Of a stretch of 64,000 nucleotides of DNA, positions 1-64,000 are shown one piece after another (the stretch's first letter is position 1; every line of letters begins with the position of its first letter). The stretch lies in assembly GCA_949294195.1 (NCBI GenBank), contig CASFGK010000014.1, positions 1 to 64,000 of the forward strand. Reading direction: 5' to 3'. Source of the stretch: an uncultured Bacteroidales bacterium. Its GTDB lineage: Bacteria; Bacteroidota; Bacteroidia; Bacteroidales; UBA932. Below the pieces are notes generated by a model. It did no database searches. It was not told the DNA's origin and worked only from the letters and a program-made list of their open reading frames with translations. The position numbers and the translations under genes are program-made.

Positions 1-93
1 CGCCCGTGGCTTCGTGAACGGGAGGGGCCCACCGTCTGGTGGGAGGGATTCAGTTTTCCGGTGTCATCCCGACAATATGGTTCTATCAAATAA
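1..93 (+). CDS. C-terminal tail of an unidentified protein (partial)
   Basis: The first frame is open from base 1 to a TAA at 91-93 and encodes about 30 residues ending in RQYGSIK. It is followed at once by the hairpin at 99-140, which fits the end of a real gene. The peptide is rich in Trp, Arg and Gly (VWWEGFSFP), but too short to identify. The gene starts outside the window. The alternative is chance open frame, since 30 codons without a stop is weak evidence. Confidence 0.4.
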   Translation, partial: RPWLREREGPTVWWEGFSFPVSSRQYGSIK

Positions 94-140
94 AAAAAAG
101 AGAGTGACTCCAATGCCTTATGGCTTTTGGGTCACCCTCT
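92..140 (-). terminator. Rho-independent terminator of the envelope operon
   Basis: Read on the minus strand, the arms AGAGGGTGAC and GTCACTCTCT, with inner CCAA..GCC / GGC..TTGG pairing, form a long hairpin. It is followed by a run of eight T (plus-strand A run at 92-99). It lies 44 bases after the stop of the outer-membrane gene at 184. The plus-strand gene ending at 93 could use the same hairpin, but it has no T run on that side. Confidence 0.75.
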
Positions 141-183
141 TCAGAAAAGTGTAAAATGCAATAATGCTGCGGACTTGCTTTTC

Positions 184-798
184 CTAGAATGAAACTCCCA
201 GCTTGAAACCGGCATTGCTGATGCCTTCCAGTCCGAGAGCATTGCTCCTGTTGGTCGCGTAACTGTAATATACAGCGAACTGGAATCCGAAATTGCTCTT
301 GTGGAAAGGATGCCATGTAAAACCTATTTCAGGTGAAATGTAGAATCCCCACTGCGAGTCTCTCAGGACTGAAGCCGGAAACCAGGTGTATTCACGGGCG
401 TAGTTCGCTCCGATCTTGGCTTCCGCATACGGCTGGAATTCCTTCCATCCGAGCCGGTATCTCAGAGTCGCTCCGAACGGAATCTGGAACAGCGAGTTGC
501 TGGCATCGGTCGTTAGAGCCGATCCGTCAGGATAATGGTATGTCTGTCTGGGAATGTAGTTGTTGTTGGTGTTATAGCTGATGAAAGCACCTGCTGCTAT
601 TCTCGGCAGGAAATAATATCCGCCTTCCGCATAAGCGCCCCATCCGCTGGCATTTTCCGAAAAGCCGTTGCCGAAAGCCCCGTTGAACTGCCATCCGGCA
701 TCTGCATAGTATCTTCTTCCCGGCTGTGCTTCGGCCGTAATACTTCCTGCAAGCATCAGGACTGCTGCTACTATGATATATACAAATGTTTTTTTCAT
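184..798 (-). CDS. Outer-membrane beta-barrel protein, porin/opacity-like
   Basis: This 204-residue protein has a signal peptide (MKKTFVYIIVAAVLML.. cut near AEA-QPG). A series of short amphipathic strands follows, rich in Tyr, Phe, Trp and Gly and separated by turns, ending in a typical outer-membrane terminal aromatic (KLGVSF). Size and pattern match the small eight-stranded barrel families (outer membrane protein beta-barrel domain). It is the last gene of a minus-strand trio with the DUF4251 and DUF4136 genes, only 12 bases after the latter. Role is unknown; an envelope-stress or structural function is inference. Confidence 0.7.
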   Translation of the reverse strand: MKKTFVYIIVAAVLMLAGSITAEAQPGRRYYADAGWQFNGAFGNGFSENASGWGAYAEGGYYFLPRIAAGAFISYNTNNNYIPRQTYHYPDGSALTTDASNSLFQIPFGATLRYRLGWKEFQPYAEAKIGANYAREYTWFPASVLRDSQWGFYISPEIGFTWHPFHKSNFGFQFAVYYSYATNRSNALGLEGISNAGFKLGVSF

Positions 799-810
799 TT
801 TATTCCCTCC

Positions 811-1482
811 TTATTTGGCCAGATATTCCGACTGCCTGAAAGACTGGGTTATCGCTCTGGAGAAGCGTGCCGCATCCTCTCTGGAGTTGCTGATGCTTCC
901 GTCGATGAAGCTGTTCCATACCACATTCAGGGGTTTGTCATCTCCTTGCTCTTCAGTCAGGTCAACCATTTCCGTAAGCAGAGAATGTGATGAGTAGCTG
1001 TACGTTACAGGGAACGAGTATCCCCAGTATCCCCAGTTGCCCCAATATCCCGGATACCAGTATCCGGGGTATGCTGACCACCAGTAAGGTGAAGTCGGAT
1101 AGAATGAAGTGAAATATGATGTGGACACTATGTATGATATCTGGACAGCCAGATCGGCAGCCGGGTTTCCCGGAACTTTCATGTCAAGATCCGAATCCGC
1201 CATGCCGGTATCCACATAAGTGTATCCCAACGATTCCATTTCGTCGATATACTGGTTTCTGACGGTTTTCGCCCAATCGTTCAGAAACAGGCTTCCTTCG
1301 TCACCGTCTATGGACAGAAGACTGTCGGCTACGGTGAATGTCCCGTATGCCGAAAAGTCGGTAACGTTGTCACTATGGGCCGTGTAGACCAGGAATTCTC
1401 CGTCGAAGTCAGATGCTGACGGTTCCTTCTGGCATGAAGCGGCAAGTATGAGCGCCGTTGCAAAAAGCAAATATCGTTTCAT
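811..1482 (-). CDS. DUF4136-type lipoprotein
   Basis: This 223-residue protein has a lipoprotein signal (MKRYLLFATALILAASC, lipidated Cys at 17). The order of features fits DUF4136 lipoproteins: a beta-rich N-terminal half (FAYGTF-like stretch YGTFTVAD), a conserved DWAKTVRNQYIDEM helix, a region describing a GYxYVD motif, and a late segment VWNSFIDGS. Around residues 128-153 there is a striking run of Trp, Tyr, Pro and Gly repeats (PGYWYPGYWGNWGYWGY). Function of the family is unknown; it probably sits on the inner leaflet of the outer membrane. It is 18 bases downstream of the DUF4251 gene and 12 upstream of the barrel gene, so the three are likely cotranscribed. Confidence 0.75.
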   Translation of the reverse strand: MKRYLLFATALILAASCQKEPSASDFDGEFLVYTAHSDNVTDFSAYGTFTVADSLLSIDGDEGSLFLNDWAKTVRNQYIDEMESLGYTYVDTGMADSDLDMKVPGNPAADLAVQISYIVSTSYFTSFYPTSPYWWSAYPGYWYPGYWGNWGYWGYSFPVTYSYSSHSLLTEMVDLTEEQGDDKPLNVVWNSFIDGSISNSREDAARFSRAITQSFRQSEYLAK

Positions 1483-1500
1483 GTTTTTCCTCCTTTGGTT

Positions 1501-2097
1501 TTAAAGTGAAGTACCCTCGAATGTACGGGACTGTTCATATGGAACGAGTACGCCTTCGATACGAAGGGTCTGAGAATTGAAATTTGGTGAGACTATCACA
1601 TATGCCTCGTTTGTTCCCGGATACAGCGATATGTCCACTCCGGCATTTATTCCGATGCCGGTAATGTTCATATTTATATGGGTGACACCCCGTTTGTCAA
1701 CCCTGATGTCCATTCCGGATACGGACCCTTTTACTGTGATGCCTCCGACGCCGTTAGGGCCGGATACGAAACTGTTCGGGGAAATCTGTACGACTCCTCT
1801 GTCTCCCTTGACGGAGATGAAGTTGGTGGTTGAATTGACAAGTATTCTGGTCCCGTTTCTGAAAGTTATGGCATCGGCTTCGATAACGAATGATTTCCGG
1901 TTGACTGCCGCATCGGCCTGCTGCCATAGAAGAGTGTCTGCCGCTGCCTGAAGCATGCGCTTCGGTTCGCTTCTCTTCTGAAACTCCGCCATATCGTTTT
2001 TCCACTGGTCAATTCTTTCTTTCAGGGTCGTTTTGTCCTGGGCTGCGCCTGTCAGGCTAAGTGACAGTACCGACAGCAATAAAATAAAACGTCTCAT
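1501..2097 (-). CDS. DUF4251 family periplasmic protein
   Basis: This 198-residue protein has a cleavable signal peptide (MRRFILLLSVLSLSLTGAAQ). The body has the DUF4251 pattern: NRKSFVIEAD, then NSTTNFISVKGDRGVVQI, a GPNGVGGITVKGSVS glycine-rich stretch, and a C-terminal LYPGTNEAYVIV..RIEG segment. The family is restricted to Bacteroidota and has no known function. It is the first gene of the minus-strand envelope trio; AGGAG stands a few bases before its ATG and an 8-bp stem-loop lies in its leader at 2122-2142. Confidence 0.75.
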   Translation of the reverse strand: MRRFILLLSVLSLSLTGAAQDKTTLKERIDQWKNDMAEFQKRSEPKRMLQAAADTLLWQQADAAVNRKSFVIEADAITFRNGTRILVNSTTNFISVKGDRGVVQISPNSFVSGPNGVGGITVKGSVSGMDIRVDKRGVTHINMNITGIGINAGVDISLYPGTNEAYVIVSPNFNSQTLRIEGVLVPYEQSRTFEGTSL

Positions 2098-2121
2098 ATT
2101 TGATCTCCTTTTGATTTTGTT

Positions 2122-2142
2122 CCGGTCTGATTTCCAGACCGG
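2122..2142 (-). repeat. Leader stem-loop before the DUF4251 gene
   Basis: CCGGTCTG and CAGACCGG form a perfect 8-bp stem with a 5-base loop, 25 bases before the DUF4251 start codon on the minus strand. No T run follows, so it is not an ordinary terminator. It may protect or regulate the operon mRNA; this is inference from position. Confidence 0.45.
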
Positions 2143-2224
2143 CCACTATAATAAACAAGCTGTATGCCAAATCCTTGCATGTCATATCCGGTATATGCTC
2201 CCGTATCTGCATCCGGCAGTGTCC

Positions 2225-2260
2225 AAAAAGAAAAGCCGTCTCCCTGCATGGGGAGCGGCC
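2225..2260 (-). terminator. Terminator of the glycerophosphodiesterase gene
   Basis: On the minus strand GCCGCTCCCC..GGGAGACGGC forms a stem with one mismatch around a short loop, followed directly by TTTTCTTTTT. It lies 35 bases past the stop codon at 2296, separating this gene from the envelope operon. Confidence 0.75.
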
Positions 2261-2295
2261 TGTAAATCCGGTTGCGGCAAGGTAATGTCCTTTTG

Positions 2296-3129
2296 TTATT
2301 TTGCTCCGGGAGCTTTCTTTTCTTTCCCGCCCAGCAGGGCTCTGGCCAGTGCGGGTTCGTCTGTGGTGAGCATGTCTGTTCCGAGCGCGAACATCTTTTC
2401 CATATCTTCCGCATTGTCCACTGTCCACGTGTTCACTGACATGGAGTGCGATCTGGCTGCTTCATACCAGTCCGGATGCTCGTAGAAAGAGCTGAAATGA
2501 TAGTCGACGCCGTTGATTCCATATCCTGCCACTTCGTCAGGAGTCAGGTCGCTATCAAGATACTGGACAGTGTATTCCGGCATTAGCCGGGCGATACGCT
2601 TGCATATGTTCAGGCTGAACGAGATGAAAACCACTTTGTCAGGAGAGTCCAGCCCGTATTCCTTGAGCTTTTCTATGGTCAGATCCACGAGCCTGTTCTC
2701 GATTTCGGGAGTGGAATGCGTTTTAAGTTCATAGACCATGACTGTACCGGGATGTTTCCTGACTTGTTCCAGATACTGGTCGACAGTCGGGATCGGTTCC
2801 CCGTTTGCCAGTCTTATGTCCCTGAATTCCGCGTAAGGGGTCCGGTCGATTGTCTTTCCGTCAATCTTGCTGTCATGATAGACAAGCAGCACTTCGTCAG
2901 AGGTCATGTTCACATCGAACTCACTGCCCCAGAAACCCGCTTCCTGTGCGCATCTGAGAGCTGCCAGGGAATTTTTTGCATAGCCGGCTTCCTCGCAGTT
3001 CCAGTAGCCGCGGTGGGCGACAACCGCCACGCTTTGCTCTGCCTGCCGGCAGGACACCGCTGTAGCGGAAACAGACATCAGGGCCAGAACAGGCCATGTC
3101 AGAAATTTTGAAAAGAGGTTCATTGTCAC
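2296..3129 (-). CDS. Glycerophosphodiester phosphodiesterase family lipoprotein
   Basis: This 277-residue protein carries the GDPD TIM-barrel signatures: VVAHRGYWN near residue 37 (catalytic His-Arg), GSEFDVNMTSD (metal-binding Glu-Asp) and VYHD (second catalytic His). Near residue 200 it also has DEVAGYGINGVDYHFS and later a VNTWTVDN segment typical of the C-terminal half of the barrel. The enzymes cut glycerophosphodiesters to sn-glycerol 3-phosphate and an alcohol. The N-terminus (SVSATAVSC) looks like a lipoprotein signal, so it is probably periplasmic. The start may be the second Met (3123). It is monocistronic, between a terminator at 2225-2260 and a -7 motif at 3170. Confidence 0.85.
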   Translation of the reverse strand: MTMNLFSKFLTWPVLALMSVSATAVSCRQAEQSVAVVAHRGYWNCEEAGYAKNSLAALRCAQEAGFWGSEFDVNMTSDEVLLVYHDSKIDGKTIDRTPYAEFRDIRLANGEPIPTVDQYLEQVRKHPGTVMVYELKTHSTPEIENRLVDLTIEKLKEYGLDSPDKVVFISFSLNICKRIARLMPEYTVQYLDSDLTPDEVAGYGINGVDYHFSSFYEHPDWYEAARSHSMSVNTWTVDNAEDMEKMFALGTDMLTTDEPALARALLGGKEKKAPGAK

Positions 3130-3169
3130 AATAAATTTTAAATAATCTGCCAGTCGGAAACCGACCGGA

Positions 3170-3177
3170 CAAATTTA
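3170..3177 (-). promoter_or_regulatory. Bacteroidota -7 promoter motif for the GDPD gene
   Basis: The minus strand reads TAAATTTG, an exact match to TAnnTTTG, about 40 bases before the GDPD start. No clear -33 TTTG at the usual spacing was seen. Confidence 0.45.
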
Positions 3178-3222
3178 TGAATATTTAAACGCTTTTGATA
3201 GATATGGAATGTAAAAAAAAGT

Positions 3223-3230
3223 TAATTTTG
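3223..3230 (+). promoter_or_regulatory. Bacteroidota -7 promoter motif for pgi
   Basis: TAATTTTG matches TAnnTTTG and lies 38 bases before the pgi ATG. The -33 element is not obvious. Confidence 0.5.
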
Positions 3231-3268
3231 CAGGCTGGTATTCGGATTATAATCAAAAGACTATAGAT

Positions 3269-4612
3269 ATGGTAAAAGTGAATCTGGGAGGCTGCAGCTC
3301 CTTTACAAACGATGCAGAATACAAGGAATACGTAGAGAAGGCCCTGACTGCTTTCGATACGCTCGAGAGCGAGACAGGTGCAGGAAATGATTTCCTCGGA
3401 TGGAAGCATCTGCCTACAACTACTCCGGAAAGTCTTATCACCGATTGCGAGGCGATAAGGGACAGCTGGAAAGAGAAAGGTGTCGATCTGGTGGTGGTCA
3501 TAGGTATCGGAGGGTCGTATCTCGGAGCCAAATGTGCTGTCGAGGCCCTTTCACACAGCTTTTCAAAGCAGCTTTCCGGCAAGAAGGACGCTCCTGAAAT
3601 CGTATTTGCCGGACATAATCTGTCCGAAGAATATATCTGTGAGCTGACAGACCTGATGCAGCAGAGGAATGTGGCGGCTGTCGTTATCTCGAAATCAGGT
3701 ACCACTACTGAGCCTGCCATCGCTTTCAGATTCGTAAAGCAGTATATTGAAAAGACATACGGAGTAAAGGAAGCTGCCGAACGTATAGTTGCCGTTACTG
3801 ATGCACATAAGGGAGCCCTGAAATCTCTTTCGACACAGGAGGGTTACAGGACTTTCGTAATCGCAGATAATGTAGGCGGTCGTTTTTCTGTACTTACTCC
3901 GGTCGGAATCCTCCCTATAGTCCTGGCCGGCTTTGATATGAGGGCAATGCTCAAAGGTGCTGCCGAGATGGAGCGCAAGTGCTCGGAGCGCAACGGGGAC
4001 AACCCGGCAGTGGAGTATGCCGCCATGCGTAACCTTCTGTACAGCAAGGGAAAGAAAATAGAAATACTAGTTTCGTACAACCCTAAGCTGCAGTATCTCG
4101 GAGAGTGGTGGAAGCAGCTTTACGGTGAATCCGAAGGAAAGGACGGCAAGGGGATTTTCCCTGCATCGGTAAGCTTTACGACCGACTTGCATTCAATGGG
4201 ACAGTATATCCAGCAGGGGGAGAGGATACTGATGGAGACAGTAGTCACAGTGGAAAAGAGCAACAGGAGCATGACAATATCCGATGACCCTCAGAATCTT
4301 GACGGGCTCAACTTCCTGACAGGAAAACATGTGGAAGAGTGCAATGCTATGGCTGAGCTCGGCACCAAACTGGCACATATTGACGGAGGGGTCCCTCAGC
4401 TGTCTGTGTCCGTAGAGAAAATAGATGAATTCAATCTCGGAGGACTCTTCTACTTCTTTGAGAAAGCGTGCGGTATCAGCGCATATATTCTCGGAGTGAA
4501 TCCGTTCAACCAGCCGGGAGTGGAAGCATACAAGAAAAACATGTTCGCTCTTCTTGGAAAACCGGGTTATGAGGAACAGGCAAAGGCTCTGAACGAAAGG
4601 CTCGGAAAATAA
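3269..4612 (+). CDS. pgi: Glucose-6-phosphate isomerase
   Basis: This 447-residue enzyme interconverts glucose 6-phosphate and fructose 6-phosphate in glycolysis and gluconeogenesis, in the cytoplasm. Diagnostic stretches are GIGGSYLGAK (sugar-phosphate binding, residues about 80-90), ISKSGTTTEP (SIS domain phosphate loop), NVGGRFSVLTPVG, and a C-terminal FNQPGVEAYK containing the catalytic Lys. The length is typical of the short bacterial PGI form (about 445-450). It stands alone between a divergent GDPD gene and a convergent terminator at 4637-4670. Confidence 0.95.
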   Translation: MVKVNLGGCSSFTNDAEYKEYVEKALTAFDTLESETGAGNDFLGWKHLPTTTPESLITDCEAIRDSWKEKGVDLVVVIGIGGSYLGAKCAVEALSHSFSKQLSGKKDAPEIVFAGHNLSEEYICELTDLMQQRNVAAVVISKSGTTTEPAIAFRFVKQYIEKTYGVKEAAERIVAVTDAHKGALKSLSTQEGYRTFVIADNVGGRFSVLTPVGILPIVLAGFDMRAMLKGAAEMERKCSERNGDNPAVEYAAMRNLLYSKGKKIEILVSYNPKLQYLGEWWKQLYGESEGKDGKGIFPASVSFTTDLHSMGQYIQQGERILMETVVTVEKSNRSMTISDDPQNLDGLNFLTGKHVEECNAMAELGTKLAHIDGGVPQLSVSVEKIDEFNLGGLFYFFEKACGISAYILGVNPFNQPGVEAYKKNMFALLGKPGYEEQAKALNERLGK

Positions 4613-4636
4613 CATAGGGATATATTAAAAACAGGA

Positions 4637-4670
4637 AATCCCCGGCATATCGTCCTGATTGCCGGGGATT
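4637..4670. terminator. Bidirectional terminator between pgi and the cysteine-desulfidase-like gene
   Basis: AATCCCCGGC (4637-4646) pairs perfectly with GCCGGGGATT (4661-4670) around a 14-base loop, between two convergent genes. T-rich sequence follows on the plus side (TTCTTG), and TTTTTAATA on the minus side. Confidence 0.75.
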
Positions 4671-4691
4671 CTTGTGTCTGCGGACTGTTTT

Positions 4692-6020
4692 CTATTTGCA
4701 TACCATTATGTCCAGTATCATGGAGTCTGCATTCTGCATTCCTACCGAGCCGATACGGCCGAGATTGCGGATGGTCTTTTCAATATCCTTTTCTATGATG
4801 CCGTCATGCTCGGAGATGCAGATCCCGTCCATGGCAAGTACGGCGGACTGGATTGCGGAAGATACTCCCGAGGCGACTTTCATTGCGCATCCGACCTTGG
4901 CCCCGTCGCAGACCATGCCGGTGATGTTGCCTATCATGTTCTTTACTGCTGCACATACCTGCATGTAACTGCCTCCACGCAGATATGTTATTCCGCATGA
5001 GGCTCCTGTAGAAGCTATTACACAACCGCAAAGCGCAGAAAGCTTTCCGAGATAACCTTTTATGTGGATAGCTGTCAGATGGCTGAGCATCAGTGCCCTG
5101 GCCAGCTTCTCTTCCGGTACTTCGTATTTGAGGGCATAGGCGATTACAGGCATCGTTACGGTTATTCCCTGGTTCCCGCTTCCGGAGTTGCTCATCGCAG
5201 GTAGTGTGCAACCTGCCATCCTTGCGTCTGAAGCGGCTGCAGTAAGAGCCATGGCACAGCTCATGAAATCGCTGCCGAAGACTTCCCTGTATTTTCCTGA
5301 ATTGATTGTCTTTCCTACTTTCAGTCCATAGTCTCCGGAAAGGCCTTCCCTGGAAAGTTTCAGGTTCATGTCTCTGGACTCCAATATGAATTTAATATCC
5401 TCAAAATCCACACTACATGCAAACTCATAGATTTCCTTGAGTGTCAGGTGATAGTCGAGGGTATCCATGTGTTCAGACCCTGTGCTTTCCTGTTCTGCAT
5501 GGCTGCTCTGGAGGACATTCCCGTCAAATGTCGTTTCCACGATGTTGTCATGGTCGTCTTCTATGACTGCCGAGGCTGAATGTTCCTTGCCAGCAGTGAC
5601 CGTCACTTTTACGTAGAGCTTGTGTCCTGTTTCCGTATGGCTGACTTTAACGAGACCGTCGGCTACGAGCTTTCTGGCCCTTTCCACTGCTTCCGGTTCC
5701 AGATCATGCAGCACTTCAAGCCTGTATTCGGATTTTCCGCAGACTACCCCGAGTGCGGCAGCAATATGGAGCCCTACCATTCCCGTACCCGGGATACCTA
5801 CTCCCATTCCGTTTTTGAGGATGTTTCCGCTGACTTCGACCGAAGTGCTGAAACATGTGTTTTTCCTCCATTCTTCTGTTTGGCATGAAGGGCACTGGTC
5901 CATAAGGATTTCCACTGCCTTTGCGGCAGCAAGCGCAACAGCGATCGGTTCGGTACAGCCGAGTGCCGGTTTCACTTCTTTTCTTACAAGTTCGATTATT
6001 TCGGCTTCACGAGGTGTCAT
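4692..6020 (-). CDS. L-cysteine desulfidase-like protein (CyuA/YhaM, UPF0597 family)
   Basis: This 442-residue protein begins PREAEIIELVRKEVKPALGCTEPIA, the hallmark opening of UPF0597, and keeps the Cys-rich patches CGCVIAST / SCGITYLRGG and VCDGAKVGCAMKVASG that can hold a [4Fe-4S] cluster. The family is related to the alpha subunit of iron-sulfur serine dehydratases. The E. coli member CyuA (YhaM) degrades L-cysteine to pyruvate, ammonia and sulfide. The start codon overlaps the stop of the upstream amidase/golvesin gene by four bases (ATGA at 6017-6020), so the two are translationally coupled and it closes the minus-strand run. Substrate could also be another small amino acid. Confidence 0.8.
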   Translation of the reverse strand: MTPREAEIIELVRKEVKPALGCTEPIAVALAAAKAVEILMDQCPSCQTEEWRKNTCFSTSVEVSGNILKNGMGVGIPGTGMVGLHIAAALGVVCGKSEYRLEVLHDLEPEAVERARKLVADGLVKVSHTETGHKLYVKVTVTAGKEHSASAVIEDDHDNIVETTFDGNVLQSSHAEQESTGSEHMDTLDYHLTLKEIYEFACSVDFEDIKFILESRDMNLKLSREGLSGDYGLKVGKTINSGKYREVFGSDFMSCAMALTAAASDARMAGCTLPAMSNSGSGNQGITVTMPVIAYALKYEVPEEKLARALMLSHLTAIHIKGYLGKLSALCGCVIASTGASCGITYLRGGSYMQVCAAVKNMIGNITGMVCDGAKVGCAMKVASGVSSAIQSAVLAMDGICISEHDGIIEKDIEKTIRNLGRIGSVGMQNADSMILDIMVCK

Positions 6021-9000
6021 AATGCAAAATATTTAAGAGAAGATGATATGATTTCCTGCAGTGCGTCTGGCTCCCGGATGGTTTCGACAGGGAAACCGAG
6101 GCATACGGTCCTGTAATTCCCCGCATCGAAACATACTCCGGCTGATATCCTTGTGTCACTGTACCAGAGGAAAGTGCATGAGGATTCCGATGCTGGAGCA
6201 AGCCCGTCAGGAGTTTCGACACTGTAGACAGTACTGTTCGGCCTGTTCGCAAAAGACATTGACCTGCATGCTTCTCCAAGCCTGATACCGGCATGGGTGC
6301 CAGGGGCGGGGGATACGATGGTGCTTCTGCTTGCATAGTTGCATATCCATTTGTATCCCAGGATATCCTGTGCGAACCTTATTGATGTTTCCATGAATGT
6401 GCTGTCTTTCTGTACAGGGAAAACCTTATCCCAGATGTCAGTTCCGATATTGGCTCCGGAAACAAGGATGTTTCCTCCGTCCGAAGAGAATGCCCGGAGT
6501 GCATTCTGCATGTCTTGAGGGAAAACCGTATATCTGTTCCCCACAGCCCCGCGACCTATCATGGTAGTGACCTGTTTGCCGCAGATGATATCTGCGCTCC
6601 AGGCCCTCTTTCTTAATGTGGAATCATTCATGAAAGCATCCGAGCTTGCCGAGAAGAAAGGATATCCGGCTTTAATGACAGCCTTTCCGTGTATATACGG
6701 ATAGTCGAAGGTGTTTCCTGCCACGGTCTTTCCGGCATAGTCCGTATACGATGCCCCGAATCCCGCGTTGTCATCGTCTGTCCACGGCATATCCCGGCGT
6801 ATCTGGAACATTTCACCCGTGAAAGTCATGTCTTTGATATAAGGCACTCCGCTGTCAAGGGTGTTGTCGAATCCTGCATATTGAGGGGTGTCGAACCATG
6901 CGGGACAGGAAACCCTGTCAAAATTGTTGACAACAAGTACTGCACTGTCTTTCAGCATGGAAATCCCATTACGGCAGGATGCTCCGTCAGAATATTCCGG
7001 TATTCCCACACACAGGGTTTCGCTCGGGAAACTGATTCCTCCGCTGTTGCATGCGGCGATCCGGTAACTGTATATGTGTCCCGGCAGCACAGGAACTTCG
7101 GTGTAAATCCTGCCTCCGGATGTCCTGGATACATGTACTGTCTTTCCGGTATCGAAGGCACCGTCGTCAATTCTGGTGTAAAGGACATAACTCTGTGCTT
7201 CTGCTGTCGGTTCCAGAGGGTCATCGGTGGCTTTCCAGCTCAACAACGCCCTGTATCCGTCCTTCCTGTGGTCAAGCCCCGCTGCAAAAGAGTGTACCGG
7301 AAGCGGCTGTACTGTGTATCTGCATCCGTATCTGTTGCTCAGGTATTTGAGTATGCCCTTATACACGGCCCTGCTTACGGTGAATCTGAATGAAGGGTCA
7401 AGCCCGTGTCTCATGTCGGAAAAGTTCTGATGCGACATCAGCTCCAGAAGCATAGTCGGGACTCCGGTTGTCCTGGACTCGCTGTAAGACCGGTCCCATA
7501 TGTGCCTCCTGCTCCAGAGCGAATCGTATCCGGCTCTGATATCGTTAACTACCTGGCTCTGTATCAGGTCTGTAAGTTCTCTGCTTGTCATTCTTCCGGA
7601 TTTGTCGGGGAACCGGCTGCTTCCGTTGCATTTGAGGGTGTATATGCCCAGTGTTCCTACTATTGAGTCCCCGGGGGTTACTCCGGCATCGGAATGGAAC
7701 GCAAATGCCATGTCTATCGGAATGTTCCTGCCTTCTTCCCGGGGATTGACCCGGGAGCCCCCCGAGAGTTCCTGCACCCATTTCCCTCTGGACATGAAAT
7801 CATCCATGTAGTCGTTCGTCTGCTCGTTCTGGCTGTATACAGTGGAGTCGGATCCTGCCCACTGCATCCAGTATCTGGCCCCTTCTGCATACCTTGGCAA
7901 TCCTGAAATCTCCGGAACCGCTTCCGGATCCTTCATGCATTTTCTGGCCATGTTTCCCATTCCGCCGCCTATTTTCACTGCATCGGCGGTGATGACTGAC
8001 CCCGGAGAGAAGATGAAGCCTTCGGGAGTACGGTTGTCCAGTATGACACATCCCTCTGTCCCTTTCTGAAAATCAAAGGTGCCCAGATATATCCATGTCC
8101 CTCCTCCCATTTTCTGGTTGACGCTGAAATGGCTTTCTCCTCCCATGTGTCTTACCGTATAGTGGGCCGATGCGGTACTGTTCGGCAGGGTCTTGTATGA
8201 GACGTATACTGCATATTCCCCGCGATGAGGTATGTCAGGAGTCCATGTTGCAGAGGCCCTGCCTGCTTTTTCTCCGTGGGGAATGCATGCTGACATCCTG
8301 GCCGAGCCGGCACGGAACGGATTTTCATTGGAAACATATATCTGCTGCAGGTCGGCAAATCCGGTCCCGGCGTCTTTCCAGTCTCCGGATTCGGAATAAT
8401 TTCCGAAAGTCCTTACAGGGTAGTCTGTTTCGGGGCCGGAAATGAAATGGGGGTCGTTGTCGGTGATTATTTCGGAAGTCTGCAGGTCCCTTTCACGCGG
8501 GAGCATCACCACGCATCCTGCGTTCTCCAGCATGGGAACAAGAAAAGGCAGGACAAATCCTGAAGTGAAAAGGTCTTCTACTGTCTGGAACAGACATGCC
8601 CTCTGCCATTCCCATCTCCTTGTAGACTGTTCGAAATAACGCCCGTGACTCTGCCACAGGGCAATATGCCTTCCCGACAGGCCTTCACGGAAGTCCGGCC
8701 TGTCCAGATTTTCAACCAGAGGGACAGTCCCTGCCCTTCTGTCCTTCATTTTATAAGGCATGTCATCCGGTTTCCCGTCGTTTCCTAGCGGATTGGTAAC
8801 CAGGGCAGACATTTTCGTCCTGTTGCAGTATATCTCTCCGAGCCTGTATCCGGAATAATCTTCAGGGAAAAGCATTCTGATTTCCCTGAGAAACCACTTG
8901 TATGTGTCTTCATGCCATGGAATGTCTCCAAGGCTTCTTGTGAAATAGAAATCCAGAGAAGCCCCCCTTTTCATTACCGCGCTGAGCTTCAGCTCTCCTT

Positions 9001-9142
9001 TTACGGAAGTCTTTTCCTGTATCAGGACATCCAGACTGTCGCAGACAGGCTTGAATGCATCAAGTATTCTGTTTCCGGACCGTGCCTGAGCCGATCCGCA
9101 GGCCAGGACTGCTGCAACGACGCATATCAGTATCCTACTCAT
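6017..9142 (-). CDS. Secreted amidase-like protein with golvesin/Xly-type domain and fibronectin type III module
   Basis: The start is taken at 9142 (MSRILICVVAAVLACGSAQA, a clear signal peptide), giving 1041 residues. A further open frame upstream lies inside the preceding gene. An N-terminal mixed domain leads to WQSHGRYFE (about residue 165). A golvesin/xanthan-lyase-like beta domain covers about 285-390 (WTPDIPHRGEYAVYVSY..GTWIYLGTFDF). Then come FAFHSDAG (about 490) and ELMSHQNFSD (about 567), which resemble the metal-binding His and Glu of N-acetylmuramoyl-L-alanine amidase domains. A fibronectin type III-like stretch starts near 630, and the last 300 residues are unassigned. The likely role is peptidoglycan cleavage in the periplasm, by inference. 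It overlaps the VanZ-like gene by 8 bases and the downstream gene by 4. Confidence 0.7.
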   Translation of the reverse strand: MSRILICVVAAVLACGSAQARSGNRILDAFKPVCDSLDVLIQEKTSVKGELKLSAVMKRGASLDFYFTRSLGDIPWHEDTYKWFLREIRMLFPEDYSGYRLGEIYCNRTKMSALVTNPLGNDGKPDDMPYKMKDRRAGTVPLVENLDRPDFREGLSGRHIALWQSHGRYFEQSTRRWEWQRACLFQTVEDLFTSGFVLPFLVPMLENAGCVVMLPRERDLQTSEIITDNDPHFISGPETDYPVRTFGNYSESGDWKDAGTGFADLQQIYVSNENPFRAGSARMSACIPHGEKAGRASATWTPDIPHRGEYAVYVSYKTLPNSTASAHYTVRHMGGESHFSVNQKMGGGTWIYLGTFDFQKGTEGCVILDNRTPEGFIFSPGSVITADAVKIGGGMGNMARKCMKDPEAVPEISGLPRYAEGARYWMQWAGSDSTVYSQNEQTNDYMDDFMSRGKWVQELSGGSRVNPREEGRNIPIDMAFAFHSDAGVTPGDSIVGTLGIYTLKCNGSSRFPDKSGRMTSRELTDLIQSQVVNDIRAGYDSLWSRRHIWDRSYSESRTTGVPTMLLELMSHQNFSDMRHGLDPSFRFTVSRAVYKGILKYLSNRYGCRYTVQPLPVHSFAAGLDHRKDGYRALLSWKATDDPLEPTAEAQSYVLYTRIDDGAFDTGKTVHVSRTSGGRIYTEVPVLPGHIYSYRIAACNSGGISFPSETLCVGIPEYSDGASCRNGISMLKDSAVLVVNNFDRVSCPAWFDTPQYAGFDNTLDSGVPYIKDMTFTGEMFQIRRDMPWTDDDNAGFGASYTDYAGKTVAGNTFDYPYIHGKAVIKAGYPFFSASSDAFMNDSTLRKRAWSADIICGKQVTTMIGRGAVGNRYTVFPQDMQNALRAFSSDGGNILVSGANIGTDIWDKVFPVQKDSTFMETSIRFAQDILGYKWICNYASRSTIVSPAPGTHAGIRLGEACRSMSFANRPNSTVYSVETPDGLAPASESSCTFLWYSDTRISAGVCFDAGNYRTVCLGFPVETIREPDALQEIISSSLKYFAL

Positions 9143-9554
9143 TGCCGTCCTTTTTGTTGTGCGCGGAGAATGACCAGATCGCCAGAGTAAGTACGGTACC
9201 GGAGAACAGCCCGAGACAGTCAGCCCTGAAATCATTTATGTCACAGCTCCTGTATCCTGTAAGTCCTTGAATGAGTTCGATTCCTCCGCCTATAATGATT
9301 CCCGATACCAGAATAAGAAGCAGGAAACCGATGAATCCGGATGCATTCCATCCGTTCTTGCAGAAAACCAGAGTCATGAGAGCCGGATAGGGAAAGAACA
9401 TCACGAAATGTGCGATCTTGTCTTTCGGTATGCCGAACCATTCCCCTCCGAAATCCGTTCCGGTTCCGAAATTCAGGAAGCACATCAGGAATACTGAAAT
9501 GATATACAGTACCAGAACAATCCTGGAAAGATATATTCTGAAGTTATGCCTCAT
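9135..9554 (-). CDS. VanZ-like small membrane protein
   Basis: This 139-residue protein has four predicted membrane helices (about 8-28, 48-66, 73-93 and 110-130). It also has the VanZ-family features DKIAHFVMFF in the second helix and GGGIELIQGLTGYRSCDINDFRADCLG before the last helix. VanZ proteins confer low teicoplanin resistance in some Gram-positives. In Bacteroidota the family is common and functionally uncharacterised. It is 3 bases from the kinase gene and overlaps the amidase gene by 8 bases, so it is cotranslated with cell-wall and sugar genes. Confidence 0.8.
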   Translation of the reverse strand: MRHNFRIYLSRIVLVLYIISVFLMCFLNFGTGTDFGGEWFGIPKDKIAHFVMFFPYPALMTLVFCKNGWNASGFIGFLLLILVSGIIIGGGIELIQGLTGYRSCDINDFRADCLGLFSGTVLTLAIWSFSAHNKKDGNE

Positions 9555-9557
9555 ATC

Positions 9558-10688
9558 TTATTGCATTATACATTCCTTTACGGTACGGACCATCTCGTCG
9601 TACTGGGACTCCATGCTCTGCAGAAGCCTGTACTGGGCGCGTGTCCTTACCAGATTGTGCTCAGGATATGCTGTCTTGTAATATGTGTCGCCGTCAATGT
9701 AGTCCATCAGGAATCTGAGGACCTGTTCGTAAGTGATGTATCTGGCGGAAAATGCCAGATAATCGATCTCGGTGTCTGTGAGGTTGCCTTTTCTCTGTGA
9801 AAGATATCCCTGCGTGTAGGCACGGAACATGTCCATTGACATGGATACTTTTGAAAGATCCTTGTCATCTTCGGCTCCGGTGTTTGTATATGACCTGATT
9901 GCATCTCCGAAATCGTTGAGGGAAGTGCTGCTCATGCAGGTATCCAGGTCTATGACACACAGTACGTTACCTTCTTTGTCGAAAAGTATGTTGCTGATTT
10001 TCGTATCATTGTGTGTCACTCTTGTAGGAATGGCCCCTGTCTCCACCAGTGTCCAGAAATCGAGCATTTCTTTCCTGCGGCTTTCAATCCAGCCGATTTC
10101 TTCTGTCAGGGAGGATACCCTTCCGGCCGCATTACGGGCCAGGGATTCGTCCCACTGCCGGAATCTCCATCTGATGTTGTGGAAGCCTTTTATCGTTTCG
10201 TTAAGAGGAGTGGTGAAATCGGACAACTGAGCCTGGAATTTCCCTATCCCTTCCCCGCCTTTGTAGGCAAGGGCGGGAGTGTCTGCCTTCTCGTAAGTTA
10301 CAGAACCTTCGATAAACAGTGTCATTGTCCAGTAGTTCCCTTCTTCGTCCTGATAGAAAAGGTCTCCTGCCTTACCGGCTTTTTCCTGTCCGGTCATTGT
10401 TTCGGGGATTCTTCCGATGACAGTCATGGCTTCTCTTACAGGATCGCCTCCTGCCTCTTCCACTTTTTTCCTGATGTGCTCCGTGACCAGATATATGTTC
10501 TGCATCATTCCCGGAATGTCAGGGAAAATGTTGTGGTTCTTTCTCTGGAGAATGTATCTCGGCCCGCCGGATGTCACGACTATGAAAGTGTCATTTATGA
10601 ATCCGGGTCCGAGAGGTTTTATTTCCGTTACAGTTCCTTCTGTCGCAAAGCGCGATACGATATTTGCAAGTTTGTCTGATGGTGTCAT
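9558..10688 (-). CDS. APH-fold kinase, probably acting on a hexosamine or related small molecule
   Basis: This 376-residue protein has the aminoglycoside-phosphotransferase/choline-kinase fold. A nucleotide-binding N-lobe begins GPGFINDTFIVV..YILQRKN. The Brenner motif is VTHNDTKISNILFD (about 217-230), with catalytic Asp and metal-binding Asn, and the CVIDLDTC metal-binding Asp follows. Similar Bacteroidota and Bifidobacterium proteins include N-acetylhexosamine 1-kinase (NahK), and AmgK is a MurNAc/GlcNAc kinase of the same fold. With an amidase gene two positions downstream, cell-wall sugar recycling is a fair guess, but the substrate cannot be read from sequence. True antibiotic inactivation is unlikely in this context. 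Confidence 0.75.
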   Translation of the reverse strand: MTPSDKLANIVSRFATEGTVTEIKPLGPGFINDTFIVVTSGGPRYILQRKNHNIFPDIPGMMQNIYLVTEHIRKKVEEAGGDPVREAMTVIGRIPETMTGQEKAGKAGDLFYQDEEGNYWTMTLFIEGSVTYEKADTPALAYKGGEGIGKFQAQLSDFTTPLNETIKGFHNIRWRFRQWDESLARNAAGRVSSLTEEIGWIESRRKEMLDFWTLVETGAIPTRVTHNDTKISNILFDKEGNVLCVIDLDTCMSSTSLNDFGDAIRSYTNTGAEDDKDLSKVSMSMDMFRAYTQGYLSQRKGNLTDTEIDYLAFSARYITYEQVLRFLMDYIDGDTYYKTAYPEHNLVRTRAQYRLLQSMESQYDEMVRTVKECIMQ

Positions 10689-10742
10689 TATTATATGGGT
10701 TTTAATGTTCTTAATCGTTTGAATGAGGTTTTTGGAGCATGA

Positions 10743-11387
10743 TCAGAATACCAGTTCTCCGAAGAAATCCGGCCTGTGGAAATCCGGAGCAGGGGTTTCC
10801 ACCCTGTTCCAGGACAGGAAATGGGGATGTGCGCTCTTGTCTGCACACTTGTAGAAATTCGCACGGATGGATGAAGGCAGATTGTCTGGATCAGCTCCGA
10901 TCATTTCCAGCGGAATCACCATTCCTGCGCTCCATCCGAATATCTTGCCGGAAATATCTCTCTGTTTTCGTGCCAGGGTCGAATGCCTGACCACTTCCGC
11001 CAGCTTTCCGGCAGGATAATGCATGCATTCCTCCCTGCTTTTGCGCTTGGCCCCGAGAAGAGTGCCGATGCAGTTCATCTCGAAGTTGTAGTATGTGCCG
11101 TCAACCGGATCCGAAGCGAAAAACTCACAGCAGCTGTCCTCCCATACCGGTCCGTTGTCTTCAAGAGCCATTGCCCTTAGATCCAGGCATCTTACATGAT
11201 AGAGGACGGCGATATGCGTCTTGCTCCTCGCCACTGCGAACGAAGCGTCCGGATGATACGGGAACTGGTCCGGCCAGCATACTTCCCCAATGAATGATTT
11301 GGCTCCTCCGGTCTCAAGAGCCATGTCGAGATCCTCGTAAGACATCTTTTCGAGGTCCGGAATAAAAGGTATTTTCAAAGTTTTCAT
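10743..11387 (-). CDS. CBM9-like (carbohydrate-binding family 9) protein
   Basis: This 214-residue protein has no signal peptide. It matches the DOMON/CBM9 pattern seen across Bacteroidota: an ARSKTHIAVLYHVR strand pair, the conserved VWEDSCCEFFAS motif, YNFEMNCIGTLLGAKR, a GWSAGMVIPLEM strand and a terminal FHRPDFFGELVF. Such domains usually bind sugars, but single-domain forms without export signals are unstudied. Its ATG overlaps the stop of the ABC transporter gene by one base (TAATG at 11387), and the kinase gene starts 54 bases further on. Confidence 0.75.
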   Translation of the reverse strand: MKTLKIPFIPDLEKMSYEDLDMALETGGAKSFIGEVCWPDQFPYHPDASFAVARSKTHIAVLYHVRCLDLRAMALEDNGPVWEDSCCEFFASDPVDGTYYNFEMNCIGTLLGAKRKSREECMHYPAGKLAEVVRHSTLARKQRDISGKIFGWSAGMVIPLEMIGADPDNLPSSIRANFYKCADKSAHPHFLSWNRVETPAPDFHRPDFFGELVF

Positions 11388-13228
11388 TACAGTGCCTGCA
11401 TATCGTTTAGTTTCTTGTAATATCCGTCCATGGCAATGAGGTCTTCGTGCTTTCCTCTTTCAACTATCTCTCCTTCATGCAGGACGCAGATTTCGTCTGC
11501 ATTCTTGATGGTAGAAAGCCTGTGGGCTATGGCTATTGTGGTTCTGGACGAGGTGAGTCTGTCAAGTGCTTCCTGAACAAGTCGCTCGGATTCCGTATCC
11601 AGTGCCGAGGTCGCTTCATCAAGTATGAGGATAGGGGGGTTCTTGAGTATTGCCCTCGCAATGCTGATGCGCTGCCTCTGTCCTCCGGAAAGCTTGCCGC
11701 CCCTGTCACCGATATTGGTCTCGTATCCGTTTTCCTTTTCCATTATGAAGTCATGGGCATTTGCTATTTTTGCTGCCGCGACAACCTGTTCCATGGTGGC
11801 GTTTTCCATTCCGAACGTTATATTGTTGAAGATGGTGTCGTTGAAAAGTATGGCTTCCTGGTTCACATTACCGATAAGTGAACGCAACTCTTTGATTCTG
11901 AATTTTTTGATATTTACTCCATCCAAAGTTATTTCTCCGGAGGTGACATCATGGTAGCGCGGAATCAGATCCACGAGGGTGGATTTTCCGGATCCTGACT
12001 GTCCCACCAGGGCGATTGTCTTGCCTTTCGGAATGACCAGATCAATGTGCTTGAGCACCGGTTTCCCGTCCTCATAGCTGAAGCATACGTCATTGAATTC
12101 GATGCTGTCGTTGAATCCGGTGAGGCTTACAGGCTCCGGTGACTCCTTTATGTTGTTTTCAGCCTTGAGGATCTTGTCTACACGTTCCATGGAAGCAAGC
12201 CCTTTGGGAATATTGTAACTGGCTTTTGCAAACTCCTTGAGAGGATTGAGTACGCTGTACAGTATTACCATATAATATATGAAGACGGCTGCATCGAACG
12301 GAGCGGATTCCGACAGGATAAGGGTTCCTCCGAACCAGAGCACAATCATTATCATCATTGTTCCGAGAAACTCGCTGACAGGATGTGCAAGAGACTGTCT
12401 GACCGCAACTTTTCCTGAGGCGCGGCGAAGTTCGTTGCTCACCTTCGTGAACCTTTCCACCATCCTGTCTTCGGCTATGAATGCCTTGATGATGCGCAAT
12501 CCTCCCAGAGTTTCTTCAAGCTGGGACATGGTATCGCTCCATTTTCCCTGTGCTTCAAGTGACTGTTTCTTGAGTTTTTTCCCTATCGCTCCCATTGCCC
12601 ATGCCATGATCGGGACCACCAGGACCGTGAACAGTGTCAGCTGCCAGCTTATGCCTATCAGTACAGCGAAATATGAAATTATGAGGATAGGATTCTTGAT
12701 GAGCATGTCAAGAGAGCTTGTGATGGAGTATTCGATTTCTCCGACGTCTCCGCTCATCCTGGCGATGATGTCCCCCTTACGCTCCTGGGAGAAGAATCCC
12801 AGAGGAAGGTTCATCATTTTCCTGTAGACCAAAGTCCTTATGTCACGGACTACTCCTGTCCTGAGAGGAACCATGATTGCCGATGAACCGAAATAGCAGG
12901 CCGTCTTGAGTGCGGTCATGACTATGAGGAACAGTCCCAGGAAAAGGAGAGTGGTAGAGGCGCTGAACTGCTCGACCAGCTGGGAACAGTAATAGTACAT
13001 GTTGTTGGGCAGATTCCCTATATTGTCCTTGAACGGGAGTGAATCGTTCCATGGGATCAGGACGTATGTGTTTTCATTGATTTTGAACAGTATCTGGAGA
13101 ATAGGTATTATAAGCGAGAACGAGAAAATGTTGAAAACGGCTGAAAACAGGTTCAGGAACATCGACCCGACCAGATACTTTTTATATGGAGCCACGAAGC
13201 GTTTGAGCAACTGCCAGAATTCTTTCAT
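11387..13228 (-). CDS. MsbA-type ABC exporter (fused permease and ATPase)
   Basis: Start chosen at the ATG at 13228 (MKEFWQLLKRFVAPYKKY); a TTG frame runs back to 13255. The 613-residue protein has six membrane helices in the first 320 residues (type-I exporter domain). An ATPase domain follows with Walker A GQSGSGKST, signature LSGGQRQRIS, Walker B ILILDEATSALD and an H-loop IAIAHRLST. It is a homodimeric half-transporter. The closest functional group is lipid or lipid-A flippases and multidrug exporters. It heads the minus-strand run that ends with the desulfidase-like gene; cargo unknown, possibly a cell-envelope precursor. Confidence 0.85.
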   Translation of the reverse strand: MKEFWQLLKRFVAPYKKYLVGSMFLNLFSAVFNIFSFSLIIPILQILFKINENTYVLIPWNDSLPFKDNIGNLPNNMYYYCSQLVEQFSASTTLLFLGLFLIVMTALKTACYFGSSAIMVPLRTGVVRDIRTLVYRKMMNLPLGFFSQERKGDIIARMSGDVGEIEYSITSSLDMLIKNPILIISYFAVLIGISWQLTLFTVLVVPIMAWAMGAIGKKLKKQSLEAQGKWSDTMSQLEETLGGLRIIKAFIAEDRMVERFTKVSNELRRASGKVAVRQSLAHPVSEFLGTMMIMIVLWFGGTLILSESAPFDAAVFIYYMVILYSVLNPLKEFAKASYNIPKGLASMERVDKILKAENNIKESPEPVSLTGFNDSIEFNDVCFSYEDGKPVLKHIDLVIPKGKTIALVGQSGSGKSTLVDLIPRYHDVTSGEITLDGVNIKKFRIKELRSLIGNVNQEAILFNDTIFNNITFGMENATMEQVVAAAKIANAHDFIMEKENGYETNIGDRGGKLSGGQRQRISIARAILKNPPILILDEATSALDTESERLVQEALDRLTSSRTTIAIAHRLSTIKNADEICVLHEGEIVERGKHEDLIAMDGYYKKLNDMQAL

Positions 13229-13283
13229 CACGTAATTTTTGATACAAACCTCCAAATATAGTGGTTTTTCGTGAAATCACGCT

Positions 13284-13322
13284 CAAAAAAGAAAAACCGG
13301 GCATCCTACTTGCCCGGTTTTA
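13284..13322 (-). terminator. Terminator of the small lipoprotein gene
   Basis: AAACCGGGCA and TGCCCGGTTT (13295-13320) form a perfect 10-bp stem around a short loop. On the minus strand it is followed by TTCTTTTTTG. It sits 18 bases after the stop at 13340 and insulates the ABC exporter gene. Confidence 0.85.
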
Positions 13323-13339
13323 GTATAGTGACGGTCATG

Positions 13340-13663
13340 TCAGTTCATATACAGTTTGACTGATTCTCCTGCAACTACCTGCACTGCTTTCACATCGGCC
13401 TGGTTTCCGTAAGAAACCAGATAGTCTCCGGCATTAAGGGTAAAAGGAATCTCGTTGTGTCCTTCATTCAGCTCGGATGTCGCGACGGGCTCCATGCCGG
13501 GAACATATTCCGGAGTATATGGAAAAACCTCCAGGTTTTTCCACCCGTCTGAATTGTACATGACAACGACAAGTTCTCCCTGGCTGCCAGGAAATTTCTC
13601 ACAACCGCCAATCGAAAGGACTGCAATCAAGGCGGCAATCAGATAAAATAGTCTTTTTTTCAT
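13340..13663 (-). CDS. Small hypothetical lipoprotein
   Basis: The start is placed at 13663 (MKKRLFYLIAALIAVLSIGGC), giving 107 residues with a lipobox Cys at 21; an upstream Met at 13702 would hide the signal. The mature part is a single beta-rich domain (ELVVVMYNSDGW..FTLNAGDYLVSYGNQ..VKAVQVVAGESVKLYM) that resembles the carboxypeptidase-regulatory or transthyretin-like beta sandwiches, without a specific match. Monocistronic, with TAACTTTG at 13752-13759 and a terminator after it. Function unknown. Confidence 0.65.
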   Translation of the reverse strand: MKKRLFYLIAALIAVLSIGGCEKFPGSQGELVVVMYNSDGWKNLEVFPYTPEYVPGMEPVATSELNEGHNEIPFTLNAGDYLVSYGNQADVKAVQVVAGESVKLYMN

Positions 13664-13751
13664 GATATGCTGTAGTTTATGGATAAATTCCGGTTTAACC
13701 AAAAGTTCCGTGCAAACAAGATGCGGAGAAGAACCATTGCGTTGCTTGTGT

Positions 13752-13759
13752 CAAAGTTA
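13752..13759 (-). promoter_or_regulatory. -7 motif for the small lipoprotein gene
   Basis: The minus strand reads TAACTTTG, matching TAnnTTTG, about 90 bases before the start at 13663. The spacing is long, so the leader would be unusually large or the match is chance. Confidence 0.35.
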
Positions 13760-13774
13760 AAAAGAGGGGGGGGA

Positions 13775-13786
13775 TATTTGCAAATA
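13775..13786. repeat. Perfect 12-bp palindrome upstream of the sialic-acid operon
   Basis: TATTTGCAAATA is fully self-complementary and lies about 85 bases before the presumed nanA -7 motif. It could be a regulator site for either the nan operon or the divergent lipoprotein gene, but a 12-bp AT-rich palindrome can also occur by chance. Confidence 0.3.
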
Positions 13787-13871
13787 AAGGAGCATTACTT
13801 TTTTGTGAAGTCGTTTCCTTTAAAAAGACGGAATCCGGATTGCGGACTGCAGGTATCTCGCTTTTTTGTAT

Positions 13872-13879
13872 TATCTTTG
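13872..13879 (+). promoter_or_regulatory. -7 motif for the sialic-acid operon
   Basis: TATCTTTG matches TAnnTTTG exactly, 38 bases before the nanA ATG, in a typical short-leader position. Confidence 0.5.
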
Positions 13880-13917
13880 GTATCTGATTCACCGGAACTT
13901 TATTATCAAATCACAAT

Positions 13918-14835
13918 ATGGAGAAAATCAAAGGATTGATTGACGCTCCGTTTACCCCGTTCTACAAGGACGGAGAAGTCAATTATGAGCCGGTAGGCAA
14001 GTATGCGGCGATGCTGCACAAAAACGGACTTAAAGGTGTTTTTATAAACGGTTCGTCGGGAGAAGGCTATATGCTCACTCCTGATGAGAGAATGAAACTT
14101 GCCGAGAAATGGATGGCTTCCGTACCGGAGGGTTTCAAGGTAATAGTCCATGTCGGAAGCTGCTGTCTCAAGGAGAGCGTACGCTTGGCCGCCCATGCTG
14201 CGGAAACCGGTGTCTGGGGAGTGGGGGCGATGGCTCCGCCTTTCCCGAAAATCGGACGCATAGAAGAACTCGTGAAATACTGTGAGGCAATTGCCGCAGC
14301 CGCTCCGGATCTTCCTTTCTACTATTATCATATACCTGCATTCAACGGAGCCTACCTTCCGATGCCGGACTTCCTGAAGGCCGTTGACGGGAGGATTCCG
14401 AATTTTGCCGGAATCAAATATACATATGAAAGCCTGTATGAATACAATCAGTGCCGCCTCTACAAGAACGGCAAATATGACATGCTTCACGGACAGGACG
14501 AGACTATTCTTGCCAGTCTTGCTCAGGGTGGCGCACAGGGCGGCATAGGAGGTACCACCAATTATAACGGAAGGGAACTTACGGGCATCATCGAAGCCTG
14601 GGAAAGGGGTGATATAGAGACAGCGCGTGAAAAACAGAATTTCTCCCAGGCCGTAATTAATGTCATCTGCAATTACAGGGGCAATATCGTTGCAGGCAAG
14701 CGCATAATGAAACTGATCGGACTCGATCTCGGGGAAAACAGGGTTCCTTTCAGGAACATGACGGAGGAAGAGGAAGCTTCCATGAAACAGGAGTTGGAGG
14801 CGATAGGATTTTTCAACAGGTGTAACATATTCTGA
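13918..14835 (+). CDS. nanA: N-acetylneuraminate lyase
   Basis: This 305-residue member of the dihydrodipicolinate-synthase/NAL aldolase family splits sialic acid to N-acetylmannosamine and pyruvate. Visible signatures are NGSSGEG at residues 44-50 (substrate carboxylate loop), the YYYHIP stretch with the catalytic Tyr near 137, and GIKYTYESL with the Schiff-base Lys 167. Lyase rather than synthase is supported by the following AGE epimerase, transporter and sialidase genes. It leads the operon, 3 bases before the epimerase gene. Confidence 0.9.
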   Translation: MEKIKGLIDAPFTPFYKDGEVNYEPVGKYAAMLHKNGLKGVFINGSSGEGYMLTPDERMKLAEKWMASVPEGFKVIVHVGSCCLKESVRLAAHAAETGVWGVGAMAPPFPKIGRIEELVKYCEAIAAAAPDLPFYYYHIPAFNGAYLPMPDFLKAVDGRIPNFAGIKYTYESLYEYNQCRLYKNGKYDMLHGQDETILASLAQGGAQGGIGGTTNYNGRELTGIIEAWERGDIETAREKQNFSQAVINVICNYRGNIVAGKRIMKLIGLDLGENRVPFRNMTEEEEASMKQELEAIGFFNRCNIF

Positions 14836-14837
14836 TT

Positions 14838-16025
14838 ATGAGTATTACAAAAGAGCAAAGAACCTACCTGTCTTTATGTGCACAGCAGTACAGGAATGAC
14901 TTGAAAGAAAACATCCTTCCTTTCTGGATGAAGTACGGCTACGACAGAAAGCACGGTGGAGTGTACACATGTGTGGACAGGGACGGTACGCTGATGGACA
15001 CAACCAAATCAGTATGGTTTCAGGGCCGTTTCGGATACATCATGGCCAGGGCCGCACAGCTTCAGGGAGCTGACCCGGAGTGGCTGGAAGCTTCCCGAAG
15101 TGCAATCGGATTCATTGAAAAATACTGTATAGACTCGGACGGACACATGTTCTTTACCGTGACGGAAGACGGCCGTCCGGTGCAGAAACGCAGGTATGTC
15201 TTTTCGGAATGCTTTGCGGCTATGGCCATGGCGGAATACTCTGTCGCATCCGGTGACAGGGGATATGCGGAAAAGGCTGTAATGATGTTCAGGAACATCA
15301 TCCGCATGCTCGCCACTCCGGGATTTCTCATGCCGAAAACCTATATTCCGGGCAGGGGACATTCGATTACCATGATGCTTATAAATGTGGCACAGGTTGT
15401 CAGGAAAGCAGCTTCCGATCCGATTCTGGACAGACGGACCGACCAGTCTCTGGAAGAGCTCGCAAAGTATTTCATGCATCCGGAATTCAAAACGATACTG
15501 GAGACTGTCGGCCCTGAAGGGGAATTCATTGACACATGTGCCGGACGGACAGTCAACCCCGGACACTGTATCGAGACAGGCTGGTTCATACTTGATGTCG
15601 CAAGGGACAGAAAATGGGACAGGAAGCTTGTGGATATGGGGACTACTGTAATTGACTGGGCATGGGAATGGGGCTGGGACGAACCTTATGGAGGAATGAT
15701 TAATTTCAGAGACTGCAGGAACTTCCCTTCACAGGACTATGCCCAGGACATGAAATTCTGGTGGCCACAGTGCGAAACTGTCATTGCGTCCCTGTATGCT
15801 TTCCTTGCAACGGGTGATGCGAAATATCTCGATATGCACAGAAAAGCGCATGAATATGCATATTCGCACCTTAAGGATCCCGAGTACGGGGAGTGGTTCG
15901 GCTATCTGCACAGGGACGGAACAGTAGCGCAGCCGGCAAAGGGCAATCTGTTCAAGGGTCCTTTCCATATCCCTCGCATGATGATGATTGCCGCGGACCT
16001 GTGCGATGACATACTGACAGCCTGA
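14838..16025 (+). CDS. AGE-family epimerase (N-acylglucosamine 2-epimerase type)
   Basis: This 395-residue protein has the (alpha/alpha)6-barrel pattern of the renin-binding-protein/AGE family: FWMKYGYDRKHGGVYT, VWFQGRFGYIMA, a central PGHCIETGWFILD with conserved His and Glu, WWPQCETVIA, and a C-terminal GEWFGYLHRDG..KGNLFKGPFHIPRMM. In sialic-acid operons of Bacteroidota this enzyme (called NanE there, unrelated to the E. coli NanE fold) turns N-acetylmannosamine into N-acetylglucosamine. Adjacency to nanA at 3 bases supports that role. Cellobiose 2-epimerases share the fold but not this context. Confidence 0.88.
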   Translation: MSITKEQRTYLSLCAQQYRNDLKENILPFWMKYGYDRKHGGVYTCVDRDGTLMDTTKSVWFQGRFGYIMARAAQLQGADPEWLEASRSAIGFIEKYCIDSDGHMFFTVTEDGRPVQKRRYVFSECFAAMAMAEYSVASGDRGYAEKAVMMFRNIIRMLATPGFLMPKTYIPGRGHSITMMLINVAQVVRKAASDPILDRRTDQSLEELAKYFMHPEFKTILETVGPEGEFIDTCAGRTVNPGHCIETGWFILDVARDRKWDRKLVDMGTTVIDWAWEWGWDEPYGGMINFRDCRNFPSQDYAQDMKFWWPQCETVIASLYAFLATGDAKYLDMHRKAHEYAYSHLKDPEYGEWFGYLHRDGTVAQPAKGNLFKGPFHIPRMMMIAADLCDDILTA

Positions 16026-16063
16026 CCTGAACAAATAACCGATAACACTGAAACTGACAATCA

Positions 16064-17302
16064 ATGAAAAGAATTTCTGATGCGGACAGCAGGATTTACC
16101 CGTGGGTGGTCGTAGGACTCCTGTGGTTCGTGGCGTTGCTGAACTACATGGACAGACAGATGCTTTCGACTATGAAGGAAGCGATGCAGGCAGATATAGC
16201 GGAACTTGAATCGGCTCTGAATTTCGGTCGTCTGATGGCCATATTCCTGTGGATCTACGGACTTGTAAGCCCGTTTGCAGGGGCCGTTGCAGACAGAGTG
16301 AGCAGGAAATGGCTGATAATCGGATCATTGGGAGTATGGTCCGCTGTAACATTACTGATGGGATATTCTACATCGTATACCCAGATATACTGGCTTAGAG
16401 CCCTTATGGGTATAAGTGAAGCGCTTTATATTCCGGCGGGACTGTCGCTCATAGCCGATTACCATACAGGAAAAGCCAGAAGTTTTGCCGTGGGCATACA
16501 CATGACCGGCCTTTATCTGGGACAGGCTGTCGGAGGGTTCGGAGCCACAGTGGCTGCTGCATTTTCATGGCAGGAAACGTTCCACTGGTTCGGTATAATA
16601 GGAATAGCCTATGCCTTGATCCTGTGTGTTTTTCTGAAAGAAAAGCGTCCTGAAAGACAGTCCGCTATCCGTCCTTCAGACAGGATATCAGTATTGAAAG
16701 GCTTCGGAATGATATTCTCCAACATCGCATTCTGGGTCATACTGTTTTTCTTTGCTTCGTCTTCGCTTCCAGGTTGGGCTACAAAGAACTGGCTGCCGAC
16801 ACTCTTTTCAGACAGTCTGGGCATTACAATGGCCAAGGCAGGTCCGGTATCGACCATTACCATAGCGGTATCTTCGTTCATCGGAGTGATGATAGGAGGG
16901 CCTGTGTCCGACCGATGGGTAAAAAAGAACCTTAAAGGGAGAATTTATACAAGTGCTATAGGTCTGGGACTGATGGTTCCTGCCCTTGTGCTTCTCGGTA
17001 CAGGTGGCAGCATGGCGGCTGCGGTAAGTGCGGGACTCTGTTTCGGAATAGGTTACGGTATGTTTGATACCAACAATATGCCTATTCTCTGTCAGTTCGT
17101 TCCTTCACGCCTAAGAGCCACTGCATACGGGGTGATGAATATGACAGGAGTAATTGCCGGAGCATTATGCACGCAGGTGCTCGGACGATGGGCTGACGGC
17201 GGCAACCTTGGAGCCGGATTCGCTGTCCTTGCGGGTGTCATCGCTCTTGCCCTGATTATACAACTGACTGTTCTGAAGCCCGTGACGGACAACATGGAAT
17301 AA
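16064..17302 (+). CDS. nanT: MFS transporter, probable sialic-acid permease
   Basis: This 412-residue protein has twelve predicted helices and the MFS loop-2 motif as FAGAVADRVSRKW, plus RALMGISEALYIPAG in helix 4-5 and FGIGYGMFDTNNMPI near the C-terminal half. It belongs to the anion:cation symporter branch, which includes Tannerella and Bacteroides NanT. It sits between the epimerase and sialidase genes (38 and 33 bases), so uptake of sialic acid across the inner membrane is the likely job. No outer-membrane SusC/D-type partner is present in this window. Confidence 0.82.
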   Translation: MKRISDADSRIYPWVVVGLLWFVALLNYMDRQMLSTMKEAMQADIAELESALNFGRLMAIFLWIYGLVSPFAGAVADRVSRKWLIIGSLGVWSAVTLLMGYSTSYTQIYWLRALMGISEALYIPAGLSLIADYHTGKARSFAVGIHMTGLYLGQAVGGFGATVAAAFSWQETFHWFGIIGIAYALILCVFLKEKRPERQSAIRPSDRISVLKGFGMIFSNIAFWVILFFFASSSLPGWATKNWLPTLFSDSLGITMAKAGPVSTITIAVSSFIGVMIGGPVSDRWVKKNLKGRIYTSAIGLGLMVPALVLLGTGGSMAAAVSAGLCFGIGYGMFDTNNMPILCQFVPSRLRATAYGVMNMTGVIAGALCTQVLGRWADGGNLGAGFAVLAGVIALALIIQLTVLKPVTDNME

Positions 17303-17335
17303 TATTTATCTATTGACAATACAAATACACAGACA

Positions 17336-18970
17336 ATGAAAAAAAACATTCTGGCGGTAATCTCCGCCATTGTCCTTTCTTCTCTGACTGCATCTGCTGC
17401 CGATACGGTCAGAATCCACAATACTGTACTTCCTGTAATGCTGGACAGGGAATATAACGTAGTCGCTGAATTCTGTATTGAATGCGATGCTCCCGGTGGG
17501 CGCACAGTGGATGCAGTTGAAGTTTCCTTGGCAGGACTTCCGGCCAAAGCTGTCGGCAATGTCAGTCTCGTCTATACCGGGACCATGTCCGCATTGTATT
17601 CAAAGACAACATCCTATGTCATCAGGGATGCTTTCTACAGGATGGGAGCCAGCCAAAGAATATACTGTGATCCGGGCTATGCCGTACTGAAAAGCAGTGC
17701 AAAACCTGCTTCTTCGGGGAACGTTACGCTTGATGTCTCCCAAAAACTTGTGAAGGGCAGGAACTGGTTCTATGTAAGCGTGTCAGTAGACGGAAAGCAT
17801 GTAAGGAATCTGTCGGATACTTTCACTCTTGAGGTCACCGGTCTCGAAGTGGACGGCGCTCCTGTAGTTGTCAGTCAGGAAGGATCCATGACTCACCGTC
17901 TGGGCATAGCAGTCCGGGACCATGGAGACGACGGGGTGTGGGCCTATCGCATACCGGGACTTGTTACCACGGAAGAAGGCTCCCTTATAGCGGTATATGA
18001 TGTCCGTCATGCATCCACTCTTGATCTCCAGGACAATATCGATGTCGGAATGAGCAGGAGTACTGACGGCGGTCACACGTGGGAACCTATGAAGGTGATC
18101 ATGGACATGGGACAGTGGGGCGGACTGCCGGATGCCCAGAACGGTATCGGGGATCCGTCCGTGCTTGTGGATGAAAATACGGGGGAGATATTCACCGTTG
18201 CTGTATGGACCCACGGATTGGGTAACGACAGGGCATGGAATCAGGTAGGGGACGGTTTTGAACCGCATGAAACAGCCCAGTTGATGATCGTAAGCAGCAA
18301 GGATGACGGAAAAACCTGGTCCGAGCCACGCAATATTACCCGTCAGGTCAAGCAGGCGGACTGGAGATTCACTCTGCAGGGCCCCGGCAGGGGAATCACA
18401 ATGTCTGACGGAACACTGGTCTTTCCTATACAGTATGTGGGGCCGGACCGCGTGCCTAATGCCGGTATAATGTACAGCAGGGATCACGGGCAGACATGGC
18501 ACTGTCACGGTCATGCCTGGACCAACACTACAGAAGCCCAGGTAGCCGAAGTGTCTCCCGGTGTGCTGATGCTCAATATGAGGAATAACCGCAGGACCGG
18601 ACGTATTGTCTGCACTACTGAAGACATGGGCCGGACATGGACACTGCATCCGTCATCGGAAAAGCTCCGCGAGCCTGTCTGCATGGCCGGTCTTCTGATG
18701 GTCCCTGCATCCGGCAACACATTGGGAAAAGATGTCCTCCTCTTTTCGAATCCGGATACGACACAGGGACGCAACCATTTGACTGTAAAGGCTAGCCTGG
18801 ACGGAGGTCTGACGTGGCTTCCTGAAAATTCGGTCCTTCTGGATGAAGAAGAAGGATGGGGCTATTCATGCCTTACCATGATAGATGAGAACACAGTGGG
18901 CATCCTGTATGAAGGCAGTACTTCACAGCTTGTCTTTCAGGCTGTCCGGCTTGAAGATATAGTGAAGTGA
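17336..18970 (+). CDS. nanH: Exo-alpha-sialidase (GH33)
   Basis: This 544-residue protein has a signal peptide (cut near ASA-ADTV). An N-terminal beta-sandwich of the sialidase-associated type (about 25-180) precedes a six-bladed propeller. The arginine-triad motif YRIP begins at about 203. Five Asp-box repeats are readable: STDGGHTW (~240), SKDDGKTW (~320), SRDHGQTW (~380), TEDMGRTW (~427) and SLDGGLTW (~487). ILYEGS near 524 carries the catalytic Tyr/Glu region, and GPGRGITMSDG and MRNNRR supply further triad Arg. It releases terminal sialic acid from host glycans outside the cytoplasm, feeding the nanA pathway. Confidence 0.93.
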   Translation: MKKNILAVISAIVLSSLTASAADTVRIHNTVLPVMLDREYNVVAEFCIECDAPGGRTVDAVEVSLAGLPAKAVGNVSLVYTGTMSALYSKTTSYVIRDAFYRMGASQRIYCDPGYAVLKSSAKPASSGNVTLDVSQKLVKGRNWFYVSVSVDGKHVRNLSDTFTLEVTGLEVDGAPVVVSQEGSMTHRLGIAVRDHGDDGVWAYRIPGLVTTEEGSLIAVYDVRHASTLDLQDNIDVGMSRSTDGGHTWEPMKVIMDMGQWGGLPDAQNGIGDPSVLVDENTGEIFTVAVWTHGLGNDRAWNQVGDGFEPHETAQLMIVSSKDDGKTWSEPRNITRQVKQADWRFTLQGPGRGITMSDGTLVFPIQYVGPDRVPNAGIMYSRDHGQTWHCHGHAWTNTTEAQVAEVSPGVLMLNMRNNRRTGRIVCTTEDMGRTWTLHPSSEKLREPVCMAGLLMVPASGNTLGKDVLLFSNPDTTQGRNHLTVKASLDGGLTWLPENSVLLDEEEGWGYSCLTMIDENTVGILYEGSTSQLVFQAVRLEDIVK

Positions 18971-18985
18971 CATATGAGAGGCTGA

Positions 18986-19032
18986 CCCCGAAGGAGGAAT
19001 TTCAGGCGAAACGCGGAAAATACCCTTTGGGG
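18986..19032. terminator. Possible hairpin between the sialidase and exporter genes
   Basis: CCCCGAAGG (18986-18994) can pair with CCTTTGGGG (19024-19032), with one G-U pair and a long loop, in the 70-base gap between convergent genes. There is no clear T run, so the call is weak. Confidence 0.3.
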
Positions 19033-19041
19033 CCGGTCTCT

Positions 19042-20121
19042 TTACATGAAAAGCATGGCTCCGAAGCCGAATATGAGTGCTATGGTGCAGCTGGCAAGCT
19101 TTGCCTTGAAAAACGATGCCTTGCTTTCTGCCAGAAGCGGCAGGGAAGAGTGTCCGTCCTGGGCAATGCAGCTGGCGAGCAGTACGGGGAAGGGTACTAT
19201 TCCGCTGGCGTAAAGGGTCACGAAAACCATGTGGGGGCCGGACTCCGGAATGATTCCGACCGCAACGGCAAGAAGTACCATCAGGGCAGTATTGCCGCTG
19301 ATCCAGTTTTCCAGATCGATATAATGCAGCCCGATACCGAGCAGGGCAAGTACTCCGAATGTCCATCCGAAGATTACGGGCAGATGTCTTTTGACTATGT
19401 GGTTCCACAGGTGTTCTTCCACAAAGTGGTCGGATGCCAGACATAGTACTCCGAGCACAACAAGGCTCAGAACGGCGAATATCACATACATCCAGTCTTC
19501 ACTGAGCAGGTCCAGCGTCAGACCGCTTTCATGGACATGTCCTTCATGCAGATGCTCGTGACCGAGCCTTCCAGTGACAAGAGCCGCGATGAAGACAGCC
19601 ACTCCGATGAACATCAGTGTCCTTTGCCACCCAAGATGTCTTTTTTCGTGTGCTATTGTCTCTGCTCTCTGATGGTAGTGCTCATGTATTTCAAAACAGT
19701 CGTCATCAGGAAGCACGCCTGAGGGCAGATGTCTTTTGCCTGATGATTTTCCCATCATGAAATCCATCAGGACACCGCAAGCCACTGCTACAACGAAAAG
19801 AAGAATGAAAACCATCATGGCCTTCTGCGGAAACATTGCCAGCATCATGAACGCTTCGTCTCCACAGGAAGCTACCATCATCGCCACCAATGCCCCGAAA
19901 CTTATGATTCTGTGCGTGTATAGCGATACTGCAGCAAAGCCTCCTATGCATCCGGGAACAAGGCCGAGCAGGACAGATACCACTACCTGACCTATTTTGG
20001 TGCGTCTGAGTCCTGAAAAGATAAGTCCCCTGGATTCTATGTTGAGGGATTCGATCATCATCATCATTATGACGACCAGCCCTGTAATGAGTATGGAGTT
20101 TCTAAGTATGTCTGTCAGCAT
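19042..20121 (-). CDS. Putative 10-TM heavy-metal/manganese exporter
   Basis: This 359-residue polytopic protein has two halves of about five helices each. Half one ends MDFMMGKSSGK, followed by a charged cytoplasmic or periplasmic linker and a His-rich loop GHEHLHEGHVHESG around residue 195. The repeated small-residue motifs VPGCIGGFAAVSLY and VGIIPESGPHMVFVTLYASG, and MMVASCGDEAFMML / CIAQDGHSSLPLLA, match the family annotated as putative 10TM heavy-metal exporter / manganese transporter. Metal specificity is not readable. It is convergent with the sialidase gene and 60 bases downstream of the DUF1573 gene on the same strand. Confidence 0.75.
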   Translation of the reverse strand: MLTDILRNSILITGLVVIMMMMIESLNIESRGLIFSGLRRTKIGQVVVSVLLGLVPGCIGGFAAVSLYTHRIISFGALVAMMVASCGDEAFMMLAMFPQKAMMVFILLFVVAVACGVLMDFMMGKSSGKRHLPSGVLPDDDCFEIHEHYHQRAETIAHEKRHLGWQRTLMFIGVAVFIAALVTGRLGHEHLHEGHVHESGLTLDLLSEDWMYVIFAVLSLVVLGVLCLASDHFVEEHLWNHIVKRHLPVIFGWTFGVLALLGIGLHYIDLENWISGNTALMVLLAVAVGIIPESGPHMVFVTLYASGIVPFPVLLASCIAQDGHSSLPLLAESKASFFKAKLASCTIALIFGFGAMLFM

Positions 20122-20181
20122 GTCCTTTACATGTTCATTCCGGTTGTTTTCCCGCCCTTCCTGAAGGGGAGCGGAATCTGC

Positions 20182-21297
20182 CTATTCTATATATCCTGTA
20201 ATGAACAGGTTGACTATCGGACGGGAAGGAGAGTTGGTAGTAAGGGTTACGATCACCAGAGTTTCCCCCTCAGGCATGCCGGCCGTATCCAGATGAACCT
20301 TGAAACTGCCTTCATAGCCGCATTTCACTACAGGGATTTCCCCCACGGAAAAAGATTCCGCATCGACATCAGTCTTGAATACCCTGAAGTCAGACTTGCC
20401 TATGTTCTTGAACGCGAATGTGGCATCGACAGGAGTCCCTGCCTTTATCTTTCCGAATGTGTAGGAACTGGAATCGAACACAGGTCTGGAGGCGTTCTCC
20501 CTCTCTTCTTTGGACATGGATGCGAAATTTTCTTTCGTGAAAGCATATATTTCCATTCTTTTGCCGGCGGACTTTCCGTTTTCGGAGGCTGTGAATTCCT
20601 TTCCGTTTATGACAGGTGTCGCATAATACCAGTTCTTTCCCCACAAGCTTCTGTCGGAGGATACGGAAAACTGCAGCTTTGCCGTAGAACGTGCCGGGAC
20701 AGGGTTTGGAGTCACTTTTACCGTAAGGTTCGGAGATATATCGGTAAATTTTACATCCAAAGGCGAAGAAGAGAGGTTGGCCACTGTCACCTCATCGCTT
20801 CTGGACTCTCCCTGCTCCAGATTGCCGCATTTCATTTTCAAGGTCTTGAGTCCAAGATTCCCGAAACGTACGGTATACATTTCCTCAAGAGAGAGTCTTT
20901 TTTCATGGCTGATGCCTCTCAGTCTGAGAATCACCGGCTTTCCTATGCCTGATATATATACGGTAAGGCCCTTGTCAAAAGGATACGGACCTTCGTCATT
21001 GGTGTATACAGCCGAAATGGAACCGCTTTCACCTGGCATGACAGGCTCACGGGTCCATTTCACGTCCGTGCATCCACATGAAGTCACTACGCTATGTATC
21101 AGCATAGGCTTCTGACTGATATTCTTTACGTTGAAAGTGCAGCTGAGCGGACCGTCGGAAAGCATTACGTCTCCGAAGTCGTATACTGTCTTGTCAAATT
21201 CTGCGACACCTCCTACCTTTTCCTGTGCAGAAGCGTAAAAGAAAGATGATACAAGAACCACAAGGCACGTCAGGATATATTTTGGAACTGGTTTCAT
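20182..21297 (-). CDS. DUF1573 domain protein, two ASH-like repeats
   Basis: This 371-residue protein has a signal peptide (..SSFFYASAQ). The N-terminal DUF1573 domain (about 30-130) shows the standard DFGDVMLSDGPLSCTF and VVTSCGCTDVKW motifs. A second related domain is at about 275-370 (YTFGKIKAGTPVDATFAFKN), with a divergent middle repeat. These immunoglobulin-like domains are very common in Bacteroidota periplasmic or surface proteins; function unknown. A -7 motif lies at 21345. Confidence 0.85.
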   Translation of the reverse strand: MKPVPKYILTCLVVLVSSFFYASAQEKVGGVAEFDKTVYDFGDVMLSDGPLSCTFNVKNISQKPMLIHSVVTSCGCTDVKWTREPVMPGESGSISAVYTNDEGPYPFDKGLTVYISGIGKPVILRLRGISHEKRLSLEEMYTVRFGNLGLKTLKMKCGNLEQGESRSDEVTVANLSSSPLDVKFTDISPNLTVKVTPNPVPARSTAKLQFSVSSDRSLWGKNWYYATPVINGKEFTASENGKSAGKRMEIYAFTKENFASMSKEERENASRPVFDSSSYTFGKIKAGTPVDATFAFKNIGKSDFRVFKTDVDAESFSVGEIPVVKCGYEGSFKVHLDTAGMPEGETLVIVTLTTNSPSRPIVNLFITGYIE

Positions 21298-21344
21298 GAC
21301 ATAAAATTGTTATTCCGCATGCGGCGGCAATGTTGCGACGGCTG

Positions 21345-21352
21345 CAAAGATA
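21345..21352 (-). promoter_or_regulatory. -7 motif for the DUF1573 gene
   Basis: The minus strand reads TATCTTTG, an exact TAnnTTTG match, about 47 bases before the start codon. Confidence 0.45.
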
Positions 21353-21396
21353 GCGATTTTAGACGCTATATGGGTTGCTATTTCAAAATAATAGCA

Positions 21397-21404
21397 TAAA
21401 TTTG
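21397..21404 (+). promoter_or_regulatory. -7 motif for the ferredoxin gene
   Basis: TAAATTTG matches TAnnTTTG, 62 bases before the ferredoxin ATG. TTGC about 18 bases upstream (21375) could be a weak -33 element. Confidence 0.5.
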
Positions 21405-21466
21405 CACTCACATGTCCGGACGGACAATACCGTTTAGACTTTACAAACAATTTAAAGGATATAAAA

Positions 21467-21637
21467 ATGGCTTACAAAATTTCAGACGACTGCGTTGCTT
21501 GCGGCACATGCATGAGCGAGTGCCCTTCAGGCGCTATTTCAGAGGGTGATATCTATAAGATTGATCCTAATGTTTGCATCGATTGCGGAACTTGCGCTGA
21601 TGCTTGTCCTATGGGTGCTATTTCTCCAGCAGAGTAG
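21467..21637 (+). CDS. Small 2[4Fe-4S] ferredoxin
   Basis: This 56-residue protein begins MAYKISDDC and holds two classic clusters. C9-x2-C12-x2-C15-x3-C19-P and C37-x2-C40-x2-C43-x3-C47-P each bind a cubane, the last Cys of each set pairing with the other cluster's first three. It is a bacterial clostridial-type ferredoxin that carries low-potential electrons, for example for pyruvate:ferredoxin oxidoreductase. Codons are strongly biased to those of abundant proteins (GCT, TGC), like gap. It is monocistronic, with a -7 motif upstream and a strong terminator downstream. Confidence 0.95.
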   Translation: MAYKISDDCVACGTCMSECPSGAISEGDIYKIDPNVCIDCGTCADACPMGAISPAE

Positions 21638-21670
21638 TTCCAGGCCGGTAATGCGGCAATGCAAAAAAAT

Positions 21671-21709
21671 GGCGGTGTCGGATTTCCGGCACCGCCTTAT
21701 TATTGTTGT
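21671..21709. terminator. Bidirectional terminator after ferredoxin and M16 peptidase genes
   Basis: GGCGGTG (21671) and CACCGCC (ending 21696) form a stem extended by inner CGG/CCG pairing. TTATTATTGTTG follows on the plus side and seven T (plus-strand A at 21663-21669) on the minus side, so it serves both convergent genes. Confidence 0.85.
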
Positions 21710-21720
21710 CAGTCGGAGAC

Positions 21721-24531
21721 CTATTTCTCAGGAGACATCATGATTTCGATGAAGTTGTTCTGGTCAAGGACTGCATTGAGGGCATTTTCAATGTTTTCTG
21801 CAGAAATCTCATTTACGGCAGCTTCGTATTCCTTGTCATAGTCAAGACCGTCGTAGTTGTAGTACATCTGCAGGGCATTGAGCCACCAGCTGTTGGTGAT
21901 TCTGTTTTCAGGTACGTTCTTCTTGAAGTTCTCTATGGTACGGCTCATCTGTTCCTCTGTAGGGCCGTCGGCTACCAGATCCTTAAGATTCCTTACAGCC
22001 ATTTCACGGAGCTTGTCGGCAGATTCAGGATTGGTATCGAAGTATACCTGAAGCATAGCCCTTTCTTCAGGGTATTTCTGTATGCCGGCAGCTACGCTTG
22101 CACCGTATGTGCCGCCTTCCTCTTCGCGGAGAGTCTCAGTATATATCATGTCGATGATATATTTGGCTGCATCAAGCATGACTTCTTCTTTTACAGTATA
22201 TGGAATATATGAAGTATATACCTGGAGTACAGAGGATTTAGGTGTCTCCATCGTTACATTGAAATGATTCTCCACATTGCCTTTGACTATATGCTCGCCT
22301 GTTTCCTGCCATGTTGAGGCTTTCTTGCCTTTAGGCATTGAACCGATGTATTTTTCGACAAGCGGCTTGAGAGTCTCAAGGTCTGCATTTCCCACGATAT
22401 ATACCGTAGCTCCTGCAATATCCTTGAACAGCTGCTCCCTGTAAACTCTCTCCATTGTAGCGAGGTTTGCCTTTTCTACCGTTTCCATGCTGATGACTGA
22501 CTGTCTCGGATTGTTGCCGTAGAGGGTCTTTATCATTTCCTGCTGGAGCTTGAAGTCAGGGGTATTGAGAATATTCGGAAGCAGGGTCTTGAGCTGCTCG
22601 ATGCCGGTCTGGAACTCTTCCTGGTCAAATCTCGGCTCAACGACTGTCAGATACATGAGCTGGAGTGCTGTTTCCAGATCCTTAGGGGTGGTAGAAGCCG
22701 AAATGCCGTGTCTGATAGAGCCGACATATACGGATGTGGATACGTTTTTGCCGGCAAGCATCTTTGAAAGCGTGGTGCCGGAGAATTTTGACAGACCTGT
22801 GTTGCGCTGGAACAGTGCGAAAACATTGTCATCGAATGAAGGAAGGTCTTCGGTGGCTATGAGGGAGCGGCCTCCGTCCTTCTGCAGATTGATGATCACC
22901 TGGTCTTTCTTGTAGTCCGTAGGGAGGACTACCACTCTGGCTCCGTTCTTGAGAGTCCATTCCGTAGCTGTTTTTCCTCCGACAGTCACCTGGGCTTCTT
23001 TTTTTACAGGGGAACCTTTCAGAAGGCTTGCATCCAGAAGAGGTTCGTTGGTGTCTATAGCCTCGTTAGGTGCTATTTCGGAAGCTTTCACTTCTGCTAT
23101 GGCTGCTGTGAAATCATCTGCACTCGGATGTTCGAGACCTTCTTTTGCAGGAGCCTTGTATACAATCACCATATTGTTGTCAGTGATGATTGCAGATGCT
23201 ATCTGGTTGAGGACAGCCGCATTGATCTGGGAGCAGATGAGTTTGGCAGTCTCATATTCTGTCTGAGGCTCCATGTAAGGATAGTTGTCAAAGAAGTTGT
23301 TGATATATTCATTGATGAAGTCCGCATTCTTGCGGGTGTCAGCTCCCTGCACCTTCTTTTCATAGCTGCTGAGGATGTTGTCTTTTGCCCGGCTTACCTC
23401 GTCGTCAGTGAAGCCGAACCTCTTCATCTTTTCCGCCTCTGTCATGAACGCCTTGAATGCAGGAATGGCTTCGCCGTCTTTTGCGACGATTTGTCCCATC
23501 GTGACTTCCATGGTCTCGCACAGCTGTCCGATACCCATGTACGCACTCAGGAACGGTGCGTCAGGCTTGGAGGTGATGTCGTTGAACCTTTCAGCCATGA
23601 TGATGCTCACATAGTTCTTGACAAGCTCCATCATCATGCCTACATCGGTGCTGTTGAGCTGTTCAGGCATAGGCTCGCTCTTCCAGAGTATTTCGATAGA
23701 GGACCTGGTGGCTTCAGGATCGGTGATGATGCCGACTACCGGCTCTTCGTTGTCAGGTATCTTGTAAGCCTCTTTAGGCTGCGGGTTTTCAACTGCAGGG
23801 ATGTCCGCGAAAGTAGACTTGATTTTGGCCTCGACTGCATCGACGTCTATATCTCCGACAACGATTACTGCCTGGAGATCAGGACGATACCATGTATGGT
23901 AGAAATTGGTAAGACTTTCAGGCTTGAAGTTCTCGAGGTTTTCCTGGCTTCCGATAAGGGTGCATCCCGCATATTTTGAATCCCCGTAATAGTAAGGAAG
24001 CGACTGCTCGTGCATCCTCCAGTCGGCCGTGCGGCGGGCCCTGCGCTCTTCGATGATTACGCCTCTCTCCTTGTCGATCTCTTCAGGATCGCAGGTCACA
24101 TAGTGGGAATAGTCATGCAGGATGAGGAGACATGTGTCGATTACACCCTCGCGGACGAGAGGAATGTTGTTGAGCATATAGACTGTCTGTTCCACACCGG
24201 TAGATGCATTGATGTTCCGCCCGAACTCAGCTCCTATGCTCTGGAGATATTCCAGGATGCCCTTGCCGGGGAAGTTCTTGGTTCCGTTGAAGCACATGTG
24301 CTCGAGGAAGTGGGCCAGACCATCCTGGTCAGGCGTTTCCTGAATGGCGCCGACATTGGTCGCGAGATAGAATTCCGCCCTGTCTGCAGGCTTGTCGTTG
24401 TGCCTGATGTAGTAGGTAAGCCCGTTTTCGAGCTGCCCTTTCCTTACAGCAGGGTCGTTGGGCAACTGGTTCTGCCCGAACACCGTCATGGCCGCAAAAA
24501 GGGCCATGATGAAAATAAAGATTCGTTTCAT
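21721..24531 (-). CDS. M16-family zinc metallopeptidase (insulinase type)
   Basis: This 936-residue protein has a signal peptide (MKRIFIFIMALFAAMTVFG). The inverted zinc motif HFLEH is at 74-78, with ERGVIIEERRARR about 75 residues later supplying the third ligand Glu. Four M16 domains of about 230 residues are visible: active N-terminal, inactive C-terminal, then a second pair with YGASVAAGIQKYPEERA near the end. It is probably a periplasmic or outer-membrane oligopeptide-degrading enzyme, as in other Bacteroidota M16 family proteins. It is divergent from a LysR-type regulator gene, with a marked inverted repeat between them. Confidence 0.9.
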   Translation of the reverse strand: MKRIFIFIMALFAAMTVFGQNQLPNDPAVRKGQLENGLTYYIRHNDKPADRAEFYLATNVGAIQETPDQDGLAHFLEHMCFNGTKNFPGKGILEYLQSIGAEFGRNINASTGVEQTVYMLNNIPLVREGVIDTCLLILHDYSHYVTCDPEEIDKERGVIIEERRARRTADWRMHEQSLPYYYGDSKYAGCTLIGSQENLENFKPESLTNFYHTWYRPDLQAVIVVGDIDVDAVEAKIKSTFADIPAVENPQPKEAYKIPDNEEPVVGIITDPEATRSSIEILWKSEPMPEQLNSTDVGMMMELVKNYVSIIMAERFNDITSKPDAPFLSAYMGIGQLCETMEVTMGQIVAKDGEAIPAFKAFMTEAEKMKRFGFTDDEVSRAKDNILSSYEKKVQGADTRKNADFINEYINNFFDNYPYMEPQTEYETAKLICSQINAAVLNQIASAIITDNNMVIVYKAPAKEGLEHPSADDFTAAIAEVKASEIAPNEAIDTNEPLLDASLLKGSPVKKEAQVTVGGKTATEWTLKNGARVVVLPTDYKKDQVIINLQKDGGRSLIATEDLPSFDDNVFALFQRNTGLSKFSGTTLSKMLAGKNVSTSVYVGSIRHGISASTTPKDLETALQLMYLTVVEPRFDQEEFQTGIEQLKTLLPNILNTPDFKLQQEMIKTLYGNNPRQSVISMETVEKANLATMERVYREQLFKDIAGATVYIVGNADLETLKPLVEKYIGSMPKGKKASTWQETGEHIVKGNVENHFNVTMETPKSSVLQVYTSYIPYTVKEEVMLDAAKYIIDMIYTETLREEEGGTYGASVAAGIQKYPEERAMLQVYFDTNPESADKLREMAVRNLKDLVADGPTEEQMSRTIENFKKNVPENRITNSWWLNALQMYYNYDGLDYDKEYEAAVNEISAENIENALNAVLDQNNFIEIMMSPEK

Positions 24532-24637
24532 ATCAGATTTTTAATTGATAAATAATGTCATTTCCATAGGACAATTCATTTGTGAAATGCCAAAATTCTA
24601 CAATTTTACTAAAAGTAAAGGACAATACAAAATTTTC

Positions 24638-24680
24638 CGTATCTTCGTGAAGATACGCACATGCGGATACTCACGAAGAT
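24638..24680. promoter_or_regulatory. Nested inverted repeats between the M16 peptidase and LysR genes
   Basis: ATCTTCGTGA (24641-24650) is exactly complementary to TCACGAAGAT (24671-24680). The left arm also belongs to a tight 9-bp hairpin, CGTATCTTC..GAAGATACG (24638-24657). On the plus strand the second arm is followed by TTTTTCTT. The region could be the LysR operator or a terminator/attenuator of a short plus-strand transcript. CGCA/TGCG inside the loop can pair as well. Confidence 0.5.
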
Positions 24681-24739
24681 TTTTCTTGCAGTGGTGCTGA
24701 ATTATTGATTGTCAATTATATAAAATATTTTTTCTCCTG

Positions 24740-25615
24740 ATGCCCGGTAGAAATTCCATGATAGATGATTCCAGACTGCGTGTTTTTGAAGCGGCAGCTT
24801 CTGAAAAAAGCTTCACAAGGGCGGCACGCATCCTCGGTATAAGCCAGTCTGCTGTCAGCCAGAGTGTGGCGGAGCTGGAGAAGCGGCTTGGCGTGCCGCT
24901 TTTTGAAAGAAACCGGGGAACTGTCATCCTTACTTCTGCCGGGCGTGAATTGCGTGAATATGCCAGGAAAATCATTTACTGGTACGATGCAGCCACGGAA
25001 GCTTTCAAAGCGGGAACAGCAGCGGATGCGGGCCCCGTCAGAATAGTTTCCGGACATGACCTGGTATCTTCCGTACTGCCTGAAATCCTGCGTCCTTATA
25101 CCGGAGCCGGAAGCCGGTACCGTTTCGATATTGTATCGGCTGCTGATGTCCTCTCTTCAAGGCATGGGGCTGATATGTATCTGTGGAGCCGTGTCTGTGG
25201 AGATTCCGGTGCATCTTCCGGAATGAAGCCGGCGGCAGTGTCGTCAATATGTGCAGTTGCCTGTCCGGCCGACAGAAACGCCTATGGCGGGGTTTATGAC
25301 CTTTCCGACATAAAAGCGGACAGACTGGCCGTATGGTCCGGAGTCACCCTTCCTCATGACTGCTCCTCAAAGGTGTCATTCCGCAGCGACGTGCCCGGTG
25401 CAATAGTTTCCAATGTCCTTGCTACAGGGGATACAGTCGGGATACTTCCGCTGTATTGCGTGAAAAAGGAATTGGCAGACAAGACATTGGTCCGTCTGCC
25501 AATCACAGATCTTCCCGGTCCGCTGGAAATTTGTCTGGAAGTTGATGCCGGATTCAGGGACAGCGCTTTCCAGACAGCTGTTTCTAGCAGGCTCAGGGAC
25601 TTATTTCTCAAGTAA
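24740..25615 (+). CDS. LysR-type transcriptional regulator
   Basis: This 291-residue protein starts at 24740, or possibly at the Met at 24758. The winged helix-turn-helix is plain: LRVFEAAASEKSFTRAARILGISQSAVSQSVAELEKRLGVPLFER with RGTVILTSAGREL, followed by a linker helix. The substrate-binding domain (about 95-290) is poorly conserved, and its ligand is not readable. It is transcribed away from the M16 peptidase gene across the nested repeat at 24638-24680, a usual arrangement for an autoregulated LysR protein and its target. Its end overlaps the convergent esterase gene by 15 bases. Confidence 0.85.
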   Translation: MPGRNSMIDDSRLRVFEAAASEKSFTRAARILGISQSAVSQSVAELEKRLGVPLFERNRGTVILTSAGRELREYARKIIYWYDAATEAFKAGTAADAGPVRIVSGHDLVSSVLPEILRPYTGAGSRYRFDIVSAADVLSSRHGADMYLWSRVCGDSGASSGMKPAAVSSICAVACPADRNAYGGVYDLSDIKADRLAVWSGVTLPHDCSSKVSFRSDVPGAIVSNVLATGDTVGILPLYCVKKELADKTLVRLPITDLPGPLEICLEVDAGFRDSAFQTAVSSRLRDLFLK

Positions 25616-26614
25616 CGAGTCCATCCAGCGTGCCAGCGAGGCTTCGAATTCGCTACGGGCATAGCCGAGATTGTCGTGGCTTACATATTTTTCTTTAGAG
25701 AATCCCCATCCGTGTCCGCCTTGCGGATAAACATGCATTTCAGCGGGGACATCGTTTTCTTTAAGTGCAAGATAGAAAAGTATGCTGTTCTTTACAGGGA
25801 CAGTGGTGTCGTCGGTACAGTGTGCAAGGAAGACCGGAGGTGTGTCCGCAGATACGTTGTTTTCGAGAGAATATTTTCTGATCAGGCATTCAAGCTGCTC
25901 CTTGTCCTTTTCCCACTGGCTGAATGTCTTGCCTGTACGTCCGAGCCATTTGCTGTCAGGGCCGACAAGTCCTGTCCTGGTGCCTTCGTGGCTGATCTCC
26001 CGGTCAAGTGATATTACCGGGTATATGAGTATGGAGAAATCAGGTCTTGTCTGAGTGTCTTCATACAGGGTAGTGGCGCAGGCTGCAAGATGTCCGCCAG
26101 CCGAGAAGCCCATCACTCCTATTTGCCTGACTCCCCATTCCCCGGCATGTGCCCTGCAATATCTGAAAGTGTTCTGTACATCGGTAAGGGGGACAGTCCA
26201 GTGGCCGTTCGGAAGCCTGTATTTGACGACAGCTACAGTCACTCCTCTTTCTGTCATCCAGTCGGCTACGTAAAGCCCTTCGTTGAAAGACGATACGAAC
26301 GAATACCCTCCTCCAGGGCATACAATGACCATCTGTCCGTTCGGTTTTTCCGGGAAATAGAGGTCGAACCTCGCTTCGGTGATCTTGCTGATGTTTCCGT
26401 AATTGTCTGTGGATTCCGGTTCTGTTATCCCGTTCGATTCTCCCGGTCCCCATGCCTCCGGCAATCCTTTTCCTGAATCCTGGCCTTCGGGGTAAAGCAC
26501 AACGGTTTCAGACGGTCTGATGTCACAGCCTGGCTGTGCATTCGATACAGGACTGTACCAGAGAGATACTGCCAGCATTAGTGCCGGCGCAATAGTGGAT
26601 TTGAAAGTGTTCAT
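25601..26614 (-). CDS. Alpha/beta hydrolase (carbohydrate acetyl-esterase-like)
   Basis: This 337-residue protein has a signal peptide ending near SNA-QPG. VIVCPGGGYSFVSS is the oxyanion-hole strand, GFSAGGHLAA the nucleophile elbow (Ser within GxSxGG), HCTDDTTVP the acid Asp, and YPQGGHGWG the catalytic His. The family includes acetyl-xylan esterases and BD-FAE-like enzymes in Bacteroidota. Likely a periplasmic esterase working on plant or host glycans. A -7 motif lies 30 bases upstream of its start. Confidence 0.85.
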   Translation of the reverse strand: MNTFKSTIAPALMLAVSLWYSPVSNAQPGCDIRPSETVVLYPEGQDSGKGLPEAWGPGESNGITEPESTDNYGNISKITEARFDLYFPEKPNGQMVIVCPGGGYSFVSSFNEGLYVADWMTERGVTVAVVKYRLPNGHWTVPLTDVQNTFRYCRAHAGEWGVRQIGVMGFSAGGHLAACATTLYEDTQTRPDFSILIYPVISLDREISHEGTRTGLVGPDSKWLGRTGKTFSQWEKDKEQLECLIRKYSLENNVSADTPPVFLAHCTDDTTVPVKNSILFYLALKENDVPAEMHVYPQGGHGWGFSKEKYVSHDNLGYARSEFEASLARWMDSLLEK

Positions 26615-26639
26615 TTTATATGGTTTTAGAAAAGTCCGT

Positions 26640-26647
26640 CAAACTTA
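26640..26647 (-). promoter_or_regulatory. -7 motif for the esterase gene
   Basis: The minus strand reads TAAGTTTG, matching TAnnTTTG, 25 bases before the start at 26614. Confidence 0.45.
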
Positions 26648-26710
26648 CGAAAAAATCGGGCAAATGCTGTTTTTCCGCGTAAAACATGGATAATATATCG
26701 GCAATAATTC

Positions 26711-26718
26711 TAAATTTG
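26711..26718 (+). promoter_or_regulatory. -7 motif for the glycine cleavage operon
   Basis: TAAATTTG matches TAnnTTTG, 28 bases before lplA. No other motif of this kind precedes gcvT, which supports one transcript from lplA. Confidence 0.5.
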
Positions 26719-26746
26719 GGAAAATTTACATGAAACATCCGCATAA

Positions 26747-27472
26747 ATGATGACACAGGTTCTGCTGCCGGAGGAAAAAGACAGGCCACTGGCTTTTTAT
26801 CTGGCTATGGAAGAATACATTGCATATAAATACGCTTCAGGGGATTATTTCTTCGTGTGGCGGACTGGCCCGTCAGTCATTTTCGGCAGGAACCAGTCTC
26901 TCGAGTCAGAGGTGAATCTGGAATATTGCAGGGCGCATGATATAAAGGTATACCGTCGCAAGAGCGGGGGCGGCTGTGTCTACTCCGACCGTGGGAATCT
27001 GATGCATTCCTGTATCACATCTCCGGAAAGGGACGCTGCTTTTGTGTTCCACCGCTACATGCAATGGGTGGCTCTGGCTCTTTCAAGACTCGGCGTCGAT
27101 GCGCAGGTGAGCGGAAGGAATGACATAACTGTCGGAGGCAGGAAAGTCTCCGGCAACGCTTTCCACCTGCTTCCCCGACGATGCATCGTCCACGGCACCC
27201 TGCTTTTCGATACCGATATGAAAGCCCTGGAGCAGTCCGTCAATCCGCCGGAGGAGAAACTTGCACGTCGCGGAATAAGCTCTGTCAGGCAGAGGGTAGC
27301 GAATCTCGGTGACATGCTTGATATGGATATGGAGACTTTTGCCGGACATATTGTCAGATCAATGTGCGGCAGTTCCGTAATGCTGGATCCGGAGGAAGTG
27401 TGCCGGATAGAGGAAATGTCGCAGGAATATCTGCAGGACGCCTTCCTGACAGGAAAGGAGCCGAAACACTGA
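26747..27472 (+). CDS. lplA: Lipoate-protein ligase A family protein
   Basis: This 241-residue enzyme attaches salvaged lipoate to carrier proteins. It shows the biotin/lipoate-ligase motif RRKSGGGCVYSDRGNLMHS at 70-87, GRNDITVGGRKVSGNAF with the adenylate-binding Lys at 133, and HGTLLF. It is shorter than E. coli LplA (338) and lacks the C-terminal domain, as many Bacteroidota members do. It is the first gene of the glycine cleavage run, so the lipoyl Lys of GcvH is its likely target. Confidence 0.88.
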   Translation: MMTQVLLPEEKDRPLAFYLAMEEYIAYKYASGDYFFVWRTGPSVIFGRNQSLESEVNLEYCRAHDIKVYRRKSGGGCVYSDRGNLMHSCITSPERDAAFVFHRYMQWVALALSRLGVDAQVSGRNDITVGGRKVSGNAFHLLPRRCIVHGTLLFDTDMKALEQSVNPPEEKLARRGISSVRQRVANLGDMLDMDMETFAGHIVRSMCGSSVMLDPEEVCRIEEMSQEYLQDAFLTGKEPKH

Positions 27473-27550
27473 CCTGTCATGTGCCCAGAAGCAGGAAGGA
27501 GGATGCCTTGTAATGACTGATTTTTGAACACATAATCAAAACCAATAACG

Positions 27551-28648
27551 ATGGAACAACCGATATCAAGAACATGTCTTTACTACAGTCATGTGACCCT
27601 CGGGGCCAGGATGGAGCCTTTCGCAGGGTTCAGCATGCCTATCCAGTACACGGGAATAATCGAAGAGCATCAGTCTGTCCGGACTTCGGCAGGAATGTTC
27701 GATGTCTCGCATATGGGCGAAATCCTTGTCAGTGGACCGGATGCCGAAAAATATGTCAACTACTTGTTTACCAATGATGTCACTGATATGCCTGAAGGCA
27801 AGGTGCTTTACGGGATGATGCTTCATCCTGACGGGGGAGTAGTGGATGACCTGTTGGTATACAGACTTTTCGGGGGAAAAGGATTCCTATTGGTAGTGAA
27901 CGCCGCCAATATAGCCAAAGATGTTTCCTGGGCATGCTTCCTGGCCGAAAAATATGATATCACGGAAGAGAACCTTTCGGAGGACTGGAGTGAAGTGGCA
28001 CTGCAGGGACCGGAGGCGGAGAAAATCATGCTTGATGTAATGGGAATGGATGTAAAGGAACTTGCATTCTATACTTTCACTGATATAAAGTGGAAAGGTT
28101 ATCCTCTTATAGTCAGCAGGACCGGTTATACCGGTGAAGACGGATTCGAACTGTACGGTTCTCCTGACGCTGTCTGCCATATCTGGAAAACTCTGCTGGA
28201 TGCGGGAGTCCGGCCGTGCGGTCTCGGATGTCGGGATACACTGCGGTTTGAGGCCGGTCTCCCTCTGTACGGGCATGAACTGGGCGATACCGTCACGCCT
28301 GTCGAGGCAGGACTGGGAATGTTCGTGAAAACTGACAAGGGGGATTTCTGCGGACGGGATGCCGTTCTGAGGCAGAAAACAGAAGGCGTGACCAGGAAAG
28401 TAGTCGGAATCGAGCTGGCCGACAAGGCTATACCGCGTGCCGGATATCCTGTATTTGCTGATGGAGAGCAAGTCGGATATGTGACTACCGGATACCGTTC
28501 GATTTCTACCGGAAAGAGTATCTGTATGGCGCTTGTATCTGCCGGACATGCCGCTCTCGGGACTTCTCTTGAGGTGGAAATCCACCGCAAGCGTCTGCCG
28601 GGTACTGTCTGCAGGAAACGTTTCTACCAGACAAACTATAAGAAATAG
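27551..28648 (+). CDS. gcvT: Aminomethyltransferase (glycine cleavage T-protein)
   Basis: This 365-residue folate-dependent protein takes the aminomethyl group from the H-protein to tetrahydrofolate, releasing ammonia. Typical stretches are PFAGFSMPIQYTG near the N-terminus, FDVSHMGEI, VSRTGYTGEDGFELYG (folate-binding region), GCRDTLRFEAGLPLYGHEL, and a C-terminal VGYVTTGYRS. Length matches the family (about 360-370). It is 78 bases after lplA and 43 before gcvH, in one operon. Confidence 0.95.
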   Translation: MEQPISRTCLYYSHVTLGARMEPFAGFSMPIQYTGIIEEHQSVRTSAGMFDVSHMGEILVSGPDAEKYVNYLFTNDVTDMPEGKVLYGMMLHPDGGVVDDLLVYRLFGGKGFLLVVNAANIAKDVSWACFLAEKYDITEENLSEDWSEVALQGPEAEKIMLDVMGMDVKELAFYTFTDIKWKGYPLIVSRTGYTGEDGFELYGSPDAVCHIWKTLLDAGVRPCGLGCRDTLRFEAGLPLYGHELGDTVTPVEAGLGMFVKTDKGDFCGRDAVLRQKTEGVTRKVVGIELADKAIPRAGYPVFADGEQVGYVTTGYRSISTGKSICMALVSAGHAALGTSLEVEIHRKRLPGTVCRKRFYQTNYKK

Positions 28649-28691
28649 CCGTCACGGAAAATCAATTGAAAACCTTAATAATTCCAGAATC

Positions 28692-29075
28692 ATGTCAAAG
28701 ACAATTGAAGGGCTTTACTACAGCCAGTCCCACGAATGGGTAAAAGTAGAAGGAAATACAGCACTTGTAGGAATAACGGATTATGCGCAGAATGCCCTTG
28801 GCAGCATCGTCTATGTAGACATGCCGCAGGAAGACGATCAGGTCAGCGCCGGGGAGGAATTCGGTGCCGTAGAAAGCGTGAAGGCCGCCAGCGACCTCGT
28901 ATCTCCGGTATCCGGGACAGTGGCGGATGTGAACTCAGAGCTGGAAGACACTCCTGCGCTTCTTAATGAAAAGCCTTACGAAACGTGGATAATCAAGGTG
29001 GTGATGTCTGATCCGTCACAGCTGGACAGCCTTATGGATGCCAGGGCATATACCGAATACTGCGAAACACTCTGA
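28692..29075 (+). CDS. gcvH: Glycine cleavage system H protein
   Basis: The start at 28692 (MSKTIEGLYYSQSHEW) gives 127 residues, the usual length; a longer open frame upstream is in the gcvT end and is ignored. The lipoyl-carrying Lys is K64 in GAVESVKAAS, flanked by the beta-hairpin typical of lipoyl domains, and PLSG-like PVSGTVADVN follows. It shuttles the aminomethyl group between the P, T and L proteins. It ends four bases before gcvPA. Confidence 0.95.
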   Translation: MSKTIEGLYYSQSHEWVKVEGNTALVGITDYAQNALGSIVYVDMPQEDDQVSAGEEFGAVESVKAASDLVSPVSGTVADVNSELEDTPALLNEKPYETWIIKVVMSDPSQLDSLMDARAYTEYCETL

Positions 29076-29079
29076 ACTT

Positions 29080-30405
29080 ATGGGTTGCCCTTATTTTCCA
29101 CATACGGAAGAAGATCTCAAGCTGATGCTTGACAAGGTCGGAGCCGTTTCCCTGAAGGATCTTTTCGCCGATGTCCCGGAAGAGTTCATTTTCAAGGGTG
29201 AATTCAACCTCCCGGATGCCATGTCTGAGATGGAAGTCCTGGAGAAGTTCCGCCAGCTGGACAGCCTGGACAGAAAACTTACGGTATTTTGCGGGGCTGG
29301 AGCTTATGACCACTATGCTCCAGCCGTGATAAATTACCTGCTTTCCCGTTCCGAGTTCCAGACAGCCTATACTCCATACCAGGCGGAAATCTCGCAGGGG
29401 ACTCTGAGGTATATATTTGAATTCCAGAGTATGGTATGCTCACTGACAGGGATGGACTGTGCCAATGCTTCCATGTACGACGGCCCTACGGCTGCGGCCG
29501 AAGCCATGATGATGAGTGTGGCGGCTTCCCGCCGCAGGCGCCGCATCCTGATTTCTTCCACATTGCTTCCGCAGGTTCTGTCTGTGGTCAGAACATACGC
29601 GGACTATCATGGAATGGAAGTCTCTGAGATAGGACAGGACAGGGGACAGACTTCTGCGGATTCTCTTGCCGGCGGACTTGCTTCCGGTGATGTCGCGGGA
29701 GTGCTTGTGCCGGGCATCAACAGGTACGGCATAGTCGAGGATCTGACCGGGTTTTCAGATGCGGTACATGCGTCCGGTGCTCTTATGGCCGTGTACTCCG
29801 ATCCTTCTTCACTGGCAGTAATAAGAACGCCGGGCGAATGGGGCGCGGATATAGCCTGCGGGGATGCCCAGACTCTGGGAATGCCGCTCTCTTTCGGAGG
29901 ACCTTATGCCGGATTCCTTGCCTGCCGCAAGGAATATATGCGTAAACTTCCCGGACGTATTGTCGGTGCGACACATGACGCACACGGCCGAAGGGCGTTT
30001 GTCCTGACTCTTCAGGCCAGGGAGCAGCATATCCGTCGGGAAAAAGCTACCAGCAACATTTGCTCCAACCAGTCTTTAATGGCACTCTATGCCACTGTCT
30101 ATTTGTCGCTTATGGGTGATGAGGGACTCAAGAGGGTGAATGACCTTTCTTATGCCGGAGCGCATTATCTGCATGACAGGCTGATTGCGACCGGATGTTT
30201 TGAGGAGGTATTTGACAGACCGTTCCTCAAGGAGTTCGTCCTGAAGACACGGATACCTGCGGAGCAGCTCCAGAGGGCTCTTGCTGAAGAAGGTTTTTTC
30301 GCTCCGTTGAAGACGGAAGAAGGTTATGTCTCGTTCTGTGTGACAGAGAAACGCTCGCGTGAAGAAACCGACCGGCTCATTGCCGTCATACGCACTGTCA
30401 TATAA
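29080..30405 (+). CDS. gcvPA: Glycine dehydrogenase (decarboxylating) subunit 1
   Basis: The start at 29080 (MGCPYFPHTEEDLKLML) gives 441 residues. It is the N-terminal half of the P-protein as a separate subunit: FCGAGAYDHYAPAVINYLLSRSEF, YTPYQAEISQGTLRYIFEFQSMVC, DGPTAAAEA, and GEWGADIACGDAQTLGMPLSFGGPYAGFLA. It lacks the PLP-binding Lys, which is on the second subunit encoded next. Together they decarboxylate glycine and load the H protein. Four bases separate it from gcvH. Confidence 0.95.
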   Translation: MGCPYFPHTEEDLKLMLDKVGAVSLKDLFADVPEEFIFKGEFNLPDAMSEMEVLEKFRQLDSLDRKLTVFCGAGAYDHYAPAVINYLLSRSEFQTAYTPYQAEISQGTLRYIFEFQSMVCSLTGMDCANASMYDGPTAAAEAMMMSVAASRRRRRILISSTLLPQVLSVVRTYADYHGMEVSEIGQDRGQTSADSLAGGLASGDVAGVLVPGINRYGIVEDLTGFSDAVHASGALMAVYSDPSSLAVIRTPGEWGADIACGDAQTLGMPLSFGGPYAGFLACRKEYMRKLPGRIVGATHDAHGRRAFVLTLQAREQHIRREKATSNICSNQSLMALYATVYLSLMGDEGLKRVNDLSYAGAHYLHDRLIATGCFEEVFDRPFLKEFVLKTRIPAEQLQRALAEEGFFAPLKTEEGYVSFCVTEKRSREETDRLIAVIRTVI

Positions 30406-30499
30406 CATCCGATACAGTCGGCGGAATCTCCGAACGGATGCAGTACCATCAAAAAGAACCGAACATTTCAAATGTGCAATCCATTAACCGACAACAAAT

Positions 30500-31957
30500 A
30501 TGAAATATTATGACAAACTGATATTTGACCTATCCAAACCCGGCAGGTGCGGATGCTCCCTTCCTGACAACAAGTGGGGGATGTCTGCCGATGACCTGCC
30601 GGATGGCTTGCGGCGGAGGACACCGGCAGGCCTTCCGCAAGTCAGTGAACCTGATGTTGTCAGGCATTATACGAATCTGTCCCAAATGAATTTCGGAGTC
30701 GATACCGGTTTTTATCCGCTGGGCAGCTGTACGATGAAGTACAACCCGAAAGTCAACGAACAGGTGGCTTCCATGCCGGGGTTCGCAGCCCTTCATCCTC
30801 TTCAGCCGGAGTGGACGGTCCAGGGCGCATTGAAACTCTATTATGATTTGTCCAGGGCTCTTGCCACACTTACCGGCATGTCTGACTTTTCCCTGAACCA
30901 GTTTGCCGGAGCTCATGGAGAGCTTACAGGTCTGATGATAATGAGACAGTATCACCGTCTGCGCGGAGATGAAGGGAGGACCAAAATCATTGTTCCTGAC
31001 AGTGCGCATGGCACCAATCCTGCGAGCGCAGCCGTCTGCAGCCTTTCTGTCGTGCAAGTCAAGTCTCTCGAAGACGGCACAATCGATGTCGGGGCTCTTA
31101 AAAGCCTGCTTGATGACAGTGTCGCCGGAATAATGATGACAAATCCCAATACTCTTGGCCTGTTTGAAACGAATGTGAGAGAAATAGCAGGTCTTGTCCA
31201 TGGGTGCGGCGGCCTGCTCTACTATGACGGAGCCAATATGAATGCTCTCCTTGGACAGGTGCGCCCCGGAGACATGGGGTTTGATATCATGCATCTGAAC
31301 CTGCACAAGACATTCTCTACGCCTCACGGAGGAGGAGGACCAGGTTCCGGTCCTGTGGGAGTAACCCCGGCGCTTGCCCGCTGCCTGCCGTATCCGCGTG
31401 TCGTCAGAAAGGCGGACGGGAAGTATGCTCTGCTTACTGACATGGATTCATGCGGAAGGATATCCGGATTCATGGGCAACTTCAGCGTGCTTCTAAAGGC
31501 CTATGCCTACATACTGATGCTGGGAAAGCAGAATGTAAGGAATGTCGGTCCGTATGCGGTACTGGCTGCCAACTATATAAAGGAAAGCCTGAAGGACTGC
31601 TACAAACTTCCGATAAACGGGCTGTGCAAGCATGAATTCGTTTTTGACGGACTGGCTGAAGATAACGGAGTCACCACTCTGGATGTAGCCAAAAGGCTGC
31701 TTGACTACGGATTTCATGCACCTACCATTTATTTCCCTCTGCTTTTCCATCAGTCTATGATGATAGAGCCTACCGAGACTGAATCCAAAGAGACCCTGGA
31801 TGCTTTTATCGGTGTCATGAGGAAAATATCGGAGGAAGCGGAAGAAAATCCTGAGATTCTGCATTCGGCTCCGCACAATACCCCTGTAGGGCGTCCTGAT
31901 GAAACGGCTGCCGCCACGCATCCGATATTGAAATATAGTGATTTGCAGATAAAATGA
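30500..31957 (+). CDS. gcvPB: Glycine dehydrogenase (decarboxylating) subunit 2
   Basis: This 485-residue subunit carries the catalytic pyridoxal-phosphate site: HLNLHKTFSTPHGGGGPG with the Schiff-base Lys at 270, preceded by VPDSAHGTNPASAA and MTNPNTLGLFE. It forms an alpha2-beta2 enzyme with GcvPA. In most Bacteroides genomes P-protein is one chain of about 950 residues, so the split is notable. The stop overlaps the lpd start by four bases (31954-31957). Confidence 0.95.
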   Translation: MKYYDKLIFDLSKPGRCGCSLPDNKWGMSADDLPDGLRRRTPAGLPQVSEPDVVRHYTNLSQMNFGVDTGFYPLGSCTMKYNPKVNEQVASMPGFAALHPLQPEWTVQGALKLYYDLSRALATLTGMSDFSLNQFAGAHGELTGLMIMRQYHRLRGDEGRTKIIVPDSAHGTNPASAAVCSLSVVQVKSLEDGTIDVGALKSLLDDSVAGIMMTNPNTLGLFETNVREIAGLVHGCGGLLYYDGANMNALLGQVRPGDMGFDIMHLNLHKTFSTPHGGGGPGSGPVGVTPALARCLPYPRVVRKADGKYALLTDMDSCGRISGFMGNFSVLLKAYAYILMLGKQNVRNVGPYAVLAANYIKESLKDCYKLPINGLCKHEFVFDGLAEDNGVTTLDVAKRLLDYGFHAPTIYFPLLFHQSMMIEPTETESKETLDAFIGVMRKISEEAEENPEILHSAPHNTPVGRPDETAAATHPILKYSDLQIK

Positions 31958-33291
31958 ACAGAACGGATATAATCATTGTCGGGGCCGGGCCGGGCGGTTA
32001 TGAGACCGCCCTTCTGGCTGCCGGCCGTGGAAAGACCGTGACAATCATCGAGTCCGGCCATGTAGGCGGCACTTGCCTGAATGAAGGGTGCATACCGACC
32101 AAGTCTCTGTGCCGGAGCGCTGAAATCATAAGGGAAATAGGGGAGTCAGGGACTTTCGGAGTCATGGCTGACGGCTGTAAAGTGGATTTCCATGCGGTAA
32201 TGGAGCGCAAGAATGCTGTCGTGGAACAGCTGCGCGGCGGAGTGGAGGCCTTGCTCGGACACAAACTCATAAGTCTGGTGCGGGGCAGGGCAACTTTCAA
32301 ATCCGCCGATACGGTGTCAGTGGACGGTGTGGAGTATACGTCATCGGACATCATCATCGCAACCGGCTCAAAGGCTTTCGTACCTGATGTCCCAGGGACA
32401 GATGATCCTGATGTAATCACATCCCGCGAGCTGCTCAGTATGGGGTCCCTGCCTGAGCGTCTCTGTATAATCGGAGCAGGAGTAATCGGACTTGAATTCG
32501 CTTCCGTAATGTCTGCGTTCGGAGTGCAGGTAACGGTCCTTGAGTCCTGCAGGGAAATACTTCCTCGTTTTGACCAGGATATATCCAAGCGCCTGAAACA
32601 GTGCCTTTCCAGATCCGGTATAGCGATAGTCAACCAGGCTGTTGTGCAAGCTGTGGAGCGTGGTGCCGACGGGCTTGAGGTGAAATATGACCTGAAAGGA
32701 AGGACCGAGTCTGTCTTTGCTGACAAGGTCCTCGTCGCTGTGGGGCGCAGGGCCGACCTGCAGGCTATGAATTTCGGTGATATCGGGGTGAGGATGACAG
32801 GGAAGGGAATAGAAACTGATGCCGACATGCAGACCAGCGTACCGCACATCTATGCCATAGGTGATGTCGTGGGGGGATACATGCTTGCCCATGAGGCTGT
32901 CGCACAGGGGAAAAAGGCCCTGGATCATATTTGCGGCATAAGGAATGACATTGACCTGTCAATTATGCCAGCAGCCGTATTTACAAGTCCGGAAGCGGCA
33001 TGTGTCGGACTTACCGAGCAGCAGTGCAAAGAGCAGGAAATTCCGTATGTATGCCGCAAGACTTTTTTCCGCTCCAACGGAAAGGCAGTCTGCATGGACC
33101 AGACCGACGGCCTCTGCAAGTTGCTGGTGAGCCGGGACAGCCAGGAGAGGATTCTCGGGTGTCACCTGATGGGACCGCATGCTTCAGACCTTATCCAGGA
33201 AATTACGGCCCTTATGTCGTGCGGAGCTCCTTTGCACAGGCTTGAGTCCATAATACATCCGCATCCGACATTGAGTGAAGTCTACCTGTAG
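31954..33291 (+). CDS. lpdA: Dihydrolipoyl dehydrogenase
   Basis: This 445-residue flavoprotein reoxidises the lipoamide of GcvH with NAD+. The N-terminal FAD motif is DIIIVGAGPGGYETAL. The redox disulfide C41-x4-C46 lies in GGTCLNEGCIPTK, the NAD-binding motif is IIGAGVIGLEFASV, the second FAD motif is VPHIYAIGDVVGG, and the C-terminal His-Glu pair is HPHPTLSE. It is the last gene of the operon. A 15-of-16-bp hairpin overlaps its stop codon and probably ends the transcript. Confidence 0.95.
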   Translation: MNRTDIIIVGAGPGGYETALLAAGRGKTVTIIESGHVGGTCLNEGCIPTKSLCRSAEIIREIGESGTFGVMADGCKVDFHAVMERKNAVVEQLRGGVEALLGHKLISLVRGRATFKSADTVSVDGVEYTSSDIIIATGSKAFVPDVPGTDDPDVITSRELLSMGSLPERLCIIGAGVIGLEFASVMSAFGVQVTVLESCREILPRFDQDISKRLKQCLSRSGIAIVNQAVVQAVERGADGLEVKYDLKGRTESVFADKVLVAVGRRADLQAMNFGDIGVRMTGKGIETDADMQTSVPHIYAIGDVVGGYMLAHEAVAQGKKALDHICGIRNDIDLSIMPAAVFTSPEAACVGLTEQQCKEQEIPYVCRKTFFRSNGKAVCMDQTDGLCKLLVSRDSQERILGCHLMGPHASDLIQEITALMSCGAPLHRLESIIHPHPTLSEVYL

Positions 33292-33309
33292 CGACAGGCA
33301 GACTTCACT
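33274..33309. terminator. Hairpin overlapping the lpd stop codon
   Basis: AGTGAAGTCTACCTGT (33274-33289) pairs with ACAGGCAGACTTCACT (33294-33309) with one mismatch and a 4-base loop. The left arm lies in the last codons of lpd. A short A-rich stretch follows, but no strong T run; it separates the convergent lpd and argH genes. Confidence 0.6.
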
Positions 33310-33337
33310 ATGACAAAAATGTGCGGTTTGAATTCTG

Positions 33338-34660
33338 TCATTCTGTCCAGTCTGATGCCTTGGACATCTTTTCGCGTATCTTGCCGGTTGCCAGATTCCC
33401 GATACTGCCGGTATGGGTATGGTTGAGTTCTGACGCCTTATCCGGAGCGGCTCCGCTTCCGTAGCGGAAAGTCCCGTTGTTGACTTCTATTCCTACAGCC
33501 TTGTAGGCGTCCCTGAATGGTGTGCCGGCAAGTACCCTCCTGTTGACCTCTTCTACCGTGAACAGGTAGTCGTATATGTGATTCTTCAGGATGTTTTCAT
33601 TTATCCTTATGTTGTCGAGCATGTAACAGGTCATTTCAAGACACTTGTGCATAAGTTCCAGTTTCGGGAAAAGTATGTCTTTAAGCAGCTGGAAGTCCCG
33701 GTGGTATCCGTGTGGCATGTTGCTGCATAGCATTGATATTTCGTATTCGGCGCTCATGATCCTGTTGCAGTTCCCTCTCATGATTTCCCATACGTCAGGA
33801 TTTTTCTTATGCGGCATGATGCTGGAGCCGGTTGTAAGTTCATCAGGGAACGAGATGAATCCGTAATTGGGGCACATGTACATACAGCAGTCTGCTGCGA
33901 ATTTGTTAAGAGTCAGCGCTACCGCTCCTATGGCGGATGCTACGGCGCGTTCGGTCCTGCCTCTGCTCAGCTGGGCTGCGACGGAGTTGAATTCCATTGA
34001 ACCGAATCCGAGCAGTCTTGTGGTCATTTCCCTGTCCAGTGGAAACGAGCTTCCATACCCGGCAGCGGATCCGAGCGGGTTCTGGTCGGCTACATTGTAT
34101 GCCCCGTGCAGCATGTACATGTCATCTGCAAGGCTTTCCGCATAGGCTCCGAACCACATCCCGAACGAAGACGGCATGGCTACCTGTCCGTGTGTATAGC
34201 CAGGCAGCAGCACTTCCTTATATTTTTCGCCGAGTTTCTGGAGAATGTCGAAAAGCAGCAGGACCCTGTCTTTCACCTTCAGGATTTCATCCTTGAGGAA
34301 CAGCTTGATATCCACCAGCACCTGATCATTGCGGGAACGGCCCGAATGTATTTTTTTCCCGATTTCCCCGAGCCTGCGTGTGAGAAGCAGCTCTACCTGC
34401 GAGTGAATGTCTTCGACAGAGTCCTCCAGTCTGAAGTCACCGTTTTCTATTTTGCGGAGAATCTGCTGCAGGCCTTCAGTCAGCTTTTCAAGTTCATCCG
34501 CAGACAGCAGGCCGATGCTTTCAAGCATTTTTATATGAGCCATTGAACCCTGCACGTCATATTTTGCAAGTCTCATGTCAAGAATCCTGTCATTCCCGAC
34601 TGTGAAGTCTTCCACTATCTGAGTGGCTTCCTTCCCTTTGTTCCAGAGTGTTTCAGCCAT
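33338..34660 (-). CDS. argH: Argininosuccinate lyase
   Basis: This 440-residue enzyme splits argininosuccinate into arginine and fumarate. The fumarase-family signature GSSIMPHKKNPDV is clear, with HSGRSRNDQV near the start and GYTHGQVAMPSSFG (His/Thr of the active site). Length is a little short of the usual 460. Its ATG overlaps the stop of mgsA by one base (TAATG), so it is translationally coupled. It ends the minus-strand run argB, argE, mgsA, argH. Confidence 0.93.
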   Translation of the reverse strand: MAETLWNKGKEATQIVEDFTVGNDRILDMRLAKYDVQGSMAHIKMLESIGLLSADELEKLTEGLQQILRKIENGDFRLEDSVEDIHSQVELLLTRRLGEIGKKIHSGRSRNDQVLVDIKLFLKDEILKVKDRVLLLFDILQKLGEKYKEVLLPGYTHGQVAMPSSFGMWFGAYAESLADDMYMLHGAYNVADQNPLGSAAGYGSSFPLDREMTTRLLGFGSMEFNSVAAQLSRGRTERAVASAIGAVALTLNKFAADCCMYMCPNYGFISFPDELTTGSSIMPHKKNPDVWEIMRGNCNRIMSAEYEISMLCSNMPHGYHRDFQLLKDILFPKLELMHKCLEMTCYMLDNIRINENILKNHIYDYLFTVEEVNRRVLAGTPFRDAYKAVGIEVNNGTFRYGSGAAPDKASELNHTHTGSIGNLATGKIREKMSKASDWTE

Positions 34661-35115
34661 TAGAGTTTCCTGTTCTTGTAGTTTTCGATTGCCTTGGGTA
34701 TGATTCTTTCGTATGTGTCGCTTTTATAGAGCGGTGAAGAGATTATGAAGTCGGCCGTGCTCCTGTTTGTCGCAAAGGGTACATTGTAGAGAGATGCCAG
34801 ACGCACCAGACTCATCACATCGTTCTGGTGACCTTGCATGATCAGGTTGTCGCAGAAGAATACCAGCATGTCTACACGGCCTTCTGCAATCATTGCCCCG
34901 ATTTGCGCGTCTCCGCCCAAAGGTCCGCTCAAAAGACAGTGGATTTCCGGTATCTTGTCACCGAGAACTTCTGTCAATGCCGCCTTAATCAGTCTTCCGG
35001 TCGTGCCGGTACAGTACAGTGTACAGCTTTCAAATGAGCCTGCATTGAATTTTACCCAGTCTACCAGCTCGGATTTTCTGGCGTCATGCGCCACAAGTGC
35101 AATATTCCGTATCAT
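34660..35115 (-). CDS. mgsA: Methylglyoxal synthase
   Basis: This 151-residue enzyme converts dihydroxyacetone phosphate to methylglyoxal and phosphate. Matching features are ALVAHDARK at 7-13, a phosphate-binding YCTGTTGRLI, the SGPLGGDAQIGAMI stretch with the catalytic Asp at about 69, and a downstream His in MQGHQNDV. It is a bypass of lower glycolysis used under sugar-phosphate stress. Its position between argE and argH is unusual; it shares a TAATG junction with argH. Confidence 0.92.
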   Translation of the reverse strand: MIRNIALVAHDARKSELVDWVKFNAGSFESCTLYCTGTTGRLIKAALTEVLGDKIPEIHCLLSGPLGGDAQIGAMIAEGRVDMLVFFCDNLIMQGHQNDVMSLVRLASLYNVPFATNRSTADFIISSPLYKSDTYERIIPKAIENYKNRKL

Positions 35116-35131
35116 ATCTTTCTTCTCAAAA

Positions 35132-36364
35132 TTAATAGTTACAGCAAAACCTTTTTATAAAATCAATATATATGCCAATCGCTTTTTCAATCTCGCTCAC
35201 ATATACGAATTCATCCTTTTTGTGGGATCTGGATGATTCTCCCGGACCCATTTTTATGGCTTCACAGTTGATTCTCATCCAGTCCGATGTTGTCGGAGAT
35301 GAAAAAGTATTGATTCCCATTGACTTGACGCAGTCCAGCAGAAGGGATTTCTCCGGAGTTGCGGATGACTTGTTATGCAGGTTCCTCGCATTCAGACGGC
35401 TCTTGCAGATAGCCTGGAGTTCATCAAGTATTTCCTTGTTGGAATACTTTTCCGTAGGCCGGATGTCTATTACGAACCCGCATCTGTCCGGGATGATGTT
35501 GTGTGCAGTCCCGGCATTTATCTGTGTTACATTCATGTTTACATTACCCATTGACTTGGATACTTTGCTGAAAACATGGCTGCGCAGCTTCTCTATGTCT
35601 TCTATGGCTATGTATATTGAATTCACTCCTTCGTTTCGTGCAGCGTGGCCGCTGATTCCTTCGGCGACTGCGTCAATTACCAGCAGACCGCGCTCCGAAA
35701 TTGCGGCTGACATTCCTGTAGGTTCTCCTATTATCGCCCATTGAGGGTAGGTGTAAGTCCCTGTCTTCCCGTCGTGGATGTAAAGTTCAATGCTTTCTGC
35801 CGGAGTGATGTTATGATAGGCTTCACTGATGATTTTAGGAAATTTAAGCCATACTCTGTCCATGCCGTCTTTTCCTGAGCGTTCTTCTTCCGCACTTAGG
35901 ACAAGGATAAGGTTTATGGGCATGCGTTCATTGTAGAAATGGCGGAATGCCGCAAGCATTGATACTACTGAAGCTCCGTCATCATTGCTGCCGAGGCCGC
36001 AGACGAAATCATATCCTGTATTCTCCGAATGCATGTCCTGTCCCGTTTCTACTTTGGACGGGTCAGCGGGTATTACGCTTGCGGCTGCTTTGTAGTCAGG
36101 ATTATAAGGGTCGAACGTGTATCCCTCTACCGGAGGGACGGTATCAATGTGTGCGTTGAGCATCAGGCTTTTCTGCGCAGGGTCAAAATATCTGTTGAGG
36201 ACTATGATATTGTTCCCGTCGCGGTAGTATGCCATATTGCATTTGTCCAAAAATCCGCATATTCTGCTGCAGACTTCATCTTCCTTGAATGAAAATGACG
36301 GTATTGACACCATTTCCTGAAGCAGGCTTATGTATTCGTATACGTATAGACTTTTGTTTTCCAT
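35132..36364 (-). CDS. argE: M20-family deacetylase, probable ArgE
   Basis: The start is taken at 36364 (MENKSLYVYEYISLLQ), giving 410 residues; the longer frame runs into the argB region. M20 metal-binding motifs are NAHIDTVPPVEGY (His, Asp) and GLGSNDDGAS (bridging Asp) with LSAEEERSGKDG (Glu pair). SERGLLVIDAVAEG follows, leading to the dimerisation domain. By context with argB and argH it is the deacylase removing the acetyl or succinyl group in arginine synthesis. In Bacteroides fragilis the pathway works on succinylated intermediates, so the acyl group here is open. Confidence 0.82.
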   Translation of the reverse strand: MENKSLYVYEYISLLQEMVSIPSFSFKEDEVCSRICGFLDKCNMAYYRDGNNIIVLNRYFDPAQKSLMLNAHIDTVPPVEGYTFDPYNPDYKAAASVIPADPSKVETGQDMHSENTGYDFVCGLGSNDDGASVVSMLAAFRHFYNERMPINLILVLSAEEERSGKDGMDRVWLKFPKIISEAYHNITPAESIELYIHDGKTGTYTYPQWAIIGEPTGMSAAISERGLLVIDAVAEGISGHAARNEGVNSIYIAIEDIEKLRSHVFSKVSKSMGNVNMNVTQINAGTAHNIIPDRCGFVIDIRPTEKYSNKEILDELQAICKSRLNARNLHNKSSATPEKSLLLDCVKSMGINTFSSPTTSDWMRINCEAIKMGPGESSRSHKKDEFVYVSEIEKAIGIYIDFIKRFCCNY

Positions 36365-36413
36365 AGCCGGTAAAGAGTGAAATGTTTCTGATTCCCTTTG
36401 ATGAAAGTCCTGT

Positions 36414-37232
36414 TTATAATGTGATTGCTGTTCCTCTTGTGTTTCCGAGATTTGCAGCATGTTTGATTACTACTCTGGATACTCCGTTCTGCAGGGCCTT
36501 GAAAGCGTTGTCCAGTTTCGGTATCATTCCGTCGGCCACACGGCCTTCGGCTTTGAGGGTTGTGTACAGAGCAGGGGTGATTTCCATAATGATGCTGTCA
36601 GGGTCATCTTTATCATAGAGTACACCGTCTTTTTCAAAGCAGTATGTCAGGACAGTTTCGTGTCCGGCTTCGGCCAGGGCTTCCGCTACGGACGATGCTA
36701 TGGTGTCGGCGTTGGTATTGAGAAGATTTCCGTTCCCGTCGTATGTTATGGCGCACAGCACCGGAGTCATTCCTTGGTTGACAAGCGATTCCAGAAACCT
36801 GACATTTACTCCGGCCGGGATGATGTCACCGACGAAACCGTAGTCTGTTTCTCGCACTGTTCCGGATGCATCGTCCTTTGTTCCCGTAATTCTGACAGGA
36901 GGCCTTCTGGTAGCCCGGATTGTATTTCCGTCCGCTCCGCAAAGTCCGATTGCGTTGCATCCGTTTTTCTGAAGTGCGGCCGTAATGTGCTTGCTGCACC
37001 ATCCTGCATATACCATTGTTACAATTTCAAGTGTCTGTGCGTCAGTAACCCGTCTTCCGTCAACCATTACAGGTTCCATCCCCAGCCTTTTCTGCATGGA
37101 GCTTGCCATTACACCGCCTCCATGGACAAGTATTCTTGCCCCTTCCATAGCGGCAAAGTCCTTAGCGAAGCTTTGGAGCATCTGCTCGTTGTCTACAACA
37201 TTGCCGCCTATTTTTACTATGTCAATTTTCAT
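36414..37232 (-). CDS. argB: Acetylglutamate kinase family protein
   Basis: With start at 37232 (MKIDIVKIGGNVV) it has 272 residues, normal for the family. The amino-acid kinase motifs KIGGNVV and LVHGGGVMASSMQKRLGM bind ATP and substrate; VDGRRVTD, GLCGADGNTIRA and a C-terminal GMIPKLDNAFKAL are also typical. It phosphorylates N-acyl-glutamate in the second step of arginine synthesis. It is the first gene of the minus-strand arginine run; argC, argD, argG and the transcarbamylase are not in the window. Confidence 0.9.
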   Translation of the reverse strand: MKIDIVKIGGNVVDNEQMLQSFAKDFAAMEGARILVHGGGVMASSMQKRLGMEPVMVDGRRVTDAQTLEIVTMVYAGWCSKHITAALQKNGCNAIGLCGADGNTIRATRRPPVRITGTKDDASGTVRETDYGFVGDIIPAGVNVRFLESLVNQGMTPVLCAITYDGNGNLLNTNADTIASSVAEALAEAGHETVLTYCFEKDGVLYDKDDPDSIIMEITPALYTTLKAEGRVADGMIPKLDNAFKALQNGVSRVVIKHAANLGNTRGTAITL

Positions 37233-37290
37233 CAGGCCTGTTATATTTGGTTCCGGCCGCGAATGTACGACAATTTTTGAAGTAATCATT

Positions 37291-37298
37291 TATCTTTG
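37291..37298 (+). promoter_or_regulatory. -7 motif for the metallophosphoesterase gene
   Basis: TATCTTTG matches TAnnTTTG, 20 bases before the start at 37319, in the 86-base gap shared with the divergent argB gene. Confidence 0.5.
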
Positions 37299-37318
37299 CG
37301 TTACAAAAATTTCTGAAT

Positions 37319-38278
37319 ATGAACAAGACTGTTTTCCTGATACCGGCGGCTTTGGCCTGCATCTTTTCCTGCAGCTGTCCGGACAATGAAATTGTCAGCA
37401 ATATCATTGTGGCTGAAGGACATGTTACTTATCAGATGAAGAGCCTTGAACGTCCTTTCAAGGTAATGTTCATTTCCGACACACATTTTACCGTGGAAGA
37501 CGGACGCGGCGAGCCGTATTATGATTATTCGAAGCGTATGGGAGGAAGCGCCGTAGAGCCGGAGAACTACGGAGTCACAAACGGAAACGACAAGCGGCTT
37601 GCCGTGTCTCTGGAAAAGGCTGTAAAAGATTCGGTAGAGCTTGTGATATTGGGCGGAGACATAATTAATTTCCCGTCAGAGGCATCGGTCGAGTATGTCG
37701 TGAAAATGATGGAAGATTCCGGGCTTGAGTGGGCCTATACGTCAGGAAATCATGACTGGCATTACGAAGGGGAGCCGGGTGTGGCGGCAGACCAGCGGGA
37801 CAAGTGGGAGAGCTCTTCTATGAAACCTTTGTATCAAGGGGAAAACCCTTTATTCTATTCCAGGCAGATTAACGGGATCAATTTCCTTTTCATCGACGAT
37901 TCGACCAATGAAATTACTGATGCCCAGCTGGAGTTTCTTGAAAAGGAAATAGCCAGAGGCCTTCCTGTGATTCTGTCAATACACATCCCTGTCTATCTTC
38001 CGGGCCAGAATATAGACTACGGGTGCGGCAGTCCGTATTGGAACAGGGATAACGACATATACTATGAAATAGAGCGCAGGGAGCCGTGGCCTGAAGAAGG
38101 GCATACTTCTACGACATACCGTTTCCGTGAGATTGTCCTGAACGAACCTTCTGTCATAGGAATATTTGCAGGCCATACACACGAATGGAAAGTAGACTGC
38201 CTGTCTGGCAAAATCCAATACGTATCGGGAGCAGGCAGGGATGGCCATGATGTCCTGATAAGCTTCGTGAAACTTTGA
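37319..38278 (+). CDS. Calcineurin-like metallophosphoesterase lipoprotein
   Basis: This 319-residue protein has a lipoprotein signal (AALACIFSCSC). The five metallophosphoesterase motifs are FISDTHF, LGGDIINF, TSGNHDW, SIHIPVY and AGHTHEW, which build a two-metal site. Substrate is unknown; related Bacteroidota proteins are secreted phosphoesterases. It stands alone, divergent from argB. Confidence 0.88.
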   Translation: MNKTVFLIPAALACIFSCSCPDNEIVSNIIVAEGHVTYQMKSLERPFKVMFISDTHFTVEDGRGEPYYDYSKRMGGSAVEPENYGVTNGNDKRLAVSLEKAVKDSVELVILGGDIINFPSEASVEYVVKMMEDSGLEWAYTSGNHDWHYEGEPGVAADQRDKWESSSMKPLYQGENPLFYSRQINGINFLFIDDSTNEITDAQLEFLEKEIARGLPVILSIHIPVYLPGQNIDYGCGSPYWNRDNDIYYEIERREPWPEEGHTSTTYRFREIVLNEPSVIGIFAGHTHEWKVDCLSGKIQYVSGAGRDGHDVLISFVKL

Positions 38279-38331
38279 CGGGACGGTTGAATTGCTTTCA
38301 AACTTTTTAACTTTGACACTCTGGAAACAGC

Positions 38332-38631
38332 TTACAATGCGCAGCTGCCGTTGCCGCAGTCTTTGCTGCGGGAGCCCTTGTATTCTGGGTGGCGGTCAAG
38401 CCAGATGACAGCGTATCGGCAGGTGGCGACAGGCTTGAGCCCGGTGGTGATGGCATAGTCATAGGCGGTCTTCACCAGTTCGGATGCGATTCCGCGACCG
38501 CCGATTTCTTCAGGAACGATGGTGTGACGGATATCCAGACAGCCTTCTTCAATCCGGTAGCTGACATGTGCGGTGAAGCCGTTGACAATTGTGTAGAATT
38601 TCCCTTTATCGGGTTCGTGAATAATGACCAT
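38332..38631 (-). CDS. GNAT-like acetyltransferase (YidJ-type, single domain)
   Basis: The start at 38631 (MVIIHEPDKGKFY) gives 99 residues. The short GNAT fold is seen as HVSYRIEEGCLDIRHTIVPEEIGGRGIASELV, where GGRGIA is the acetyl-CoA pyrophosphate loop, followed by AYDYAITTGLKPVATCRYAV. This is the small N-acetyltransferase domain family of about 95 residues found in many bacteria, with unknown acceptor. The ATG is one base from the stop of the small charged-protein gene upstream, so they are coupled. Confidence 0.8.
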   Translation of the reverse strand: MVIIHEPDKGKFYTIVNGFTAHVSYRIEEGCLDIRHTIVPEEIGGRGIASELVKTAYDYAITTGLKPVATCRYAVIWLDRHPEYKGSRSKDCGNGSCAL

Positions 38632-38632
38632 C

Positions 38633-38785
38633 TTAACTGTTGTCTTCTTTGTTGGCTGCTTCTTCTGCAAGTTTTTTACGGTATGCATCCATGCGTTTTT
38701 TCCAGGCTGCGCGTTTTGCTTTTTCAGCTGCCGCTTTCCTTTCAAGATATTCTTCGTACTTTCTTTCCAGATAGTTGTCTGCCAT
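38633..38785 (-). CDS. Small highly charged protein, 50 residues
   Basis: It reads MADNYLERKYEEYLERKA at the start and is almost entirely Lys, Arg, Glu and Ala, with predicted continuous helix. ATG at 38785, TAA at 38633. Similar MADNYLE-type small proteins occur in other Bacteroidota, so it is likely a real gene. It is translationally adjacent to the GNAT gene (one-base gap) and may be its substrate or partner; this is inference. No function is known. Confidence 0.7.
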   Translation of the reverse strand: MADNYLERKYEEYLERKAAAEKAKRAAWKKRMDAYRKKLAEEAANKEDNS

Positions 38786-38944
38786 ACCTAAAGCCTTCTA
38801 CGCCAAATTTTTCATAAATGTAGCAAAGAGTTTTGATTTTTAATAAGATTGTGTTAAAAATAAATTGATTTTTTATGATAATTGTATTTTTATCTTATAA
38901 ATGCAACAGTATAAACGGCGCGTCAGCGCCAAATGTCGGCGATT
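38786..38944. other. AT-rich spacer
   Basis: No gene is seen here; the stretch around 38820-38900 is strongly AT-rich (TTTTTAATAAGATTGTG). It could hold the promoter of the charged-protein/GNAT pair on the minus strand or of the decayed gene on the plus strand, but no exact TAnnTTTG match is present on the minus side. Confidence 0.4.
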
Positions 38945-39130
38945 ATGAACAGACAGTTTAACTTGATGGCAGCTGCATCAGCGCTTTTCGCTGCTGTTTC
39001 CTGCGGAAATTCAGTAGAAGAGGCTGATGGGACGAAGACACTACAGTAGGACGGAATAAAAATCACCTGGATCCAGGACAATGCCGGAGAGCGTCTTATG
39101 GAAAGATCATCCGGAAATCTGCGCCGTACG
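38945..39130 (+). pseudogene. Decayed lipoprotein gene, perhaps MBL-fold hydrolase
   Basis: A frame starting ATG at 38945 encodes a lipoprotein signal (ASALFAAVSC), then an in-frame TAG 34 codons in. The same frame continues as DGIKITWIQDNAGERLM before degenerating without a conserved domain. The DGIKxTWIQDN pattern resembles the start of the mature part of Bacteroidota lipoprotein metallo-beta-lactamase-fold hydrolases. The remaining enzyme is gone, replaced by the convergent transporter gene. It looks like a deletion remnant; assignment of the family is inference. Confidence 0.45.
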
Positions 39131-39159
39131 ATATGGATTTCCCGACTGCTCCGGACTTT

Positions 39160-40329
39160 TTATCTTGCAAGCAGAGGAAAAAGTTTTTTCATCCCGTATA
39201 TAAGGGCTATGAAGCAGATTGCCCCTCCGACATATCCTATATACTGTATTCCCATCCCGTCGCATACTGCACCTCCCGCGAGAGCTCCGGTACCTATTCC
39301 GACATTGTATATTCCTGAGTATATGGACATTGCTACGGCTGTGCCTTGAGGTGCATTCCTGATGATTTCAGACTGGAACACAAGGTTGAAGCTGTTAATT
39401 GCAAGTCCCCAGAATACACACAGCAGGAATTCGGACCAGATACTGAATGATGCCGCCTGTAGCAGAAGAAGGAATACGCATATTCCGGATACGGCATATT
39501 TTATGAAAAATCCCGGCCGCTTGTCATAAAATTTCGAAAAGGAGATGCTTCCTATAATTCCTACGATGCCGAAAAGTGTGAGGATAAGAGTAACAGTCGT
39601 ACTGTCCATTCCTGCTACCTGCCCCATGAACGGCTCTATGTAGCTGTAGCCTGTAAAATGTCCGGTGATGGCGATAACAGTGATGAGGTAGATTCCAAGA
39701 AGAGCCGGGGTCTTGAAAAGGGCAGGAAGTTTCCTGATCGAGAAATTGCTTTCTCCCGGCGTCTTTTTCAGGACAGCGGCGAGTATGCACAATATCAGAA
39801 AGGCTGCGGCCCCGATGATAAGGAAAGTCGCCCGCCAACCTGCGTACAGCCCGATGGTGCGTCCGAGCGGCAGACCGACAATCATTGCAATGGATGAGCC
39901 CGATACGATGAAACTCAGTGCCGTCGACTGCTTTCCTTCCGGTGCCGTTTTGACGGCAAGGGGTGTGACTATCGACCAGAATATGGCATGAGCACAAGCA
40001 ACGCCCATCCTTGAGAGCATGAGCATGTAGAAGTCGGATGCAATTCCTGACAGCACATGGCTGACAACGAACAGTGCGGTTATCGAAAGCATCAGTTTCT
40101 TGCTTTCCGTCTTGGCAAATATCAGCATAAGCGGCAGGGAAGCGAGTGCTACTACCCATGCATATACTGTAATCATAAGTCCTGCATGTGATTCCGTTAT
40201 GTGGAAATCGGCCGCAATGTCAGAAAGCAGTCCGATGGGGATGAATTCGGATGTATTGAATATGAATGCTGAAAAAGTCAGTCCTATGACAGGCAGCCAG
40301 GCTTTCAGCCCGTTTCTTCCAGATGTCAT
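39160..40329 (-). CDS. MFS exporter, sugar-efflux (SotB/AraJ) type
   Basis: This 389-residue protein has twelve predicted helices. FIFNTSEFIPIGLLSDIAADF in helix 1 and ITESHAGLMITVYAW are characteristic of the drug/sugar-efflux DHA1 branch, as are RMGVACAHAIFWSIVTPLAV, ALSFIVSGSSIAMIVGLPLGRTIG and a C-terminal YSGIYNVGIGTGALAGG. SotB-type proteins expel arabinose, IPTG or drugs; the natural cargo here is unknown. It is 12 bases downstream of the TlpA gene, so the two may be cotranscribed. Confidence 0.85.
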   Translation of the reverse strand: MTSGRNGLKAWLPVIGLTFSAFIFNTSEFIPIGLLSDIAADFHITESHAGLMITVYAWVVALASLPLMLIFAKTESKKLMLSITALFVVSHVLSGIASDFYMLMLSRMGVACAHAIFWSIVTPLAVKTAPEGKQSTALSFIVSGSSIAMIVGLPLGRTIGLYAGWRATFLIIGAAAFLILCILAAVLKKTPGESNFSIRKLPALFKTPALLGIYLITVIAITGHFTGYSYIEPFMGQVAGMDSTTVTLILTLFGIVGIIGSISFSKFYDKRPGFFIKYAVSGICVFLLLLQAASFSIWSEFLLCVFWGLAINSFNLVFQSEIIRNAPQGTAVAMSIYSGIYNVGIGTGALAGGAVCDGMGIQYIGYVGGAICFIALIYGMKKLFPLLAR

Positions 40330-40341
40330 GACAAGTCCGTT

Positions 40342-41466
40342 TCAGAAAAGTTCGTCAAGTTTCTCATACAGGGCGGGGCTTTCTCCGGCAAATGCTCCGA
40401 CAATCTTCCCGTCCGGGTCAATGATAATCTTGCTTGGGTATCCCTGGATGCCATAGGCAAGAATCACTTCCTGGCCGTCTCCGTTGTACAGATTTGTCCA
40501 CGGAAGCTCATGCTCTGCAACCCCTTCTTTCCATTCTTCTTCCGTATCCCTGCAGTCGATGCCTACGAATTCAATCCTGTCCTTGTATCTGTCATAGTAT
40601 TTTTTCATGTCCGGAATGCCCTTGATGCACCAGCCGCACCATGTGCCCCAGAAATCCAGCAATACATATTTGCCTTTGAATGAAGCCAGTGTCTTGTATT
40701 CCCCTTCAATGTCCTTCAGCCTGAAATCCGGAGCCTGCGCACCCGGCTGAAGGCTTTTCCAGTTCTGTTTTTTCAGGATGACATTCCTGTTGTATGATAT
40801 GAGGTGATCAAGCACAGGAGCGATGGCGCTGTTACTGATGCTTTCGTCAAGCAGCCCGTATGCTTCAATACTTTCCTCGGCAGGCAGGAAGATGGCGGCA
40901 TAGGCTGATGCTATATTGGCAGGCTCCTTTCTGACGAGTTTCATTCTGGCTTCATCAAGACTTTTGACCGCTGCCCGGACTTCTTCCCTCAAAGAGTCTA
41001 TAGCTGCCGCATTCCTGTTGTCGAAAGTATAAAGCCCGTGCATCTGCTGCAGTTTTTCCATCCAGTGCCTTTCGGCCGCCTTCATCTCTGTCTGCCGGTT
41101 AAGCGCATCATACAGTTCAGTCCCTGAAATATCAGGAGTATTTACGCTGCCTGATACTGTCATTTTGTCCCCGGGCAGGAAAAGAATTCTCGTAGGGCAC
41201 ATTGTGATCATCTCGTCTTCGCTCCTCGGTTTCGGGATGAAGTAGACGTATGACGCCGAATCCGGTATCGAAGTTTCGAAGTATCCGTTTTTCAACACGA
41301 CAGTATCGATGTATCCGCTATACTCTCCTAAGGCACTTGACACTTCAATGAGCAGCGTATCCCTGTCCATTTCAATACGTCCGGAAATGTTTGTGTTACT
41401 GTTGCTGCATGATGCTGCCGCAAGGCATGCCATGCCGGCCAAGGCTGATAATATGATATGTTTCAT
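40342..41466 (-). CDS. TlpA-family thioredoxin-like lipoprotein with DUF4369-type N-domain
   Basis: The start at 41466 (MKHIILSALAGMACLAAASC) gives 374 residues and a clear lipobox; the Met at 41487 is possible. The N-terminal half is a beta domain of the DUF4369 kind (ISGRIEMDRDTLLIE..VLKNGYFETSI). A helical linker leads to the thioredoxin domain (about 245-374) with APDFRLKDIEGEY, the active site WCGWC, and GIQGYPSKIIIDPDGKIV. Probably a periplasmic thiol-disulfide protein anchored in the membrane. It starts just past the 3' end of rnpB. Confidence 0.88.
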   Translation of the reverse strand: MKHIILSALAGMACLAAASCSNSNTNISGRIEMDRDTLLIEVSSALGEYSGYIDTVVLKNGYFETSIPDSASYVYFIPKPRSEDEMITMCPTRILFLPGDKMTVSGSVNTPDISGTELYDALNRQTEMKAAERHWMEKLQQMHGLYTFDNRNAAAIDSLREEVRAAVKSLDEARMKLVRKEPANIASAYAAIFLPAEESIEAYGLLDESISNSAIAPVLDHLISYNRNVILKKQNWKSLQPGAQAPDFRLKDIEGEYKTLASFKGKYVLLDFWGTWCGWCIKGIPDMKKYYDRYKDRIEFVGIDCRDTEEEWKEGVAEHELPWTNLYNGDGQEVILAYGIQGYPSKIIIDPDGKIVGAFAGESPALYEKLDELF

Positions 41467-41489
41467 AGTCGGAACTGTTGTTTTCATGT

Positions 41490-41810
41490 AAAAAGGCGGG
41501 ACCGTAAGCCGGTTTCTGTTTTTGAATCTGCCATTTATCTTCGCAACCTACCCCCTGGCAACGGACAGGCAATCCTTGACTGCCAGTATATTTGGTCTTG
41601 CAGCCCCCAGAACCGTACCCGCTGCATGTCGCCATACAGCGTCGTGAGCTCTTGCCTCACGTTTTCACCCTTGCATTTCCATGCGGTAGTTTTCTGTTAC
41701 GGCGCTCCCGAGATTACTCCCGCCTGCGATTTCCGCAGTGGGGTGCCTTATGCTGTCCGGACTTTCCTCTATTGCGGAAAAAGTCCGCAATAGCGGCAGA
41801 TCGTCCCGCC
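41490..41810 (-). ncRNA. rnpB: RNase P RNA (class A)
   Basis: The minus strand begins GGCGGGACGATC and ends GGTCCCGCC followed by TTTTT, so the two ends pair as helix P1. The conserved core appears as GAGGAAAGTCCGGAC (CR-I, near 41760-41775), followed by the CR-II/III region with GGGTGAAAACGTGAGG, ACAGAAA CTACCGC, and CR-V as ACAGAAACCGGCTTACGG at the 3' side. It is the catalytic RNA of the tRNA 5'-maturation enzyme. It lies 18 bases after the OYE-like gene and just before the TlpA gene, so it is probably transcribed from within or past the reductase gene. Ends are good to a few bases. Confidence 0.95.
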
Positions 41811-41828
41811 TTATATGTCAATTGATAT

Positions 41829-43085
41829 TTATTTATAGCCGAGCCTTCGCTCCATGCTGTCGTTCTGACGGATGGTTTTCTGTACATCGCGTTCAAGAGC
41901 CGGAGTGATGTCCTTGCAGGTCTTGTGGCATGCCATTTCCAGAGAGTACATCCTTCCGATGCAGAAGTTGGTGTGCTCGCATCCGCTGCAGCAGTTCTCG
42001 TCAGTTTTCATCTTGTTCACGAAATCCGTATCCTCAAGAACGGCGCGCCCCATCTGGAGCATCTGGAAACCGCTGTCTATCACTTTGTCTGCATCTTTTC
42101 TCGTAGTTACTCCACCTACATATACCAGAGGCATGTCAGGAAGTGCCGCCCTGAATTTCAGGGAATCTTCCAGGAAGAAGAGCCTCTTGAAAGGTACAGT
42201 AGGGGATACTATGCGTCCGCCGATACGCACTCCAAGCTTCAGCCACCACTGACTCAGCGGCATGTAATGCGCTATTGCCTTTACCGGGAACTGACCTCTC
42301 ATGACATACATGGGAGCCCTGCTGACGAAGCCTCCCGACAGCACCAGTGCATCGGCTCCGCATTTCTGCAGTTCTTTTGCGACTGTGATGCAGTCGTCGA
42401 TTTCCATTCCTCCCTTGAATCCGTCCCTTGTGTTCATCTTGACGAAAATAGCCACTTTGCCTTTCCCGGCCTCCACCACAGAAGCCATGCACTCACGCAT
42501 GAAGCGCATCCTGTTTTCGAGCGAACCTCCGTATTCATCCTTGCGGCGGTTGGTGTATGGAGAAAGGAACTGTGATATAAGATAGCCGTGTCCGGCGTGG
42601 ATTTCCACTGCGTCGAATCCGGCCTTTATGGCAAGTCGGACGGCGTTCCCGTAAGCCTTTACCACATCATCGATTTCAGTTTTGTTCATCCCGTGTACGA
42701 AGGTGGGCGAGTAGAGGTTGAAGCCGCTGCTGGCTCCGTATGGCAGACACCCGCAGATTCTTTTATGGGACATGTTGCCGCAGTGCCCGAGCTGGATGGA
42801 GGCCTTTGCTCCTTCGGCATGGATGGCATCGGTAAGTTTCCTGAGTTCGGGAACTATCTCTTCTTTCATCCACAGCTGTCTTTCAAAGGAAAGTCCGCTT
42901 CTGCAGACAGCGGCATAGGCGACAGTAGTCATTCCGATACCTCCCCTTGCCACGGCGGTATGGTAGTCGAAAAGGGCTTTCGACGGAGAATTGTTTTCGC
43001 ACATTCCTTCGAAAGCAGCAGACCTTATGGTCCTGTTCCTTAGTTCCAGCGGCCCGATCTTATACGGTGTGAATAACTCGCTCAT
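41829..43085 (-). CDS. Old-yellow-enzyme family flavin oxidoreductase with Cys cluster
   Basis: This 418-residue TIM-barrel flavoenzyme shows the OYE opening PYKIGPLELRNRTIRSAAFEGM, QLGHCGN at 98, active-site H163 and H166 in EIHAGHGYLISQFLSP, and GGSLENRMRF. A 4Fe-4S-like Cys set follows at C366, C369, C375 and C386 (pattern C-x2-C-x5-C-x10-C), as in dienoyl-CoA reductase/BaiCD-type enzymes. The C-terminal FAD/NAD domain of that long form (about 640 residues) is absent. Members reduce activated alkenes, including steroid or bile-acid enones. It is 42 bases after the 5-alpha-reductase gene on the same strand. Confidence 0.85.
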   Translation of the reverse strand: MSELFTPYKIGPLELRNRTIRSAAFEGMCENNSPSKALFDYHTAVARGGIGMTTVAYAAVCRSGLSFERQLWMKEEIVPELRKLTDAIHAEGAKASIQLGHCGNMSHKRICGCLPYGASSGFNLYSPTFVHGMNKTEIDDVVKAYGNAVRLAIKAGFDAVEIHAGHGYLISQFLSPYTNRRKDEYGGSLENRMRFMRECMASVVEAGKGKVAIFVKMNTRDGFKGGMEIDDCITVAKELQKCGADALVLSGGFVSRAPMYVMRGQFPVKAIAHYMPLSQWWLKLGVRIGGRIVSPTVPFKRLFFLEDSLKFRAALPDMPLVYVGGVTTRKDADKVIDSGFQMLQMGRAVLEDTDFVNKMKTDENCCSGCEHTNFCIGRMYSLEMACHKTCKDITPALERDVQKTIRQNDSMERRLGYK

Positions 43086-43127
43086 CTTATTATAGTGTCT
43101 TTTGTCTCAAAAGTTTCCTTCAAATTT

Positions 43128-43907
43128 TTACCAGATGAAAGGAATCAGATTCTTTCTATGCAGGTCTTTGTATTCGTCTCCGAATTCTTCCTCATACTTT
43201 GCAGTGAGTGCCTTTGACCGCGGTGCTAGGTTTGCGAAAGTCCAGGCAGCGAAGAGCAGTCCGGCAGGAGACCATGTAAGGATTGCATATCCCACCCATT
43301 CGGTAAGTTCTCCGAAATAGTTGGCGGATGTCACGTATTTGTACAGTCCTTTGCGTGGAATGTAATGTCTGGTGTCTCCCGGTTTTCTAAGGTGTCTGAT
43401 CACATAGTCGGAATCAAGGTTGATCAGCATTCCGGTGATGAATATAAGTGTCCCCGTTATGAACTGCGGACTTGCAAGCCATTCGGTATCATAGCTTCCG
43501 GCAGGGGCGTATTTATAAAGCCAGGCTCCGATAAAGTAGGTATTCACAATATTGAACACCATTCCCATAAGCATGATTGCGACCGGCATCCGGCCTTTAC
43601 CTCTCATGAGCAGGGGGAATACGAAGGATCTCTGGAAATAGTGCAGAAGGAACAGTCCTGCCATGATATACAGGACGATACTGCTGTTTCCCGTACTGAC
43701 TCCGGAGATGGCGTGCCTTACCGTGTACATGAGCATGAAAAAGAATGAAGGGCATTCCATTATCACCCATGCGGTCCTGTTGCTGATTTTAGGCCCCCAG
43801 CTTGGTCCTGACAGATAGCCGTAGCCCGCCTTGAAAAAGAACAGGGCGACGAAAACGACAACTGCCAGAACGGCCATGCAGGCCATCATTATATAATAGG
43901 TGTGCAT
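43128..43907 (-). CDS. Steroid 5-alpha-reductase homologue (SRD5A family)
   Basis: The start at 43907 (MHTYYIMMACMAVLA) gives 259 residues; a longer frame to 44015 runs through the intergenic region. It has six or seven helices. It matches the human SRD5A proteins along the length by eye: ECPSFFF with Glu 51 in the place of the catalytic Glu57, HYFQRSFVFPLLMRG with Tyr 90 in the place of Tyr91, NLDSDYVIRHLRKPGDTRHYIPRKGLY, SANYFGELTEWVGYA, and a C-terminal YKDLHRKNLIPFIW. Such enzymes use NADPH to reduce the C4-C5 double bond of 3-oxo-steroids to the 5-alpha form. A -7 motif lies at 43947. The natural substrate is unknown; a bile acid is plausible in a gut organism. Confidence 0.82.
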   Translation of the reverse strand: MHTYYIMMACMAVLAVVVFVALFFFKAGYGYLSGPSWGPKISNRTAWVIMECPSFFFMLMYTVRHAISGVSTGNSSIVLYIMAGLFLLHYFQRSFVFPLLMRGKGRMPVAIMLMGMVFNIVNTYFIGAWLYKYAPAGSYDTEWLASPQFITGTLIFITGMLINLDSDYVIRHLRKPGDTRHYIPRKGLYKYVTSANYFGELTEWVGYAILTWSPAGLLFAAWTFANLAPRSKALTAKYEEEFGDEYKDLHRKNLIPFIW

Positions 43908-43946
43908 ATGAAATGATTGCAGATTTTGTCTGACAAAAAAACGGTG

Positions 43947-43954
43947 CAAAGATA
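43947..43954 (-). promoter_or_regulatory. -7 motif for the 5-alpha-reductase/OYE pair
   Basis: The minus strand reads TATCTTTG, an exact TAnnTTTG match, 40 bases before the 43907 start. This supports the shorter start and one transcript for both reductase genes. Confidence 0.5.
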
Positions 43955-43985
43955 ATAAAGATTTTCTCAAATCACTTTTTTTGCC

Positions 43986-43993
43986 TACTTTTG
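43986..43993 (+). promoter_or_regulatory. -7 motif for pyrG
   Basis: TACTTTTG matches TAnnTTTG, 30 bases before the pyrG ATG. Confidence 0.5.
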
Positions 43994-44023
43994 TACCCCT
44001 GTTAACGTGATTCATTTTATTCT

Positions 44024-45673
44024 ATGGCAAAATATGTATTCGTAACAGGCGGAGTCGCCTCGTCACTCGGGAAAGGCATTATTTCAGCTTCATTGGCTAA
44101 ACTTCTTCAAGCAAGGGGATTGAGGGTGACAATCCAGAAATTCGACCCATATATCAACATAGACCCTGGAACACTCAACCCATACGAGCACGGTGAGTGC
44201 TATGTCACGGAAGACGGAGCTGAAACTGACCTTGACCTCGGACATTACGAGAGATTTCTTGGGGTACATACGTCCAAGGCCAACAATGTCACGACAGGAA
44301 AGATATATCATACGGTCATCAGCAAGGAAAGGGAAGGTGCATATCTGGGGAAGACAGTCCAGATCGTACCTCACATAACCGATGAAATCAAAAGGCGCAT
44401 GCTTCTTCTCGGCAAGTCCGGCAAGTATGACATCATCATCACTGAAATCGGAGGAACAGTCGGGGATATGGAGTCAGAGCCTTTCATAGAGGCTGTCCGT
44501 CAGCTGCAGTGGGAGCTGCCGGAAGAGGACTGCGTTACCATACACCTTACCCTTGTGCCATATCTGAGCGCCGCAAAGGAACTGAAGACCAAGCCTACCC
44601 AGCATTCAGTACAGATGCTTCAGCAGAATGGAGTGCAGCCGGATATAATCGTATGCAGGACAGAACACAAACTCACACCTGAGATAAGAAAGAAGGTCGC
44701 TTTGTTCTGCAATGTAAGGCCTGGACACGTCATTGAATCGATGGATGCGCCTTCAATTTATCAGGTGCCTCTCAACATGAAGGCGGAGAAGCTGGATCAG
44801 CTTGTACTGGACCATTTCGGCATCAAAGACCTGCCGGAGCCGGATCTTACACAGTGGAACAAGTTTCTGGAGAAGCTTTTCCATCCGAAGTCGGCAGTCG
44901 ATGTGGCCCTGGTCGGAAAATATGTCGAACTGCAGGATGCGTACAAGTCCATTCTTGAGTCCTTTGTACATGCAGGCGCAGCGAATGAATGCAAGGTACA
45001 TGTACACAGCATCCACAGCGAGTTCCTGAGTCAGGAGAATGTGGAGGAAAAGCTCGGCTCTATGGACGCGGTGCTTGTAGCTCCCGGTTTCGGAGAGCGC
45101 GGTCTGGAAGGCAAGATAGTGGCAGTCCGCTATGCCAGGGAACACAACGTGCCGTTTTTCGGCATTTGTCTCGGCATGCAGATGGCTGTCGTAGAGTTCG
45201 CGCGAGATGTTCTCGGCTTTAAGGATGCCGTTTCAACAGAAGTGAACCCTTCCACTCCGGTACCTGTCATCGACCTGATGGAAGACCAGAAGAGTACCAC
45301 TATCAAAGGAGGGACAATGAGGCTTGGAGCCTATGACTGCAAGCTTGAGAAGGATTCCCTTGCCTACAGGATTTACGGCAAGGAAATGATATCCGAAAGA
45401 CACAGACACAGATACGAGTTCAACAACGACTACCTTCCGATGGTGGAGGCCGCCGGAATGAAAGCCTCGGGGAAAAATCCGGATACGGGTCTGGTCGAGA
45501 TAGTTGAAATTCCTGCCCATCCGTTCTTTATCGGAGTGCAGTTCCATCCTGAACTGAAGAGTACGCCGGAGCACCCGCAGCCTATATTCGTGGCCTTTAT
45601 CAAGGCGGCAGTCGAATATCACAAGCAGCATCATAGAAGCCCTGAGTCTTTGAAGCCTGAATCAGAGAAATGA
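44024..45673 (+). CDS. pyrG: CTP synthase
   Basis: This 549-residue enzyme makes CTP from UTP, ATP and glutamine. The synthetase domain opens KYVFVTGGVASSLGKGI, then KFDPYINIDPGTLNP and GGTVGDMESEPF. The glutamine amidotransferase domain holds FGICLGMQ (catalytic Cys) and FHPELKS (His, Glu). Length equals the family standard. The TGA overlaps the ATG of the glutaminyl cyclase gene by four bases. Confidence 0.97.
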   Translation: MAKYVFVTGGVASSLGKGIISASLAKLLQARGLRVTIQKFDPYINIDPGTLNPYEHGECYVTEDGAETDLDLGHYERFLGVHTSKANNVTTGKIYHTVISKEREGAYLGKTVQIVPHITDEIKRRMLLLGKSGKYDIIITEIGGTVGDMESEPFIEAVRQLQWELPEEDCVTIHLTLVPYLSAAKELKTKPTQHSVQMLQQNGVQPDIIVCRTEHKLTPEIRKKVALFCNVRPGHVIESMDAPSIYQVPLNMKAEKLDQLVLDHFGIKDLPEPDLTQWNKFLEKLFHPKSAVDVALVGKYVELQDAYKSILESFVHAGAANECKVHVHSIHSEFLSQENVEEKLGSMDAVLVAPGFGERGLEGKIVAVRYAREHNVPFFGICLGMQMAVVEFARDVLGFKDAVSTEVNPSTPVPVIDLMEDQKSTTIKGGTMRLGAYDCKLEKDSLAYRIYGKEMISERHRHRYEFNNDYLPMVEAAGMKASGKNPDTGLVEIVEIPAHPFFIGVQFHPELKSTPEHPQPIFVAFIKAAVEYHKQHHRSPESLKPESEK

Positions 45674-46431
45674 AACGGTTTCTGAAAATATCGGCAGTCG
45701 TGTGCGCTGTTCTGGTTTCGTTCCAGTGCAGCGCACAGTTGAAAAGTTACCGTATCGAAGTCCTGAAGGAGTATCCTCACGATGTGACTTCCTATACCCA
45801 GGGACTCTTTTTTCATGACGGACAGATGTATGAAAGTACCGGAGTGGCAGGCGAGTCCACTTTCAGGAAAGTGGACATGGAGACGGGAAAACCTTTGAGA
45901 AAACTTGAATTCGCCGACAAGTATTTCGTGGAAGGGTCGGTAGTGCTGGGAGACTGCATCTATATCCTTACCTGGCACAACAAGGTGGCTTTTGTCTATG
46001 ATATAAACACTTTGGAATACAAATCCACATGGTCATACCCGAGGGAAGGATGGGGGCTTACTACAGACGGGAAAAGCCTGATCGCAAGCGACGGATCCGC
46101 GACTCTTTATTTCATGACCCCGGATTTCAAGCCGGAGCGTCAGGTGACTGTGAAACTTCAGGGCAGGCCCATGAGACTGCTTAACGAGCTGGAGTATATC
46201 GACGGGAAAATCTGGGCAAATGTATATACGAGTGACATGATCCTGATCATCAACCCGGAAGACGGAAAGGTCGAAGCTACGGTCGACTGCTCCGGACTTC
46301 TTCCTGAAAAGCTGCGCAGACCTGATACGGATGTCCTGAATGGAATAGCTTACAATCCTGTTGACAGGAAACTATACCTTACAGGCAAGAACTGGCCCAG
46401 ACTGTACGAAGTCAGGATAGTTGAAAAATAG
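45670..46431 (+). CDS. Glutaminyl-peptide cyclotransferase (plant/bacterial type), secreted
   Basis: This 253-residue protein has a signal peptide ending near CSA-QLK. It matches the beta-propeller glutamine cyclotransferase family: YPHDVTSYTQGLFF, YESTGVAGESTFRK, YILTWHN, GWGLTTDGKSLIASDGSATL, NELEYIDGKIWANVY, DVLNGIAYNP and LTGKNWPRLYEV. These enzymes turn N-terminal Gln into pyroglutamate and act in the periplasm here. It is translationally coupled to pyrG (ATGA overlap). Length and motifs are complete. Confidence 0.9.
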   Translation: MKRFLKISAVVCAVLVSFQCSAQLKSYRIEVLKEYPHDVTSYTQGLFFHDGQMYESTGVAGESTFRKVDMETGKPLRKLEFADKYFVEGSVVLGDCIYILTWHNKVAFVYDINTLEYKSTWSYPREGWGLTTDGKSLIASDGSATLYFMTPDFKPERQVTVKLQGRPMRLLNELEYIDGKIWANVYTSDMILIINPEDGKVEATVDCSGLLPEKLRRPDTDVLNGIAYNPVDRKLYLTGKNWPRLYEVRIVEK

Positions 46432-46454
46432 TTGGGACCAAATTGATTGCTGAT

Positions 46455-47036
46455 ATGAAATACATTATCGCTGCACTGATACTGTCGTTATCGTTGATGT
46501 GCGGAAACATGACTGCATCAGCACAGTATAGCGATGTTTATAGGAAAGGGGCCGATTTGTACATGAATATGACAAAACTTTCTGAAGAACAGATATCCGG
46601 TATGCTGGCCGGTATGCAGGAATATACTATCGAGGATGTGCATCGGTACCGTAAAGGCTTCCGCACGGGCAAGGGTCTGCTCATAGGTTTCGGTTCATTG
46701 ACCGGTGCCGGTCTTTTTACATTGGGCGTATCCGCAACGGGAATGCTGCTCGAAGGTGCAGCCTTCGGAATAGGGACAATGTTAACCGTTCCTTTCCAGG
46801 CTCTTGGCGGAGAATCGCCTGACATTTCTTATGAAAGCAAATTTCGCGGTGCAGCCGTTGCCGGCCTGTATGCTGCATGTGCCGGAGTTCTCGGCCTTGC
46901 TGCCGGAACTGCTGTGCTTTGTGCCAACAGAAACAGGTTGGACAAAGTGGCGGATTACTGCAATGGAAGAACAGCCGGCATGAATCTGGCTTTCGGAGCA
47001 TGCGAAAACGGATTCGGCCTGAAACTGGAGTTCTGA
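46455..47036 (+). CDS. Hypothetical small membrane protein
   Basis: The start at 46455 (MKYIIAALILSLSLMCGNMTASA) gives 193 residues with a signal peptide. Two or three hydrophobic, Gly/Ala-rich segments follow at about 70-105 and 130-160, consistent with small membrane helices, separated by YESKFRG. No domain is recognised. It lies 23 bases after the glutaminyl cyclase gene and could share its transcript. Confidence 0.7.
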   Translation: MKYIIAALILSLSLMCGNMTASAQYSDVYRKGADLYMNMTKLSEEQISGMLAGMQEYTIEDVHRYRKGFRTGKGLLIGFGSLTGAGLFTLGVSATGMLLEGAAFGIGTMLTVPFQALGGESPDISYESKFRGAAVAGLYAACAGVLGLAAGTAVLCANRNRLDKVADYCNGRTAGMNLAFGACENGFGLKLEF

Positions 47037-47091
47037 CAAGGAAATAACGAAGTTCATTTGCATTACTCTCGGCTTCTATGTATTTTTTTTC

Positions 47092-47099
47092 TATATTTG
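47092..47099 (+). promoter_or_regulatory. -7 motif for the riboswitch and TonB receptor transcript
   Basis: TATATTTG matches TAnnTTTG and lies about 45 bases before the TPP aptamer, so the transcript would contain the whole riboswitch. Confidence 0.5.
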
Positions 47100-47141
47100 C
47101 AGCCGTTTTCGGGAAAAGCCGGGAACGGTTTACATATTTAT

Positions 47142-47216
47142 TTGCGGGGGTACCTTTTACAAGGTTGAGAAATACCCATTGAACCTGATCCGGCTTATAC
47201 CGGCGTAGGGAAGCAG
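47142..47216 (+). ncRNA. TPP riboswitch (thi box)
   Basis: The conserved thi-box core is complete: GCGGGGGTACC, then GGTTGAGAAATACCC (the HMP-binding J2-3/L-region), TTGAACCTGATCCGG, and GGCGTAGGGAAGC. It senses thiamine pyrophosphate. The expression platform before the TonB receptor start contains a stem GCATAA/TTATGC that includes the ATG, followed by TTTTTTATTTT. It also has GTGCCCCC (47237-47244), which could pair with GGGGGTAC of the aptamer (47146-47153). That pairing is inference. Confidence 0.93.
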
Positions 47217-47262
47217 TGATCTCATGCACGAACATAGTGCCCCCTTGCATAAATATCAGATT

Positions 47263-49647
47263 ATGCGAGGTTTTTTATTTTCAGCAGCGCTCTGTGCGCT
47301 GATCCCGTTTGCTGCAGCAGCTGCAGAAAGCGAAGCGGATGGAACATCCGGAAAAGCAGACAACGTGTCTGCAGAAGAAGAAATCAATGACAAGCTCGAC
47401 AGCGTTGTCGTATCCGCCTCCAGGGCGGGAAAGTCCACACCTGTGACTTATACGATGGTAAGCAAGCAGCAGCTCAGGCAGAACAACCCTATCAATTCAC
47501 TGCCTATGATGCTTAACCTTCAGCCATCGGTAGTATCTGTAAATGAAGGCGGAACAGGACTTGGATACTCCAAGATGACCATACGCGGGAGCAAGGGGTC
47601 TCAGGTAAATGTGACACTTAACGGTATTACCCTCAATGATGCAGAGTCACAGGAAGTGTTCTGGGTGAACATACCCGCTCTCACCAACCTTATCAGTTCC
47701 GTACAGCTCCAGAGGGGGCTCGGCACATCTGCCAACGGTGCCGGAGCCTTCGGTGCCAGTGTAAATATGAGTACTGCATCGGTCACATCTGACCCCCATG
47801 TATTCGCTGAGGTCGCTGCCGGATCGTACAATACATTCATGACCACCGTATCTGCCGGCACGGGACTTACAAAGTCAGGAATCTATTTCGATTTCGCCTA
47901 TTCCAGAAACTATACGGACGGCTATATCCGGAATGCAAAAGCCCGGGTACAGTCCGCTTTTGCTGCGCTGGGATGGATGAACGGAACCAACTCTCTCAGA
48001 CTTACTTATCTTATGGGAGACCAGCATACCGGTATCACATGGAATGGAATCGATCCGGTCACTTACGAATCGGACCGCAAGTACAACAGCGCAGGAGAGT
48101 ATACGGACGAGTTCGGCAATGTGCATTATTATGACAACGAGACCGACAATTACACCCAGCATCATATCCAGTTGAACTATACTCATCAGTTTCCGGAAAA
48201 TGTAGTGTGGAGCTCCACTCTGAACTTTACAAAAGGAGACGGATATTACGAGAACTACAAGGCCGGAGAAGACATGTCCGACTACAATCTTCCGGAACTT
48301 CCTCCAAGTCCGGTAATAGATCCTGCGACCGGACAGCAGTTGACGGATGAGAATGGTGATCCGGTTTTCAAGGAAGGTGCGGATTTCATCACCAGAGAAG
48401 CGATGGACAACTATTATCTCGTCTTCAACTCAGATGTGAAATACACATCTGACAAGCTGAACTTCACCGGAGGAGTCAACCTTTCAAGATATGACGGAAA
48501 TCATTTCGGCCATGTCCTCTGGTGCAGCGGTCTGGGTGACGGTTATGACTACAGCGCATATAACGGAAGCGATTCATGGTACCGCAACAACGGACTGAAG
48601 CAGGAAGCGAATGTATTTGCCCGTGCCGAATATACGCCTGTGGACTGGCTTACAGCGTATGCTGATCTGCAGTACAGAGGCGTTTCCCTGAAGATGAAAG
48701 GCCCTGATGATGATGCAGGACTGCTTGACTACAGTACCGCGTGGAATTTCTTCAACCCGCGTGCAGGTCTTACTTTCAGTTGGAGACCTGAACACAAGGC
48801 GTATATTTCTGCCGCAATGGGAAACCGGGAACCCGGCCGCAGCGACATCAAGGAGAATATCAAGAATGTAAACAGCGGAAACAGAGACGGAATATCGATA
48901 AGACCTGAACAGATGGTGGATATCGAGATAGGATACAGGTATACGGGCGGGAAATTCACCGCGTCCGCCAACCTCTATTTCATGGAATATTTCGATATGC
49001 TTCTGGAGACAGGCCGCTTGAGTGATGTAGGCTATGCCCTTAAGGAAAATGTCGGAAGAGCTTATCGCCGGGGTCTTGAACTGGCAGCCGCATGGCAGGC
49101 GGCATCATGGTTCAGGCTTGATGCCAATGCAACGCTCAGTACCAACAAGATTCTTGATTATGTGGGATATTGTGACAATATACGGTATGTAAGCAACGGT
49201 GCCGGTGAGACCGAACGTGATTATCCGGGAGGCCAGACTGCGGTGGAATTCGGGAAGACCGATATGCTCATGTCGCCTTCTCTTATCGGAATGATCCAGC
49301 TTTCATTCCGGCCTTTTGCTTCTGCCTCCGCCGGATCCCTGAAGTCCACGACCCTTGCCATCAACGGGAAATATGTAGGGAAGCAGTATATGGATAACAC
49401 TTCGAGTGACGAGCGCGCAATTCCGGGGTACTTCGTTTCCAACCTTTCGATTTCCCATGAATTCAATGTTAAAGGCGGGAAATTTGGAATCAGCGGGTAC
49501 ATAAACAATCTGTTCAACAACATGTACTATGCAGATGGAGGTGCGTATAATATGTATAATATGGATACAGGGGAAGTTGAAGCTGATGTGTGGGTTTATC
49601 CCCAGGCTCCTGTGAACTTTATGCTGAAGCTGAGCTACAGGTTCTGA
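47263..49647 (+). CDS. TonB-dependent receptor, probable thiamine uptake
   Basis: The start at 47263 (MRGFLFSAALCALIPF) gives 794 residues. The signal peptide is cut near AAA-AESE. The plug opens VVVSASRAGKSTPVTY and contains TIRGSKGSQVNVTLNGITLNDAE. The barrel ends in the terminal aromatic MLKLSYRF, as in outer-membrane receptors. No SusC-type N-terminal carboxypeptidase-regulatory domain is present. The TPP riboswitch directly upstream makes thiamine or a precursor the likely ligand. It ends at a hairpin followed by a T-rich tail around 49706-49736. Confidence 0.9.
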   Translation: MRGFLFSAALCALIPFAAAAAESEADGTSGKADNVSAEEEINDKLDSVVVSASRAGKSTPVTYTMVSKQQLRQNNPINSLPMMLNLQPSVVSVNEGGTGLGYSKMTIRGSKGSQVNVTLNGITLNDAESQEVFWVNIPALTNLISSVQLQRGLGTSANGAGAFGASVNMSTASVTSDPHVFAEVAAGSYNTFMTTVSAGTGLTKSGIYFDFAYSRNYTDGYIRNAKARVQSAFAALGWMNGTNSLRLTYLMGDQHTGITWNGIDPVTYESDRKYNSAGEYTDEFGNVHYYDNETDNYTQHHIQLNYTHQFPENVVWSSTLNFTKGDGYYENYKAGEDMSDYNLPELPPSPVIDPATGQQLTDENGDPVFKEGADFITREAMDNYYLVFNSDVKYTSDKLNFTGGVNLSRYDGNHFGHVLWCSGLGDGYDYSAYNGSDSWYRNNGLKQEANVFARAEYTPVDWLTAYADLQYRGVSLKMKGPDDDAGLLDYSTAWNFFNPRAGLTFSWRPEHKAYISAAMGNREPGRSDIKENIKNVNSGNRDGISIRPEQMVDIEIGYRYTGGKFTASANLYFMEYFDMLLETGRLSDVGYALKENVGRAYRRGLELAAAWQAASWFRLDANATLSTNKILDYVGYCDNIRYVSNGAGETERDYPGGQTAVEFGKTDMLMSPSLIGMIQLSFRPFASASAGSLKSTTLAINGKYVGKQYMDNTSSDERAIPGYFVSNLSISHEFNVKGGKFGISGYINNLFNNMYYADGGAYNMYNMDTGEVEADVWVYPQAPVNFMLKLSYRF

Positions 49648-49705
49648 GACATAAAAAAAGCAGAAGCGGGAAGCTCTGCTGCATAATGTTTTCCTGTTGG
49701 GTTTT

Positions 49706-49736
49706 AAAGACATCCGCTGTCACAGCGGATGTCTTT
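49706..49736. terminator. Bidirectional terminator between the TonB receptor and trmD genes
   Basis: AAAGACATCCGCTG (49706-49719) and CAGCGGATGTCTTT (49723-49736) form a perfect 14-bp stem with a 3-base loop, followed by TTCTGG on plus. On the minus side TTTAAAACCC follows. It lies between convergent genes; 49741-49856 is an AT-rich stretch without other features. Confidence 0.85.
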
Positions 49737-49856
49737 TCTGGTTAGTTAGTAGTGTTTTCAATTATTAATGGTTAGTATATTTTTGCTTTAAGGATGTGCT
49801 AAGTTAAAAACTATAATTGAGAAAACAAATAATTTTTGAAAATTTTGCTTTCATTT

Positions 49857-50534
49857 TTAATCTTTGAGCAGACCGGGCCTCAGCCTTTTCGTCCGTTCGA
49901 CGGCCTGTTCGTCCTGCCATTCTCTTATAAGCTTCGGGTTTCCGCTCAGAAGCACATCAGGGACTTTCCATCCGTTGAATTCTGCCGGCCTTGTATAGAT
50001 CGGTGCGGAAAGCAGTCCGTCCTGAAAACAGTCACTCAGGGCTGAAGTCTCGTCCGTGATGGCTCCCGGGATCAGTCTTACGATGGCATCGGCCAGTATT
50101 GCAGCCGGTATTTCCCCTCCGCTCAGGACATAGTCTCCCACTGAAATCTCACGGGTTATGAGATGTTCGCGGATTCTGTGGTCTATGCCTTTGTAATGTC
50201 CGCAGAGCAGTATTATATTGTTTTTCAGGGAGAGTTCGTTGGCTATTCCCTGGTTCAGTATTTCCCCGTCAGGGGACATGTAGATTATCTCGTCATACTT
50301 CCTTTCGGCTTTAAGTTCTTCAATCATCATGTATACAGGTTCTACCATCAGGACCATTCCCGCGTCTCCTCCGTAGCTGTAGTCGTCCACCTGCTGCCTG
50401 GGCCCCTTCCCGTATTTTCTGAGGTTGTGGACATGTATTTCAACTATGCCGTTTTTCTGTGCGCGTCCGACGATGGAATTGTTCAGCGGGCTGTCGAGCA
50501 GCTCCGGCAGTACTGTTATGATGTCTATTCTCAT
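49857..50534 (-). CDS. trmD: tRNA (guanine-N1)-methyltransferase
   Basis: This 225-residue SPOUT enzyme methylates G37 of tRNA next to the anticodon. [25 protein letters not shown] and [17 protein letters not shown] open it, and the trefoil-knot SAM site is [26 protein letters not shown]. Length is typical. It is monocistronic with a -7 motif at 50593. Confidence 0.95.
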
Positions 50535-50592
50535 TGCCTGATTGACTGTATGAAAAGATGTGTATATGTCTGATAACTTTGTGTAGTGACTG

Positions 50593-50600
50593 CAAAAATA
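50593..50600 (-). promoter_or_regulatory. -7 motif for trmD
   Basis: The minus strand reads TATTTTTG, matching TAnnTTTG, about 59 bases before the trmD start. Confidence 0.45.
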
Positions 50601-50651
50601 TAATTTTTTAGAAAAATTGGAGCAGACTCCAGAAGATTTACCAAAAAAAGG

Positions 50652-50659
50652 TATATTTG
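50652..50659 (+). promoter_or_regulatory. -7 motif for the DUF349 gene
   Basis: TATATTTG matches TAnnTTTG, 44 bases before the ATG at 50703. Confidence 0.5.
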
Positions 50660-50702
50660 CAGGATTAAATTTTTGTAGAAACTATTAGCACACCATTTTA
50701 TT

Positions 50703-52493
50703 ATGAGTGAAGAGATTATTCCTGATGTTCCAGTAACGTCAGACGTACTTGAAAATGAAGAGCCGGCAGTCAATTATTCTGCACTCAGTCTTGCAGAACT
50801 GGCCGAAATGTTCCAGAAACTTGCAGTGAGCGAAGACCGCATGAAACGGTCAAAAGAGGCCGAAGCCGTCAAATCGGCTTTTTACAAGAGACTTCTGAAG
50901 GAAAAGGCGGAAGCAGGCAGCACCACTGATGTCCAGGAACCTGGCGGAACGGAAGAAGATGTGACAGAGCAGGAGGAAAGCAGTGCCGAAGAGCAGTCTG
51001 CAGCAGCCGGAACCGTATCTGAAAACCCTTTCGATGAGATCGAGCGCGGGTTCAAGGCTCTTTATAACGCTTACCGTAAGGAAAAGGCGGAGTACAACAG
51101 ACAGCAGGAAAAGGAACGCGAACATAACCTTGAACTTAAGCAGGCTGTAATCGCAGATCTGAAGGCTTTGGTGGAGAAGCAGGAGGATGTGAATGCCACT
51201 TTTCCTGCATTCCGCGAGATACAGAACAGGTGGAGGACTATAGGTCCTGTTCCGGTACAGAGTTTCAGGAATCTTAATGATACATACCAGCTGTATGTGG
51301 AGCAGTTCTACGACATGGTGAAGATCAACCGCGAACTCCGTGATCTGGATTTCAAGAAGAATCTTGAAGTAAAGGAGAAATTCTGCGAGGCTGCGGAAAA
51401 GCTTGCGGAAAAAGAGAATGTGGTGGAAGCATTCAAGGAACTCCAGAAGCTGCATGAACAGTGGAAAGAGTACGGTCCGGTAGCAAAGCAGTTCAGAGAG
51501 GATATATGGAACAGGTTCAAGGCGGCCACTTCCGTAATCAACAAGAAGTACCAGGCGTATTTTGAAGGCCAGAAAGAGCAGTACGCCGAGAACCTTGCCG
51601 CCAAGACAAAACTCTGCGAGCAGGTGGAAGCCATTGCGGAAAAGGAAATCAGGAGTTCGGGCGAGTGGAATGACAGTACCAAGGAGATAGAGGATATCCA
51701 GAAGCAGTGGAAAGGGATCGGATATGCTTCAAAGAAAGAGAACCAGAAGATCTATGAGAGGTTCCGTGCCGCATGTGACAAGTTCTTTGAAAGGAAGAGG
51801 GAGTTCTACTCTGCATATAAGGACGAGATGAACGAGAATCTCCAGAAGAAGATAGCCTTGTGCGAAGAGGCCGAGGCCCTCAAGACCAGTACCGCATGGA
51901 AGAAGACTACAGACCAGCTGATCAATCTCCAGAAGCAGTGGAAGGAAATCGGTGCCGTTCCCCGCAAGAAGTCGGAAGCCCTCTGGAAGAGATTCCGTGC
52001 CGCATGTGACGAATTCTTCAACGAAAGGGACAAGCAGGCCAGACCTGAGAACGATTTCTACGGGAATCTTAAGGCCAAGAAGCATCTTATAGAGGAAATA
52101 AACGCATATGTCCTTTCCGATGACGATGATGCAAATGCAGAAGCAGCCCAGGATTTTGCAGCGAAATGGCAGTCTATAGGCTTTGTCCCGTTCAAGGAAA
52201 AGGACAAGATAGCGGCAGCATACAGGGATGCGATGAATTCGAAGTTCCCGGACGTATCCAGACGTTCACGCGGCCACGCTCCGAAGAACGAGAAAGAGAG
52301 GCTTGTACAGAAGTATCTGAAGAAAGAGCAGGATATAGTTACTTACGAGAACAATATCGGCTTTTTTGCGGCATCCAAGAATTCCGAGCCGCTTATACGA
52401 CAGATGCAGGAGCGTATTGACAAGGCAAAGGCAGAGCTCAAGGAACTCGAACTGCAGATCATAGCGCTGGACAGCGCAGAAAACGAAAAATAG
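50703..52493 (+). CDS. DUF349 repeat protein
   Basis: This 596-residue acidic cytoplasmic protein has no signal peptide. After a charged N-terminal 100 residues it contains several DUF349 units of about 70 residues, recognised by FREIQNRWRTIGPVP, LHEQWKEYGPVA, IQKQWKGIGYASKKE and LQKQWKEIGAVPRKK, each followed by W/F-rich helices (LWKRFRAACDEFF). A coiled-coil tail ends it. The family is widespread in Bacteroidota; its function is not established. It is 88 bases upstream of yidC, with an intervening hairpin at 52510-52553. Confidence 0.85.
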   Translation: MSEEIIPDVPVTSDVLENEEPAVNYSALSLAELAEMFQKLAVSEDRMKRSKEAEAVKSAFYKRLLKEKAEAGSTTDVQEPGGTEEDVTEQEESSAEEQSAAAGTVSENPFDEIERGFKALYNAYRKEKAEYNRQQEKEREHNLELKQAVIADLKALVEKQEDVNATFPAFREIQNRWRTIGPVPVQSFRNLNDTYQLYVEQFYDMVKINRELRDLDFKKNLEVKEKFCEAAEKLAEKENVVEAFKELQKLHEQWKEYGPVAKQFREDIWNRFKAATSVINKKYQAYFEGQKEQYAENLAAKTKLCEQVEAIAEKEIRSSGEWNDSTKEIEDIQKQWKGIGYASKKENQKIYERFRAACDKFFERKREFYSAYKDEMNENLQKKIALCEEAEALKTSTAWKKTTDQLINLQKQWKEIGAVPRKKSEALWKRFRAACDEFFNERDKQARPENDFYGNLKAKKHLIEEINAYVLSDDDDANAEAAQDFAAKWQSIGFVPFKEKDKIAAAYRDAMNSKFPDVSRRSRGHAPKNEKERLVQKYLKKEQDIVTYENNIGFFAASKNSEPLIRQMQERIDKAKAELKELELQIIALDSAENEK

Positions 52494-52509
52494 TATTTAT
52501 TGGAGAAAC

Positions 52510-52553
52510 GCCGTCAGGGTCAGGATTCTACAGAAGAATCATGTCCTGACGGC
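52510..52553 (+). repeat. Intercistronic hairpin before yidC
   Basis: GCCGTCAGG (52510-52518) pairs with CCTGACGGC (52545-52553), with further GATTCT/AGAATC pairing inside. No T run follows, so it may be an mRNA-processing or attenuating stem rather than a terminator. Confidence 0.5.
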
Positions 52554-52581
52554 AGTCTTGAAATATTGAACGCAAATATAG

Positions 52582-54444
52582 ATGAATAAGAATTCAGTTA
52601 TTGGAATAGTTCTGATAGGTGTGATTTTTTTCGGTTTCACATGGTATCAGTCTAAACAGTATCAGAAACAGGTCGAATATCAGGCACAGCAGGACTCCAT
52701 AGCCAGAGCAGAGCAGGCCTATATGGATTCAGTATGGAGAGCCCGGCATCCGGTAGACTCTTCGGCCACTGCGCTTCTGGAGCAGTCGGCCGCAAAACAG
52801 AGAATATACAAGGATACGCTGATTGACAATGCGCATAATGCCGAGGCTTCGTACCACATTCTGTCGAACGACAAGATAGAAGTAACGTTCACGACCAAAG
52901 GCGCCCAGCCGTACAGCGTGAAAGTCAAGGACTTTTACAACTACGACAGTACGGATCTGTATATTTTCAAGCCTGAAATGAGCCAATACGGCATTACCGT
53001 CTATGCCGGCGAAAATATAAATACAAAGGATTTTGTCTTCGAACTTGCCGAAAAGACCGATACGTCCATAGTCATGCGGCTTCCGTTTGCCGGCGGCGGG
53101 TATATAGAACAGAAATACACTCTTGCGGAAGGAAGTTATTCGGTCGACAACGATTTCTCCTTCATCAATATGGGGAATGTGATTCCGCGAAACGTTTCAA
53201 TGTTTGACATTGACTGGAATGTCGTGATTCCACGCATGGAGAAAGGCTACAGGAACGAGAAGCAGTATTCGAAGCTGAACTACATGTTCCCGGGCGAGAA
53301 AAAGCCTGTCAGGGTCGGTGTGGGACGTGACGATGACGCACGTGTGGATGCGAAGATATCATGGTTCGCTTTCCAGCAGCAGTTCTTTTCCGCCATAATG
53401 AGGGCAGACAGCGATTTCTCTTCGGGAGATTTCGTAATTCGTTTCTTTGAAGAGAATGACCCTTCCCATAACCTTATGGCATGTTCGGCAAAGATGCGCT
53501 CCGATTTTACTGTAGGGCCTGACGGTAACGTTACTGTACCGTTTCACTTCTATTTCGGCCCGAACCATTACCGTACTCTGAGAGATTATGACCAGCATTA
53601 CGAGAGAATCATTCCTTTGGGAGGATCTGTAATCGGACTTATCAGCCGGGGAGTCATTATCCCGACATTCAATTTTCTGGGTAAGTATATTGCCAATTTC
53701 GGTGTGATTATCCTTATCCTTACCGTCTTCATCAAGCTTATCGTATCTCCTCTGACAGTCAGGTCCTACATATCATCGGCAAAGATGGCTGTCATAAAAC
53801 CTGAGGTGGACAAGCTGAACGAGAAATATCCGAAGCAGGAAGACGCATTGAAGAAGCAGCAGGCGATGATGGAGCTTTACAGGAGGGCGGGAATCAGCCC
53901 TATGGGAGGATGTCTCCCTATGCTGCTCCAGCTGCCTGTCCTGTATGCGATGTTCCGTTTCTTCCCTGCTTCCATAGAGCTGAGACAGCAGCATTTCTTG
54001 TGGGCGGATGACTTGAGCGGTTTTGACTCGATACTTGACCTCCCGTTCAACATTCCACTTTACGGAGACCATATATCCCTGTTTGCCCTGCTAATGGCCA
54101 TTTCCATGTTCCTGTATTCGAAGATGACTTCAAGCCAGATGTCGAATGATCCGAATATGGCCGGAATGAAGTTCATGAGCGTGTGGATGATGCCTGTCAT
54201 GATGCTCTTTATCTGCAACAATCTTTCCAGCGGTTTGAGCTACTATTATCTTCTTTCAAACCTTATCACCATGTTCCAGACCTGGTTCGTGAAAAAGTTT
54301 GTCGTGAAGCCGGAGAAGATATACGCCCAGATGGCTGCAGCGGCAGTCAAACCTGTGAAGAAATCCAAGTGGCAGCTTCGTCTGGAAGAAGCGCAGAAGA
54401 TGCAGCAGCAGATGGCCAAAGAACAGGCAAAGAAACGAAGATAA
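52582..54444 (+). CDS. yidC: Membrane protein insertase YidC
   Basis: This 620-residue protein inserts helices into the inner membrane. An N-terminal helix (SVIGIVLIGVIFFGFTWY) leads to a large periplasmic beta domain (about 90-370), then the conserved five-helix core: YIANFGVIILILTVFIKLIVSPLTVRSYIS, GISPMGGCLPMLLQLPVLYAMFRFFP, and VWMMPVMMLFICNNLSSGLSYYYLLSN. A Lys-rich tail ends it. Length is typical for the long Gram-negative form. It follows the DUF349 gene. Confidence 0.96.
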   Translation: MNKNSVIGIVLIGVIFFGFTWYQSKQYQKQVEYQAQQDSIARAEQAYMDSVWRARHPVDSSATALLEQSAAKQRIYKDTLIDNAHNAEASYHILSNDKIEVTFTTKGAQPYSVKVKDFYNYDSTDLYIFKPEMSQYGITVYAGENINTKDFVFELAEKTDTSIVMRLPFAGGGYIEQKYTLAEGSYSVDNDFSFINMGNVIPRNVSMFDIDWNVVIPRMEKGYRNEKQYSKLNYMFPGEKKPVRVGVGRDDDARVDAKISWFAFQQQFFSAIMRADSDFSSGDFVIRFFEENDPSHNLMACSAKMRSDFTVGPDGNVTVPFHFYFGPNHYRTLRDYDQHYERIIPLGGSVIGLISRGVIIPTFNFLGKYIANFGVIILILTVFIKLIVSPLTVRSYISSAKMAVIKPEVDKLNEKYPKQEDALKKQQAMMELYRRAGISPMGGCLPMLLQLPVLYAMFRFFPASIELRQQHFLWADDLSGFDSILDLPFNIPLYGDHISLFALLMAISMFLYSKMTSSQMSNDPNMAGMKFMSVWMMPVMMLFICNNLSSGLSYYYLLSNLITMFQTWFVKKFVVKPEKIYAQMAAAAVKPVKKSKWQLRLEEAQKMQQQMAKEQAKKRR

Positions 54445-54453
54445 AGCTATATT

Positions 54454-55164
54454 ATGTCAGACGTAGCAGACGCTATAAAGAAACTGCATAAGGAACTGCC
54501 GCCGGAAGTGACACTGGTGGCAGTTTCCAAATTCCATCCTGTCCAGGCGGTTATGGAAGCATATCAGGCAGGTCAGAGGGTTTTCGGCGAAAGCCGTCCG
54601 CAGGAGCTTTTATCCAAGATCCAGGCTTTGGGTGAGTCTGCTGCTTCGACCGGAAATCAGGAATTGTATTCGGATATCAGATGGCATTTTATCGGTCATC
54701 TGCAGACCAACAAACTGAAGATGGTCCTGCCTTATGTGTCCATGGTGGAGTCTGTCGATTCCCTGCACCTCCTGCAGTCAATAGACAGATGGGGGAGTGA
54801 GAACGGAAAAGTCACGGATATCCTGCTGGAATACCATATAGCATCAGAAGAAACCAAGCAGGGATTCGGCGCAGACCAGATCAGGGAAATCCTATTGTCT
54901 GACATACAGTACAGCCATGTGCGTATCTGCGGACTTATGGGCATGGCCACTTTCACTGACAACGAGTCTGCAATCAGGTCTGATTTTTCCCGTCTGGTCG
55001 CCTTGCGTGACGCTTTGCTGCCGCAGTCGGGAAATTATCCCAATCTTCCGGATAATTTCGGCCTGCTGTCTTTCGGAATGACTCATGATTACAGAATCGC
55101 TGTGTCGATGGGAGCGGACATAGTGCGCATAGGCACCCTTATTTTCGGGGAACGAAGCTATTGA
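54454..55164 (+). CDS. yggS: YggS-type PLP-binding protein
   Basis: This 236-residue alanine-racemase-like TIM barrel handles pyridoxal phosphate homeostasis. VAVSKFHP holds the PLP Lys at 26; GESRPQEL, WHFIGHLQTNKLK, ICGLMGMATF and SFGMTHDYRIAVSMGADIVRIGTLIFG complete the family pattern. It starts ten bases after yidC. Length is standard. Confidence 0.93.
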   Translation: MSDVADAIKKLHKELPPEVTLVAVSKFHPVQAVMEAYQAGQRVFGESRPQELLSKIQALGESAASTGNQELYSDIRWHFIGHLQTNKLKMVLPYVSMVESVDSLHLLQSIDRWGSENGKVTDILLEYHIASEETKQGFGADQIREILLSDIQYSHVRICGLMGMATFTDNESAIRSDFSRLVALRDALLPQSGNYPNLPDNFGLLSFGMTHDYRIAVSMGADIVRIGTLIFGERSY

Positions 55165-55185
55165 CATGAAATAACCTGAAACGAT

Positions 55186-56406
55186 ATGGAAAAGCGGCAG
55201 AAGAAATCCTTTGCGAAAAAGTTTGGCATCGTACAGAAAAGTGCAAGACGCAGTCTCAGACGCGATATCCTTGCCAGAAGGCTCAAACTGCAGCGGGAGC
55301 TTGAGTACAAGCGACTTATGAGAATCAGACGGAAGTATGTTCCGCCATACACGCATTGCAAGAACTGCGGCACAGAGCTGAAAGGCATGTATTGCCACAA
55401 ATGCGGACAGTATGCCCTTGATGCACGCCAGCCTTTCTGGAAATATATTCTGCAGTATTTCGAGAATGTGTATCAGTTCGATACAAAGATATGGAACACT
55501 CTTTGGATGCTGTTCCGCCGTCCTGGATTCCTTACGACTGAATTCAATGCAGGGAAAATCGCGTCGTATGTCCATCCGATGCGTCTTTTCATGTGTATCA
55601 CCCTGCTTTTCTTCATCGGTTTTTTCATGGTCATCGGAGATACCGTGGACAGGGCCATGTCAAAACTGAATTCCGAAACAGTTATTGATGCACTGGAAGA
55701 GGCATCTGCCGAAGATTACAGCGTAATGGCATCCATGTTCGATAAAGATACAGTTGTAGCGATTGTCGTTGATGTGGAAGATGTGAAAAGATTTCCGGAA
55801 GTTTTCGACCTCATCGGCTATGCTGCAAAGGATTCTCTGTCCGGCGACATCGGTGCAAAAGATACGGTAAAGGTAAGGATGCCGTCCGAGTATCTCAACA
55901 CATTTGAATATATGGAAGACTGGTGCGGAGTGGGATTGTATGCCGCCGGCTTGCCTCAGATGGATGAGGATGAAACCCTGTTCATTGACGGACTGTTAGG
56001 TGTCCTTAGCGGATATGCCCCTCTGTTCTCCCTGTTTCTTGTTCCAGTAATGGCTCTCATGCTTAAAGGACTGTACAGGAAGAAGCACATGATGTATATG
56101 AACCATCTCGCTTTTGCACTTCACTGGGGATGTTTCTTCTACATAATGACAGCATTGTTCGTAATTGCCGGCGAACTGTGGCATTATAATGGCCTGACGT
56201 GGTATGTCTTCCTTGGAATCAATCTTTTGTATACCGCTGTTGCCTTGCATTGGGTGTACGGAAACGACTGGGTCAAGACTCTGCTGAAGACTGTTTTCCT
56301 GTATATGGTGTACTTCTTTATTGTCATTGTCCTGTCAGGTGTGTTTTTCGCATGGGCTCTTTACAGTCAGAAGGAGATTATGCCTTCGTCAATCGCAAAC
56401 TGGTAG
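55186..56406 (+). CDS. DUF3667 membrane protein with zinc ribbon
   Basis: This 406-residue protein has a basic N-terminus, then a zinc-ribbon CKNCGTELKGMYCHKCGQ at 63-80, then the DUF3667 segment (FWKYILQYFENVYQFDTKIWNTLWMLF..RPGFLTTEFNAGK), four to five membrane helices (about 135-155, 275-295, 315-340, 345-365, 375-395) and a soluble stretch between the first two. Function unknown. Its end overlaps the convergent lpxB gene by 18 bases. Confidence 0.85.
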   Translation: MEKRQKKSFAKKFGIVQKSARRSLRRDILARRLKLQRELEYKRLMRIRRKYVPPYTHCKNCGTELKGMYCHKCGQYALDARQPFWKYILQYFENVYQFDTKIWNTLWMLFRRPGFLTTEFNAGKIASYVHPMRLFMCITLLFFIGFFMVIGDTVDRAMSKLNSETVIDALEEASAEDYSVMASMFDKDTVVAIVVDVEDVKRFPEVFDLIGYAAKDSLSGDIGAKDTVKVRMPSEYLNTFEYMEDWCGVGLYAAGLPQMDEDETLFIDGLLGVLSGYAPLFSLFLVPVMALMLKGLYRKKHMMYMNHLAFALHWGCFFYIMTALFVIAGELWHYNGLTWYVFLGINLLYTAVALHWVYGNDWVKTLLKTVFLYMVYFFIVIVLSGVFFAWALYSQKEIMPSSIANW

Positions 56407-57579
56407 GCCCAGTTCTCTTATCATTGCTTTGGCTACGGCAGCAGATGCTCCTTTACCCCCGAGAGCCTTGCGTATGCAGGCATATTCGGACTGCATTTTC
56501 TGACGGTAATCCGGGTCCTCAATCAGGGCCCGGACTTCTTTTACAAGATTGTCCGCATTGCAGTCATCCTGAATGAATTCCTTGAACGCGAGACGGTCCA
56601 CAATCAGATTGCCCAGACTGATGTACTTGACTTTCACTATTTTTCTGGCGATTGCATAGGTGATCTTGCTTCCCATGATAAACCCTACTGCCTGCGGTGT
56701 CCCCAAAAGAACGGTCTCCAGAGATGCTGTTCCTGAATTCACTACAGCCGCTTCGGCATTTCTGACTATGGCCTGAGTCTGTCCGAAAAGCACTCTTATA
56801 CCCGCCTTGCACCCTTTCAGATAAGGTGTGTAGTCATCAATATTGCGGGCCGGAGCTCCTGCTATAATGAATTGATAGTCATGATACTTAGGAATATCGG
56901 CCATTTTTTCGGCGAACTCTCTGAGTACCGGCATCATTGTACTTATCTCTCCTTTTCTGGAGCCTGCAAGCATTGCTATTATAGGTTTGTCTGCCAGAGC
57001 ATTGCGCTTGAGAAACTCCTCACGCGCTTCTTTTGATGCAGGTGAGTTGTCGATGGCGTCTATCAGTGGGTTGCCTTCATAGACGAAATCCACACCTTTC
57101 TTCCTGAAGTACTGTATTTCAAAAGGAAAGACAATGAACAGCTTGTCTACGTATTTCTTGAGTTTCTTTATCCGCCCTTCCCTTGAAGCCCATACTTTCG
57201 GAGCGATGTAGTAAAAAACCTTCAGGCCGTGTCTGTGGGCGAATTCCGCTATCCTGAAATTGAATCCGGGATAATCGATAAGTATCACCACATCAGGCTT
57301 CCATGACATGATGTCTTTTTCGCAGAACCTGACATTCCCGAGAAGCTGCCATGCTTTTCTGAACACTTCCCAGAATCCCATTATCGCCCCTTCCTTGTAG
57401 TGGCGGACCAACCCTCCGCCTGCCATGGTTTCTTTCCTGTTTTCAATATACACGCTGTTCATCAGGTCTCCGCCCCAGAAGCGGATTTCTGCATCCCTGT
57501 CTTCCGCATACAGTCCTTTCATGAGATTGGACCCGTGCAGGTCTCCCGATGCTTCGCCTGCTATGATATAGTATTTCAT
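56389..57579 (-). CDS. lpxB: Lipid-A-disaccharide synthase
   Basis: The start at 57579 (MKYYIIAGEASGDLHGSNLM) gives 396 residues; longer frames go into the gap with surE. It joins UDP-diacylglucosamine and lipid X in the sixth step of lipid A synthesis. GEASGD opens it; KPDVVILIDYPGFN, YYIAPKVWAS, LAGSRKGEI and SGTASLETVLLGTP are the family landmarks. It lies 49 bases after surE on the same strand, a common pairing in Bacteroidota. Confidence 0.95.
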   Translation of the reverse strand: MKYYIIAGEASGDLHGSNLMKGLYAEDRDAEIRFWGGDLMNSVYIENRKETMAGGGLVRHYKEGAIMGFWEVFRKAWQLLGNVRFCEKDIMSWKPDVVILIDYPGFNFRIAEFAHRHGLKVFYYIAPKVWASREGRIKKLKKYVDKLFIVFPFEIQYFRKKGVDFVYEGNPLIDAIDNSPASKEAREEFLKRNALADKPIIAMLAGSRKGEISTMMPVLREFAEKMADIPKYHDYQFIIAGAPARNIDDYTPYLKGCKAGIRVLFGQTQAIVRNAEAAVVNSGTASLETVLLGTPQAVGFIMGSKITYAIARKIVKVKYISLGNLIVDRLAFKEFIQDDCNADNLVKEVRALIEDPDYRQKMQSEYACIRKALGGKGASAAVAKAMIRELGLPVCD

Positions 57580-57628
57580 TCCTTTGTCTGTTGTGCAATT
57601 CTTGCCCGAAACGGAGCGGATACGATGC

Positions 57629-58525
57629 CTATTTGAAATCGATGTCAAATCCCAGACCCCTGATACGTTCCGCCTCCGGGTAATCGGTAGTGTCTATATT
57701 GTGGGCCGAAATGGAGATATATCCGTCTTTCATTATCCAATGGTCTGACCTGTGTGTGTTTTCAGGGTCATCTACATACTCTCCGACCATCATGTACAGA
57801 TCTTCTCCAGGTTCTGCCGCCGGGCTGCTGCTCTGTCCGAGAAGCTCCGGTGTGATTCCCATATGGCTGTACACATCAGGATCCCATGTCTTGAACTCGC
57901 GGATCCATCTTCCCATACCCTGGAAGCCGGTCCGTATTCCCTTTATGCTCTCTGCCGGAATGTCAGGGAAATTCACATTGTAGTAAATGCCGCGTCTTTC
58001 CGGCAGATTTGACATGATCATCCTGAATATTTCCGGAAAATACTTTCTTATGGCGGAAAAATCAGCATCCGGGGCCAGTGTCGAGAGTGAGACTCCTATG
58101 GCGGGAATACCGTTCAGGGCCGCTTCCTGTGCCGCTCCGAGAGTGCCGGAGTAGCATGAGGCAGAGGATGCGTTGGATCCGTGGTTGATACCTGAAACCA
58201 CGACATCCGGAAACTTGTTTTCAAATATGGTGTTGAGCCCGAATTTCACACAACTGGCAGGAGTGGCGTCCAGATATGACCATTTCACATTGTCCCGGTA
58301 GTGCTCAGGCAGGATGCCCGTATTCCATGTCTTTTCTTCGACTTCCTTGAAACTTAGTTCTTTATGTGCAATTTGCCTAAGCCCGAGAGAGACTGCCATT
58401 GACATTCCCGACTGGTGCTTTTTGGGTGCGATGACAGTCAGACTGCCAAATTGGCACATTATTTCTGACAGGACTTTGATGCCTTTGGCCTGATAGCCGT
58501 CGTCATTTGTGACAAGTATATTCAT
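57629..58525 (-). CDS. surE: 5'/3'-nucleotidase SurE
   Basis: This 298-residue phosphatase opens ILVTNDDGYQAKGI with metal ligands Asp8 and Asp9 (approx.), and SGINHGSNASSASCYSGTLGAAQEA holds Ser/Asn ligands. It removes phosphate from nucleoside monophosphates. It is about 40 residues longer than E. coli SurE, mostly in the middle and C-terminal arm. A -7 motif lies at 58543. Confidence 0.93.
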   Translation of the reverse strand: MNILVTNDDGYQAKGIKVLSEIMCQFGSLTVIAPKKHQSGMSMAVSLGLRQIAHKELSFKEVEEKTWNTGILPEHYRDNVKWSYLDATPASCVKFGLNTIFENKFPDVVVSGINHGSNASSASCYSGTLGAAQEAALNGIPAIGVSLSTLAPDADFSAIRKYFPEIFRMIMSNLPERRGIYYNVNFPDIPAESIKGIRTGFQGMGRWIREFKTWDPDVYSHMGITPELLGQSSSPAAEPGEDLYMMVGEYVDDPENTHRSDHWIMKDGYISISAHNIDTTDYPEAERIRGLGFDIDFK

Positions 58526-58542
58526 CGAATAGAAATTTGTGA

Positions 58543-58550
58543 CAAATATA
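58543..58550 (-). promoter_or_regulatory. -7 motif for surE-lpxB
   Basis: The minus strand reads TATATTTG, matching TAnnTTTG, 18 bases before the surE start. Confidence 0.45.
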
Positions 58551-58571
58551 GTAGATAATCATTATTTTTCT

Positions 58572-58579
58572 TAATTTTG
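58572..58579 (+). promoter_or_regulatory. -7 motif for gap
   Basis: TAATTTTG matches TAnnTTTG, about 70 bases before the gap ATG. The leader before the start is long and AT-rich. Confidence 0.45.
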
Positions 58580-58638
58580 CACCGTTTTTGTAGGAAATCA
58601 GCCTTCGGAAACGAAATCTGAAATTTGTATTACTTTAA

Positions 58639-59649
<1,011 letters not shown>

Positions 59650-59677
59650 TTTGAATTCACTTCAGAATGAAAATAAT

Positions 59678-59712
59678 GAGGTCAGCCAATCGGTTGACCT
59701 CTGTTTTTTTTC
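59678..59712 (+). terminator. Terminator of gap
   Basis: GAGGTCA (59678-59684) and TGACCTC (59695-59701), with inner CC/GG pairing, form a stem followed by TGTTTTTTTTC. It is 28 bases after the gap stop codon. Confidence 0.9.
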
Positions 59713-59733
59713 TCTGGATGTCCCTTAACGGAC

Positions 59734-61119
59734 TCATTGGGTTTTTATGATTTTTTTAGTGGATACCAGTGTAAGTTCCTTGATTTTTACGTTCTTGAAC
59801 CAGACTTCGTCCCCGTGGTCCTGAAGAAGGATATGGCCTTCGGAAAGGTTGCCGAAATCCGGCCAGTCACGGTATTTGCTGTAATCGACCAGAGCATCCC
59901 ACATTTGGTTGTTGCGCTCATATTCAAGGAGTTTTGTCCCGTTGAGCCAGTGTTCCACGTGGCTTCCTTTCACTACTATTACGGCTGTATTGAATGCATT
60001 TTTATCGAATGGCTTGTCTTCCGGAGCCGGAATGAGATCATAGAGCGAGCCGCATTTGCGGTTGCCCGCCACACCGAGTTTTGCGTCAGGATGCAGGTCA
60101 TCATCCAGAATCTGGAACTCGCATCCTATAGCAGAACCTGTCCCTTTATTCAGTTCAGGATCCACGAAATATTTTATCCCGCTGTTCGCTCCTTCCGTTA
60201 TCTTGAAATCGACACTCAGGATGAAGTTCCGGTATGTACGGGTGGTGATGATGTCTCCGCCGTTTTCAGATTCGCCACCGTTGCCTTTTTCCACTTTCAG
60301 GATTCCGTCCTCTATTTTCCATCCGTTTGCAGGGAATCTGTCGAGTTTCGCTCCTCTCCAGCCATCGGTAGTCATGCCGTCCCACAGAAGTGCCCATCCT
60401 TCGGCTGCCTCACGCGGAGATATGGAGTTGTCAATCAGGTTGACCTGAGGCGTTTGTGCGGATACCGGAGTAAGGTGTTTTTCCACGTCACGGGTGCATA
60501 TCCGGATGTCTTTCCAGCTGACGGTTTTGCCTTCAAGGGCAGGCTTGTATACAGCATGCACCTGCAGCGCGATGAATCCTTCCGATACCGCGTCATCCCA
60601 CAGGTCGGCGCACGGCACACCATTCACCCATGTCCTTATCGAATTGCCGTACGCTTCGATGCGGGCCTTGTTCCATTCCCCGTTCCTGAAAGCGGACTTT
60701 GCAGCCGGATTTACGGTGAGAGGGTACAGCCAGCCTCTGTCCGCTTCATCATATATGCCTCCTGACCAAGCCCGTTCAGACGGGTCTATCTCGAACTGAT
60801 ACCCGTGTACGCGGCCGTTCTGGTAGTCTTTCGTACTGAGGCTTCGGAACTGTACTCCGGAATTGAGCCCGTCATCTACCTTGAATTCGAACTCAAGTAT
60901 GAAATCACTGAAATTCCTGTCGGTTGCAAGGAATGTGTTCGGTGTGCCCATTCTTGAAATGCCGGTTATTACACCGTCGGAGACTTTGTATGTCGCCTTG
61001 CCGTTCAGTCTTGTCCAGCCTTTAAGGTTTTTCCCGTTGAAAAGCGGCTCCCAGTCCTGGGCATATGCTGCGGCAGAGAAAACCATGGCCAATCCTAAAA
61101 TTGCAAATATCCGTTTCAT
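59734..61119 (-). CDS. DUF1080 protein with two copies (3-keto-disaccharide hydrolase-like)
   Basis: This 461-residue protein has a signal peptide (..[10 protein letters not shown]). Two DUF1080 beta-sandwich domains are present. The first, at about 22-210, shows [33 protein letters not shown] and [19 protein letters not shown]. The second, at about 235-450, shows [31 protein letters not shown] and [22 protein letters not shown]. In gut Bacteroides related proteins hydrolyse 3-keto-glycosides made by Gfo/Idh/MocA dehydrogenases. The adjacent gene upstream is such a dehydrogenase, 21 bases away. Confidence 0.85.
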
Positions 61120-61140
61120 ATATTTTTGTTTGTTTTGGTA

Positions 61141-62565
61141 TCAGATTCTGTAGAATTCTTCCCAGCCTTTGCGGGGAGCCTCACCTACGAGCATTGCGTT
61201 TGCGAATGCATTGTTCGTGATGGTCTTGGTCCTGCTGTCGAAGAACAGCTGGGTGTTGAGCCTTTGGGCAATTACTCCGAGCGAGAACACCTGGCTGAGC
61301 GGTCCGTGTATTTCGAAAGGGGAACGTGTCTTTTCGATGCCCTGACATGCAAGAAGAAAGTTCTCGAAGTGGTTTGACGGACTTTGGGGCACTTCAGGAA
61401 GCCTGTCTGCCATTTCTCCGGCTTTTTCATCCGGAATGATGGAAAGAGTGCTTCCGTGACTGCCTCCTTTGAAAGTCAGTTCTTTTGAGTATATTATTTT
61501 TCCTGGATTCAGATTTGAAGGTACGGCTTCTCCCTGATTTGTAGACGGAACTCCTTCCGTAACTGCAGATGCCCCGTAGCCTGCAGGCAGAGGAGGAAGG
61601 TTGTCTGTTCCGTCATACCAGGTTACATCTACCGGAGGCATGCTTTTCCTCTGCGGAAAGCGGAAAAGGATCGTTGATGAGTACGGATAGAAAAAGTCGT
61701 TGTGTCCTTCTGCTCGGAGCATGGTGATCTCGTATGGCAAGCCCAGTTCAAGGAACTCATGTGCAGAGTCGAGGATATGTGCACCCCAGTCGCCGAGAGC
61801 GCCCATTCCGAAGTCGTACCAGCAGCGCCAGTCTCCCTGATGATACTTGGAATTGTATTCATGGTATGGCCTTGCACAGAGCCATGTGTCCCAGTCCATT
61901 CCTTCTGGAACCGGCTCTCCTTCCGGCATCCTGTAGATTTTGGCTGCATCCCATTTGTGCCACCTGCGCTCGTTGTTCATGTGGGCTGTAATGGCTGTCA
62001 CGTCCTTGATGATTCCGGCGTCCATCCATGCCTTGAACTGGAAATAGTTGGCCTCCGAATGACCCTGGTTTCCCACCTGCGTCACAAGTCCGGGATGCTT
62101 TCTGGCTGCTTCCATCATGAGTTCGGCTTCGTAGAATGTGCGAGCCATAGGTTTCTCGACATAGACATGCTTGCCGTTGGCTATGGCAAGCATCGAGATG
62201 GGGAAATGCGAATGGTCCGGTGTGGCAATCGCCACTGCTTCAAAATCATTTGAAGCCTTGTCAAAAAGCTCTCTGAAGTCCCGGAACTTTTTGGCTCCAG
62301 GATATATTGCCTGGACTTTCTGTGCCTGCTTCCCGTCCAGGTCGACATCACACAGAGCTGTCACCTCGACCATTCCTGTCTTTGCGAATTCGCTGATAAT
62401 CTGCTCGCCTCTGTTGCCGATGCCGATATAGGCGATTTTTACTTTGCCTTTGCTTTTCGGAACCCCTGAAGCGGCTTTTGCTGAAAACAGACCGTCATTT
62501 GCTCCAAGTGCCAGACCGGCCGTAGCCATGCTCACGGTCTTGATGAAATTTCTTCTGGTTACCAT
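61141..62565 (-). CDS. Gfo/Idh/MocA oxidoreductase with twin-arginine signal
   Basis: This 474-residue protein has a Tat signal (TRRNFIKTVSMATAGLALGA). The Rossmann-fold opens VKIAYIGIGNRGEQI, and VAIATPDHSHFPISMLAIANGKHVYVEKPMAR contains the catalytic EKP motif. The C-terminal alpha/beta domain is complete. Tat export means it is folded with bound cofactor before leaving the cytoplasm, so it works in the periplasm. With the DUF1080 gene downstream it probably oxidises glycosides at C3. No cytochrome or terminal acceptor gene is in the window. Confidence 0.88.
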   Translation of the reverse strand: MVTRRNFIKTVSMATAGLALGANDGLFSAKAASGVPKSKGKVKIAYIGIGNRGEQIISEFAKTGMVEVTALCDVDLDGKQAQKVQAIYPGAKKFRDFRELFDKASNDFEAVAIATPDHSHFPISMLAIANGKHVYVEKPMARTFYEAELMMEAARKHPGLVTQVGNQGHSEANYFQFKAWMDAGIIKDVTAITAHMNNERRWHKWDAAKIYRMPEGEPVPEGMDWDTWLCARPYHEYNSKYHQGDWRCWYDFGMGALGDWGAHILDSAHEFLELGLPYEITMLRAEGHNDFFYPYSSTILFRFPQRKSMPPVDVTWYDGTDNLPPLPAGYGASAVTEGVPSTNQGEAVPSNLNPGKIIYSKELTFKGGSHGSTLSIIPDEKAGEMADRLPEVPQSPSNHFENFLLACQGIEKTRSPFEIHGPLSQVFSLGVIAQRLNTQLFFDSRTKTITNNAFANAMLVGEAPRKGWEEFYRI

Positions 62566-62647
62566 TTTTCAGTTAAGTTGATTAGTGTTTATTTGTTTTG
62601 TTCGGACAAGATTCCGATTCCTGAATATTGTAAATATAGGAATTACT

Positions 62648-63268
62648 TCATTGTCCGCTGAAAAGTCCGAACAGTTCGGCGTCGATTTTATCCGTAATCG
62701 CGGAGAAGTCTTCCGGCCTGTTTTCGAAGTCCAGACTGTCAGCGTCAAGAGTAAGGATTTTACCCGGGTATGTACTGATCCATTTTTCATAGCGGTCGTT
62801 GAGTCCGGCCAGATATTCGAGGCTTATGCTTTTTTCGTAGTCGCGGCCGCGCTTCTGTATCTGCGATACAAGATGTGGAATGGAGGATTTAAGGTATATG
62901 AGCAGGTCCGGGAGCCTTACCATGGACATCATGACGTTGAAAAGGTCCATGTAGGTGTTGAAATCCCGTTCCGAGATGTTTCCCATGTCCTTGTTGTTTG
63001 CGGCGAAGATGTACACGCCTTCGAGGATTGTCCTGTCCTGGATGACGGTACCTTCCTCCATGGTGATTCCGAGAATGTCCTTGAACCGCTGTGTCAGGAA
63101 ATACACTTCCAGGTTGAATGACCAGCGGTGTATGTCTCTGTAATAGTCTTCGATGTACGGGTTGCGGGTGATGGCTTCGTATTTCGGTATCCACCCGTAG
63201 TGCTCCGAAAGCATCCGGGTCAGTGTAGTCTTTCCGCTTCCGATGTTTCCTGCTATACCTATATGCAT
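62648..63268 (-). CDS. Deoxynucleoside kinase family protein
   Basis: This 206-residue protein begins MHIGIAGNIGSGKTT, the P-loop, followed by the Drosophila-type dNK landmarks QDRTILEGVYIFA (Asp-Arg of the substrate site), YLKSSIPHLVSQIQKRGRDYEKSI (LID) and YLAGLNDRYEKW. It phosphorylates deoxynucleosides in the salvage pathway; specificity cannot be read. It is 82 bases after the Gfo/Idh gene on the same strand, with no hairpin in the gap. Confidence 0.9.
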   Translation of the reverse strand: MHIGIAGNIGSGKTTLTRMLSEHYGWIPKYEAITRNPYIEDYYRDIHRWSFNLEVYFLTQRFKDILGITMEEGTVIQDRTILEGVYIFAANNKDMGNISERDFNTYMDLFNVMMSMVRLPDLLIYLKSSIPHLVSQIQKRGRDYEKSISLEYLAGLNDRYEKWISTYPGKILTLDADSLDFENRPEDFSAITDKIDAELFGLFSGQ

Positions 63269-63314
63269 AATGTTCCAAGTTGATTTGCGAATACGAAAAT
63301 AAACAAAAAATCCT

Positions 63315-63322
63315 TATCTTTG
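63315..63322 (+). promoter_or_regulatory. -7 motif for the EamA transporter gene
   Basis: TATCTTTG matches TAnnTTTG, 29 bases before the ATG at 63352. Confidence 0.5.
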
Positions 63323-63351
63323 CGCCCCGTTTATTAAAGCTAAGAAAGGAT

Positions 63352-64000
63352 ATGGGCAGGTTCAAAGGCATATTGTACGGTATGGCCACATCAGTCACTT
63401 TCGGACTGATACCGCTGTTCACCCTTCCTCTGATGGGGAAAGGAATGGTTTATGATTCGATACTTTTCTACAGGTTCTTTTTTGCATCCATAGCTTTGGG
63501 TACGGTGATGCTTATAAAGAAGGAATCGTTCAGGATAGACCCTAAAGATCTGCCGGTATTCATCCTGCTTGCCATATTCTATACGTTTTCGTCGCTTTTC
63601 CTCCTGTGCGGTTACGGATATATGGGGGCCGGGGTTGCGACTACGCTGCACTTTACGTATCCTGTGTTCGTGACTCTGCTCATGCTTTGCCTGTTCAGGG
63701 AAAAGGCGTCCTGGCTGACGTGGGTGGCCATAGCTCTGGCAGTGTGCGGAGTGGCCATGCTTTCCCTGCCTTCTACAGGCATGTCGGCTGATGTCAAGGG
63801 AATAATAATCGTCCTTCTTTCAGCTGTGGCTTACGGCAGTTATATAGTAGGGGTGAACAAGTCCCGGGTACACAATATGAACAGCCGGAAACTGGCTTTC
63901 TACGTGTTTGTTTTCACAACGTTGATATTCGGAGGCAAGACTTGGGCTTCCGGTGATTTCCAGTTGCCCCCGGACCTTCCTTCGGTAGGCAACATGATTC
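63352..64000 (+). CDS. EamA-family (DMT) transporter, N-terminal part
   Basis: The first 216 residues are visible; the gene runs out of the window. It opens GRFKGILYGMATSVTFGLIPLFTLP, followed by the typical RFFFASIALGTVML, GVATTLHFTYPVF, a central helix pair, and the start of the second EamA repeat (IIIVLLSAVAYGSYIVGV). DMT exporters carry amino acids, nucleotides or drugs; cargo not readable. No in-frame stop was found before 64000. Confidence 0.85.
   Translation, partial: MGRFKGILYGMATSVTFGLIPLFTLPLMGKGMVYDSILFYRFFFASIALGTVMLIKKESFRIDPKDLPVFILLAIFYTFSSLFLLCGYGYMGAGVATTLHFTYPVFVTLLMLCLFREKASWLTWVAIALAVCGVAMLSLPSTGMSADVKGIIIVLLSAVAYGSYIVGVNKSRVHNMNSRKLAFYVFVFTTLIFGGKTWASGDFQLPPDLPSVGNMI

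Follow-up and report, generated by a model that had tools for sequence, protein, structure and literature searches.

The window analysed here, a stretch of 64,000 nucleotides from an uncultured Bacteroidales bacterium, contains a gene resembling the human steroid 5-alpha-reductases (here 5AR) and, directly downstream, a gene for an Old Yellow Enzyme (here OYE). The locus raises the question of whether the two enzymes work together on steroids and, if so, on which substrates and in which direction.

The gene pair

Both genes were found at the coordinates and on the strand given in the earlier note, with OYE 42 bases downstream of 5AR. The features referred to below are as follows.

43128..43907, reverse strand: 5AR, an SRD5A-family steroid 5-alpha-reductase homologue of 259 residues (Pfam, PDB sequence matches, AlphaFold model)
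41829..43085, reverse strand: OYE, a short Old Yellow Enzyme of 418 residues, an FMN TIM barrel with no FAD/NAD domain (PF00724)
43086..43127, reverse strand: spacer of 42 bases between 5AR and OYE
43755..43760, reverse strand: codons of M50 and E51, in the place of human SRD5A2 Q56 and E57, with Gln replaced by Met (alignment)
43638..43640, reverse strand: codon of Y90, in the place of human Y91 (alignment)
41928..41990, reverse strand: cysteine-rich C-terminal stretch of OYE, C366-C369-C375-C386 (homologue alignment)
43947..43954, reverse strand: TATCTTTG, a possible promoter -7 box about 40 bases ahead of the 5AR start (motif scan)

The open reading frame list offers an earlier ATG, at 44015, as an alternative start for 5AR; position 43907 was retained because relatives align from residue 1 and because of the possible promoter box at 43947-43954. 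The sequence TATCTTTG fits TAnnTTTG, which we take to be the Bacteroidetes -7 box; the pattern has three matches in 3462 bases against a mean of 1.46 by chance and is therefore weak evidence for a promoter. A scan for sigma-70 promoters found one, where a mean of 3.2 was expected. The two genes are presumably transcribed as a single unit.

5AR is an SRD5A homologue with an altered signature

Domain, sequence and fold comparisons place 5AR in the SRD5A family. It scores 137 bits against the Pfam Steroid_dh model (cut-off 22.6), and its PDB sequence matches at E<=0.001 are PbSRD5A (7c83, E 1.3e-51, residues 10-258 aligned), human SRD5A2 (7bw1, E 1.8e-37) and, third and last, a C. elegans enoyl-CoA reductase (TECR, 4.4e-7). 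The AlphaFold model (36 sequences, pLDDT 82) has seven long helices and matches 7c83 (TM 0.80) and 7bw1 (0.75), and no others, in the PDB at E<=0.001. The likeness to SRD5A proteins along the whole length, which had been proposed from the sequence, is borne out by the Steroid_dh score and the two SRD5A matches, and the sequence and fold matches group the protein with SRD5A and not with the lipid-synthesis relatives. 5AR also passes the DUF1295 cut-off, with 28 bits; the possibility that it is a TECR/DUF1295-type lipid enzyme was rejected on the comparison of 28 with 137 bits and on a fold match to SRD5A only.

In addition to whole-length homology and fold, 5AR shares with PbSRD5A and human SRD5A2 the catalytic Glu and Tyr, E51 and Y90 aligning with human E57 and Y91, as the earlier note had claimed. 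It also has seven of the eight residues listed for the human NADPH site (N160, D164, R171, N193, E197, R227, H231 and Y235; PMC7815742). It differs from these enzymes in having Met (M50) for the Gln of the Q-E-Y signature (Q56 in the human enzyme), in having Leu (L234) at the position of His231, and in its linkage to OYE. The two substitutions differ in their precedents, in that Q56A and Q56L are reported to abolish the activity of human SRD5A2, whereas H231A is an exception, giving no significant drop (PMC7815742).

Q-E-Y is described as the signature of steroid 5-alpha-reductases (PMC7815742), yet in every aligned Bacteroidales homologue it reads M-E-Y. M50, E51 and Y90 are invariant in 105/105 and in 81/81 rows of two alignments, in each of which the window is one row and some genomes may be counted twice, as the relatives-search rows and the named-scan rows may contain the same genomes. 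The idea that M50 marks an inactive enzyme peculiar to this genome was rejected on the same observation. Because of the Gln to Met change, we assign 5AR to an M-E-Y subgroup of the SRD5A family, on the strength of its domain and fold, and do not count it among the Q-E-Y enzymes. An enzyme with Met at this place can probably still be active, since all the aligned Bacteroidales homologues have it and 5AR activity has been reported for strains of Bacteroidota (PMC10382948), an argument made from homologues and not from an alignment of the tested genes themselves. The predicted reaction of 5AR is the NADPH-dependent reduction of 3-oxo-delta-4 steroids to their 5-alpha forms.

OYE is a short form with a variable cysteine site

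PF00724 is the sole Pfam domain of OYE, whereas E. coli FadH, scanned in the same way, shows the FAD/NAD domain that OYE lacks; the description of OYE as a short, 418-residue form without this domain is therefore correct. The short form is general, not peculiar to this genome, with lengths of 403-439 residues in 41/41 linked order-level loci, and on this ground a truncated gene was rejected. Like BaiCD and FadH, OYE has a TIM-barrel FMN domain with a cysteine cluster at its C-terminal end, and BaiCD is its best NCBIfam model, although its score is far under that model's cut-off (215 versus 825 bits). The best matches of its AlphaFold model (37 sequences, pLDDT 85) are OYEs, with FadH (1ps9) at rank 15.

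The cysteines were compared across 138 OYE homologues, a set selected by identity above 45% and length above 380 residues, which consequently says nothing on length. C369, C375 and C386 are invariant (138, 138 and 137 of 138, the last count reflecting one cut row), and C102, beside H101, is present in 138/138. Ahead of C369, at a distance of 1 to 4 residues, 112 rows have a further cysteine, as does one more row, L120, which is cut after the second invariant cysteine and could not be scored by pattern. In 25 of the 137 scorable homologues, read by eye, this upstream cysteine is missing; 20 of the 25 have instead a cysteine at most 4 residues after C386 (also by eye), and five (L131, L149, L155, L162 and L178) have one at neither place. 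The core of the OYE site is thus Cx5Cx10C and its fourth cysteine varies, compared with Cx2Cx3Cx11C in FadH, whose cysteines we take to be Fe-S ligands. The suggestion of an iron-sulfur-like cysteine set holds for the three invariant residues; it is weakened by the loss of the usual first ligand in 25/137 homologues. The cysteines could bind zinc or could constitute an Fe-S site of altered shape in which the fourth ligand can move, the model being too uncertain at residues 375-379 (pLDDT <50) to place the site in three dimensions.

Having no FAD/NAD domain, OYE would need either NAD(P)H as its immediate electron partner or a separate carrier in between. In this respect it resembles the short form of the bilirubin reductase BilR, described as an OYE TIM barrel without the electron-transfer domains of the long form (PMC10769871). 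Short BilR is reported to be accompanied by the flavodoxin-like BilS, whereas no flavodoxin-like (BilS-type) gene was seen by eye among the open reading frames flanking the pair. A published tree of OYE 5-beta-reductases excluded sequences of fewer than 500 residues, so the short form found here would not appear in it; the main text of that paper contains no word beginning Bacteroid (PMC12238238).

The pair is conserved and inherited together

The closest relatives of the pair are in Candidatus Cryptobacteroides and other uncultured Bacteroidales. OYE is next downstream on the same strand in 80/80 named loci (80 kept of 136 relatives; five cut by a contig end), among which no title names Parabacteroides or Odoribacter, a metagenome-assembled genome (L067) bears the title Bacteroides sp. 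and a culturable commensal, Muribaculum sp. An289 (L066), is included. The 5AR-OYE spacing was measured in 79 named relatives; in 78 the genes overlap by at most 1 base or stand up to 134 bases apart, and in one the spacing is 382 bases, the 80th (L019) being cut by a contig end.

A search of 393 Bacteroidales genomes with 5AR gave some match at E<=0.001 in 127, the strong matches forming two groups. All 52 loci of the close group (at least 45% identity) were fetched; OYE is nearby downstream in 41, with a gap of at most 115 bases in 37 and of 205-586 bases in 4, and is not nearby in 11. In the distant group (at most 43% identity), 28 of 41 loci (E from 1.1e-60 to 1.4e-39) were fetched, and in 0/28 is there an OYE within about 2.5 kb. 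OYE (E below 1e-130) is present in 48 of the 51 genomes with a close 5AR versus 9 of the 342 others. A 49th such genome, G179, has OYE in two contig-end pieces; G037 and G428 have 5AR with OYE absent, and G035 has an OYE at 77% with no 5AR match. The close 5AR is patchily distributed, at 51/393 Bacteroidales genomes (at least 45% identity) and 19/36 genomes of the same genus, many of these incomplete.

The adjacency of 5AR and OYE is far beyond chance, and a chance neighbourhood was rejected on the counts of 80/80 named loci, 41/52 versus 0/28 order-level loci and 48/51 versus 9/342 genomes; the earlier note had asked whether the two genes are separated in all relatives, and they are not. The two proteins are also co-inherited. 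Their distance matrices correlate with a Mantel r of 0.88 over 116 linked pairs, a value as high being reached in 0/1000 permutations, to which shared species history, left in by the permutation, contributes. In a quick tree, a branch of 100% SH-aLRT separates the close 5AR group from the rest. The tree speaks for the unity of the close group and for no more, since the groups had been set in advance by their identity to the window, the distant group does not form a single clade, and the rows for TECR and PbSRD5A were flagged as long branches.

A dehydrogenase accompanies the pair in many relatives

Outside the window's lineage, a short-chain dehydrogenase (SDR; adh_short, one subfamily) is also present in 13/19 loci L064-L082 and in 24/52 order-level loci, with short flanks in some of the loci surveyed. 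It follows OYE directly in 32/36 instances, in a survey of 133 loci, counting the window, from which 19 were lost in ORF calling. In 7/14 loci where OYE is not beside 5AR (L225-L238; L239, whose OYE was lost in ORF calling, is left out) the SDR still follows OYE, and the OYE-SDR link therefore exists independently of a 5AR neighbour. In the window's own Cryptobacteroides lineage (loci L003-L063, 70-85% 5AR identity, flanks short in some) an SDR was found in the locus in 0/61.

The window's genome does contain an unlinked SDR of the same subfamily (G000:C13:4777-5625), up to 41% identical to the cluster SDRs. Six other genomes have the window-type 5AR, and all of them except G029 contain a homologue of this SDR at 56-60% identity, which makes 6/7 related genomes when the window's genome is counted; among the other 54 genomes there was none at 50% identity or more. 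Given the absence of an SDR from the locus and the conservation of the unlinked homologue, the dehydrogenase may have left the operon in this lineage and been kept elsewhere in the genome, and this SDR is probably the lineage's C3 dehydrogenase. In G001, a genus-mate with a second type of 5AR, two SDRs stand in line with 5AR and OYE (locus L241).

Proposed function

The best described comparator is the Parabacteroides merdae cluster, in which a 5AR is accompanied by a BaiCD/BaiH-like NADH:flavin oxidoreductase, proposed to be a 5-beta-reductase (5BR), and a predicted 3-beta-hydroxysteroid dehydrogenase (3-beta-HSDH) (PMC10382948, reviewing work by Honda and colleagues, 2021). Disruption of the P. 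merdae 5AR is reported to stop allo-bile-acid formation, with loss of the alloLCA products (PMC10382948). The earlier note had invoked a 5AR and an OYE-type partner acting on bile acids in gut Bacteroidales, and the window pair indeed shares the reported 5AR/flavin oxidoreductase/3-beta-HSDH layout: an SRD5A-like gene stands beside a BaiCD/BaiH-like OYE, many of the window's relatives have the SDR as third gene, and the bacteria belong to the same taxonomic order. As the layout in many relatives is that reported for P. merdae, the kind of locus is already known. What differs is that the locus of the window and its lineage lacks the SDR, of which an unlinked homologue exists. Orthology of the window pair to the tested P. 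merdae, B. dorei and Odoribacter enzymes is presumed from the order-wide survey. The pair is real, well conserved and of a kind already described; its layout is specific to the lineage, and it has two mechanistic oddities. The M-E-Y signature, the variable fourth OYE cysteine and the SDR outside the locus in the Cryptobacteroides lineage are new here. Among the literature matches listed for such a pair, Cryptobacteroides is not named.

On balance we favour, with reasonable though far from complete confidence, a role for the pair as an isomerisation module that acts on the A/B rings of 3-oxo steroids, hindgut bile acids being the most likely substrates. OYE, as an enzyme of 5BR type, would convert 3-oxo-5-beta substrates to 3-oxo-delta-4 intermediates, probably working in the direction opposite to 5AR. 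The membrane 5AR would then transfer hydride from NADPH to the alpha face of C5, while Y90 and E51 hold the 3-oxo-4-ene and protonate it, to give 3-oxo-5-alpha (allo) products; a C3 dehydrogenase would make or use the 3-oxo group. The comparisons establish the family, the fold, most catalytic residues, the conserved linkage and the co-inheritance, from which the substrate, the direction, the electron partner, the part played by the SDR and joint transcription are inferred. Counted against this proposal are the Met in 5AR at the position of Q56, whose replacement by Ala or Leu is reported to abolish activity in human SRD5A2, the location of the SDR outside the window locus, and the genomes that have 5AR or OYE alone or unlinked.

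A different substrate would leave the chemistry as it is. Host steroid hormones (testosterone, progesterone) or sterol enones (cholestenone, dietary or from the host) might be the main substrates, with bile acids incidental, which we regard as unlikely. Bile acids, unlike hormones, normally have the 5-beta configuration, and a 5-beta-type OYE suits 5-beta substrates, that is bile acids; the phenotype of the P. merdae disruption likewise concerns bile acids (PMC10382948). For hormones speak the report that PbSRD5A responded mainly to progesterone (PMC7815742) and the reported tracking of the circulating DHT/testosterone ratio in women by microbial 5-alpha-reductase genes, of which Odoribacter splanchnicus and Parabacteroides distasonis are the proposed sources (PMC12589954).

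Other readings alter the chemistry itself. The earlier note had suggested a double-bond reduction module; on such a reading 5AR and OYE would be consecutive or parallel ene-reductases (e.g. for delta-4 and delta-6 or delta-1), both reducing and serving electron disposal. The reduction of double bonds in steroids is indeed reported for OYE-family enzymes of other gut bacteria, among them ci2350, which was shown to carry out NADH-coupled delta-4 reduction (PMC12238238). A 5-beta- and a 5-alpha-reductase on one bond would, however, compete, and the layout, that of the published cluster, matches the indirect route of Bacteroidota, in which the 5-beta form is oxidised to delta-4 and 5AR then gives 5-alpha (PMC10382948). 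We thus hold joint reduction to be improbable; as OYE probably runs opposite to 5AR, the term reduction module is only partly right, and in view of the published route isomerisation module fits better. Endogenous lipid work, with the 5AR homologue reducing a polyprenol, an enoyl-CoA or a quinone precursor in the manner of SRD5A3 or TECR, appears very improbable. SRD5A3 and TECR are members of one superfamily with 5AR, which together with the weak C. elegans TECR match and the DUF1295 score gives this reading some footing, as does the HpnA/3-beta-HSD-like gene that often adjoins the distant Bacteroidales homologues (in a survey with 3/39 loci lost in ORF calling, two of them of the distant group). 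Against it, 5AR is by far closest to true steroid 5-alpha-reductases, its distribution is patchy and accessory (51/393 and 19/36 genomes), and it is tied to OYE and, in many relatives, to an SDR.

Returning to the isomerisation module, a more speculative version, which we consider doubtful, is that the M-E-Y 5ARs of Bacteroidales represent a mechanistically separate SRD5A class and are combined with a FAD-less OYE that has a reshaped metal site and relies on an external electron carrier, the two together forming a near redox-neutral 5-beta to 5-alpha isomerase. With the C3 dehydrogenase of Cryptobacteroides outside the operon, 3-oxo-allo products might then be made and released under separate control.

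Significance and habitat

The step beyond the known cluster is modest. The pair extends the genetic potential for allo-bile acids and 5-alpha reduction to uncultured Cryptobacteroides, and allo-bile acids such as isoalloLCA are reported to inhibit Gram-positive pathogens (PMC10382948). It also poses the questions of whether Met can replace the Gln of the catalytic pocket and of what serves as electron partner of an Old Yellow Enzyme that lacks the FAD domain. With its dehydrogenase displaced, the two-gene version may have other end products than the three-gene version.

With respect to habitat, the 80 named loci include 15 ruminant RGIG genomes, every one of which carries the label caecum, colon or rectum, and a distant locus, L073, has an RUG name, presumably denoting rumen. 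In the ruminant study 111/370 samples came from the large intestine (PMC8199421), a comparison made across taxa, with no matching between them, and no more than a lead. In favour of bile acids as the likely substrate we count the P. merdae disruption (PMC10382948) and, at the level of such a lead, these hindgut labels. The record names of the uncultured Cryptobacteroides relatives point to poultry and ruminant hindguts.

Within the genus of the window organism (genomes G001-G036), the SRD5A-family steroid 5-alpha-reductase homologues (5ARs) fall into two types by identity to the window 5AR, one 73-85% identical to it (6 genomes) and the other 49-52% identical (13 genomes); no 5AR was found in 17 of the 36, many of which are incomplete. 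The window genome also encodes, unlinked to the 5AR/Old Yellow Enzyme (OYE) locus, a short-chain dehydrogenase (SDR) of the same subfamily as the cluster dehydrogenase of relatives (contig C13, 4777-5625), and this type of SDR is kept in six of the seven genomes with a window-type 5AR.

Two further genomes, G037 and G152, each carry two 5AR copies (loci L187-L190), neither of which is adjoined by an OYE; G152 has an OYE elsewhere in its genome. A single in-frame stop is read through in the OYE matches of G018, G236, G285, G345, G350, G096 and G138 and, because most of these matches extend beyond the usual alignment end, it is probably the gene's own end, with G018 perhaps excepted.

There is no OYE near the SRD5A homologues of the distant group in other Bacteroidales (L192-L219). 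In 15 of the 26 of these loci that passed ORF calling, one gene family (~326 aa) lies directly upstream on the same strand. Its member at L198 matches Pfam Epimerase and 3Beta_HSD, with HpnA and SdmB as the top NCBIfam models, each scoring under its cut-off, and is an extended SDR; the distant 5ARs and their upstream gene constitute a second SRD5A plus SDR pairing.

Other features of the window are as follows.

41489-41812 (-), RNase P RNA gene, directly 3' of the OYE gene on the same strand
47136-47229 (+), TPP riboswitch, preceding the 807-aa ORF
47224-49647, 807-aa ORF, TonB-dependent receptor-like as judged by eye

The 807-aa ORF perhaps encodes a transporter of a thiamin compound.
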